DNA of 36,545 bases. Origin: a virus. The notes beneath the pieces were generated by a model. That model made no database searches and was not told the origin of the DNA. It saw nothing but the letters and a program-made list of their open reading frames with translations. The first letter of the stretch is position 1. Each line of letters starts with the position of its first letter. Positions 1 through 36,545 of this stretch are shown piece after piece. The translations under genes were made by a program, and so were the position numbers. The stretch lies in the IMG/VR virus record IMGVR_UViG_3300044490_000052, positions 1-36,545 of that record; one strand, given 5' to 3'.

Positions 1-114
1 TGCGCCGACGTGCTGCGCGAGTTTCGCTGCTGGCGTTCATGTCCTACGTGTGGTGGATGCCTCACCCGTTCATCATCGGTAGTCACACCCAGGCAGTTTG
101 CGCCAGAATTGACC
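1..114 (+). repeat. left copy of terminal redundancy (circular closure)
   Basis: Identical to 36432-36545 except bases 98 (T/C) and 110 (T/A). Both differences are at third codon positions of terL and leave Val and Ile unchanged. It shows that the sequence closes on itself. Confidence 0.9.
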
Positions 115-1457
115 GTGCGATTGAAGATTACTTCAACGGCGTGTCCTCATTCATTGATATTGAGATTCCGTTTCGTCATGGCAAGTCTGACATCGTGAGT
201 CGTGCACTGCCTGCATACTTTCTCGGTAGGTGTAGCGCGTCTCAGCCTGACGTGATTCTGACCGGATATGGCGATGCTCTGGTACGTGAATACTCGAAGG
301 ACGTACAGCGGATAATCAATGGTTCGCGTTACCAGGCACTGTTTCCGAACGTAGCCATACCAAGCAGCGAGGGTACGCTTGCCTCTTGGAGCGTGTCCAC
401 TTCGGTTGGACGTGTGACGGCAACCGGCCTGGGTGGTGCCATCACGGGTAAGGGTGGCAACCTCATTGTGGTGGACGACTATTGCAAGTCACGAGCCGAA
501 GCACGCAGCGCAGCGTACCGTCAGCGTGTGTGGGACGCGTTCAACAACGACATCTTGACCAGACGTGGGCCTGCTGCCATCGTCATTGTGTGCGCCACAC
601 CTTGGCATGTTGACGGAATGCAGGCACGCATTTTCAATCAGATGGCGCTTGATCCCAATTTTCCGCAGTTCGATCGCATGCGGTTTCCTGCCCGTACGGC
701 AGAGCGTGGTTGGCTGTTTCCTGAGCGGTACAGTGAAGAGTGGTACTTGTCGCAGTACGCAGCATTAGGCCGGTTTTCGAGCGGACTGCTTGACTGCGAG
801 CCAACCGTTGAGGGTGGCAACCGGTTCAAGACAGAGCGTGGCGTAAACATTCACATTCACGATACGCGTGATGGCTGGCCAGCGTTGCGTGAAGTGCGGG
901 GTTGGGACTTGGCCAGTTCCAAGAAAGAGCGTGATAGTGATGACCCAGACAGCACGTGGGGTGTGTGCGGTGGCGTCCAAACCACGTCAAAGAACATTCA
1001 AGGTGACGTGATCAGGGAACATCACATCTGGATAAGCGATGCGGTGACATGTCGCGAAGAGGCACCGGCACGGGACGCGCTTATCAGGAAGACGGCGCTT
1101 GCTGATGGTCCCTGCATCGAGCAGCACGTGGAAGCGTTCGGTGGTTACAAGGACGCGTTTTCTTCTGCGCGGGACACGTTGAGTGGCGCAGTGTCGGTGC
1201 ACAAGTCACAGCTACCTGGTGACAAGTCGGCCAAGTTAGCGCCGTTGGAGCCTTCGTTTGAGGCGGGACATGTCCACATGTTGCGTGGTAGTTGGAACGC
1301 GGAATTGATCAAGCAGCTAACTGAGTTTCCTGACGGCTCGCATGATGACGCGTGTGACGCGCTGGCAGTAATGTTTCACGCGTGTGCTGGTGGTGAGGCA
1401 CCTGACCCGTACATTGTCGGCTTTGCGCCACGTGATGACCGAAGCGTGATCTTATGA
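1..1457 (+). CDS. terL: terminase large subunit, 3' part (gene crosses the circle junction)
   Basis: Large terminase: an ATPase motor that packages DNA through the portal, plus a nuclease that cuts concatemers. The reading frame is open from base 3. The true start is the ATG at 36398 near the right end, giving 496 aa in all. Numbering from the ATG at 39, the visible motifs are a P-loop PFRHGKS (about 44-50), Walker B LIVVDD (142-147), a coupling motif ATPWH (186-190), and an RNaseH-like nuclease with GWDLA and a C-terminal SHDDACDA acidic motif. PFRHGKS deviates from classical GxxxxGKS in the way usual for Terminase_6-type proteins. The stop overlaps the portal start as ATGA. Family assignment is confident; the packaging mode (headful or cos) cannot be read from this. 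Confidence 0.95.
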   Translation, partial: RRRAARVSLLAFMSYVWWMPHPFIIGSHTQAVCARIDRAIEDYFNGVSSFIDIEIPFRHGKSDIVSRALPAYFLGRCSASQPDVILTGYGDALVREYSKDVQRIINGSRYQALFPNVAIPSSEGTLASWSVSTSVGRVTATGLGGAITGKGGNLIVVDDYCKSRAEARSAAYRQRVWDAFNNDILTRRGPAAIVIVCATPWHVDGMQARIFNQMALDPNFPQFDRMRFPARTAERGWLFPERYSEEWYLSQYAALGRFSSGLLDCEPTVEGGNRFKTERGVNIHIHDTRDGWPALREVRGWDLASSKKERDSDDPDSTWGVCGGVQTTSKNIQGDVIREHHIWISDAVTCREEAPARDALIRKTALADGPCIEQHVEAFGGYKDAFSSARDTLSGAVSVHKSQLPGDKSAKLAPLEPSFEAGHVHMLRGSWNAELIKQLTEFPDGSHDDACDALAVMFHACAGGEAPDPYIVGFAPRDDRSVIL

Positions 1458-3013
1458 TCAATAAACAGAAGAAATCCAAGGGCGCTACCAGCGCTGAGCC
1501 GATACTGTTTTCTGGTCAGGTTTCGCGAAGCAGGGAACAGAACAACCCGCTTCGCAGTCTCACGGTGGCGCGTGCGGTGTCGCTCTTTGAGGCAGCGCAG
1601 CGTGGAGATATGTTGGAATTGCAGTGGACGTATCACTTCATTGAGGGCATCGACCCCATCTTGTTTGCTCTACAGGAACGCAGGTTTGGCGCACTGGTGG
1701 AGAAAGACATCACGGTAAAGGTGGTGCCTGAGAGCAGGAGAACGAAGAAGTTCGACGAAAAGCTGGCAGAGGACCAGCGGCAGGCTCTGTCGGAAGCCTA
1801 CGACGGAATAGACAATGTGCGAGAAGCCGTAGAGCACTTGGCGTCTGCCACGTTCAAGAGTTTTGCTCACTTGAACATCCACACCAACGAAAGTGGTGAC
1901 GTGTCGCACTTGGAACCGCTCAACCAGTGGAACTTTCTACGCGGTGGTATGTATGGACCGTGGTACTGGAATCCCGGTGCTGTCTGCACATCACACCTGC
2001 AGCTTGGCGCTACCAGCATCATCAACCCTGACGAATTTGTTATCCGTGAATGTTACCGGCATGTCAACCGGCCAGCGCTTGTGAAGTACATTCGCAAGAG
2101 TCTTGGCGAAAAGGACTGGTCAGCGTTCGTTGAGATATACGGCATTCCGGCTGCTTTCCTAGTTATGCCTGAGAACGCGTCTGAGGCGCAAGTCAGCCTG
2201 TTCAAAACCGTGGCTGCTGCTGCTGCTCAGGGTAAATCCGGCGCGTTGCCGTACGGGTCTGACGTGAAGTTTGCTACTGACCCACGTGGTGAGGCTCCTT
2301 TCGAGGAGTATCTGTCTTGGTGTGACAAGCAGATGGTCATTGTAGGAACCGGTGGCTTGCTCACGATGCTTGCCATCTCCACAGGCATGAACAGTGGCAA
2401 CGCTGATGCACACACGGAAGCATTTCGTATACTGGCCAATGCCGAGGCACTTCGCATATCTGAGTGCCTGCAGCGCAGCGTGGATCGTAAGGTACTGAAC
2501 AAGAACTTTCCTGGTAAGCCTGTACTGGCGTACTTTGAGATGGCAACCAAGGACCAGCTTAACCCGTCTGCTGTGCTCGATGACATGGTTAAGGCCAAGG
2601 CAGCGGGTCTTGAGTTCAACCCTGACGAAGTTTCCGAGAAGACAGGCTACACGTTCATCAGCGCAACAAACCCTACCGACGATGAAGAGGACGATGACGC
2701 AGGGGATGGCGAAGGTGACGACGACGATACCCGCTCTTCGCTCAACGCTGATTTGTCTGTGCTACCTGCAGTAAAACAGGCAACGGCTATACAGGATGGC
2801 ATCTTGTCGGACTGGATAAAGAAAATCGAAGACGCGTCTGCAGCGGCTAAGACGGAAAAGGATTTTCTTGCAGCGATTCAGTCTATCGTTGACGAGATGC
2901 CTGCAGACTTGCTCACAAAGGAAAACGTTGACAAGCTGGCGCTACCGCTCCAGCGTCTGATGACTGACGCTGTTGTGGGCCAGATCAGTAAACCACAAGG
3001 TAAAGCAGGGTAA
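1454..3013 (+). CDS. Mu gp29-like portal protein (DUF935 type)
   Basis: Portal forming the dodecameric ring at the capsid vertex through which DNA enters and leaves. The 519 aa match the size of Mu gp29 (about 510). The N-terminal part has the DUF935 pattern: a helix ending in DPILFALQERRFGAL, then a VxVVPES strand. The middle has YGIPAAFLVMP, corresponding to the conserved YGxP block. Residues about 409-425 are an unusually acidic run (DDEEDDDAGDGEGDDDD) before a helical C-terminus. The ATG overlaps the terL stop by 4 bases. Directly downstream is the gpI-like protease, the Mu head-module order. The acidic insert is not typical and may be a flexible or cation-binding loop (inference). Confidence 0.85.
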   Translation: MINKQKKSKGATSAEPILFSGQVSRSREQNNPLRSLTVARAVSLFEAAQRGDMLELQWTYHFIEGIDPILFALQERRFGALVEKDITVKVVPESRRTKKFDEKLAEDQRQALSEAYDGIDNVREAVEHLASATFKSFAHLNIHTNESGDVSHLEPLNQWNFLRGGMYGPWYWNPGAVCTSHLQLGATSIINPDEFVIRECYRHVNRPALVKYIRKSLGEKDWSAFVEIYGIPAAFLVMPENASEAQVSLFKTVAAAAAQGKSGALPYGSDVKFATDPRGEAPFEEYLSWCDKQMVIVGTGGLLTMLAISTGMNSGNADAHTEAFRILANAEALRISECLQRSVDRKVLNKNFPGKPVLAYFEMATKDQLNPSAVLDDMVKAKAAGLEFNPDEVSEKTGYTFISATNPTDDEEDDDAGDGEGDDDDTRSSLNADLSVLPAVKQATAIQDGILSDWIKKIEDASAAAKTEKDFLAAIQSIVDEMPADLLTKENVDKLALPLQRLMTDAVVGQISKPQGKAG

Positions 3014-3017
3014 CGGT

Positions 3018-4043
3018 ATGGACACAAAGACAGAATGCTTGAGTGTCATAGTGCTGAATGCAGCTTTCAACATCGCTGAGGACACAGCTGCCATTTTGAA
3101 ACCACAGCGCGTGTGGGGCAGGATAGCACCGGCCACGGGCGAAAAGAACGCTTTCACCACCAAGGGTAATTTGCTGATGCAGCGGTTCTCGAAGGAGTCG
3201 AACGACCGCGTTGTCGCGAACTTCGAGTCAGAAGTGCTGGTTGACAGGGAGCACATGTCAGAACTTACGAGCGACACCACGGCGTACGCGTGGATAGACG
3301 AACTTGATTCACGTCCTGACGGGTTATATGCTGCGTTCAACACTACTGACATTGGCTGGGAAGCGTTGCGTAACCGCAGGCTTCGTTTTCCGTCTGCGGT
3401 CTTCTTCCTTGACGAAAACGGCTACCCGATGAAACTAAAGTCGTGTGCTTTGACCAACAAGCACAACCTCAAGCAGCTTGGACCGATCCTCAATAAGGAT
3501 AGTGGGTCCGCAACCGAGCCTGGGCGGAACCCAGGTGATGGGGTGACGGCTAATAGCCTCACCATACAACAGGAAGGAGAGCAGATGAAAGAACTGCTCG
3601 CCGTGTTGGGGCTGAGCGAAACTGCCGATGCTCCAGCGGCTCTGAATAAGGTCAAGGAACTGATCGTAGAGCGGGACACGCTCAAGGGTAAGATCAGCGA
3701 CATGACCAAGGCAGCGCTGAACCGTGAAGCAGACGAGTTCATAGCCGCGAACAAGGCCAAGATCAAGGATCCCGCCAAGATCAAGGAATTGTTTGTGCTG
3801 AACAAGGAAGCAACGGTAGCCCTTGTCACTGCGATGAACGATGGCGCTCCTGCGCCAGCGCCTCAGCAGATCAGGCGGTCAGACGGCAAGTTGCCCGATG
3901 GGGCACCGGGTTCCAGTTCGGTGACGCTCAACAAGGAAACCGAACGTATGGAACTGATTGACCAGATTCGCACACAGAAGAGGGTATCACCAACGGTGGC
4001 GTATACCATGGCGAAGAGCAAGCGCCCAGACTTGTTCGAGTGA
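3018..4043 (+). CDS. Mu gpI-like head maturation protease with C-terminal scaffold
   Basis: Capsid maturation protease fused to scaffold, 341 aa. Residues about 1-165 resemble Mu gpI: VDREHMS (about 75-81, the VDxEH signature), a YAWIDELDSRPDGLYAAF segment, RFPSAVFF, and ALTNKHNL near residue 145. The rest is helical and charged, rich in Lys, Glu and Ala, as expected for scaffold. A longer reading from TTG at 2973 would run into the portal gene. I prefer the ATG at 3018, which lies 4 bases after the portal stop and has AGCAGGG upstream. The frame also contains a second, strong internal start (see 3585-4043). By analogy with Mu I/Z, this gene would supply protease plus scaffold while the internal product supplies scaffold alone. 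Confidence 0.8.
   Translation: MDTKTECLSVIVLNAAFNIAEDTAAILKPQRVWGRIAPATGEKNAFTTKGNLLMQRFSKESNDRVVANFESEVLVDREHMSELTSDTTAYAWIDELDSRPDGLYAAFNTTDIGWEALRNRRLRFPSAVFFLDENGYPMKLKSCALTNKHNLKQLGPILNKDSGSATEPGRNPGDGVTANSLTIQQEGEQMKELLAVLGLSETADAPAALNKVKELIVERDTLKGKISDMTKAALNREADEFIAANKAKIKDPAKIKELFVLNKEATVALVTAMNDGAPAPAPQQIRRSDGKLPDGAPGSSSVTLNKETERMELIDQIRTQKRVSPTVAYTMAKSKRPDLFE
3571..3587 (+). promoter_or_regulatory. internal ribosome binding site and start for nested scaffold
   Basis: AGGAAGGAG (3571-3579) followed by 5 bases and ATG (3585-3587), in frame inside the protease gene. It is one of the best Shine-Dalgarno sites in the head module and sits exactly at the protease/scaffold boundary. In Mu the scaffold gpZ is made from an internal in-frame start of gene I; this is the same arrangement. 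Confidence 0.75.
3585..4043 (+). CDS. nested scaffold protein (Mu gpZ-like), in-frame internal start
   Basis: A 152-aa product starting MKELLAVLG, identical to the C-terminal part of the gpI-like protease and sharing its stop. Support is the strong AGGAAGGAG site 5 bases upstream and the predicted helical, charged composition: repeated Lys/Glu/Ala stretches and an Ala-Pro linker (APAPAPQ) before the C-terminus. Scaffold would co-assemble with the major capsid protein and be removed by the protease. The size is less than that of many scaffolds but plausible for a head of this genome size. The call rests on the start site and Mu analogy; a product has not been demonstrated. Confidence 0.65.
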   Translation: MKELLAVLGLSETADAPAALNKVKELIVERDTLKGKISDMTKAALNREADEFIAANKAKIKDPAKIKELFVLNKEATVALVTAMNDGAPAPAPQQIRRSDGKLPDGAPGSSSVTLNKETERMELIDQIRTQKRVSPTVAYTMAKSKRPDLFE

Positions 4044-4083
4044 TACGCGGTAAACAGTAACAGTAGCAACAAGGAGAAATACG

Positions 4084-4437
4084 ATGACAGTAAGACTGGT
4101 GCTCCCCAACAAGTCTAGTACTGACTTGTCGGCGTACGACGGGTACGCTGTGAAGTTCGATACGGATGGTTTGAACGTGTGCAGCGCAATTACCGATCAG
4201 GCTATCGGCATACTCACAAAGGCTGGTGCCACTGAGTCGGAAGTTTGCATTCATGGCGAATGCTTGGCGAAGTGCGGCGCGGCTGTAACGGCTGCTAAGC
4301 ACGTCATCCCTCACACGGATGGAACGGTGAAGAACACCACGGCTTCTTCGCAGGAGTTCGCTCTTGCGTTGGAGACTGGTGTTACGGGTCAGTTCGTCAA
4401 CGTCTTCGTTCTTGGATCGAACAAGACCGTTGCCTAA
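4084..4437 (+). CDS. capsid decoration protein (DUF2190-like)
   Basis: A 117-aa small beta-rich protein between scaffold and major capsid protein, where head-decoration or stabilising proteins usually lie. The pattern resembles DUF2190: an exposed start of sheet (YAVKFDTDG), a GILTKAGATESEVCIHGECLAKCG barrel-like stretch, HVIPHTDGTV, and EFALALETGVTGQFVNVFVL at the end. It would bind the outer surface of the assembled capsid. AAGGAG lies 7 bases before the ATG. No signal peptide. Family assignment is by pattern and position. Confidence 0.65.
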   Translation: MTVRLVLPNKSSTDLSAYDGYAVKFDTDGLNVCSAITDQAIGILTKAGATESEVCIHGECLAKCGAAVTAAKHVIPHTDGTVKNTTASSQEFALALETGVTGQFVNVFVLGSNKTVA

Positions 4438-4482
4438 TCTGGCTAACAACAGCGAAGGAAAGGAAGCGAAAGGAACAATACC

Positions 4483-5454
4483 ATGGCTAACAGACCGAAC
4501 AATGTGACGATTCGCACAGACCTGAGGGATTATGCCCTTATGGTTGCACAGGAACTCCAGCCTATCCGCAGGCTGATCGATGTTCTTGCGCCTGTGGTTC
4601 CCACGGGTGGTAGCAACGGACAGTACAACAAGTTCGACACGCAGGCTGCGTTTGTGGCCTACCAGAAGACCTTTGCGCGTCGTGCGGTTGGTGGCGCTGC
4701 AAACGCTATCACGCTGCTCAACGACGTGGCTTCGTTCTCTGCCATGCCAAACGGACTCAGGATTTCTGTTGACGAGTTCGAGCGGCAGCAGGCTGGTAAC
4801 GATGCTGGCGCATACAACCTGGTTGAACAGGCCAAGACGCGTGTCCTCACGATCAACAGCTATACGGCCATGCTGCTTGACGTGCTGACCACGATCAAGG
4901 CGTCCGTTTCGGCAGAAGCCGGTAAGGGCAGTTGGGCTGATGCCAACGTTGACCCCATTACGGAGTTGAACAAGGTCATACTCGCCATCTACGTTGCTAC
5001 GGGCATTGTCCCCAACAACATAGTCTTCGACTTTGGCGCGTGGACGGTGTTCCAGAACAACGCCAAGGTTCGCGCTCGTATGCCTGGGGCGGACGTTGCG
5101 ATGATCACCCCTGACCGCATACGCGGCCTGCTCAGCAACCCGAACATGAACATCGAGATTGCCACTGCGGCGGCGATTGCTGCGGCCGGTGGTGGTGTCG
5201 GTTCCAGTTCGGCAAGCAAGCAGTCGGTGCTGAGGACGAGCGTGCTGGTGTTCTTCAACAGCATCACGCCTACGCAGTTCGACCCGTCGTTCTGCAAGAC
5301 GTTCTCGCCTACGTCGAACCTGTTCAGTGATGTCTTCACGTACCGTGAGGAGCCTCACCTGGACTGGCTGGAAAACAACTGGACGTCCCAGACCGTCGTG
5401 GTTGCGTCGTCGCTCTGCAAGCGGATCGACGTTGCCACCGCGTACGACGTGTAA
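4483..5454 (+). CDS. major capsid protein (HK97 fold expected)
   Basis: A 323-aa protein directly after scaffold and decoration genes. The N-terminal helix is followed by a region with PNGLRISVDEFERQQ; the C-terminal half has DPITELNKVI, a GIVPNNIVFDFGAWTVFQNN segment and a TPDRIRGLL segment, the style of HK97-fold capsid proteins. A Gly/Ala-rich loop (AAAIAAAGGGVGSSSAS, about residues 228-244) is probably a surface loop. Several purine-rich GGAA/GGAAG tracts precede the ATG. The stop is followed within 7 bases by a strong RNA hairpin (5461-5498). HK97 fold is inferred from the module, not from a diagnostic motif. Confidence 0.8.
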   Translation: MANRPNNVTIRTDLRDYALMVAQELQPIRRLIDVLAPVVPTGGSNGQYNKFDTQAAFVAYQKTFARRAVGGAANAITLLNDVASFSAMPNGLRISVDEFERQQAGNDAGAYNLVEQAKTRVLTINSYTAMLLDVLTTIKASVSAEAGKGSWADANVDPITELNKVILAIYVATGIVPNNIVFDFGAWTVFQNNAKVRARMPGADVAMITPDRIRGLLSNPNMNIEIATAAAIAAAGGGVGSSSASKQSVLRTSVLVFFNSITPTQFDPSFCKTFSPTSNLFSDVFTYREEPHLDWLENNWTSQTVVVASSLCKRIDVATAYDV

Positions 5455-5460
5455 CAAACC

Positions 5461-5498
5461 GGTGTGGGGTGTGTTGGTCACCCAATGCACCCCACGCC
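5461..5498 (+). terminator. strong hairpin after the capsid gene (no U-tract)
   Basis: Bases 5461-5477 pair with 5482-5498 around a 4-base loop (TCAC). The 17-pair stem includes three G-U wobbles and no mismatch. It starts 7 bases after the capsid stop codon. No run of T follows, so it is not a classical intrinsic terminator. It could be a transcription attenuator or a 3'-end stabiliser for capsid mRNA. Confidence 0.6.
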
Positions 5499-5527
5499 AC
5501 AACAACAGTAAGATGGAGAAGAACAAC

Positions 5528-5968
5528 ATGAACGAAAAGAAAAAGAGCAGGCTCATTGTGGCAGTGGCGTGTGTGATAACGGTTCTTGCCATGGTGGCTT
5601 CCGTGCGTGCTGGTGACGTGTTTGGTAATGCCAAGGTCACTATCGGCATAAACGGAACGTCCACGTACACGAACCTCAACAGCAGCGCCAGTGTCGTGAT
5701 ACAGCGTCTGTGGGTTCACTACGACCTCGCCACGATTGACACTGTGACGGTTACACGCGTGACCAGTACGACGTACGACGCCGACTCTAACGCGTACACC
5801 AACACGATTGGAACCGTGGTGACTGCTGCTGGATCGGGTAATGTCAACCTTTCCACGAACCTCTATTGGGGCTTGCGGTACGGTGACAAACTCGTGTTCC
5901 AGACTACCACAGGCACGGCGAATACCGGCGCTGTGGTGGTTGTTGAGTACAGGCAGCAGGAGCACTGA
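5528..5968 (+). CDS. secreted or membrane-translocated protein with signal peptide, unknown
   Basis: A 146-aa protein I do not recognise. Residues 1-28 form a clear Sec signal peptide: Lys/Arg-rich start (NEKKKSR), hydrophobic core (LIVAVACVITVLAMV), and a VRA-G cleavage site. The mature part is Thr/Ser/Asn/Val-rich and probably all beta, ending in VVVVEYRQQEH. I chose the ATG at 5528 because GGAG lies 9 bases upstream and the signal peptide begins there; another in-frame ATG is at 5513. It sits between the capsid gene and gp36 and is flanked by two strong hairpins, so it looks like an independent insert in the head operon. It may be a cell-envelope protein made during infection or a capsid-surface protein; neither is shown. 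Confidence 0.75.
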   Translation: MNEKKKSRLIVAVACVITVLAMVASVRAGDVFGNAKVTIGINGTSTYTNLNSSASVVIQRLWVHYDLATIDTVTVTRVTSTTYDADSNAYTNTIGTVVTAAGSGNVNLSTNLYWGLRYGDKLVFQTTTGTANTGAVVVVEYRQQEH

Positions 5969-5993
5969 GCCAACTAACGCGTGACCACTCATG

Positions 5994-6063
5994 GCATGCA
6001 CACACCAACCACCCCGTGTAGCCACCCCCAACCCTCCCTACATGGCCGTTGGTGTGTGCATGC
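5994..6063 (+). terminator. 16-bp perfect inverted repeat, 38-base loop
   Basis: GCATGCACACACCAAC (5994-6009) is exactly complementary to 6048-6063. The loop is C-rich. A pyrimidine-rich tract (TTCTCTTTCTT) follows at 6064-6074, suggesting a terminator or attenuator for the upstream signal-peptide gene. The gp36-like gene starts 22 bases after the stem. An operator or processing site is an alternative. Confidence 0.55.
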
Positions 6064-6084
6064 TTCTCTTTCTTAGGTAACCCA

Positions 6085-6558
6085 ATGTCAACTAACTGGA
6101 TTGTACTTTCAAGCGTGGACGTAGCAAGCTACATGTCTGCGTCACAGGTTAAGCTTACTACGGAAAGTAACAAAACAGAGGACCAGACCGACGTTGACAT
6201 TATGATCAGCGTGATTCGTGACAGGTCTAATTACGTAAGGGGTAGGGTGTCTGGAAGAGTGACCCTGAGCGACACGGCCTTTTCCGTTCCACCCGAACTA
6301 AAGAGCATCACGTGCTGGCTCATAGTTGAGGCGCTGACGGGAAGGATACCGACGCTGCTACTCAACGAAGACCAGCGTGCGATGATAAGGCGAGCGTATG
6401 ACGACCTTTTGTTGGCGGGAACAGCAGACTTTGCCATCACCACGCCTACTGACCCGACAGACACAACCACGTCGTTTGGTGTGACTTCACCTTCATTCTA
6501 CACGGAGCCGACAACAGGAACCCGTTACTTTACACGCATTCAACAGGAAGGTGTGTAG
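6085..6558 (+). CDS. Mu gp36-like head-tail adaptor (DUF1320-like)
   Basis: A 157-aa protein following the capsid genes. A central helical core, LKSITCWLIVEALTG ... EDQRAMIRRAYDDLLLAGTADFAI, matches the DUF1320/gp36 pattern in which a hydrophobic helix is followed by an RY/RA-YDDxLxxxAxG helix. Such proteins dock under the portal as neck adaptors. Pro/Thr-rich C-terminus. I chose the ATG at 6085; an upstream in-frame TTG at 6049 falls within the inverted repeat and is unlikely. The stop overlaps the next gene's GTG start by one base (TAGTG). Confidence 0.6.
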   Translation: MSTNWIVLSSVDVASYMSASQVKLTTESNKTEDQTDVDIMISVIRDRSNYVRGRVSGRVTLSDTAFSVPPELKSITCWLIVEALTGRIPTLLLNEDQRAMIRRAYDDLLLAGTADFAITTPTDPTDTTTSFGVTSPSFYTEPTTGTRYFTRIQQEGV

Positions 6559-7382
6559 TGCCACTAAAAGTAATGCCGTCGCAAGCTGCCATCAAGAAGC
6601 TGGCAGTAAAGAAGATAGTGGCGTCGAAAATGCGTACCAGGGAATGGATGCGTGTTCCGCTTGCCATTCGTGATCGTGCCTTCTTCTCTGCTGGCGTGGA
6701 GTGGACCAACGGACTGTCGGAAATGAAGGATAAGCTTAACCTTGCGATATCGTTGCGGCGTGAGGAAGTAGAGCGTGGCAGTGCATACGTTACGCGGTCC
6801 TCGTTCATTGGTGACGTGAGGAAGATGGTTCTTGCCAGCGGTAAGGGCACGGGAACTGACCCATATGATGTCAAAGACCTTGCATCTGCAGCGCGTCTTG
6901 GGTTGATCTACGATGTTCAAACGTCTCTTGCCACTGGATATGCACGGTGGCTCAAAGACCAAGATCCTGACCTTCTTGACATGTTTCCCGCACAGGAGTT
7001 GTTGCCGTCTGTTGCAGCGAACCCAAGGCCGGTTGAAGAGTGGGAAAAACGGTGGACGAAAGCTGGTGGCACTGTGATTGATGGTCGTATTGTGGGACTC
7101 AAGAACGACCCTGCATGGTCCAAGCTTTCCGTCTTTGGCGTACCATATCCGCCGTTCGACTTTGGTAGCACGCGTGTTCTGATCGACATTGAAAGGGCAG
7201 ATGCCGAAGACATGGGACTGCTCAAGCCCAGCGACGTAGTGAAGCCAACCACCGAAGACTTCAACGAGTCACTAAAGGCATCCATGACCAACGTTGCACC
7301 TGGTGTCCTGTCACGTCTCAAGAAAGTGATGGGAGACAAGATAGCCGTTGAGGGTAAAGAGATACGGTGGCTAAATGAGTGA
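6558..7382 (+). CDS. MuF-like minor head / morphogenesis protein
   Basis: A 274-aa protein with a GTG start overlapping the previous stop and AGGAAGG 7 bases upstream. It has a Lys/Arg-rich helical N-terminus. Residues about 165-215 contain WEKRWTKAGG, then DPAWSKL and VPYPPFDFGS (about 195-204), followed by VLIDIERADAEDMGLL. The PPFDFGSxxxxxxxxRxEAxxLGL arrangement is common in C-terminal parts of MuF-type minor head proteins. These usually sit at the portal or inside the head. Position after gp36 supports a head-completion role. No toxin domain is seen at the C-terminus. Confidence 0.55.
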   Translation: MPLKVMPSQAAIKKLAVKKIVASKMRTREWMRVPLAIRDRAFFSAGVEWTNGLSEMKDKLNLAISLRREEVERGSAYVTRSSFIGDVRKMVLASGKGTGTDPYDVKDLASAARLGLIYDVQTSLATGYARWLKDQDPDLLDMFPAQELLPSVAANPRPVEEWEKRWTKAGGTVIDGRIVGLKNDPAWSKLSVFGVPYPPFDFGSTRVLIDIERADAEDMGLLKPSDVVKPTTEDFNESLKASMTNVAPGVLSRLKKVMGDKIAVEGKEIRWLNE

Positions 7383-7956
7383 CGGTGTGACTATCAATCC
7401 TTCTTCACCGTACCCTTCTCCAGAGATAGACTCTGTACGTATGCTTACCGTAGCCGGAAAGAGCGTAGAAGTCGAACTGCGTAGACACTTCATGCAGTTA
7501 GACACGCGTGGTAACAGCATGGGTTGGCCCAGGAAGCATATCTGGCACAAGATTTCTTCTGCCACGTTGCTTGGCCGTGTCACCAAGGACAGCGCCACTG
7601 TGGCCATTACCAACCCGATCTTCAACATGAAGCTTTATGGTGGTGTAGTAACTCCAAAAAGGACGAGGACTCTTGCCATTCCCAACACGGCGGCGGCGTA
7701 CAGCGCGGGTTCTCCGCGTGAAGGTGTAGCGCCGTCGTCGCTCAAGGTGTTAAAGTTCAGAAAATCGGGCGCACTGGCTCTGGCTGAGGTATCCGGCAAG
7801 GCAATAACGGTGTGGTATTGGCTGGTCAAACGCGCTACAATTAAGGCTGACCCAGAGGCTCTGCCCAGCATGGAAGAGCTAGAATCAAAGGTTGGAAGAA
7901 CAGTTGATGCGTTTGTACAGCGACAATTGGCAAGGTCAAGCTGGGGTGTCGCATGA
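7375..7956 (+). CDS. Mu gpG-like virion morphogenesis / tail completion protein
   Basis: A 193-aa protein overlapping the MuF-like gene by 8 bases. It contains the block HFMQLDTRGNSMGWPRKHIWHK (positions about 39-60), resembling the conserved HFxxLDxxRxNxxGxxRxHF region of Mu gpG-type morphogenesis proteins, then a beta-rich middle and a helical C-terminus. gpG-type proteins help finish head-tail joining. The order portal, protease, capsid, gp36, F, G agrees with Mu-like heads even though no sheath gene follows. Moderate confidence. Confidence 0.5.
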   Translation: MSDGVTINPSSPYPSPEIDSVRMLTVAGKSVEVELRRHFMQLDTRGNSMGWPRKHIWHKISSATLLGRVTKDSATVAITNPIFNMKLYGGVVTPKRTRTLAIPNTAAAYSAGSPREGVAPSSLKVLKFRKSGALALAEVSGKAITVWYWLVKRATIKADPEALPSMEELESKVGRTVDAFVQRQLARSSWGVA

Positions 7957-8417
7957 GCAGTCAAACGTTGAAGAGTCAAGATCCGCTATTGTGGATGCAG
8001 GAAGAGATTGAAGGTGTGCTGGTCAAGACACCCTGGTTTAGCAGTCTATCGGACTGCATCATTGTTGCGGACAAGGGTGACGCGCTCAACAGCCTTAGCA
8101 TGCTGCTTTCCAAGACGGGTCTTGCTATTGTCATCGAGCCTATAGCCACGAGCGTTTCCTACAGCGGCAGCGAAATCGTTCTGACGTGGGACGATGCTAA
8201 CCCGATAATGATCACGGTCTTTGAGGACGTTAATGCCAACAGAAACTCGCCAGACGGAAAAAAGAAGCGAGCATCTGAGGTAGCTGTGCAGATCATCAAA
8301 GCTTTCAAACCTTCTGTACCTGCAACGCCTTGCTGCTTCACCAAGGCCGTACTGCAGTCAGATTCCGATGGCAAGTGCGTCTACTCGCTGTCGGGTAGGG
8401 CAATTGTGAAGCTGTAG
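7953..8417 (+). CDS. probable tail terminator / neck protein
   Basis: A 154-aa protein whose ATG overlaps the previous stop as ATGA. It has an N-terminal helix (LLWMQEEIEGVLVKTPWF), central strands with SYSGSEIVLTWDD, then a helix AVQIIKAF and C-terminal strands. Size, alpha-beta layout and position between morphogenesis genes and the presumed tube gene suit a tail terminator (Mu gp37-like role). No specific motif was recognised, so this is a position-based call. Confidence 0.35.
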   Translation: MSSQTLKSQDPLLWMQEEIEGVLVKTPWFSSLSDCIIVADKGDALNSLSMLLSKTGLAIVIEPIATSVSYSGSEIVLTWDDANPIMITVFEDVNANRNSPDGKKKRASEVAVQIIKAFKPSVPATPCCFTKAVLQSDSDGKCVYSLSGRAIVKL

Positions 8418-8426
8418 AGGTTAACT

Positions 8427-9074
8427 ATGGACATTCCGTTTGGAGCCATACAGGAACTTGGAGCCATCGCAGGCTGGAACGAGCAAACGCCAGATCGCAG
8501 TACAGCTAGTGACCGTAAGTTCACGTTAAGCAAGGACGGGAACGAAACAGATTCCCACGTCCACAACCCAAAGGTCGAAGTCAACGTGCCTTACGTCGCT
8601 GACACAGACGGTACGGTTGTGATACCTGGTACGATTGGCGCAATCGTCAATTCGCTCGTTCTCACGCAGATTCAGGTCAACACCACTGCCGAAGACTACG
8701 CGAAGATGTCGCTGCAGGCACATGACCACACGGAGAATCCGCATGCTACCGTGCGGTCTGGCACACACGCCATACCGGCGTTCAATGGCTTTGGCGCTAC
8801 CGATTTCCTGGGTGGCACTGCAGGCACTGATGCAGCAGTAGAGTCGTCCTCTCTCACCATCAAGTGTGAGCACGTTGACATCACTGGTGACGGCGGCACG
8901 CATGTTGACGGTGAGAACTACCACGCCACGATCGAAGCTGAGACCACTTGGCATGGGGTGCCTAGTGTTGAGGCTGATCCAGCGTGGGATAACGTTACGT
9001 CACAGACCAAGACCAACAATCAGGGTCACAAGACAACGACCGTTCGCGGGGTTAAGTCTGTATCTCTGGCGTAG
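8427..9074 (+). CDS. probable major tail (tube) protein
   Basis: A 215-aa beta-rich protein with many Thr, Asp, His and Gly residues and no transmembrane segment. It follows the terminator-like gene and precedes the tail-assembly region, the usual place of the tube subunit. A GAGG site lies upstream of the ATG. No sheath-like gene is found nearby, so a non-contractile siphovirus-type tail is favoured. The sequence itself is not recognised; the role is from context. Confidence 0.4.
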   Translation: MDIPFGAIQELGAIAGWNEQTPDRSTASDRKFTLSKDGNETDSHVHNPKVEVNVPYVADTDGTVVIPGTIGAIVNSLVLTQIQVNTTAEDYAKMSLQAHDHTENPHATVRSGTHAIPAFNGFGATDFLGGTAGTDAAVESSSLTIKCEHVDITGDGGTHVDGENYHATIEAETTWHGVPSVEADPAWDNVTSQTKTNNQGHKTTTVRGVKSVSLA

Positions 9075-9080
9075 TGGTCT

Positions 9081-10193
9081 ATGAAAGTTGTAGTCTCTAC
9101 AACTGACATCACTTTCAGCGGCGTAGCGTTGCGCAAGGGGCAGCGCTACGTCGCTTCTGATAACGTTGCAAGCTGCATGGTAGGCGCAGTGCCTGGTGTC
9201 GTCCGTATGGTTGCCGACGCCACGATTTATACCAGACCGTGGCGGGGTGAAGACCTTACGGGCAAGACCCTGCTCGTTTATCGTGCGTTGGGGCTGGGTG
9301 ACGAGTTTCTCGCTGCCAGACTTTGTGAAGTGGCTAAGCGTCGTCACAACGCAGCAGTTGTGAAGTTTGCCTGTTTTGAAGCACACCATCCGATCTGGGC
9401 ACACGCGGAGACGCCGTTTGTTCTGCTTCCTTCAATCGTCCCGTGGGAAGATTGGGCAAGCGCCACGTGTCATGTAGTGGGCGAGCACTGGTGGGAAAGC
9501 TTAGGCACATCCGATCAACCTGACTGCTTTGGTGTGATGGCTGCCGTTTGTAACATCGAGATTGCCGTAGAAGACCGGCTACCCCTAGTACCGTATCCAC
9601 CTGTTGAAGTCTTGACCAAAACGGCAGACCACCTTAATCAGCGGGTGGGTAACCGTTCACTCGTCCTGTGGCAGGCTTCGGCAACGTCAAAGATTCGGTC
9701 CTACTCGGTAGAACAGACGCATAGGGCCATAGGCGCTGTGCTTGAGCAGACAGACGCCGTGGTTGTGGTTATCGGGCACCCAAAGCAGATAGAAGCCTAC
9801 GAGATTGAAGAAACCGATCGTATCGCCACTTACTCTGGCGGCATACCAGGCTTGATCGCTCTGACGGCAGTTGCGGCTGGTCGTCGCTCCTGTGTGGTGT
9901 GTCCGGATTCCGTTCTTGGCCACATCAGTGCTGCGTACCCAAAGCTGCCGGTTGTTTCGCTCTGGTCAAGCTTTGACCCATCACGCAGAGTTGCTTCCTA
10001 TACCAACCACAAGCCAATCTTCAACCGCATTCAGTGTAGTCCGTGCTGGGCACACGAGCAGTCTGGAGATCCGCGCAACTACAAGGGCTGTCCGCTTACT
10101 GCTTGTGGTGACTATTGTGCTGGGCTGCGCTGCATCGAACCCGCGAAGGTTGCTGCTGCCGTGGTTGACATGCTTGGGAAGGGCGCACAGTGA
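9081..10193 (+). CDS. GT9-like (heptosyltransferase-type) glycosyltransferase
   Basis: A 370-aa GT-B fold protein resembling the ADP-heptose:LPS heptosyltransferase family (GT9). The N-terminal half has the family-like RALGLGDEF loop (about residues 69-77). The C-terminal half has VLWQASATSKIRSYSVE, VVVVIGHP, then CPDSVLGHISAAYPKLPVVSLW (from about 274), matching the nucleotide-sugar-binding DSxxxHxAAxxxxPVVxLW element. A Cys-rich block (about 319-351, six Cys) precedes a final RCIEPAKVAAAVVDML helix, similar to the C-terminal RCLxxIxPxxV segment of GT9 enzymes. It lies inside the tail operon, its stop overlapping the next GTG. It may glycosylate a virion protein or modify the host surface; donor and acceptor are unknown. 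Confidence 0.65.
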   Translation: MKVVVSTTDITFSGVALRKGQRYVASDNVASCMVGAVPGVVRMVADATIYTRPWRGEDLTGKTLLVYRALGLGDEFLAARLCEVAKRRHNAAVVKFACFEAHHPIWAHAETPFVLLPSIVPWEDWASATCHVVGEHWWESLGTSDQPDCFGVMAAVCNIEIAVEDRLPLVPYPPVEVLTKTADHLNQRVGNRSLVLWQASATSKIRSYSVEQTHRAIGAVLEQTDAVVVVIGHPKQIEAYEIEETDRIATYSGGIPGLIALTAVAAGRRSCVVCPDSVLGHISAAYPKLPVVSLWSSFDPSRRVASYTNHKPIFNRIQCSPCWAHEQSGDPRNYKGCPLTACGDYCAGLRCIEPAKVAAAVVDMLGKGAQ

Positions 10194-10930
10194 GACTGCC
10201 ACGCAACAAAACTACGCTGCTTTGGAAGACTGCAATTCGTGAGTTGTCGTCTAACGGCGTGAACGTTGACCCAGAAGACGTGGTTTGGCTTTGGCAGCTT
10301 GCAGATCGCGTCTATTTCACGGCAGGCCGTAGGCTTCTCTTTACCCGTGCACCTATGTTCTTACCCACAGCGTCTCTTGGTGCTACTCGCACTTCACCGC
10401 TTGTCCTTTACCCCATCACTCTACAGGGTATTGATTGGCTGCTCGCAGTTAGTGTCTGGTGGAAAGGCTCGGACATGCTGCCTGCCGCTTTTGCATGTGC
10501 TCACTCTGACGGAGAGAAGCACGCTATTTTCCACGAGACTGATCATGGCACCATAGAAGCTACCGTTGCTAGCTGGGCTAGCACGTTACCGTGCACACCC
10601 GAAGACCTGAGGCATGCTGTTCAACTCCAGACAGAGACGCCAGATGTCAGTATTGAGACGGACACAGCACACACAGTAAGCACGTCTGCTGTTGATTGGG
10701 GCGAACTGCTGGCTCTTCTTTCTGGCGTGTATCACGTTGCGCCGTGGGACTTGCTGATGCGTCCCTTCTGTGATATAGAAGAGATGCTGGACAAGATGCC
10801 TCGTATTGCTGCGCTTCATGGGCGAGTCGTGGAAGACCAAGACAGACGTAAAACCTTACGCGAGTTCCAGGAAGGCGTATTGTACCTAAAGCGTACGTAC
10901 GCGACAGTAACGCCGGTTGAAAAACCATGA
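10190..10930 (+). CDS. probable tail assembly chaperone-region protein
   Basis: A 246-aa protein with a GTG start overlapping the glycosyltransferase stop (GTGA) and ending in an ATGA overlap with the tape measure gene. Genes immediately upstream of the tape measure are normally tail assembly chaperones. The C-terminal segment SAVDWGELLALLSGVYHVAPWDLLMRP resembles the small helical domain common in such proteins (a DW-x-LL ... xGxxPxxxL pattern). The N-terminal 150 residues are not recognised. No obvious slippery frameshift sequence was found. Role inferred mainly from position. Confidence 0.4.
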   Translation: MRLPRNKTTLLWKTAIRELSSNGVNVDPEDVVWLWQLADRVYFTAGRRLLFTRAPMFLPTASLGATRTSPLVLYPITLQGIDWLLAVSVWWKGSDMLPAAFACAHSDGEKHAIFHETDHGTIEATVASWASTLPCTPEDLRHAVQLQTETPDVSIETDTAHTVSTSAVDWGELLALLSGVYHVAPWDLLMRPFCDIEEMLDKMPRIAALHGRVVEDQDRRKTLREFQEGVLYLKRTYATVTPVEKP

Positions 10931-12966
10931 GCAAGAACGTTGAAATCACGATTTCCGTTAGGGACCGTGCGAAAGCGGTTATATCTGACGTATCAAAGGC
11001 TTTCCACAACCTGTGGGCAGCTGTAAAGAGTGGAGACCTTGGGCAGATCTATCGCGGGTTTACGGGGTTGTTTGCTGCAGGACACGTTATTAGTTCTGCG
11101 ATACGCGGCGTAATCAGCACGATAAAGGGTTTTGCTGCGGCGGTAAACGAGTACATCGCACAGGTTGCTGAAATTGAACGAGCCACTAACCGTCTGGCTC
11201 GTGTCATGGGTTCCAAACTGTCAGCACGCAGGGAAGCAAAGCAACTCATTGAACTACCAATAAAGGTAGTGTTTGACGAGTCCGAAATAATCGCCGCAGA
11301 CGCAGCACTGAGGCGCAAGACAAAAAATGCTTTAGGTGGAGTAGAGGATATAAGTTTGTTGGCTGATGTGGCCGTATCAACCAACACTTCGCTTTCTGAA
11401 TTGGCTGACACCATTGGAATTATCGTTGGTAGGCTGCAAGCCGGTGATGACAGCTTTGGCCGTTTCGCGATGCAGCTTGTGTCTTCCGGTGCTGTTACTG
11501 CTGACGTTGTGGCTGAGATGGAGCGGCTGGTCAAGTCGGGTAAATCTGCGGGTGATGTGGTTAACTACCTTTTTGATGCACTTAAGCGTGACCACGGTGG
11601 TGCGTTTAGCGACATCACAGACGACATTGACTCTCTGGCAAGACGCTTGCGAGAACAGATCAACGACGCCAAGCGTGAACTTTCATCCGGTCTGTTTCCC
11701 ATGCTTCGTGATTATGGCCTTGCCATTGAAGCTGCCGTTATGGGTTGGGGTGTTGGGTTAAGTAGAGGATTCGTCTGGTTGACCCGCACTATAGCCGCAC
11801 AGATCGCCAAGGCTACAGGAGACCTTGAACGGTATAAAAATCTTACTACCAAACCGGGTGTGGAAGAAGCATCATCCGAAGAAGCATCCTCAGAGGAAAC
11901 CCCTTTAGAGGAAGCTGCAGCACCAGAAGCACCCGCAGTGCCAGCGGCTCCGAAAGCACCGAAAGCAGTAGCGGGGACTCCTCCTGCAGGGGTTCCTTCT
12001 ACTACTGAAACTCCTCCTCCTTCTACCACTACGCCAACTAAGGTTTCCCCTGTAGTAGCGCGTAGAACTTCTTCTGCGGCTGCACGTAAGAAAGCGGTAA
12101 ATGCTGCCGCTAAATACGCTTTCGATCCACAAGAAATTGCTGCTGAACGTAAGGCGATGGCAGAAGAAGATGCCAGAGCAGCAGAACTCGAAGAACAAGC
12201 CCGTAAGCTAGACGAGGACGCGTTTCTAAAAACGGCGTCTCCAGAGCGTCGCGAGCGCTTTTGGGGTAAGAAAGCGCAAGCAGCTAAGGAAAAGCGTGAC
12301 GACTTAAGCCTATCACGATTGGAACGAGCCAAAGCATCTGTTGAGTTCCAGGAAGCTGCGGAGTCCGAACGCACAGCACGTGAAGAGGTAAAGGCGAAAC
12401 TTCGAGCCGACGCAGATGCTGTTATTCAGAAAGAGAAAGAAGATAGGGAACGATCAAAGGAAACTGCAGCTAACCTCAGGCAGCAGGAGCAAAAAGGCCT
12501 ACAAAGCCTGCACGATAAGGAAGCTGATCGGTCAAGCAAGCTTACCACCCAGGCGCGTGAACAGGCTCAATTCGCGGACAAGGCTGTTGACGCTGCTGAA
12601 ACTGCCCGTGCTCGTGTCCTCGACCCTGCTGATGCTCGTAACGCTGACCGTGCAGAAGCACGTAAGAAGAAAGAAAAGGCAAGAGACGATAAGCACATCT
12701 CTAACCTTCTGCGTAGCGCGAAGGCTGCAGGATACGAAGTGCTGCAGGGACCAGGGGGCATCTTTGAAGCTATCAAGACCGGTAAGGGTGGACCGATTTC
12801 CAAGCGTCTAGCTGATGCTATAGTGGCAGACGCAAAAGCAAAGTTTGCAGAGCAGCAGAAGGCAGAGGCTCAGCGCCTCGACCGCGAAGCCAAGGAAGCT
12901 GCAAAGCGTAGTGTCGAATTACTCAAGCTAATTGAAGAACACACTAAGGCTGGGCCGGTAGTCTAG
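10927..12966 (+). CDS. tail tape measure protein
   Basis: A 679-aa tape measure that sets tail length and escorts DNA. The N-terminal part has a hydrophobic stretch (about residues 40-75, GLFAAGHVISSAIRGVISTIKGFAA). Residues about 85-290 are helical and include a second hydrophobic patch (YGLAIEAAVMGWGVGL). Residues about 311-380 form a Pro/Thr/Ala/Glu-rich linker, followed by about 300 residues of Lys/Glu/Arg/Ala coiled coil. At about 0.15 nm per residue the tail would be near 100 nm (inference). Short for a siphovirus tape measure but consistent with the module. No lysozyme or peptidase motif is seen in it. Confidence 0.75.
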   Translation: MSKNVEITISVRDRAKAVISDVSKAFHNLWAAVKSGDLGQIYRGFTGLFAAGHVISSAIRGVISTIKGFAAAVNEYIAQVAEIERATNRLARVMGSKLSARREAKQLIELPIKVVFDESEIIAADAALRRKTKNALGGVEDISLLADVAVSTNTSLSELADTIGIIVGRLQAGDDSFGRFAMQLVSSGAVTADVVAEMERLVKSGKSAGDVVNYLFDALKRDHGGAFSDITDDIDSLARRLREQINDAKRELSSGLFPMLRDYGLAIEAAVMGWGVGLSRGFVWLTRTIAAQIAKATGDLERYKNLTTKPGVEEASSEEASSEETPLEEAAAPEAPAVPAAPKAPKAVAGTPPAGVPSTTETPPPSTTTPTKVSPVVARRTSSAAARKKAVNAAAKYAFDPQEIAAERKAMAEEDARAAELEEQARKLDEDAFLKTASPERRERFWGKKAQAAKEKRDDLSLSRLERAKASVEFQEAAESERTAREEVKAKLRADADAVIQKEKEDRERSKETAANLRQQEQKGLQSLHDKEADRSSKLTTQAREQAQFADKAVDAAETARARVLDPADARNADRAEARKKKEKARDDKHISNLLRSAKAAGYEVLQGPGGIFEAIKTGKGGPISKRLADAIVADAKAKFAEQQKAEAQRLDREAKEAAKRSVELLKLIEEHTKAGPVV

Positions 12967-12977
12967 GAGAACAAGTC

Positions 12978-13271
12978 ATGCCGTGGTCAGCTACAGTTGA
13001 TGACGCGCACAAAATCCACCGCAGAACCCGTATGGTCAAGGAAGTTATGACGCTTTCCGATGGGTCAACCGGATCGTTCCTGGGCCAGATACAGCGTCGT
13101 AACACAATCACGTCAGAAGAATGGGTAGGCATCCAGGGTACGGTTGCTGTTGATTATGTTGGATCGCATGCGACGGACTCAGATGTTGAAGACATCTCTG
13201 CTGAGATAGCCAACGACGCCGGTGCCTATAGCATAAGAAAAGAAACCATTGCACTAGGCACGTGGTACTGA
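12978..13271 (+). CDS. small distal tail or hypothetical protein
   Basis: A 97-aa protein with a good site (TAGGAGAACAAGTC before the ATG). Not recognised. It is hydrophilic, with SLS/beta-type segments (MTLSDGSTGSFLGQIQRRNTI), lies right after the tape measure and is translated closely with the next gene (2 bases between stop and ATG). A distal-tail or connector role is plausible only from position. Confidence 0.5.
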   Translation: MPWSATVDDAHKIHRRTRMVKEVMTLSDGSTGSFLGQIQRRNTITSEEWVGIQGTVAVDYVGSHATDSDVEDISAEIANDAGAYSIRKETIALGTWY

Positions 13272-13272
13272 C

Positions 13273-14025
13273 ATGAGACTTAAAAACGACTTCAAGGGAC
13301 AGACAGGCGAGCGAATCCCGCATGACTGGTTGAACACTATTGCCAACTTTTGGAACGACCTGCAGGTCGTTGGTGGATCTCTCACAAGAAGATCCGATGG
13401 TAGGTTCACGACTATAGGTTTCGCTGGTGGTGGCGGTGGTTCTCCGTTTAGGTCATCTTTTGTTATTGTGAGTTCAAGCGGTACGATAGGTACGCTGCTT
13501 CCTGGCCAGTTTTTCGTTGATGGCGTTGCGGTGACCATTACAGGGTTACCGGCAACCGTGGCAGCAAGCGCTCATCGTGAAGCGTGGATTGAGCGAAACA
13601 CGTCGTCAAGCGCCGTTGACTGGAAGGAAGGCACGGCAACACCTGCATCTGCTGGAACCATACGCGTTTATCCCGTACTAGAGATTGATGTTGCTGGTGG
13701 CACAATAGCAACGGTTACGCATGCACACCCCGCAGATTTCCATATTGGTGCTGGTCTTACCGCTACTGGCACTTGGCAACTCATGGGGACCAGTGCTGAA
13801 CACGGCGATTCGGCTGCAATCGACACATGGACAAGCGGCGGCACGAGTGGACTCCAATTCACGGCGCTGGTTGATATCGGCTACGACCACACTGCAGGAA
13901 CGCCGCGCTTGTACGGTGTCAAACGCACAGGCACATACGATCGCCACGGCAACTTAACTGGTGTTAGCGCTGAGTCCCTTGTTGAAATAGATGTTCCAAT
14001 TTCGCATGCTCTTCTCGGAACATGA
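13273..14025 (+). CDS. probable distal tail / baseplate-hub component
   Basis: A 250-aa protein after the tape measure. The N-terminus (GQTGERIPHDWLNTIANFWNDLQVVGG) resembles the trimer-initiating or virion-attachment helix of many fibre-related proteins. It is followed by a Gly-rich stretch (FAGGGGGS) and beta-rich repeats (FFVDGVAVTITGLPATV). The C-terminal half is beta-rich with His. Overlaps the next ATG as ATGA. Could be a short tail fibre or a fibre-base protein; no enzymatic motif seen. Confidence 0.45.
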   Translation: MRLKNDFKGQTGERIPHDWLNTIANFWNDLQVVGGSLTRRSDGRFTTIGFAGGGGGSPFRSSFVIVSSSGTIGTLLPGQFFVDGVAVTITGLPATVAASAHREAWIERNTSSSAVDWKEGTATPASAGTIRVYPVLEIDVAGGTIATVTHAHPADFHIGAGLTATGTWQLMGTSAEHGDSAAIDTWTSGGTSGLQFTALVDIGYDHTAGTPRLYGVKRTGTYDRHGNLTGVSAESLVEIDVPISHALLGT

Positions 14026-14690
14026 GTGTAGAAAGACATTTCGTTTTTGATCCGGCCAGCGGACACTTTGCCCGTGATCCGACGACCGGCCATCTGATTT
14101 ATGCGGCCATTGCAGATCCGTCTTACTCTGGGTCAAGCGGTAAGAAAGGTGAACACACGGACAGCACTGCTGGTGATCCGCCAGTCTACCCACCGGAATC
14201 GGCTGCCATGTCCGAAGCAGTCACCGCCATGCAGGCGGACTCCTGGGGGTACACAACATTCCCGTCGCGATCAACGTATAAGTTCTGGAACGGCAGCAGC
14301 GCAAACACGCGCTGTCGTGCTTCTTGCCGTGAATACAGTTACGATTCCAGCGAATATGCTGGTGCAACCATTGTCGGCGCGTTTCTTACGATCAACGCGT
14401 CGTCTTCGATAGACGTTTACCGCATCAAATTCGCCGTTTCAGCGTCGTCCTCGCCGTCAGATACCTGGTCTGTCATTCACGACTCGCCGCACTACACCGG
14501 AAGCGCCAACGGGACAACTCTCTTCGTCCCATTCTCTGCAACTCTCGATGACTATTTCTTCATCTATTTCAGCGCTGACGACTACTCTGCCTTGTCTCTA
14601 GCCGATCCTGGTTACGGTAGCGCAACCACTGGCAAGGATGTTCCAATCATGAACAGCGGTGGAAATCTTCGGTTCGTCCTCACGTCATAG
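14022..14690 (+). CDS. virion-associated hypothetical protein, beta-rich
   Basis: A 222-aa protein beginning with two similar units, HFVFDPASGHFARDP and TTGHLIYA, then a Ser/Tyr/Asp-rich beta segment (about 75-220) that could form a jelly-roll or carbohydrate-binding domain (SSSIDVYRIKFAVSASSSPSDTW). Located between distal tail and main fibre genes, so a receptor-binding or fibre-accessory role is likely. Not assigned to a family. Confidence 0.45.
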   Translation: MSVERHFVFDPASGHFARDPTTGHLIYAAIADPSYSGSSGKKGEHTDSTAGDPPVYPPESAAMSEAVTAMQADSWGYTTFPSRSTYKFWNGSSANTRCRASCREYSYDSSEYAGATIVGAFLTINASSSIDVYRIKFAVSASSSPSDTWSVIHDSPHYTGSANGTTLFVPFSATLDDYFFIYFSADDYSALSLADPGYGSATTGKDVPIMNSGGNLRFVLTS

Positions 14691-14698
14691 GAGCACCC

Positions 14699-17542
14699 AT
14701 GCACACACAATGCAAACGCCTTGCGCTCACTCCACTGATTTTGGCGCTTCTAACCTATCAAGGGTTGGCCCAGGTTCCAACGATCGGGCGCATTGTTCAG
14801 TGTTCTGACCCAGCAACGCGAATTGACCACGAGTTGATACGTGGTGAGTCTATCTACCTTGAATACAGGTATGAGCAGACGGGTGTTACGTTCAGCGTGC
14901 AAGCGGCAACCAATGTGGCGCTGCGTTTTCGCAGTAGCGACATGACGAACACTTTCTATTCTCTAGCAGGTACGGTTACTGGCAGTACCGCTAGGTTCCT
15001 ATGGGCACCTGCATACCAGGTAGCCGCTACGACTTTGACTTACTCTGTAGTTCTGGATGGTGCTACAGGTGCCAACATGCGTGCATACGGCACTATTAAG
15101 CAGCTTGGTAGCGTACAGGGTGTGGCGAGCAACACACCCACTGTTTACATCCCTACACCATGGGCAGACGCAATAAGCGTCCTAAATACAGCGTTGACCG
15201 TAAGCGCGTCGTGGACAACCCTTACAGGTATACCTACCGTTTGGAATGGCACCGCAACTGATACTGTTGCCCGTGCTGGGGTGGATGCTGCCACTAATCG
15301 GATCGCAGTCATTGAAGCAAACACTTCGCGCTGGGAGTCCGCATACATCAACTCAACGCAGTGGCTCGCTTCTGTGGCCTACAGCATTACATCTGGTCTC
15401 ACGAATCAGTGGACGCAGGGCTACATCGCAGGCACGAACTGGCTTGCTTCTGCTGCGTATGGCATCACTTCCGGAATGGTGGCCAACTGGAACTCCACAA
15501 CGAACTGGCTCACATCTGTGGCCTATGCAATCACCGCAGGCGATACGAATAACTGGACTACGGCATGGACATGGGGCAATCACGGAGCGGCGGGGTATCT
15601 GACGTATACCTCAACCCAAACTATCGCCGGGGCCAGTGTGTCGGGCACGGTGCCAAGCGCGTCGGTTGCGGGCCTTTCCAGCAACACGCTCGCCCAAACC
15701 CTTGCGAACGGCATCAACACCGGCGGTTACGATATTGATTTTTCAAGCTCAGGCGACGAGATACTCGTCAACGGCGCGGTCGCCATCAGTCCGCGAGATA
15801 AGCGGCTCTACGACCCCGCGTATCCCAACACCTACTTCGATTGGGCGGGGATGGTCGGGTACTACCAAGGCAATATATGGATAGATGCTGGCAACCGAAC
15901 TCTTTTCTACGATTCTAGTATCCCCGTTTTGCGATGGTCTGGCGTTATCGGAACGACTATCCCGAAAATCTGGTGGGACTCGGTGGATACCGCCATCAAG
16001 TTTGAGATACCTGTCAAACTGACCAACTCCACGCTACACGCCTACGGCGGCATCAACCTCCGCGACCCCGGCGGCGTCAACGACTATGCCTTCTTGCTCC
16101 GTGGCACAAACTGGGCAGAGGCCGACGCGCTCAAGGTCCGTCTTGTCCAAGTCGGCGGCACAAACAGCATGGTTCTGTCTGGTCCCGACGGCACGGTGAT
16201 GACCCTGACCGAGCCAAGCGACACATTCCCCGGAACCTTCGACTTCTACGGACCTGTCAACCTGCACGCTGGCGGCAACGTGGTCACGCAAGGCGTCAAG
16301 ATCGCGGCCAGCACCAACGCCGACTATGCGGCGAGCGCAGGTACGGCGGCGAACTCGACGAACCTTGACGGCATCGCGGCGACGAGTTACCCCACCAACT
16401 ACGGCCCCGCCTATTTCCAGTATGCCCAGAAGACAGGCACCAATCCGGCCCCGACCGATGCGGACTTCGTGACACAAGGCGAACTCTCGCAGCAAATTGC
16501 GGGGCTGTTGGAGCAGACCGTTTACGGTGCAACGAACCAACACGCCACGCTGGGCGCGGGGTATGCTTCGTTCCTTTCAACGCTGCCGGCGAACCTGTGG
16601 ACGAACAGCTACACGCTTGGCACCAGCTATGCGCTGGTGGGCAACCGATTCATGACAAATGCGCTCGCCAGCGGGACCATCCTGCCTGCGGGCGCGGTCT
16701 TCCATCATCACGTCAACGCCAACGTCTCGGCACTCAACGGCGGCGTGTACTACTCACGGCTTGTGCTTGTAAAGTCCGACCTCAGCGCAACGCAGGAGGT
16801 TGACTCTGGTTCTGTTGTGACGCCAGCAATCGCAATCACCGAAATGGACTCGGTGTGCGTAGTTACAGCGCAAGTCACGGTTGCCAGCGGCACATGGTTC
16901 TTGGGCGTCGAGCGGTATGCAAAGCGTGACGTGGGTGCGGCGGTCACGCTCAACATCTATGGCGGCGACGGAAATCCGACACGGCTAGAGTTCCCTTCGT
17001 CGCTGGTGGGCGGCGGGTCGCTCGTGGCAGCGGACAGCTACAAACTCGGCGGGATTGTGGCGGCGAGTTACGTCACCAACAACGGTGCGACGGTGAACGG
17101 GCAGGCGGTGAGCAATGGCGCGGTGATCGCCATAAGCAGTCTGACTCCCGGCGCGCCGAGCAATACGTTGGCGGCGGCGGTCACGAATCTCGCTGGTGGC
17201 TACTTCGACGCCTACAAAACCGTGTACTATGTCAGCACCTACTCGCTCGGTACGATTACGGTTTCACGGGCGTGGGGTGACTCCGTTGCCATCGGCCTGA
17301 CCAACAACGCAACGATCACGTTCAGCGCGGCAGAGTGGCCGTCAAACTCGATGGGGTGCGTGGCGGTCTCGCTGCACCCGAACGGGTTTTCAACTACGTT
17401 TGCCCCTTCGATGATTTCGACGAACTCGGCAACGAACACGATTCCCGGCTCGGCCGGGTTGGTGATTCAGACGAACGCATGGAACTTGCTGACGTTCGCT
17501 AAAGGATGGGGCTGGACTGTCTTTGGGGTACATGACAGATAG
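14699..17542 (+). CDS. long tail fibre with N-terminal signal peptide
   Basis: A 947-aa fibre-like protein, the largest product of the window. It begins with a probable Sec signal peptide (CKRLALTPLILALLTYQGLA, cleavage near residue 24), which is unusual for a tail protein. Residues about 219-288 carry three copies of a WLxSxAYxITxG repeat, then W-WGNHGAAGYLT, a motif frequent in phage fibres. Later parts contain LDGIAATSYPTN and LGGIVAASYVTNN repeats and Asn/Thr/Ser-rich beta segments typical of trimeric fibres. It has a TAGGAG site before its ATG. The 3' two thirds look more GC-rich than the 5' third (boundary near 15,600). It probably recognises the host surface; how the signal peptide fits virion assembly is unclear. 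Confidence 0.65.
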   Translation: MHTQCKRLALTPLILALLTYQGLAQVPTIGRIVQCSDPATRIDHELIRGESIYLEYRYEQTGVTFSVQAATNVALRFRSSDMTNTFYSLAGTVTGSTARFLWAPAYQVAATTLTYSVVLDGATGANMRAYGTIKQLGSVQGVASNTPTVYIPTPWADAISVLNTALTVSASWTTLTGIPTVWNGTATDTVARAGVDAATNRIAVIEANTSRWESAYINSTQWLASVAYSITSGLTNQWTQGYIAGTNWLASAAYGITSGMVANWNSTTNWLTSVAYAITAGDTNNWTTAWTWGNHGAAGYLTYTSTQTIAGASVSGTVPSASVAGLSSNTLAQTLANGINTGGYDIDFSSSGDEILVNGAVAISPRDKRLYDPAYPNTYFDWAGMVGYYQGNIWIDAGNRTLFYDSSIPVLRWSGVIGTTIPKIWWDSVDTAIKFEIPVKLTNSTLHAYGGINLRDPGGVNDYAFLLRGTNWAEADALKVRLVQVGGTNSMVLSGPDGTVMTLTEPSDTFPGTFDFYGPVNLHAGGNVVTQGVKIAASTNADYAASAGTAANSTNLDGIAATSYPTNYGPAYFQYAQKTGTNPAPTDADFVTQGELSQQIAGLLEQTVYGATNQHATLGAGYASFLSTLPANLWTNSYTLGTSYALVGNRFMTNALASGTILPAGAVFHHHVNANVSALNGGVYYSRLVLVKSDLSATQEVDSGSVVTPAIAITEMDSVCVVTAQVTVASGTWFLGVERYAKRDVGAAVTLNIYGGDGNPTRLEFPSSLVGGGSLVAADSYKLGGIVAASYVTNNGATVNGQAVSNGAVIAISSLTPGAPSNTLAAAVTNLAGGYFDAYKTVYYVSTYSLGTITVSRAWGDSVAIGLTNNATITFSAAEWPSNSMGCVAVSLHPNGFSTTFAPSMISTNSATNTIPGSAGLVIQTNAWNLLTFAKGWGWTVFGVHDR
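15356..15562 (+). repeat. three imperfect in-frame repeats inside the fibre gene
   Basis: Three copies encode T(Q/N)WL(A/T)S(V/A)AY(S/G/A)IT(S/A)G, starting at 15356, 15434 and 15500, spaced 78 and 66 bases. They probably form repeated shaft units. The next residues give W-WGNHGAAGYLT. The copies differ at the DNA level, so they are not a recent duplication. Confidence 0.65.
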
Positions 17543-17551
17543 GAGACGACT

Positions 17552-18121
17552 ATGAAACTGACCACACTGATGCTCGCATTGCTCGCCACCGCCGCACTCG
17601 CGGCTGACGTATGGGTGCATCCGATTACGCAAAGTCGGACGCCTCCGATATGGATCAACGGAACCACGCCGCCGACCGCCGCGCAGTTGCAGGCGGCAGG
17701 CTGGCGACTTTGGGACGGCACGGAACCCGCGCTTGACCCTAGTATGGAGCGGTTGTCGCGTTCTCTGGCGCAAGACCCCGCGAATCCTGAAAGGGCCGTG
17801 ATGCAGGTCGTTGACGGCAGCATCGCGGAGCGTCTGGCCCGTGAGAGAGCGGCGCGGCTACAGGACTTTGCCGCCACGCAGGCGACCAACGCGGTGATAT
17901 TCCGCACGACACTGCGACGGCACTTCGGGGCTGGGGCGGAAACGAACCGGCTGGTTACTGCTACAGCCGTTGCGGGTTACTTCACGGCCAAGCAAATCAC
18001 GGGCACCATCACAGCGCAGGAGTTGGCCGACGCCGTGGTGCTCGACAAACTGTTCGAGACCTTGAGGCGATGGAACGGCACGGACGAAACATGGACGCTG
18101 CCTTGGGAATATGTGCCGTGA
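17552..18121 (+). CDS. signal-peptide protein, tail-fibre accessory, unknown
   Basis: A 189-aa protein starting with a textbook signal peptide (MKLTTLMLALLATAALA, cleavage ALA-AD). A TAGGAGACGACT site precedes the ATG. The mature part begins with WVHPITQSRTPPIWINGTTPPTAAQLQAAGWRLWDG and continues with helical, Arg/Ala-rich segments and a last helical domain (FTAKQITGTITAQELADAVVLDKLFETLRRW). The PPTAAQLQAAGWR piece resembles small domains seen in phage fibre-chaperone-like proteins, but I cannot name the family. Directly downstream of the fibre and overlapping the next gene as GTGA. It could be a fibre assembly factor or a periplasmic effector. Confidence 0.55.
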   Translation: MKLTTLMLALLATAALAADVWVHPITQSRTPPIWINGTTPPTAAQLQAAGWRLWDGTEPALDPSMERLSRSLAQDPANPERAVMQVVDGSIAERLARERAARLQDFAATQATNAVIFRTTLRRHFGAGAETNRLVTATAVAGYFTAKQITGTITAQELADAVVLDKLFETLRRWNGTDETWTLPWEYVP

Positions 18122-18870
18122 GGTTGCGCACCGTCATAGTGATTCTCGCCCTCGCCTGTGCGGCCACGGCCTCGGCAGGCTGGGCACGGTGGTTCGGAGC
18201 GAGCAGGCCGACGGCGACAGCGGCGGCAACCGGAGTATACCGCGCCAGCGATCTGCTCGTTCGGTTTGTCGGGGACACGCCCGGTACTGTGATATGGCGC
18301 AGCAATCTGGTCAATGGTGTGTTTGCCACGGAGATCGGCACGCCGGTCAACGCCACTAACGGGTGGATGGAGTGGCTGGGCACGGATCAGCGGCCTTTGA
18401 TTACTGTCACAGCAACCAACTGGACGATTGCGCTGGCATACGAGTGCTACGACACCAGCGCGTACCGTGGCCTGATTGGCCTGTGGAACCATCCAGACAA
18501 CGCGCACCTGATGGCCGCTTACGCGGGGTCAGTGTACACACGCGGATTCACCAACAGCGTCACTCTTTGGGATGCTGCAATCCGGCCACAGTACGGGTCG
18601 GGCACTGTTGTCTACGCCGCGCTGTCGTATGATCGGGCGACAACCAATCTCTATGCGATGGTCGCCACCGGCACACCTCGCGTCGTTACTGGGTGGTACA
18701 CCAGCAGCACGGCCAAACCCTACTATCAGGGATCGGTCAACTTTGAGATGGGCGTGGAAAAATTGAGTTACTTCTTCAAGGGCCGCACAGCCGACATTCG
18801 CATGTACAAGGTTGCGATGGCGTCTAACGAGTTGACCACCCTGCTTGGGAATATACCTATACCGCCATGA
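18118..18870 (+). CDS. LamG/concanavalin-like domain protein with signal peptide
   Basis: A 250-aa protein whose GTG start overlaps the previous stop; this start exposes a signal peptide (RLRTVIVILALACAATASA, cleavage near ASA-GW). The C-terminal half looks like a LamG-type jelly roll: WTIALAYECYD, a SVTLWDAAI strand, YYQGSVNFEMG, and the closing FFKGRTADIRMYKVAMASNELTTLL, matching the F-x-G-x-IxDxRxYxxALxxxEIxxL signature. Such domains bind glycans. Suggests recognition of a cell-surface polysaccharide. An in-frame ATG at 18070 lies inside the previous gene and lacks the signal peptide at its N-terminus, so I reject it. Confidence 0.6.
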   Translation: MRLRTVIVILALACAATASAGWARWFGASRPTATAAATGVYRASDLLVRFVGDTPGTVIWRSNLVNGVFATEIGTPVNATNGWMEWLGTDQRPLITVTATNWTIALAYECYDTSAYRGLIGLWNHPDNAHLMAAYAGSVYTRGFTNSVTLWDAAIRPQYGSGTVVYAALSYDRATTNLYAMVATGTPRVVTGWYTSSTAKPYYQGSVNFEMGVEKLSYFFKGRTADIRMYKVAMASNELTTLLGNIPIPP

Positions 18871-19475
18871 CCCCTGCCGACTGCATACGTCCGTTGATTC
18901 GGCCAGACCTCGCGCTGCTGCGGCAGGGGCGGAGGATGACCGCATGGCCAGCACCCGTGATCCTGCCCGACGAGGTGGCGTCATGCAAGAGAGGCAAGCT
19001 GCTGAACTACAAACACGGCTTGGTGCTCAACTGGCTGGAAGAGGAAAGAGTTTGCCTCTTCTGGCGCAAGACGTGGTGGGAAGCCAAGATACACGACGTG
19101 CACCCGCTCATGTGGTGGGACGAGCGATTGAAGCGGTATTGCATGCCGGATCGGCACGAAGCACGAACGGATCTTGGTTCGACCCCGGTGTGGATGCAGG
19201 GCATCTTTCCAGCGACGGAAATGCCGTGGGCCTACTATCCGCATGACAGCGGCTACCGATGGGGCGGGATGTGGACGGCTGTTACCCTTGACGGTGAATG
19301 GACGTTTACGCGTATGTCCCGCCAGACCATTGACGAGATGTGCCTGCTCGCCATGCCGGAAGCGGGTGGAATGAGCGCGATCAAACGTGGGACGATCTAT
19401 GAGTCTGTACGCCTTGCTGGTTGGGCATGCTTCAAGCCGAAGCCACCCATGCCGGTGGATGTGAAGAAAGGATGA
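18867..19475 (+). CDS. DUF1353-like protein, possible lysis or tail role
   Basis: A 202-aa protein with an ATGA overlap with the previous gene. The core has ARTDLGSTPVWMQGIFPAT (about 96-116), then YYPHDSGYRWGG, then DEMCLLAMPEAGG and YESVRLAGWACF. This order (TDxxSxP, a conserved HD, later an aD-x-x-f helix and a Y-xxxR-x-G motif) matches DUF1353, a common phage family of unproven function. It is followed by a holin-like gene, which makes a lysis-related role worth considering. No catalytic site is proven. Trp- and Arg-rich composition. Confidence 0.55.
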   Translation: MTPADCIRPLIRPDLALLRQGRRMTAWPAPVILPDEVASCKRGKLLNYKHGLVLNWLEEERVCLFWRKTWWEAKIHDVHPLMWWDERLKRYCMPDRHEARTDLGSTPVWMQGIFPATEMPWAYYPHDSGYRWGGMWTAVTLDGEWTFTRMSRQTIDEMCLLAMPEAGGMSAIKRGTIYESVRLAGWACFKPKPPMPVDVKKG

Positions 19476-19479
19476 CAAC

Positions 19480-19785
19480 ATGACGGCTGAGGGAGACGTG
19501 CTCAAGAAGATGATGATGGAACACTTGGCGAAGGCCAAGGCTGGGGGTTGCACGGCAGATGGTCACGCTGCCCTCGTTGAGTATCTGGAAATCAGCGCCA
19601 CCATCCACCAAGCCACGCTGTCTGACATGAAGGCTGACGTGAAGGCCATCCGCTTGCTGGCTGAGAAGAGGGGCAGCATCTTCGGCGCGGTGCCTTGGGC
19701 GCGACCAGCGAAGGTAACGGGCGTCACCGGCCTTGCCGCCTCTGTGGTATGGGCGCTAGCAAAGCTTTACGGGTTGGTGCCATGA
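19480..19785 (+). CDS. holin-like small membrane protein
   Basis: A 101-aa protein with an N-terminal helical, charged part and a single C-terminal membrane segment (VTGVTGLAASVVWALAKLYGL, about 79-99). This layout resembles XhlA-type or class III holin-related proteins that collaborate in lysis. AAAGGA precedes the ATG. The final codons form the 5' part of the convergent hairpin 19771-19792. No dual-start motif was seen. Holin function is an inference from topology and end-of-late-operon position. Confidence 0.45.
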   Translation: MTAEGDVLKKMMMEHLAKAKAGGCTADGHAALVEYLEISATIHQATLSDMKADVKAIRLLAEKRGSIFGAVPWARPAKVTGVTGLAASVVWALAKLYGLVP

Positions 19786-19792
19786 CCAACCC
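19771..19792. terminator. bidirectional terminator-like hairpin at convergent gene ends
   Basis: GGGTTGGT (19771-19778) pairs perfectly with 19785-19792 around the 6-base loop GCCATG. It spans the stop of the holin-like gene and lies 5 bases beyond the stop of the reverse-strand helicase gene. Eight pairs are visible and neither side has a T-run, so strength is uncertain. Convergent position supports a two-way terminator. Confidence 0.5.
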
Positions 19793-19797
19793 ACACA

Positions 19798-21006
19798 CTA
19801 CACGAGAGTAACTTGTGACTCAGGCGTGAAAACGCAGTTTTCATAGTCAACTGTCGTTTCAACCGTCAGTGCATGTGGTCTTATTGGCGACGGATTTCTG
19901 ATCTTAGCGGCATGTACCCTGGCGATGGGAGGAAAGTTTTCTCTCTCCTGCTCGGTTTGGTTAATTGATGTAAGCAGGTCAGCAACCTGTGGAATCGCCC
20001 AGCATTCTGCCACATCCTGCATACCCAATACGTAACCACCACTACCTGCAGCAGGCACGCTTCTCATTTCGCGGACCGGCGCTCTTTGCGGTTGAGTAGC
20101 TGTCCACACGGGACACCTGTACTTGTTGCCCAGCGCTCTTATCTTTAGTACGTTCTCTGATATGGCGTCGTACTTGCTACCTGACCTGTTCGTGTTTGGT
20201 GTGGCTAAGTGTATTAGGTGGTCAACAATGATACAGGCTGCTTTGGCTTTGCTGTTCAGCAGGTCAGTTTCAATCACCGAGTCGATAAAGTCAACGCCGA
20301 TCGAACCTGCAGAGGCGTGAATGATGTTGACCTTCTCGTTGTTGTAGTCCCAACCAGCAAGATACTTGGCTATGATTGACCGTACGCTCATTTCCAGAGT
20401 GAAGTGATAAACCACACCCAGCGCTGGCTTTTGCGCCAATGCACGTCCTATCTGGACGAGCGCCGTGGTCTTACCCACGCTAGGTGGTGCCAAGATGACG
20501 CCAAGTTCGCCACTACCCACAGTTGCCCACGAGTCAAACACCGTACCGGTCCTGTACGTGTAGTCGTACTTGTTGGGTGGTAACGACGCGATGGTGTCCT
20601 TAGAAAGGCTAACACGCTCTACCGTGGCTGCTGCCTTCTTCACATCCAGCATTGAAGATGCGCGGGTTAGGTTGTTCACCACCTGGGCCAACTCTGATGG
20701 ATCACCGTCAACCAATGCTTTGTGTGCGGTTGACACGACCTTTGAGGCGGCAACCATCAAGACTTGTGCCTTGAGTGATGCTATGTAGCCCGTGATCGCG
20801 GCGGTGTCCTCAACTTTCCTTTCCCCTTTACAGGTAAGCGAGTTGAGTAGTGGCTTTAGCCTTTCATCACCAACGACGGGTAAGGCTACCTCGTAAAACT
20901 CGTAAACGCTAGAAGCCAACGCAGGGTCAACTACCGCGTTTCCTACCGTGTTGGCCAGTTCTGACACAGAGGTGAGTATGCGTGCGAAACGCTGCTTGAT
21001 ATTCAT
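19798..21006 (-). CDS. DnaB-like replicative helicase
   Basis: A 402-aa RecA-fold helicase, shorter than DnaB (about 470). The first 130 residues are helical and poorly conserved. Walker A is APPSVGKTT (173-181), a FTLEMS motif (202-207) corresponds to DnaB SLEM, Walker B is AACIIVDHL (256-264), and the sensor motif ATQPQR (303-308) corresponds to DnaB SQLNR. It unwinds DNA ahead of the fork, probably with the separate DnaG-like primase at 31683. Last gene of the reverse operon, starting in an ATGA overlap with the kinase-MazG gene. Confidence 0.8.
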   Translation of the reverse strand: MNIKQRFARILTSVSELANTVGNAVVDPALASSVYEFYEVALPVVGDERLKPLLNSLTCKGERKVEDTAAITGYIASLKAQVLMVAASKVVSTAHKALVDGDPSELAQVVNNLTRASSMLDVKKAAATVERVSLSKDTIASLPPNKYDYTYRTGTVFDSWATVGSGELGVILAPPSVGKTTALVQIGRALAQKPALGVVYHFTLEMSVRSIIAKYLAGWDYNNEKVNIIHASAGSIGVDFIDSVIETDLLNSKAKAACIIVDHLIHLATPNTNRSGSKYDAISENVLKIRALGNKYRCPVWTATQPQRAPVREMRSVPAAGSGGYVLGMQDVAECWAIPQVADLLTSINQTEQERENFPPIARVHAAKIRNPSPIRPHALTVETTVDYENCVFTPESQVTLV

Positions 21007-21830
21007 GTGTTTGACACATGCGGCTTGTTACCAGTTTCCAGCCTGTGGTTATTGACGGTGAACTTCTGCGCGGCAAGGTCTGCTATAGCACGCGCACTCA
21101 TTCCCCTGCTTTTCATGAGAGTGAACAGGAAGAACATTACGTCAATCAACTCTTCATTAGCTGCTAGTATCTGTACTGGTTGGTGGCGAAGCTTCTCCTG
21201 GAACTCTTCCAGTTCTTCGATGCACCTTTCAGCGATGTGCGACTCATCTATGGGTTTGTACCCAGCCTTCCTGCGGAAGAAGGCGTTGCTTAGTGTAAGC
21301 AACCCGTCAAGCGTTGCGTGTCCACTATCGGGCACGGATACGCGGGTGGCACACTGTGAAGTGTCAATGACGGTGTGCATTACGCCGTCAAGGATCGAAG
21401 CGAAGTAGCTTTCATGGCTGTAATCATCACCTTCGTTTCTGATCTTGGTTATGTCAAGGTCATACCTTGCGCCGTCATGCATGTCTCTTGCTCGTACCCT
21501 ACTGACCCTGATGTTAGTAGGGCACACTGTCCGCACAACGCTTACCGCCACGCCGTTACGGAGCAATTCGCCAATCCAACCTACCTGTGCAAGGTTCCTG
21601 GGGAACGCTTCTGCTACTACGTGTCCGTAAGTTTCGACAGACGAAAACAACAGATCCTTCACCATTCCGTCAAGACGGTGAGGAGCCACAACGTTCTCGT
21701 CTGTGCCAACCTTCGTCAGCTTCCTTACGAAGTCACCACTGTGAACAGGAGCAAACAACCCTGACAGCGAGTTAGCCAGCGTTGATTTCCCGCTACCCGT
21801 CGAACCCGTTATGAGGATGCACGTCTTCAT
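21003..21830 (-). CDS. nucleotide kinase-MazG (MazZ-like) fusion
   Basis: A 275-aa two-domain protein. Residues 1-about 180 are a P-loop nucleotide kinase: GSTGSGKST (9-17), HSGDFVRKL, and a LID-like Arg/Asp-rich stretch (RVSRVRARDMHDGARYDLDITK). Residues about 195-265 are MazG-like: EELEEFQEKL (205-214) and NEELIDVMFF (225-234), giving the EExxE ... ExxD metal-binding pattern of NTP pyrophosphohydrolases. In 2-aminoadenine phages MazZ turns dGTP into dGMP, the substrate of PurZ. The kinase domain could phosphorylate dZMP or another dNMP. It is adjacent to PurZ (10 bases). The fusion is unusual. Substrates are inferred; I did not see a known name for this combination. Confidence 0.8.
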   Translation of the reverse strand: MKTCILITGSTGSGKSTLANSLSGLFAPVHSGDFVRKLTKVGTDENVVAPHRLDGMVKDLLFSSVETYGHVVAEAFPRNLAQVGWIGELLRNGVAVSVVRTVCPTNIRVSRVRARDMHDGARYDLDITKIRNEGDDYSHESYFASILDGVMHTVIDTSQCATRVSVPDSGHATLDGLLTLSNAFFRRKAGYKPIDESHIAERCIEELEEFQEKLRHQPVQILAANEELIDVMFFLFTLMKSRGMSARAIADLAAQKFTVNNHRLETGNKPHVSNT

Positions 21831-21840
21831 GATACGGTCA

Positions 21841-22884
21841 CTACCTACGGATCACTTCGTTATTCTTGGCACCGGTTCCAATGAGGGCCACGCGTGTCTG
21901 TGACGTGTTCTCGACGAACTCCACAAAGGACTTGCTCTGCGCGGACAGTGCACTGTAGTGCGACTTACCGGCGTCCGCAGCGTTCACGTACTGCATGAAG
22001 TTCAAGAACAGCCAGTCGGGCTGGTTGGCGGCAACAAACTGTGCAACCTGCATGGGCGAGAATGTAAACACACGACGGACACGCTTAGTTACTGTGGTGT
22101 GCTCCAGGATCGGTGTTGCGCTTCCGCTATCGGTAGTGATAGCCTGCCACGACAACTCCGCTTGGTCAGGCCAGCAAGGCCCACTCCAGCCACCGTCAAC
22201 GTTGCCTACACGGATTGGGTACGTGCGGATGCACCCTATGACTTGGGAAACCTGCTTGTGCGGAATACCCATGCTGTTGATGGCTGCACCAACAGTGATG
22301 TCTCTGGATGTAAGATACGGGTAATCGAACCCGTGGTTGATCGACAGGTCGAAACCCTGTGACATCTCGAACAGCACAGTTGCGCCCTTGTTTACGTAAG
22401 TGCGTACCGCCTCACACGTGTCCATGATGAATCTTGACGGCAACAGATTCATGGCAAGCTTGGTGTCTTTGAGGCGTAGAATCTTTCTGGCTATCGCGTG
22501 TCCGGTCCCTTGCATCGTGCCTGCCACGTGCCTGCCCGTGAGCGAAGCTGCAGCGGCGTCATCGGGTGTGACCACCGCAACTCTTGGGTGGACAAACACG
22601 CGATTTTCACCTACCAGCGCTGCTTCTTTCAGAAACGTGTCAATGTTGATCACGCTGTCGGGCATGATCAGTACCATCGCGTTCCTGGCCGTGATCGAGG
22701 ACGAGGGCAACGCTTTCAGCACCGTGGCGTTGCCGTCGTTGTCAACGTAGGTGTGCCCTGCGTTTGGACCAAACGAGGAGCACACGATGTCTGGGTTGTC
22801 CTCACCCAGCATACCGCACAGCTTGCCCTTACCCGTCGAACCCCACTGACCATCCAGCACTATGTTGACGCCATGCTTAAGCAT
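21841..22884 (-). CDS. purZ: PurZ, 2-aminoadenylosuccinate synthetase
   Basis: A 347-aa adenylosuccinate synthetase homologue, shorter than bacterial PurA (about 430). The phosphate-binding loop is GQWGSTGKGK (12-21), where PurA has GQWGDEGKGK; the catalytic Asp is replaced by Ser16, as in PurZ of 2-aminoadenine phages. The catalytic His is kept (GPNAGHT, His44). Other PurA motifs remain: MQGTGHAIARK, ITVGAA, CIRTYPIRVGN, and the base-binding IGTGAKNNE near the C-terminus. PurZ joins dGMP and Asp to form dSMP; host PurB then yields dZMP. GGGG lies 6 bases before its ATG. PurZ versus the related PurZ0 subgroup cannot be decided by eye. Confidence 0.9.
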   Translation of the reverse strand: MLKHGVNIVLDGQWGSTGKGKLCGMLGEDNPDIVCSSFGPNAGHTYVDNDGNATVLKALPSSSITARNAMVLIMPDSVINIDTFLKEAALVGENRVFVHPRVAVVTPDDAAAASLTGRHVAGTMQGTGHAIARKILRLKDTKLAMNLLPSRFIMDTCEAVRTYVNKGATVLFEMSQGFDLSINHGFDYPYLTSRDITVGAAINSMGIPHKQVSQVIGCIRTYPIRVGNVDGGWSGPCWPDQAELSWQAITTDSGSATPILEHTTVTKRVRRVFTFSPMQVAQFVAANQPDWLFLNFMQYVNAADAGKSHYSALSAQSKSFVEFVENTSQTRVALIGTGAKNNEVIRR

Positions 22885-22887
22885 AAC

Positions 22888-23325
22888 TTACCCCTTTCCT
22901 TTCGTCTTTCGCGCTTTCCCGATGTAGGCAGCACTGTACGTGTCGAACACGCGTACGTTGCGCCTGTACACTTCAATCATCTTCTTTACGTGACGTGCTG
23001 CGAAGTCTTCAACGCGGATTCCCGTGTTCGATACGTACTGTATGCACCGGTCGTCCCACAACTCAACACAACCGATGTCTTTCTTGCAGGTAACCTTGAG
23101 TTTACCCAGGCCGTGTCGTTTCAACCACCGCTTTACCGGCGGTATCTGGTGGCTTATGCAGGCACGAGCCGTAAAAATGCGCACTTCAACGCCAACAGCA
23201 ATCAGTGCCTTTACACGGATTAGCACGCTGGGTATGACCTGCCCGATATGGTTGTGGCCACGCCATCCGTCGTAGTGTGCGAGAACGCCATCAAGGTCAA
23301 CACCAACCCAGCCTTCTTTCTTCAT
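22888..23325 (-). CDS. HAD-superfamily hydrolase
   Basis: A 145-aa HAD fold protein. Motif I is GVDLDGVLAHY with nucleophile Asp10 and Asp12, motif II is RIFTARA (about 49-55), and the metal-binding motif is ELWDDRC (about 88-94). Such small HAD proteins remove phosphate from nucleotides or small metabolites. It lies 3 bases upstream of purZ in the operon and overlaps the preceding gene as ATGA, so a role in nucleotide-pool shaping, for example removing dAMP, is attractive. That substrate is a guess. Cys- and Lys-rich C-terminal tail. Confidence 0.7.
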   Translation of the reverse strand: MKKEGWVGVDLDGVLAHYDGWRGHNHIGQVIPSVLIRVKALIAVGVEVRIFTARACISHQIPPVKRWLKRHGLGKLKVTCKKDIGCVELWDDRCIQYVSNTGIRVEDFAARHVKKMIEVYRRNVRVFDTYSAAYIGKARKTKGKG

Positions 23326-23645
23326 ACGCCTAGGCTCCTTACTCTATAAACGGTTGAACGGGCAAGGCTGTTTCGCGTAACTAGGTAACGACAGTTGGCC
23401 ACAGCACCTGCTCTGGTGAGTTCGTTGTACAGGTTATCGTCAATGTTCAGCACGTAAAGCGTACTAACGTACTCCACAATCGCGAACGCCACACCATGCT
23501 GAACCGTTACGGTGTTGCCCCTGTACGGTATCAACCTAAGCACTTGCTCTGCTCCAAGAGACAACAGCGGAAAGTCAACCACCTGCATGTCGTCAACAGG
23601 ACCAGTAACGTTAAGAGAGCGTAAGTCGTTCGTGTTCTTTACCAT
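23322..23645 (-). CDS. unknown small protein in the polymerase-purZ operon
   Basis: A 107-aa protein, not recognised. I chose the ATG at 23645 (GGAAGGA upstream); a longer reading reaches 23681. It overlaps the polymerase 3' end by 35 bases and the HAD start as ATGA, so it is translationally coupled. Predicted beta/alpha (VLRLIPYRGNTVTVQHGVAFAIVEYVSTLYVLNI). No Cys pairs or catalytic motif. Might be an accessory factor of the polymerase or the nucleotide pathway, but this rests only on position. Confidence 0.6.
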   Translation of the reverse strand: MVKNTNDLRSLNVTGPVDDMQVVDFPLLSLGAEQVLRLIPYRGNTVTVQHGVAFAIVEYVSTLYVLNIDDNLYNELTRAGAVANCRYLVTRNSLARSTVYRVRSLGV

Positions 23646-25800
23646 AGTACCACGTCCTTCCGTGTTTACCGTCCATGACAAGTTTGATAGGGTTGTAGAT
23701 TTCGGGTATCAAACTGTGGGGCAGGCAGATGCAGTGGACACGCGCCAACCGCACAACCTCGTCGAATTCGCTATGCAGCACGTCGAACACAAGAGCGTCG
23801 TGTATTTGGTTTATCACCCGTGACTGCATGTTAGCCGTGTTCAGTGCTTCAACCATCGCAACCATGGCAATTAGCGTGGTGAATCTTCCAGGGTTAGAAA
23901 TCAAGTAGTCGGTTGCTTGCCGTTCTGCCTTGGCACGTACTGCCTTATCGTCACTGGTGAAATAGGGCAGGTGTCTCACACGGCCTGTCGGACTTATGAC
24001 GTACGAATGCCTGCGAGCGAAGGCATGCTGATTTTCCTGCGTCTTCTTGATTTCTGGGTTGGCTTCAAAGAAACGACCTAGTATGGTTTCAGCGTTACGA
24101 ACCGGAATACCGGCCAGTTCTGCTAACCCCTTGGCCGTGATTTCGGTGATGACGCTAAAATTGATACGCTTGCCCAACTGCCTTGCGTTAGCACAAACTT
24201 TATCGTTCCTTGTGAGTCTGTCCAAGAACTCCTCTTCCGGTATACCCAGCACGGCCTGGGCACCCGTCCTTGCATGCAGGTCTTTTCCACTGAGAAACGC
24301 GTCAATGAAACCCTTGCACTTCGACACGTTGCCCATGATCCTTAGGTGTAGCTGCGAATAATCAAGTTCGAGAATCGAGCCACTGGAGCCAAAGCGAGAT
24401 ACCACCATTCTGCGTATCGGGTCTTTGGGTATGTTCAACACCGGTGGATCATACGAAGTCAGTTGACCTGTCAACAAATCGGTACAGCTAAAGTTCGTCC
24501 TGAGCACGCCACCCTGCCCCATTGCGTCTGACGCATAATTAAGTATGCCAGACAGGAAAGACAGCTTGCTAGACACTTCCATCATTTCTACCGCCACCGG
24601 CTCTTTCCTGCCTTCAAGCACGGTTTTTGAGGACGAGTCAACGTTGATGCCGGAAAGCTTCAGCAGCTTTATCTTCTGCTTCGGCTTCTTTATGTCAAAC
24701 TGCGTCATGCCCAGCGCCTTTGCCCTACCCCTCAAGCTTGTTTCAAGCTGGCTCACCCTGGCGATGTACTCTGACCGGATCTTCATCACCGTTTCTATAT
24801 CAAGCTTTATTCCGCTCAGTTCCATGTAGGAGAGCGCCAGTTGTGCGCGGCTCATGATTTCGAGGGATAGGGTCAGGTTGGATGCTGGCTCGTTCTTGAA
24901 CAGGTTGGTAAGTCTACTATAGACTTTGGCAGTAACAAACGCGTCAAGCGCGTTGTACCTTGCGAGCAAGTGCGGTGGTGCGTCTGCATGTCTGCGTTCC
25001 AGTAACACGCTGCCCTTTGACGGGTGAAGCGGATGAAGAAAGTCGGTCATCATCAAGTCGTAACCAGCCATACCGACTGTGGCAGACAGGAACTCAAGCC
25101 CTTTGTGTCCTTCTTCGTTGATGTGAGCAGACATAACTTGTACGTCTGCTTTCACCACCAGCGGCATCTTGTGCTTGACGATGGCCCATTTCTGCTCGAA
25201 CTTGGCATTACATAGGATGACAGGAACGCCACGCGCTATCACCTGCCCGAATACGTGTTGTGCCTTGGTGCTGTTGGTGGTTACGTAGGAAACGTTACTT
25301 GCCAAGTCGTACAATGCAATTGACGCGACTCGTCCCGCGTGCGGGTCAAGGTCCGTGGTTTCAATGTCAAGGGATAGTGGACCGGCGCTGTTAATCAGTT
25401 GCTCTGCAGTTGCGTCGTCGTATGCGCTGGGTGGCAGTACAAAATCATCAAACGGGCAACGGTCTGAAACGAAGATGTTACGAACAGCCTGTGCACACCA
25501 CGCCGTTGACTCTATTGACATTACCGTTGCTGGTTGCCCGATAGACGGAACGGAGAAGACGTAAAGGTCATCACACAACTTGTGTATCCGCATAGACGGA
25601 ACATCGGTTTCGCCCGTGTGGACGATGTTACAGCACCGAGGTTGAGTGGATGGCCCTACACTGAACTTGGGTATAAAGGCACGAAATACATCAAGTTCTT
25701 GCTTGCTCCACTCACCCACGATATGCACGGGTGTTGGCCGTGCATACGTGGGTAGCTGCAGCTTGGTCTCTCCAACATCGAATAGTGAAAGCTGACTCAT
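23611..25800 (-). CDS. family A DNA polymerase with 3'-5' exonuclease (DpoZ-like)
   Basis: A 729-aa PolA-family polymerase. Residues 1-130 are an unassigned N-terminus. The exonuclease has Exo I SLDIETTD (143-150), Exo II CNAKFE, and Exo III YNALDAF. The polymerase has motif A LDYSQLHLRI (about 479-488), motif B RQLGKRINF (about 540-548) and motif C QIHDALVFD (665-673). Motif C carries HDA where most PolA enzymes have HDE. No 5'-3' exonuclease domain. In phages such as phiVC8 a PolA-type polymerase (DpoZ) linked to purZ prefers dZTP over dATP; this gene is a candidate of that kind. Starts in a TAATG overlap with the Sak4-like gene. Confidence 0.85.
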   Translation of the reverse strand: MSQLSLFDVGETKLQLPTYARPTPVHIVGEWSKQELDVFRAFIPKFSVGPSTQPRCCNIVHTGETDVPSMRIHKLCDDLYVFSVPSIGQPATVMSIESTAWCAQAVRNIFVSDRCPFDDFVLPPSAYDDATAEQLINSAGPLSLDIETTDLDPHAGRVASIALYDLASNVSYVTTNSTKAQHVFGQVIARGVPVILCNAKFEQKWAIVKHKMPLVVKADVQVMSAHINEEGHKGLEFLSATVGMAGYDLMMTDFLHPLHPSKGSVLLERRHADAPPHLLARYNALDAFVTAKVYSRLTNLFKNEPASNLTLSLEIMSRAQLALSYMELSGIKLDIETVMKIRSEYIARVSQLETSLRGRAKALGMTQFDIKKPKQKIKLLKLSGINVDSSSKTVLEGRKEPVAVEMMEVSSKLSFLSGILNYASDAMGQGGVLRTNFSCTDLLTGQLTSYDPPVLNIPKDPIRRMVVSRFGSSGSILELDYSQLHLRIMGNVSKCKGFIDAFLSGKDLHARTGAQAVLGIPEEEFLDRLTRNDKVCANARQLGKRINFSVITEITAKGLAELAGIPVRNAETILGRFFEANPEIKKTQENQHAFARRHSYVISPTGRVRHLPYFTSDDKAVRAKAERQATDYLISNPGRFTTLIAMVAMVEALNTANMQSRVINQIHDALVFDVLHSEFDEVVRLARVHCICLPHSLIPEIYNPIKLVMDGKHGRTWYYGKEHERLTLS

Positions 25801-26555
25801 TACACCGTGGGCTGCTTCGCGTTCTTCTTCTTCTGCGTGGTCCCGTCACTGGTGTTTGTGTCAGGGTCAGCGCACTTGGTGGACGCGATAAGCTTCGCCA
25901 GATCGGGCGCTGCCCAGGTGCCTTTGCCCCACCTGTTTTTAGCAACAACCTGGTCTGTGCCATCCAGCCTTATGAAGCGTTCACCTTCGTGGCCCTCTTT
26001 CCGGCTAACTTCCACGTGACCCACAATGTCGAACATACCACAGACTTCCGGTGTCAGCTTCTTCGACATCATCGGGTAAAGCCTTGTTCGCGTGGTGCCT
26101 TCACTCGCTTCCAGTTCGACGGGCATTTCCAGCGCTGTGACCACGATGTTGATGCCGTGTTCGCGCAAGTCACGCAGACGGCGAATGTAGTCACGCATCT
26201 TGAAGGTGGCCACCCCGTAGTCGTTCAAGGTAGGCGTACCGGTTGACGACTTCCTACCAAGACAGACCAGCATGAACTTTTCAAGTTCAGTGGCCGAATC
26301 AAGGCATATGTTGTCGTAAGCAGGCTTTGATGCCGTGAGTTCGTCGAACAACTCACGCAGACCGGTGAGGTCTTCGGGAATAGTAGCGATGTCCACGTCC
26401 TTATCACGCAGCACCACCGTTCCACCCTCAATATCGATAACCAACGTCTTGCCGCCTAACGTACCAAGGCACGACGTTTTGCCTGCGCCACTTTCCCCAT
26501 ACAGCAGGATCGTGGCACCAGTGGCGTCAGAACTCCGCGCATTCCGTACCTTCAT
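25800..26555 (-). CDS. Sak4-like RecA-fold ATPase (single-strand annealing / recombination)
   Basis: A 251-aa ATPase with Walker A YGESGAGKTS (19-28), TLVIDIEGGTVVL, DNICLDSATEL (Walker B) and VVTALEMP. This matches the AAA_24/Sak4 group found beside phage SSB and exonuclease genes, where it promotes homologous annealing. C-terminal Lys/Asn tail. It overlaps the nuclease gene by 29 bases and the polymerase gene by one, so all are in one operon. Alternative: a DNA-repair RecA paralogue. Confidence 0.7.
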   Translation of the reverse strand: MKVRNARSSDATGATILLYGESGAGKTSCLGTLGGKTLVIDIEGGTVVLRDKDVDIATIPEDLTGLRELFDELTASKPAYDNICLDSATELEKFMLVCLGRKSSTGTPTLNDYGVATFKMRDYIRRLRDLREHGINIVVTALEMPVELEASEGTTRTRLYPMMSKKLTPEVCGMFDIVGHVEVSRKEGHEGERFIRLDGTDQVVAKNRWGKGTWAAPDLAKLIASTKCADPDTNTSDGTTQKKKNAKQPTV

Positions 26556-27540
26556 CTGTCACTACTCCTTTCGTGTTACCTTCACCCTTACCCTGTGTAA
26601 AGCACATCTCTCGCACTTCCGGACAGTCATCCACGCAGATTGAGGCGTAGGGGCACGAACGGTATCTGCACGCTGCGGGATTACGGTAGAAGCTACCGCA
26701 CTTGACCGCTTTGGCCATGTCAGTGCTAACCTGTTTCATCAGTTCGACAAACTGCTTGCCACGCTCCACGGAACGAGTAACCATCACTGACCTGATGGCG
26801 TCTGGATGTGCAACGTACCACTCAGCAAGTCGGTTTGTGTATTCTTCGATCGTTTCGTCCTTGTCGCGGCATGAGGCGTACAGTGCTCCAGACTTCGTGT
26901 ACTTGCGGTCTGCTTCCGGTGTAGCCAGGGCCAGCTTGATAGCTGGCATCTGAATGAAGACATAAAGCACGATGCGTGCGTATGTCCCACGGTTACGCTC
27001 TGCTACCTGCGAATGAAGGTAGAAGTCAGGCTGGTAATCAAGGCCCAACTGAGCCTCTTGTATCGGTGCAAGCATCTGCACTCGCTTGTACTCTACCACG
27101 ACCGGAACCGGCGTGGCTTCTGCCCCAATCAGCACCGAACCGATGCCGTCCACGTAGCCTGTCAGCGTTACCTTGCCCCTACGGGTAAGCGGTTCCTCTA
27201 TCCTGACTTCCGTTTCGCGAACGTTGATTGCCGTGTACAAGCTGCTTGCGAAATACTGCCAAAGTGCAGACTTGCAGCGAGCCAGCATCAGCGCAGTATC
27301 GTTGGACTCGGTTGCTTCCGCTTCCTGCTTCATGACTTCGAACGCCGCTTGGATGTTCTTGGTCTTGGCCAACGCCGCAAGACCGATGTGCAACAGCGTT
27401 CCTTCCCTGAGCGGAGCCGGTCCGGTCTCCTTGGGCACCAAGTCTTCGATGTAACGAAGAAAGAACTTGCGCCTACACTCAATGAAGGTGGAAACCTTCG
27501 AGTACGAAAGCTGCAGGTGCACTTTGTCAGAAGGGCACAT
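26527..27540 (-). CDS. Cas4/RecB-type PD-(D/E)XK nuclease with Fe-S cluster
   Basis: A 337-aa exonuclease-like protein. The N-terminus LSYSKVSTFIECRRKFFLRYIE has the typical LSxSxxxxFxxCxxxFxxxY signature with Cys22. The nuclease core shows D131 (GYVDGIG) and E150-x-K152 (VVVEYKR). The C-terminal Cys cluster (CRYRSCPYASICVDDC) supplies the other ligands of a 4Fe-4S cluster, as in Cas4 and AddB. Probably processes DNA ends for recombination with Sak4 and SSB. Overlaps the SSB gene by 14 bases. Confidence 0.75.
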   Translation of the reverse strand: MCPSDKVHLQLSYSKVSTFIECRRKFFLRYIEDLVPKETGPAPLREGTLLHIGLAALAKTKNIQAAFEVMKQEAEATESNDTALMLARCKSALWQYFASSLYTAINVRETEVRIEEPLTRRGKVTLTGYVDGIGSVLIGAEATPVPVVVEYKRVQMLAPIQEAQLGLDYQPDFYLHSQVAERNRGTYARIVLYVFIQMPAIKLALATPEADRKYTKSGALYASCRDKDETIEEYTNRLAEWYVAHPDAIRSVMVTRSVERGKQFVELMKQVSTDMAKAVKCGSFYRNPAACRYRSCPYASICVDDCPEVREMCFTQGKGEGNTKGVVTDEGTECAEF

Positions 27541-28078
27541 CTTCGTTCTCCTGCGTCGCAGCGGTTTGGCTCGCTTCCGTTGCCGCTACCGGCCTTCGAG
27601 TCTGTGCCTGTGCCTGCGGTGTGATGTCGGGCACCTTATCAATCGCGGGGTCATACCGCAGAAAGTAGTGAATGATGGCGCGTGTCTTACCATCACGCGT
27701 TTCGTGCTTGATTCTGGCACGAAAGCGCTTGTTGTGAAGCATGCTGACACTGAGTTTGACACGTTTCGTGGTGTCAATGCCGATACCATCCAACAGCCTG
27801 CCAAGAAACGAGGCTTGGTACTGACCCTCTGGCACCGTGTAGAACAGGTAGTAACCGCGTCCCTGGGTGGAAAGCACTTCTGCCTTGACGTTCAAGTAGC
27901 GGTTGCCCGTGTTGCTGGATGTGCGGAACTCCGTATCCTTCTGTCTGATGATCGCAACCACTTCTGCCCCTGCAGGTGGAATGTCGAACGCCACAGGTGC
28001 CTTTTCGTCTTTGGGCCGGTCTGCGGGGTTGAACTCAAGATCGAATGTTTCCTGTGTAGCGCCTTGCTTCTTGTTCAT
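27527..28078 (-). CDS. DUF669-like single-stranded DNA-binding protein
   Basis: A 183-aa protein, first of the reverse operon. It resembles DUF669 phage SSBs: a short N-terminal segment, PPAGAEVVAIIRQKD, an OB-like beta region (RYLNVKAEVLSTQGRGYYLFYTV), then QASFLGRLLDGIG. The low-complexity Gln/Ala/Thr tail ends in ENEDVPF, similar to the acidic C-terminal tip of SSB proteins (DDDIPF) used for partner recruitment. An AGGAG plus AGAAGG region lies before its ATG. It would coat ssDNA at the fork. Confidence 0.7.
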   Translation of the reverse strand: MNKKQGATQETFDLEFNPADRPKDEKAPVAFDIPPAGAEVVAIIRQKDTEFRTSSNTGNRYLNVKAEVLSTQGRGYYLFYTVPEGQYQASFLGRLLDGIGIDTTKRVKLSVSMLHNKRFRARIKHETRDGKTRAIIHYFLRYDPAIDKVPDITPQAQAQTRRPVAATEASQTAATQENEDVPF

Positions 28079-28210
28079 ACCTTCTTTCTCCTATTTCTAC
28101 GGTCCGTGTTCTGTAGCCTCTTGAAACTCATTCCAAGATAAAACGAACGGCGGGTCACGAGCGTTTCATACCCCTAGAGACAAACGAAAACGTTTAAATA
28201 GGCTTGCTGC

Positions 28211-28223
28211 TACTTGACAAGTA
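28211..28223. promoter_or_regulatory. 13-bp palindrome over the -35 element
   Basis: TACTTG-A-CAAGTA, a perfect inverted repeat with one central base, sits on the -35 hexamer of the early promoter. A dimeric repressor binding here would block the promoter. No cognate repressor has been identified. Confidence 0.4.
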
Positions 28224-28242
28224 AAAAGCGGTGTGTTATAAT
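28214..28242 (+). promoter_or_regulatory. consensus sigma-70 promoter (early rightward)
   Basis: TTGACA (28214-28219), a 17-base spacer, and TATAAT (28237-28242): a perfect consensus. It faces the early genes beginning at 28290. No other site of this quality was noticed. It implies strong immediate-early transcription by host RNA polymerase. Confidence 0.85.
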
Positions 28243-28289
28243 ATTCTTGCGGTCAGGGAAACCCGCAGAGAGAAAGGAAGGTTGAGACG

Positions 28290-28592
28290 ATGAAGACGAT
28301 GTTCACAGGGAAGACGCAAGTGATGATGCCAGAGACTGACGACGTTACCAACTTGAAAGTGGGGGATGAAGCGCCGTCCTTTTCTGGAATAATGCGCAAG
28401 GTTGCCCGTATCACGTCCTGTGGAACCACCCACACGGGGCAGCGGTATGTGTGCTACTACACGGAAATAAGCCCAAGCTGCTGCGTTAGCATGTCGATGG
28501 TGGCTCAGCGGCTTGTAAGAGACCTTAATACGACCCGCTTCCACACGTCAGCGGAACTGGATGTGTTCGAACGCATGATGCAGAAGCAGTAA
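28290..28592 (+). CDS. early hypothetical protein, Cys-containing
   Basis: A 100-aa protein, first gene after the consensus promoter, with AGGAAGG upstream. Not recognised. Basic N-terminus, a central beta region (ITSCGTTHTGQRYVCYYTEISPSCC) with four Cys, and a helical C-terminus. As the first early gene it may act on host functions, which is only a position argument. Confidence 0.65.
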   Translation: MKTMFTGKTQVMMPETDDVTNLKVGDEAPSFSGIMRKVARITSCGTTHTGQRYVCYYTEISPSCCVSMSMVAQRLVRDLNTTRFHTSAELDVFERMMQKQ

Positions 28593-28617
28593 TCCACAAC
28601 ACAAGGAGGATAGAAAC

Positions 28618-28827
28618 ATGAAACAAGCAGCGGTGAACATGAAGGCGATAATTCGGAAGTTAAACGGGATCGATGCCGACTTGCAGCGCCTCGACGGGTG
28701 GAGTCCGTCAGAGTTGGGTGATCGTCAGCTTGGTGGGGATCTTGAGGCTCTGCGCCAACATGTTGACAACGCGATTGGCCGTTGTTCGAAGATGTACCTG
28801 AGGCTGCTCGTCCACAGGGAGGGTTGA
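28618..28827 (+). CDS. early hypothetical protein, helical
   Basis: A 69-aa protein with an excellent AAGGAGG site upstream. Not recognised. Mostly helical (MKAIIRKLNGIDADLQRLDGW ... LEALRQHVDNAIGRCSKMYL). Part of a run of three small early genes. Confidence 0.65.
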   Translation: MKQAAVNMKAIIRKLNGIDADLQRLDGWSPSELGDRQLGGDLEALRQHVDNAIGRCSKMYLRLLVHREG

Positions 28828-28840
28828 TCATGAAAAAGGC
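28822..28840 (+). repeat. 19-bp duplicated translation start region, copy 1
   Basis: GGTTGATCATGAAAAAGGC, identical to 29067-29085. Each copy holds the ATG and first codons (MKKA) of a small early gene and part of its ribosome site. Confidence 0.7.
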
Positions 28841-29072
28841 GCGAAACGGTTTTGAACTTGCGGATGACATCGGTTTGCGTCTGGCGCGAGAGACGCTGAC
28901 GACCCAAGAGGTTGCGTTTGTTGTCGGCTCTTACTGCCGGAACGTAATGAGCGGGGAGGGTTACGTGGTTATGATGCGAGAAATCGCTGCCAAGATCAAG
29001 GCGTACGCCGATCACGCAGAGGCAGAATACAAAGCGAACCCACGGCGCTATGAAGTAACAGTAGGAGGTTGA
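28830..29072 (+). CDS. early hypothetical protein
   Basis: An 80-aa protein starting MKKARNGF, with GGGAGGG before the ATG. Helical, acidic middle (MREIAAKIKAYADHAEAEYK). Its translation start region shares 19 identical bases with that of the next gene. A longer in-frame reading from 28782 lies inside the previous gene. Not recognised. Confidence 0.6.
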   Translation: MKKARNGFELADDIGLRLARETLTTQEVAFVVGSYCRNVMSGEGYVVMMREIAAKIKAYADHAEAEYKANPRRYEVTVGG

Positions 29073-29085
29073 TCATGAAAAAGGC
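29067..29085 (+). repeat. 19-bp duplicated translation start region, copy 2
   Basis: Second copy of the 19 bases at 28822-28840. The genes that follow diverge after the fourth codon, so only the start region is shared. Confidence 0.7.
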
Positions 29086-29302
29086 ACCGACAAGCTGGAA
29101 GTACGCGTTGGCGATCGTTACCGAGAAGGATGGAGAAACGCATAACAACACCTTGCTGAACCTTACATCCACACAGGTTGACAAACTTCTGCTACCACGA
29201 CCGGACCTTGTGAATAGGCTGCTTACAATGAAGCGGGTCAGGCAGAGCGAGATAGCTATGCCTCTGTCTCGCAGCACAATGTTGATGGTGTGGCCGTTCT
29301 GA
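29075..29302 (+). CDS. early hypothetical protein
   Basis: A 75-aa protein with an ideal AGGAGG site and the duplicated start region (29067-29085). Contains LNLTSTQVDKLLLPRPDLVNRLLTMKRV. Not recognised. Two bases after the previous stop and followed by a hairpin (29322-29340), so it probably ends a transcription or translation block. Confidence 0.6.
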   Translation: MKKAPTSWKYALAIVTEKDGETHNNTLLNLTSTQVDKLLLPRPDLVNRLLTMKRVRQSEIAMPLSRSTMLMVWPF

Positions 29303-29321
29303 ACCCATAACACGTAACAAA

Positions 29322-29340
29322 CCCTTCCTTACAGGAAGGG
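29322..29340 (+). terminator. 8-bp GC-rich hairpin
   Basis: CCCTTCCT (29322-29329) pairs with AGGAAGGG (29333-29340) around TAC. No T-run follows, so it may be a weak terminator or RNA-processing hairpin. Its 3' arm is itself purine-rich and could mask or offer a ribosome site. Confidence 0.45.
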
Positions 29341-29419
29341 AGACGGGGACTACTCACCCATGAGCGCACATAACAACAGACCCCGACTGGCGCTCTGTGA
29401 GGTTGAGAAGGAGAAGGTC

Positions 29420-30043
29420 ATGAGTCGTAACATTACGCGTAACGCTTCGGGTCATGCAGTGAAAGAACGACTTCGAGTGCTGGTAGCTTGTGAGTTCAGC
29501 GGAACCGTGCGCGATGCCTTTCGGGCATTGGGCCATGACGCCATGAGTTGCGATCTGCTGCCGACCGAGACGCCCGGACCGCACTATCAGGGAGACGTGC
29601 GCGACGTTCTGACGCCGGGACGATGGGACTTGGTGATCGCACACCCGCCATGCACACACTTAGCGGTCAGCGGTGCGCGTTGGTTCAAGGACAAGGCGAG
29701 GGAGCAGGCCGAGGCTTTGGACTTTGTGCGCCTGCTGCTGGCTGCGCCCGTGCCGCATATCGCGCTGGAAAATCCGGTTAGCGTGATTTCCAGCCGTGTG
29801 AGGAAGCCTGACCAAGTGATACAGCCTTGGATGTTCGGGCATGGCGAGACAAAGGCTACCTGCTTATGGTTGGTGAACCTACCGCCGTTGCGAGCGTCGA
29901 ATGTGGTTGATGGTCGTGAAGCGCGGGTATGGAAGATGGGGCCGAGTCCGAACAGATGGCGGGAACGGTCACGGACGTTTTCGGGCATCGCTGCCGCGAT
30001 GGCCGACCAGTGGGGCGCGTTCTGTAGTACGAAGGAGGATTGA
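29420..30043 (+). CDS. cytosine C5-methylase-like protein
   Basis: A 207-aa Rossmann-like protein. N-terminal VLVACEFSGTVRDAFRALGHDAMSCDLLP resembles the SAM-binding motif I region. HPPCTHL (75-81) corresponds to motif IV with its PPC catalytic Cys, and LENPVS (116-121) to motif VI. It lacks a clear target-recognition domain and is shorter than typical DNA C5 methylases, so activity is unsure. I prefer the ATG at 29420 with AGGAG upstream; another in-frame ATG is at 29360. Such genes are frequent in phages of varied hosts and may protect DNA from restriction. Confidence 0.6.
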   Translation: MSRNITRNASGHAVKERLRVLVACEFSGTVRDAFRALGHDAMSCDLLPTETPGPHYQGDVRDVLTPGRWDLVIAHPPCTHLAVSGARWFKDKAREQAEALDFVRLLLAAPVPHIALENPVSVISSRVRKPDQVIQPWMFGHGETKATCLWLVNLPPLRASNVVDGREARVWKMGPSPNRWRERSRTFSGIAAAMADQWGAFCSTKED

Positions 30044-30045
30044 CC

Positions 30046-30186
30046 ATAAGAACCACTGAGCGAAGCTACGGCGTGCGGCGTGATGGGCGACTCCGTTTGG
30101 TACGCAAAGAAGAGAGGAGAAGCGTGCGGCGGTCCTGCTTGTCAACTGCAGGCGGTGAAACATGGGGGCGTTACCACACGTTATAA
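30046..30186 (+). other. possible 46-aa ORF with ATA start or lost start codon
   Basis: A perfect AAGGAGG (30032-30038) sits 7 bases before ATA, which opens an Arg-rich 46-codon frame ending at TAA. The same spacing is seen for the ATG genes upstream. A TTG at 30040 is in frame but too close to the site. It is either a gene that has lost its ATG, a rare ATA start, or a leftover. Low confidence. Confidence 0.25.
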
Positions 30187-30190
30187 CGTG
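30177..30190. promoter_or_regulatory. 14-bp perfect palindrome
   Basis: CACGTTATAACGTG lies 8 bases before the HTH gene start. It could be an operator for that HTH protein or another regulator. No protein is shown to bind it. Confidence 0.4.
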
Positions 30191-30198
30191 AGGCTGAC

Positions 30199-30408
30199 AT
30201 GAGGAACAAGAACATAGAAGTTTCGGTTTTTACGGTTGCCGTCGAACTGATGGTGAGTCCTGAGGCTATCTACAGATTGATCAGGCTTGGAAAGGTCCGG
30301 CCTGTGAACACGAACCCCATACGAGTGACTGTCAATGACGTGGCAGCAGCTTTGGTCAAGGGTGGAACCGCTCGCAAGGCGAGTGGTTGCGAACGCGTTG
30401 AGCGGTAG
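30199..30408 (+). CDS. small excisionase/MerR-like HTH protein
   Basis: A 69-aa protein with VFTVAVELMVSPEAIYRLIRLGKVRPV ... PIRVTVNDVAAAL, the winged-helix pattern of HTH_17/excisionase proteins, in which a helix-turn-helix is followed by RLGKxRPV. No integrase gene is found, so it is more probably a transcription regulator than an excisionase. Its 3' end overlaps the sigma-like gene by 74 bases in another frame. No strong ribosome site is visible before the ATG. Confidence 0.6.
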   Translation: MRNKNIEVSVFTVAVELMVSPEAIYRLIRLGKVRPVNTNPIRVTVNDVAAALVKGGTARKASGCERVER

Positions 30409-31351
30409 CGTTGGTGGCACCGATGTTGACGACATCTTACAGGAAGTGGCGCTGTCAAGCTGGATGGCACACGAGAACGGCGAGCGGTGTACGCCGTCGT
30501 TCTGGGCTTCCAAGGCAAGATGGCTCACCATTGACCACCTACGCAGGCATAGACGGGTTCAGCCTATTCCGGAGTTCTGGGACGTCGAAGATCCCAGGAT
30601 GCCATGCCCGACGATGGCAAGGCAAGATGTGGTTGCGTTACTTGGACCGAGGCTGGGAACCTTGGTCTGCAGAGGCTACACGCTTACAGAGATTGCCAAG
30701 GAGACGGGGGTTTCCAAGGCTACAGTGTCACGAGTGGTGGCTAAGGTAAAGGAGATGGTCATGTCGCACAAGCTGAGAATAAAGGAGTTTGGCATACCGA
30801 TTGGAGATACGCGCAAGTTTCGCGTGTATCAGGGTGACGTGTGGGTGGCTTCCGTGGTGATGTGCAAGGAAACACGCGAAGTGGTTATGCGTGCTAGGAA
30901 TGTTGATGTGAGCGTTGAGGACATCAACTCGGTTTTGGACGCTGCGTACACGTCCAAGCCCGACGTTAACGAGGTACGTAGCAACAATGCGGAGTTGGGA
31001 TCTGCCGGTACGTTGGGTTCCAGCCTGCAGGAGACGGAGGACATGAAGAGAAAGAAGAAGGAAGCGAAGAAGGCCAGCGCAGCAAAGGCGAGGGCCAAGA
31101 AGTCGGCTATACCGGCAGGGTTCCTGTGCGGTGATGTAAAGGGTGACGATTTCCCGCCTACGCTCGAAAAGTGGGCGGAGATGTGCGGTGGTGTGGGTAA
31201 CTGCCTTGGTGGCAGTGGCTTCAAGGTGAAGGCGCGTTTCAAACCTGGGTGGGACGCCAAGCTGAAGTCGGCGCTGAAACAGAAGGGAACGGACAACGCG
31301 AAGGCGCTCGCTGACCAGCTTGGTTGGCTTACTCTGATCAGGTGGGGCTAG
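30335..31351 (+). CDS. ECF-like sigma factor with C-terminal extension
   Basis: A 338-aa protein. Residues about 10-75 look like sigma region 2: DVDDILQEVALSSWMA, FWASKARWLTIDHLRRHRR. Residues about 105-145 look like region 4: LTEIAKETGVSKATVSRVVAKVKE, a helix-turn-helix. The extension after about 150 includes a beta segment and a Lys/Ala-rich stretch (KRKKKEAKKASAAKARAKK), then a globular tail (about 262-338). It might direct host polymerase to middle or late genes. The ATG at 30335 overlaps the HTH gene; an in-frame internal ATG at 31043 with AGGAG 9 bases upstream could give the tail alone. Very likely a regulator; target promoters unknown. Confidence 0.65.
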   Translation: MTWQQLWSRVEPLARRVVANALSGSVGGTDVDDILQEVALSSWMAHENGERCTPSFWASKARWLTIDHLRRHRRVQPIPEFWDVEDPRMPCPTMARQDVVALLGPRLGTLVCRGYTLTEIAKETGVSKATVSRVVAKVKEMVMSHKLRIKEFGIPIGDTRKFRVYQGDVWVASVVMCKETREVVMRARNVDVSVEDINSVLDAAYTSKPDVNEVRSNNAELGSAGTLGSSLQETEDMKRKKKEAKKASAAKARAKKSAIPAGFLCGDVKGDDFPPTLEKWAEMCGGVGNCLGGSGFKVKARFKPGWDAKLKSALKQKGTDNAKALADQLGWLTLIRWG

Positions 31352-31359
31352 AACACTGC

Positions 31360-31400
31360 GTGGGTGGTGGCACCAGCAAGCAAGAGGTGCTGCCACCCAC
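31360..31400 (+). promoter_or_regulatory. 15-bp hairpin just upstream of a ribosome site
   Basis: Bases 31360-31374 pair with 31386-31400, 15 pairs with two G-U wobbles, around an 11-base loop. The GGAGG site of the next gene begins at 31405. It may end the sigma gene transcript or control translation of the next gene. No T-run follows. Confidence 0.5.
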
Positions 31401-31416
31401 GCTTGGAGGATACGCC

Positions 31417-31680
31417 GTGTTTCTCAACTTTCTTAAGCGCCAGCTCTCGTCAACCAAGACATGGAAAACGGTGCCTACAGACGATCGTTCTTTTGCCGCT
31501 TCAATAGACACCTTACCCTCGGTTACGCATACGCGTATACGCAGGCGTGGCAGGGGATCAAGCCCCAACCGTTACCGTTTCGGAATGGTGCTGCTCAAGT
31601 CTGGACAGTGGATTTCGTTCCACGACTTGCGCTGCAAGATTTTGTGCGGTGCTGATCGAAGCAAAATCGTCGCTCAGTAG
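31417..31680 (+). CDS. small basic hypothetical protein
   Basis: An 87-aa protein with a GTG start chosen because GGAGG (31405-31409) lies 7 bases upstream. Basic in the middle (HTRIRRRGRGSSPNRYRFG), then a beta-like tail (MVLLKSGQWISFHDLRCKILCG). Two bases separate its stop from the primase ATG. Not recognised; may bind nucleic acid. Confidence 0.5.
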   Translation: MFLNFLKRQLSSTKTWKTVPTDDRSFAASIDTLPSVTHTRIRRRGRGSSPNRYRFGMVLLKSGQWISFHDLRCKILCGADRSKIVAQ

Positions 31681-31682
31681 CG

Positions 31683-32552
31683 ATGAACACCGTACTATCA
31701 AGATACGCCGCATCAGAACTGGCGAAGGGGCACGGCATAAGACCAAGGGCTTCCTGGATACACGTCAAGTGTCCGATGTGCCACGACAAGTCAGCACACC
31801 TGGGCATCAACACACAGACCGGCCAGATTCGCTGTTTGAAGTGCGGCTCAACATCGCGGCTACAAGGTTTCCACGCTGGTCCCACTAAAATACCAGTAAA
31901 GAAACGTCAGCAGGAGAACCTTGACAGCTTGTTTACCAGCGAAATAGACGCCACGGTAGCCAGCTACTTGAGCGGTCGTGGCATCGCCTTACCAGACCCT
32001 GCTGTGGCGTGTGGCCGTGGTAAAGCGGATGGTTGCCCCTGTTTCCTATCCATCGGGTCAACCGGTGATGTCGTATACTTGCAGTGGCGAAGGATTGACC
32101 GGAAGCAATACGTGTCTCCGGACGGCACGTTACCAAGACTTTCCTTCGTGGGCCACAAGGCAGAAAACCGTAAACACTTACTAATTCTAACTGAAGGTCC
32201 GGTTGACGCCATAAAGGTGAGACAGGCCACAGGGTGCTGGTCAAGCCCTCTGTGTGGTGTGACGCTCAACAGCAACTATTTGGCAGACATCATAGAGTCT
32301 GGCGCTGACATGGTACTGGTTGCGCTCGACAACGACACCACGGGGCGTTTTGCCACATCCAAGGTTTCAACCATCCTAGAATCAGTGGGCTTGTGTGTGC
32401 GGTGTGTTGACTGGGGTGGCACCCAGCACAAGGACTTCGGAGACATGAATCACGCAGAGATACGGTGGACGGTGAAAACGTCGTTGATGCTTGACGAGGA
32501 CCGAAGACAGGAGGTTAGTAGTGACGGAATTACTGGTAGCACTGGCCACTAA
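31683..32552 (+). CDS. DnaG-like primase (zinc finger plus TOPRIM)
   Basis: A 289-aa primase. The N-terminal zinc ribbon has CPMC (30-33) and CLKC (about 51-54) with HLGINTQTGQIRC between, like T7 gp4 and DnaG. TOPRIM shows LTEGPVDAIK (about 169-178, catalytic Glu) and ALDNDTTG (about 213-220, DxD-like). It makes RNA primers and probably works with the helicase at 19798, which is encoded in the opposite operon. Length fits a stand-alone T7-type primase half. A tiny membrane protein gene starts inside its 3' end. Confidence 0.85.
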   Translation: MNTVLSRYAASELAKGHGIRPRASWIHVKCPMCHDKSAHLGINTQTGQIRCLKCGSTSRLQGFHAGPTKIPVKKRQQENLDSLFTSEIDATVASYLSGRGIALPDPAVACGRGKADGCPCFLSIGSTGDVVYLQWRRIDRKQYVSPDGTLPRLSFVGHKAENRKHLLILTEGPVDAIKVRQATGCWSSPLCGVTLNSNYLADIIESGADMVLVALDNDTTGRFATSKVSTILESVGLCVRCVDWGGTQHKDFGDMNHAEIRWTVKTSLMLDEDRRQEVSSDGITGSTGH

Positions 32553-32625
32553 GCAGGCGCTGTTCGTGTTGGGTGGGTTCATGTTTATCCTGGGCTGGAT
32601 CTGTGAAATGGCAGGAAGTCGGTGA
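32521..32625 (+). CDS. 34-aa membrane protein
   Basis: A small frame beginning at GTG with an ideal AGGAGG (32509-32514) 6 bases upstream. Product has one membrane helix (ALFVLGGFMFILGWIC) with short charged ends. Overlaps the primase end in another frame and ends in a GTGA overlap with the next gene, so it is translationally coupled. Function unknown; could be a small envelope protein. Confidence 0.55.
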   Translation: MTELLVALATKQALFVLGGFMFILGWICEMAGSR

Positions 32626-33167
32626 GTATGCGGGGTCTGCCTGACAACTTTGTGTATTGCGACAAGTGTAACCGTGCACACCACAAAACTACAAGTCACG
32701 TTTGTTACACAGTCGGACAACGAGGTTACAGGACACAACAGACCCCTTCTAACCCCACTTCTTTACCTAATCCCTGCTCTTACCCTGCCAGCCACCCCCA
32801 AGCCCCTTCGAAGGGCAAGGAAACCCCAGCACAGGCCATTCCGAAAGGGCCAAACCAGACGGAACGGGAAGCACTTGAGTTGCTAAACCATCTTACACCC
32901 GTGAGCCTGACCTTTGAAGGTCGTAGCTTTCCGCTTGCCGGTGGTCACACGTTCACACCTGACTGGTGTTCGCCAACGATGTGCGTAGAAGTGAAGGGTG
33001 AACACATTCACAGCAGGGACTCACGCATTTTCTTTGATATTGCCAGAACACAGTACCCAGACATAGTGTGGGTCTGGGTCAGGAAAAGGTCAAAGGGACG
33101 TAAGGGTAAACGATGGGACATCGAGATATACAACCACAGCGGTAGCAGGAGGATGATTGCGCCATGA
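32622..33167 (+). CDS. PD-(D/E)XK endonuclease, resolvase-like
   Basis: A 181-aa protein. The N-terminus has a Cys/His zinc-like cluster (YCDKCNRAHHKTTSHVC), a Pro/Ser linker, and a C-terminal nuclease: HTFTPDWCSPTMCVEVKG, the D-x(n)-E-x-K core, then HSRDSRIFFDIARTQYP. This resembles the T7 endonuclease I or DUF1064 style. Probably resolves branched DNA or degrades host DNA. Start GTG at 32622 overlaps the previous stop; the ATG at 32628 is an alternative. Confidence 0.6.
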   Translation: MSMRGLPDNFVYCDKCNRAHHKTTSHVCYTVGQRGYRTQQTPSNPTSLPNPCSYPASHPQAPSKGKETPAQAIPKGPNQTEREALELLNHLTPVSLTFEGRSFPLAGGHTFTPDWCSPTMCVEVKGEHIHSRDSRIFFDIARTQYPDIVWVWVRKRSKGRKGKRWDIEIYNHSGSRRMIAP

Positions 33168-33424
33168 AGGCACAGAACGTAAGGGAAAACGTTACACCGC
33201 TTGACCTTATCGCCATTTACCGGTATGTTGTTGAGCAGGCTTGGTCGTTTAGAAGGATTGCACGTGCCAACCGCACAAGATTTGCTGCGGACGGTATTCC
33301 GCACTATGTTAGCCCAGCACCAAGGGCTGCGTATGTCGCTTACCGCAGGGTTTCAAGATTGATGAGGGCAAGGTTGTTCCGCAAGCCAAAGCCAATGTTG
33401 CGTGCTGGGTACAACGTTGGTTAG
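33164..33424 (+). CDS. small basic hypothetical protein
   Basis: An 86-aa protein overlapping the nuclease gene as ATGA. Arg-rich and helical (AIYRYVVEQAWSFRRIARANRTRF ... YRRVSRLMRARLFRKPKPM). May bind nucleic acid. Not recognised. A 100-base gap with an A-rich stretch follows. Confidence 0.5.
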   Translation: MKAQNVRENVTPLDLIAIYRYVVEQAWSFRRIARANRTRFAADGIPHYVSPAPRAAYVAYRRVSRLMRARLFRKPKPMLRAGYNVG

Positions 33425-33526
33425 GTGGTTTACACCCAATACCGCTTTTGCGCGTGCGTCAGAAGGAAAACAAGAAACTTCTTGAAAAGATAAAAAGATA
33501 AGAAAGAGAAACCAGGGAGGCAAGAG

Positions 33527-33733
33527 ATGGACGTGCTTCAAGACACCGACCGCATGCCGTGGGGCAAGTACAAGGGGAACGTCATGCAAGTCGTTCCTGC
33601 GTCCTATCTTCACTGGCTGTGGACCAATGAACGTGATCCAATGAAACTCAAGGCCAAAGTTGACCCTGTAGCTGCGTACATCGAGCGGAACATGGCTGCG
33701 CTGCAGCAGGAGTACCCTGATGGAATCTGGTAA
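33527..33733 (+). CDS. DUF3820-like small protein
   Basis: A 68-aa protein with MPWGKYKGNVMQVVPASYLHWLW, the core of DUF3820 (MPFGKYKG-x-x-x-x-x-VPxxYLxWL), also found at the end of some exonucleases. GGGAGG precedes the ATG. Function unknown. Overlaps the next gene by 14 bases. Confidence 0.65.
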   Translation: MDVLQDTDRMPWGKYKGNVMQVVPASYLHWLWTNERDPMKLKAKVDPVAAYIERNMAALQQEYPDGIW

Positions 33734-33959
33734 GCCAGAGAAAGAGCCGTGTGTTGAGTCTTGTGTCCTTGGCGACATGGGCCACTGCGGACGCACCGAC
33801 CACGAGCGTATGTCGCACTGCGAAAAACGGTTCTACGCGGGACTGCCGCAGTTGTCCAATCTGGACCGCCGCGCTGACGACGAGTGGCACCGATGGCGCA
33901 GCGGCGAAACCATGACCGAGACTGAGAAGGCGTACTACAGGAAGGGAGGCGTGAGATGA
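33720..33959 (+). CDS. small Cys-rich hypothetical protein
   Basis: A 79-aa protein with AGGAG 8 bases before its ATG. The N-terminal half has Cys and His in CVESCVLGDMGHCGRTDHERMSHC, a possible metal site. The C-terminal half is charged. Overlaps the next gene as ATGA. Not recognised. Confidence 0.55.
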   Translation: MESGKPEKEPCVESCVLGDMGHCGRTDHERMSHCEKRFYAGLPQLSNLDRRADDEWHRWRSGETMTETEKAYYRKGGVR

Positions 33960-34180
33960 CGCGAGTGGTCAAGGCGCACCAACAGCGGGATGGCAGGTTC
34001 ACGGTCTACGCGGATGCCGAGTGGCTTCCGCAGAACGACCCGAAACGGAAACTGACAATGGAGAGCGACGTTGACGCTCGTTTTGTCATGTCCGTAATGG
34101 TGCGAATCGGACAGGCAAATGACTTTTATGTGCCTAACAGCGCGATATACCCCGCAAAAGATAGCAAGGAGACCCCATGA
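33956..34180 (+). CDS. small hypothetical protein
   Basis: A 74-aa protein following AGGAAGGGAGG. Beta-like beginning (HQQRDGRFTVYADAEWL) and a mixed tail. Coupled to its neighbours by ATGA overlaps. Not recognised. Confidence 0.55.
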   Translation: MTRVVKAHQQRDGRFTVYADAEWLPQNDPKRKLTMESDVDARFVMSVMVRIGQANDFYVPNSAIYPAKDSKETP

Positions 34181-34260
34181 CCCTGCGCGGCTTCTGGAGC
34201 ATGCTCTGCGCCGGGGTGCGGCGCGGGTTCTCGGTGAGTTGGACGTGGAGATGGAAGTGA
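34177..34260 (+). CDS. 27-aa basic peptide
   Basis: A short frame with ATG overlapping the previous stop and AAGGAG 5 bases upstream. Encodes a Trp/Arg-rich peptide (GFWSMLCAGVRRGFSVSW...). The start signals support translation. Function unknown. Confidence 0.35.
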   Translation: MTLRGFWSMLCAGVRRGFSVSWTWRWK

Positions 34261-34273
34261 AAGGAGAAGCACG

Positions 34274-34762
34274 ATGAGCGCGATCACTGGCTCCGACATT
34301 CTGACGACCAAGGTGGTCAAGGTCGTGGATCACGAAATCACCGGATTCACCGCGACGTTGTTGGCTGATCTTCGGGACTGCGAAGAGGTCTTGGTGTCGG
34401 GCAGCCCTATTGACCAACAGGACGCTAAGGAGCTGCGCTGCAAGGTGACGATCACTGGACCAACGCGGCTTCTCGCTCCGCTCATGGACGCGCTGACATC
34501 CAACAGCGCGATACGCCGCAAAGACGAGGACAACAACGACGAAACCAAGTGTTCTGGATGCAAGTACGAGGAATGCGGTAAGACAAAAAGGGCAAATGGT
34601 TCTCCGGTGCATTACGTCCTCTGCGTTTGCGAGAACTGCGGGTGGACGGACGGCTTCCGTGAGGATTGTATCAGCGGCCAACGCGCGGACGGATACTGCG
34701 ACCACTGCGACGAGCCACGAGAGTTCCGGGTGATCGAAGAGAACACGAAAGCTGAGGGTTGA
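34274..34762 (+). CDS. zinc-ribbon-containing hypothetical protein
   Basis: A 162-aa protein with AAAGGAG upstream. Residues 1-90 are alpha/beta. The second half has Cys pairs in CSGCKYEECG, CVCENCGW and CDHC, suggesting one or two zinc ribbons. Acidic linker (KDEDNNDET) between. Might bind nucleic acid or protein partners. Not recognised as a known family. Confidence 0.55.
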   Translation: MSAITGSDILTTKVVKVVDHEITGFTATLLADLRDCEEVLVSGSPIDQQDAKELRCKVTITGPTRLLAPLMDALTSNSAIRRKDEDNNDETKCSGCKYEECGKTKRANGSPVHYVLCVCENCGWTDGFREDCISGQRADGYCDHCDEPREFRVIEENTKAEG

Positions 34763-34765
34763 GGA

Positions 34766-35056
34766 ATGAAGCGAAGCGGAATGACGAATACCCTACGGCG
34801 CTTGGTTGGGCGCTGGTTGGAGATGGTTCCGGCAGAGAAGGCGGCGGAAGAACGCGAGCACCTGATTACGACCGCCCGCGAGTGGCGCGAACGCCACGAC
34901 GAAATGGCGCGCGGACGCATTAGCGTCACGATGGAACCGCCGATGATGACTGTGGCGAACGTGCGCCTCGCGGTAACAGACGTGCGCGACAGGTGCGAAC
35001 GCGAGCACCTACTGGCTATGGTTGTCGAAACGATCAGGAGACAGGCGCGATGGTAG
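34766..35056 (+). CDS. helical hypothetical protein
   Basis: A 96-aa Arg/Glu-rich protein after a GAGG site, predicted helical throughout (MVPAEKAAEEREHLITTAREWRERHDEMA). GC-rich compared with neighbours. Not recognised. Confidence 0.5.
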   Translation: MKRSGMTNTLRRLVGRWLEMVPAEKAAEEREHLITTAREWRERHDEMARGRISVTMEPPMMTVANVRLAVTDVRDRCEREHLLAMVVETIRRQARW

Positions 35057-35090
35057 CGCCCAACAACACGAGGGATAGTAAGGAGACTGC

Positions 35091-35354
35091 ATGATAACGT
35101 TAGACAAGACATACTACCGTAGACGCATGCAACATGACCTGGAAAGGATGCAGACCCTGCTCGCAAAACAAGAATACCTACTGAACAAAATGACAAAACC
35201 AACACCACGACCGAAACGAAACTGCATGACCTGTAAGCACTGGAAAGCACAGGCACAACCCACACACGGCAAATTCAAAGTGGGGATCTGCAAGAAGTTC
35301 GATACGGCAACCCTCAACACATGGGGAACCGAATGCAAAGACTGGAAAGGGTAA
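35091..35354 (+). CDS. small zinc-binding-like hypothetical protein
   Basis: An 87-aa protein with AAGGAG upstream. N-terminal coiled-coil-like helix (HDLERMQTLLAKQEYLLNKM), then Lys/Pro stretch and four Cys (CMTCKHW ... GICKKF ... TECKDW), possibly a zinc site of a type common in small phage proteins. Function unknown. Confidence 0.55.
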   Translation: MITLDKTYYRRRMQHDLERMQTLLAKQEYLLNKMTKPTPRPKRNCMTCKHWKAQAQPTHGKFKVGICKKFDTATLNTWGTECKDWKG

Positions 35355-35372
35355 ACTTGAGGTAACACTAAA

Positions 35373-35849
35373 ATGCCAGAATGTCATAAATGCAGAATGG
35401 TACACAACAGTAACCAGACACCCAGGCGAAAGAGGGGGTGGAAGAAATCACCCTGCTCAACATGTGAGGGTCCGCGTGACGATAATCACGTAGGCCGCAC
35501 ATTCGTTAGGTGGTATGATCAGGCAGACGCGATACGGAACAACGTTGCTGCGGCAGAAGAAGTTGCGGTCACGCGTTGCTCTGATGACCTGGTGCTGGCA
35601 TTCAGCGTCATGTTGCGCGGGTTCATGTCGCTACCAAGCAAGACACGTGATGTGGTGGCGTATATCGTTCTGAACCGTTCTGCTACGTATTCCAGCGCGG
35701 CCAGAGCGTTTCGGTGTACACGGCAACGGATCAACACGAGGCTGAACAAGGCTACTAGGAAGTGGCCGTTACTGAAACATCTTATAGTCAGGAAGGTTGA
35801 CAGCGTGGCCAAAGGTGAAGGAGCCACGCATGCCAGTCAAAGCACGTAG
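35373..35849 (+). CDS. zinc-ribbon HTH protein, sigma region 4-like
   Basis: A 158-aa protein with an N-terminal Cys pair set (CHKC ... CSTC) and a C-terminal helix-turn-helix block LPSKTRDVVAYIVLNRSATYSSAARAFRCTRQRINTRLNKA (about 87-127), which has the shape of sigma region 4 or a LuxR-like HTH. It lies right before the terminase genes and overlaps TerS by 20 bases. A late-gene regulator or terminase-related DNA binder is plausible. A GAGGT site is upstream. Confidence 0.55.
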   Translation: MPECHKCRMVHNSNQTPRRKRGWKKSPCSTCEGPRDDNHVGRTFVRWYDQADAIRNNVAAAEEVAVTRCSDDLVLAFSVMLRGFMSLPSKTRDVVAYIVLNRSATYSSAARAFRCTRQRINTRLNKATRKWPLLKHLIVRKVDSVAKGEGATHASQST

Positions 35850-36408
35850 GCCGGACCTCAGGGGTTCACACGTTGGTGACACCCTGCTCACACCCAAGCA
35901 GCGCCTGTTCGTCATCGAGTACCTGAGAGACTTCTGTGGTACAAAGGCCGCAATTCGAGCCGGTTACAGCAAGAGAACCGCAGCTTCACTCGCCACCCAG
36001 ACACTACGCAAGCCTTACGTCGCGAAGGTCGTAAACGACGCCATCGAGGCACGGCGTAAGAGGGTAGAAGTCAGCGCAGATCGCGTTCTGTCCGAACTCG
36101 CCAAGATTGCGTTCACCGATCTTACCGACATCATCAGTATTGCACGTGGTCGTGTTACCGTGCGTGACACGAACGAACTCACACCCGAACAACGGGGAGC
36201 CATCGTTGAAGTAAACGAAAGCTTGCACGGCATGCGTATCAAGCTGCACGACAAGAAGGGTGCACTTGAGTTGCTGGGTAGGCATCTTGGTTTGTTCCCA
36301 AACCGTGTTGAAGTCACGGGTAAGGGTGGTGGTCCCGTCTCGCTGACAGACGCCATGACAGACGAAGAACTGCAGCGGATAGCACGAGGCACCGAAGATG
36401 GTAAGTAG
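35830..36408 (+). CDS. terS: terminase small subunit (Terminase_2 type)
   Basis: A 192-aa TerS. LTPKQRLFVIEYLRDFCGTKAAIRAGYSKRTAASLATQTLRKPYV is the classical Terminase_2 signature with its HTH. The middle helical hairpin includes VLSELAKIAFTDLTDII. It recognises packaging DNA and stimulates TerL. I chose the ATG at 35830 (AAGGAG upstream) over TTG 35797. Its end overlaps the TerL start by 11 bases. Confidence 0.9.
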   Translation: MPVKARRPDLRGSHVGDTLLTPKQRLFVIEYLRDFCGTKAAIRAGYSKRTAASLATQTLRKPYVAKVVNDAIEARRKRVEVSADRVLSELAKIAFTDLTDIISIARGRVTVRDTNELTPEQRGAIVEVNESLHGMRIKLHDKKGALELLGRHLGLFPNRVEVTGKGGGPVSLTDAMTDEELQRIARGTEDGK

Positions 36409-36545
36409 GAAACAAGCTGCGGAAGAAATCTTGCGCCGACGTGCTGCGCGAGTTTCGCTGCTGGCGTTCATGTCCTACGTGTGGTGGATGCCTCACCCGT
36501 TCATCATCGGTAGTCACACCCAGGCAGTCTGCGCCAGAATAGACC
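36398..36545 (+). CDS. terL: terminase large subunit, 5' part (continues at base 1-1457)
   Basis: The ATG at 36398 overlaps terS by 11 bases and opens a frame (VSRKQAAEEILRRRAARVSLLAFM...) that equals the window start after 36432. With the 3' part it encodes 496 aa. This supplies the N-terminal 24 residues missing from the left-end ORF. Confidence 0.9.
   Translation, partial: MVSRKQAAEEILRRRAARVSLLAFMSYVWWMPHPFIIGSHTQAVCARID
36432..36545 (+). repeat. right copy of terminal redundancy
   Basis: Matches bases 1-114 with two synonymous differences (36529 and 36541). Likely an assembly overlap of a circular or permuted genome from a slightly mixed population. Confidence 0.9.

Follow-up and report, generated by a model that had tools for sequence, protein, structure and literature searches.

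A kinase–pyrophosphohydrolase fusion encoded beside purZ in a phage contig suggests a variant pathway to 2-aminoadenine DNA

The window, as the whole stretch of DNA analysed here is called, is a 36,545-base IMG/VR virus contig whose left end carries terminase, portal, protease and head genes; it is the genome of a phage (a virus of bacteria) in which purZ is directly followed by a gene that joins an adenylate-kinase-family domain to an all-alpha NTP pyrophosphohydrolase domain. It is fairly probable that this phage follows a variant of the pathway to 2-aminoadenine (Z) in which it supplies its own dZMP kinase; from the genes we infer both the substrate of this kinase and the presence of Z in the virion. 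The genome likely contains Z, as the preliminary description of this DNA had proposed, and the kinase domain next to PurZ, which that description missed, is the more novel part of the system. The arrangement suggests a route to Z that is less host-dependent than those studied so far. No close relatives were found by DNA or by single protein in phage records or IMG/VR, and only alignment-based searches worked. The features discussed below are as follows:

19798..21006, minus strand: DnaB-like helicase, the next gene after the kinase fusion
21003-21830, minus strand: kinase / all-alpha NTP-PPase fusion (P0002), 275 aa
21033..21311, minus strand: all-alpha NTP pyrophosphohydrolase domain, C-terminal in the fusion, with E206, E209, E227 and D230
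21351..21830, minus strand: adenylate-kinase-family domain, N-terminal in the 275-aa fusion, with GSTGSGKST, G32, R36 and FPR-x3-Q82; proposed dZMP kinase
21841..22884, minus strand: predicted PurZ (N6-succino-2-amino-dAMP synthase), 347 aa, with Ser16 in GQWGSTGKG, His44 and an NF-x-Q nucleotide pocket
22888..23325, minus strand: HAD-type phosphatase by motif, 145 aa, DLDGVL ... FTAR ... ELWDDR
23322..23681, minus strand: small ORF of 119 aa when counted from its TTG start, flanked by PolA and the HAD gene
23611..25800, minus strand: PolA, family-A DNA polymerase with 3'-5' exonuclease, not DpoZ-1/2
25800..26555, minus strand: Sak4-like recombinase, same operon as purZ
26527..27540, minus strand: PD-(D/E)XK exonuclease, same operon as purZ
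27527..28078, minus strand: 183-aa protein, phrog_2300, which opens the operon

The operon runs on the minus strand from 28078 down to 19798, and its neighbouring genes overlap or are separated by no more than 10 bp (-71 to +10 bp). Its order is the 183-aa protein, PD-(D/E)XK exonuclease, Sak4, PolA, small ORF, HAD-type protein, PurZ, kinase/NTP-PPase fusion and DnaB-like helicase, with the helicase following the kinase fusion as it does in relatives. The PurA homologue that had been reported at 21841-22884, with Ser for Asp and with His44, is an intact ORF. It had also been placed in one operon with PolA and a MazG protein; the tight replication operon is indeed present, but the supposed MazG protein is the C-terminal half of a two-domain fusion. 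The 145-aa HAD-type protein has no Pfam match, and ORFs related to it occur in five kinase-clade loci in all. At 29360-30043 the window also encodes a protein (phrog_757) that is methyltransferase-like, bears a His-Pro-Pro-Cys motif and by eye appears more of the cytosine-C5 type than an adenine methyltransferase; it was considered as a sign of adenine chemistry and set aside on account of the Pro-Cys motif and the absence of a solved relative.

Identification of the window protein as PurZ is strongly supported by its place in the tree, its active-site Ser and its ATP-type pocket. The protein matches Pfam PF00709 and PHROG 1211, '2-aminooxy adenylosuccinate synthetase' (9e-61), and its best solved relatives are the PurZ proteins of S-2L (7odx, E=4e-52) and phiVC8 (6fko, 4e-43). 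The best NCBIfam match is the PurZ model NF038379 at 204.6 bits, under a naming cut-off of 300 that three kinase-linked relatives also miss, and the archaeal-type PurA profile NF003295 gives 181.7 bits. Ser16 lies in GQWGSTGKG and His44 in NAGHTYVD, and Ser occupies the position of PurA's Asp in every viral PurZ relative compared. At N305, F306 and Q308, which bind the energy nucleotide in S-2L PurZ (PMC8342488), the window has the same residues (S-2L numbering); the PurA counterparts are T/K/D and those of Wayne PurZ0 are T/M/D.

A careful maximum-likelihood PurA/PurZ tree of 68 rows, of the kind that the preliminary description had suggested as a check, places the window with proven PurZ and not inside cellular PurA. 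The window shares a viral clade of 49 rows (support 100/96) with S-2L, phiVC8 and SH-Ab 15497; archaeal PurA (GD[ET]GKG) is outside this clade with full support, and Wayne PurZ0 is outside it on a long branch. The window PurZ itself has a long branch, and the identity of its closest sister is uncertain: support is 93/77 in the careful tree, and a quick tree joins it to the kinase group (support 82). As for membership of PurZ0, the window has neither the GTP-type pocket nor a grouping with Wayne, the latter being a long branch. PurZ activity has been published for S-2L, phiVC8 and SH-Ab 15497 (PMC12884076, PMC8342488); since these proteins share the window's clade, the window is bracketed by dSMP-forming enzymes.

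The kinase domain belongs by its profile and predicted fold with the adenylate kinases. Its family profile best matches adenylate kinases (Aquifex 2rgx, E 4e-17), and in an AlphaFold model of the fusion (pLDDT 84, pTM 0.56) residues 1-169 resemble adenylate and UMP/CMP kinases with Z up to 13.5, in a structure comparison whose alignments are almost confined to the kinase domain; identity to solved structures is about 16-20%. The phage family alignment shows G14-K15 in the P-loop, G32, R36, P77-R78, Q82, R111 and R115 to be invariant or nearly so. The window shares with the adenylate kinase / UMP-CMP kinase family the modelled fold, the P-loop, G32/R36, R78 and Q82 of the FPR-x3-Q motif and the two downstream arginines. 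In adenylate kinases a Gln recognises 6-aminopurines, where UMP/CMP kinases have Asn, and this base-recognition Gln is kept in all aligned members of the phage family. Unlike the adenylate kinase family, the window kinase is fused to a pyrophosphohydrolase, is encoded beside purZ and has EAFPR at the DGFPR motif (Glu-Ala for Asp-Gly), most relatives having D-G-x-P-R.

The C-terminal domain carries the acidic residues of the dimeric dUTPase / MazG all-alpha NTP-PPase superfamily (EExxE ... ExxD-type), with E206, E209, E227 and D230 kept across the fusions. Its profile matches dimeric dUTPases (E 1e-11), and PF08761 is found in relatives. The domain was initially taken for MazZ, an idea that the profile test does not clearly support: although the superfamily residues are present, the hhalign match to MazZ-1/MazZ-2 is weak (probability 29.5%, E 6e-4). 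The MazG partner named by the preliminary description is an all-alpha NTP-PPase domain that is fused to a kinase and stands nearer to dimeric dUTPases (PF08761) than to the MazZ proteins known so far.

Linkage of the kinase to purZ extends across many viruses. Scanning IMG/VR with a PurZ alignment yielded 455 relatives, and in the best 80 of these, which were fetched, the kinase family lies directly downstream of purZ in 35 loci, with a spacing of -13 to +293 bp; the window also has it, as does the cultured Bacillus phage vB_BpsS-140. In the reverse search, starting from the kinase, purZ was immediately upstream in 14/14 contigs, one of them new, and of 50,697 phage records, tblastn with the vB_BpsS-140 kinase matched just 14 others, mostly unannotated or bacterial-like. 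When the 45 whole PurZ records with no adjacent kinase were searched, among them nine cultured canonical PurZ phages and Wayne, the family was found elsewhere only in vB_BpsS-140 and a sister virus, and in none of the nine cultured canonical phages. Near the window's part of the tree the kinase is missing from L029, L030 and L032, two of which are short contigs. In many loci a pyrophosphohydrolase is joined to the kinase or comes after it, as PF08761-type fusions or trimeric dUTPase PF00692; many of the standalone kinases precede PF00692, the family of DutZ, and the kinase slot of L032 holds a dUTPase and an ORF that, labelled by eye from its sequence, is DUF5664-like.

Two proteins of these relatives have parts that resemble other enzymes. 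One locus (L035, 7137-8690) encodes a triple fusion in which kinase and dUTPase_2-type NTP-PPase precede a C-terminal part bearing YLAGPI ... SAGAHAEI, which at the level of motifs is like nucleoside deoxyribosyltransferases such as DmtZ; this third domain has no Pfam or PDB match, and its single-sequence model is poor (pLDDT 43). In another (L012, 2401-4692), the N-terminal segment of PolA resembles uracil-DNA glycosylase (RCQKCDLSTTCKS ... FIGQAPG), and other PolA proteins of the clade are of similar length.

DatZ was found in 0/29 kinase-bearing records compared to 14/16 canonical ones (Fisher p=7e-10, ignoring relatedness and with some records being fragments), and as both kinase presence and DatZ absence follow the phylogeny, few independent events are involved. 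In the window itself, a profile able to pick up the DatZ of S-2L and phiVC8 gave no match, no PurB or NDT genes were found, and the deoxyribosyltransferase family PF05014 had no match. Larger relatives of 126-136 kb do encode PurB: the contigs of L055 and L058 match TIGR00928 above its curated cut-off, and in PurZ-kinase viruses of this size purB (L180, 1441-2895; L181, 1396-2799) adjoins a T4 gp47-like nuclease. The contig of L053 has a Lyase_1 match. According to a published study, enzymes leading from dSMP to dZTP had not been found on phage genomes (PMC8342488), and no paper on a phage dZMP kinase was found in the full-text literature, a scope outside which most subscription papers fall.

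PolA had been counted among the expected partners of Z, and it is not DpoZ. Against the two NCBIfam DpoZ models it scores 30.6 and 25.8 bits (cut-offs 500 and 350), and it has Thr at the O-helix Tyr position, where Phe is common to both DpoZ clades (PMC8599892). The expectation about partners holds in part: a pyrophosphohydrolase domain does lie beside purZ, PolA is outside the DpoZ families, no DatZ was found, and the MazG-like domain is fused to a kinase. In E. coli numbering, with the Pol I reference sequence checked at 14 known residues, the window PolA differs from E. coli Pol I by R668Q, E710H, Y766T and E883A. Its kinase-clade relatives keep Arg668, Glu710 and Tyr766 where the region is covered, and have Ser, once Lys and once Asp at Glu883. 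Tyr766 is changed in 7/7 PolA proteins compared from cultured PurZ/PurZ0 phages, to Phe in DpoZ and to Ser in Ochrobactrum phage OH. As R668 and Y766 lie near the nascent base pair in Pol I, the window PolA may possibly be adapted to the extra minor-groove amino group of Z.

In comparison with the Z-cluster phages S-2L, phiVC8 and SH-Ab 15497 (PMC8342488), the window shares a Ser PurZ with an ATP-type pocket and a pyrophosphohydrolase directly after purZ, but it differs in the absence of DatZ, in a pyrophosphohydrolase that is dimeric-dUTPase-like and kinase-fused, and in a PolA that is not DpoZ-2. The PurZ0 phages (Arthrobacter phage Wayne, Gordonia phage Ghobes; PMC12884076) have dUTPase-type enzymes beside purZ, as do many window relatives, and no reported DatZ; the window differs from them by NFxQ in place of T-x-x-D, by the lack of a PF05014 match and by a PolA without the DpoZ-1 Phe.

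The cultured relative with purZ, kinase and dUTPase is Bacillus phage vB_BpsS-140 (DSM 29700; MH884512; L004, L182, L183; PMC6375668), whose record annotates PurZ, adenylate kinase and dUTPase. As in the window, its PurZ is of the Ser type (GSEGKG) and its 'adenylate kinase' is of the same family; unlike the window, the kinase lies 9 kb from purZ, the PurZ is outside the window's clade, and a PolIII-type polymerase is reported. The phage also carries thyX. According to its isolation paper, DraI cut every genome of that study except vB_BpsS-140 (PMC6483233), whose genome has 21 DraI sites, and this refractoriness is an indirect sign of Z-DNA. EcoRI, with 24 sites, reportedly cut all the phages including vB_BpsS-140 (PMC6483233), which argues against complete substitution by Z there unless EcoRI tolerates Z. 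The available passages of the phage's two papers (PMC6483233, PMC6375668) do not mention 2-aminoadenine.

The proposed pathway would begin with the C-terminal pyrophosphohydrolase domain cutting dGTP, and possibly also dATP, to the monophosphate, as its superfamily and the dUTPase or DUF5664-like genes in the same place in relatives suggest. PurZ would then combine dGMP, Asp and ATP into dSMP, a step to which phylogenetic bracketing by proven enzymes and the intact pocket point strongly. Host adenylosuccinate lyase would convert dSMP to dZMP, as is known for phiVC8; two large relatives have a PurB of their own. The N-terminal kinase domain would phosphorylate dZMP to dZDP, a step that appears to be left to the host in characterised Z phages, and host NDK would yield dZTP. 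The non-DpoZ PolA would finally copy the DNA, with mainly the nucleotide pool favouring Z.

Other readings of the same genes give the kinase or PurZ a different role. It is unlikely that in a Z phage the kinase is a general one for dTMP, dCMP or dAMP, feeding ordinary dNTP synthesis while host enzymes phosphorylate dZMP. Host enzymes do suffice for phiVC8 (PMC8342488), vB_BpsS-140 has thyX, and with a C-terminal domain closest to dimeric dUTPases, and dUTPases after many standalone kinases, the pair could serve dTTP. However, the kinase is linked to purZ and has no tie to a thymidylate gene, and it keeps the Gln of adenylate kinases rather than the Asn of UMP/CMP kinases. The dUTPases near purZ in PurZ0 phages (DutZ) also cut dATP and dGTP (PMC12884076). 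Very improbable is a PurA-like enzyme feeding ordinary adenine nucleotides to phage replication: the superfamily is the same and the NF003295 score is close to that of the PurZ model, but the catalytic Asp is replaced by Ser, the pocket is NFxQ, and the window is nested with proven PurZ while archaeal PurA falls outside with full support.

Where PurZ is active, Z might still replace part of the adenine and not all of it. This we regard as rather unlikely, though the absence of a detected DatZ and a PolA outside the DpoZ families speak for it, as do the failure of Klenow Pol I to discriminate between A and Z (PMC8342488) and the reported EcoRI cutting of vB_BpsS-140 (PMC6483233). On the other side, the pyrophosphohydrolase domain may lower dATP, as SH-Ab DUF550/DUF5664 and DutZ do (PMC12884076), and PolA carries substitutions near the nascent pair (R668Q, E710H, Y766T), Tyr766 also being changed in every cultured PurZ/PurZ0-phage PolA compared.

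If the favoured pathway with a phage-supplied dZMP kinase is correct, the kinase linked to purZ, with purB in some members, would render the pathway partly to largely phage-encoded and offer a candidate gene set for making Z-DNA in other cells. A broader reading, to which we give slightly less than an even chance, is that an uncultivated PurZ radiation encodes more of the route to dZTP (the kinase, and purB in the large members with the gp47-like nuclease), with DatZ and DpoZ-2 being later additions in the S-2L/phiVC8 lineage. The known ATP-type Z phages would then branch from this large, mostly uncultivated radiation, hinting at the order in which the Z machinery was assembled.

PurZ-like genes also occur in cells. 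A bacterial fusion of an adenylate-kinase-like and a PurZ-like part with Ser (GGQWGSEGKG) is found at L126, 7449-9050, and others in L122-L125, L128, L130, L135, L144 and L154. These proteins, of 532-546 aa with the kinase N-terminal, occur in Rhizobiales, Gemmatimonadota, Acidobacteriota and Actinomycetota. A DUF7002 gene follows the fusion in both scanned loci (L126, L135), and a similarly placed ORF is seen in L124, L125 and L144; the fusion loci gave no clear PADLOC match. They are possibly a cellular system with related chemistry. PurZ-like proteins with Ser (GSEGKG where read) are encoded by MAGs of Nanoarchaeota/Aenigmatarchaeota and by genomes of Prevotella and Lachnospiraceae (L114-L117, L118, L119, L121), and those of Clostridia MAGs (L127, L139) have GSCGKG and form a very long branch of the tree.
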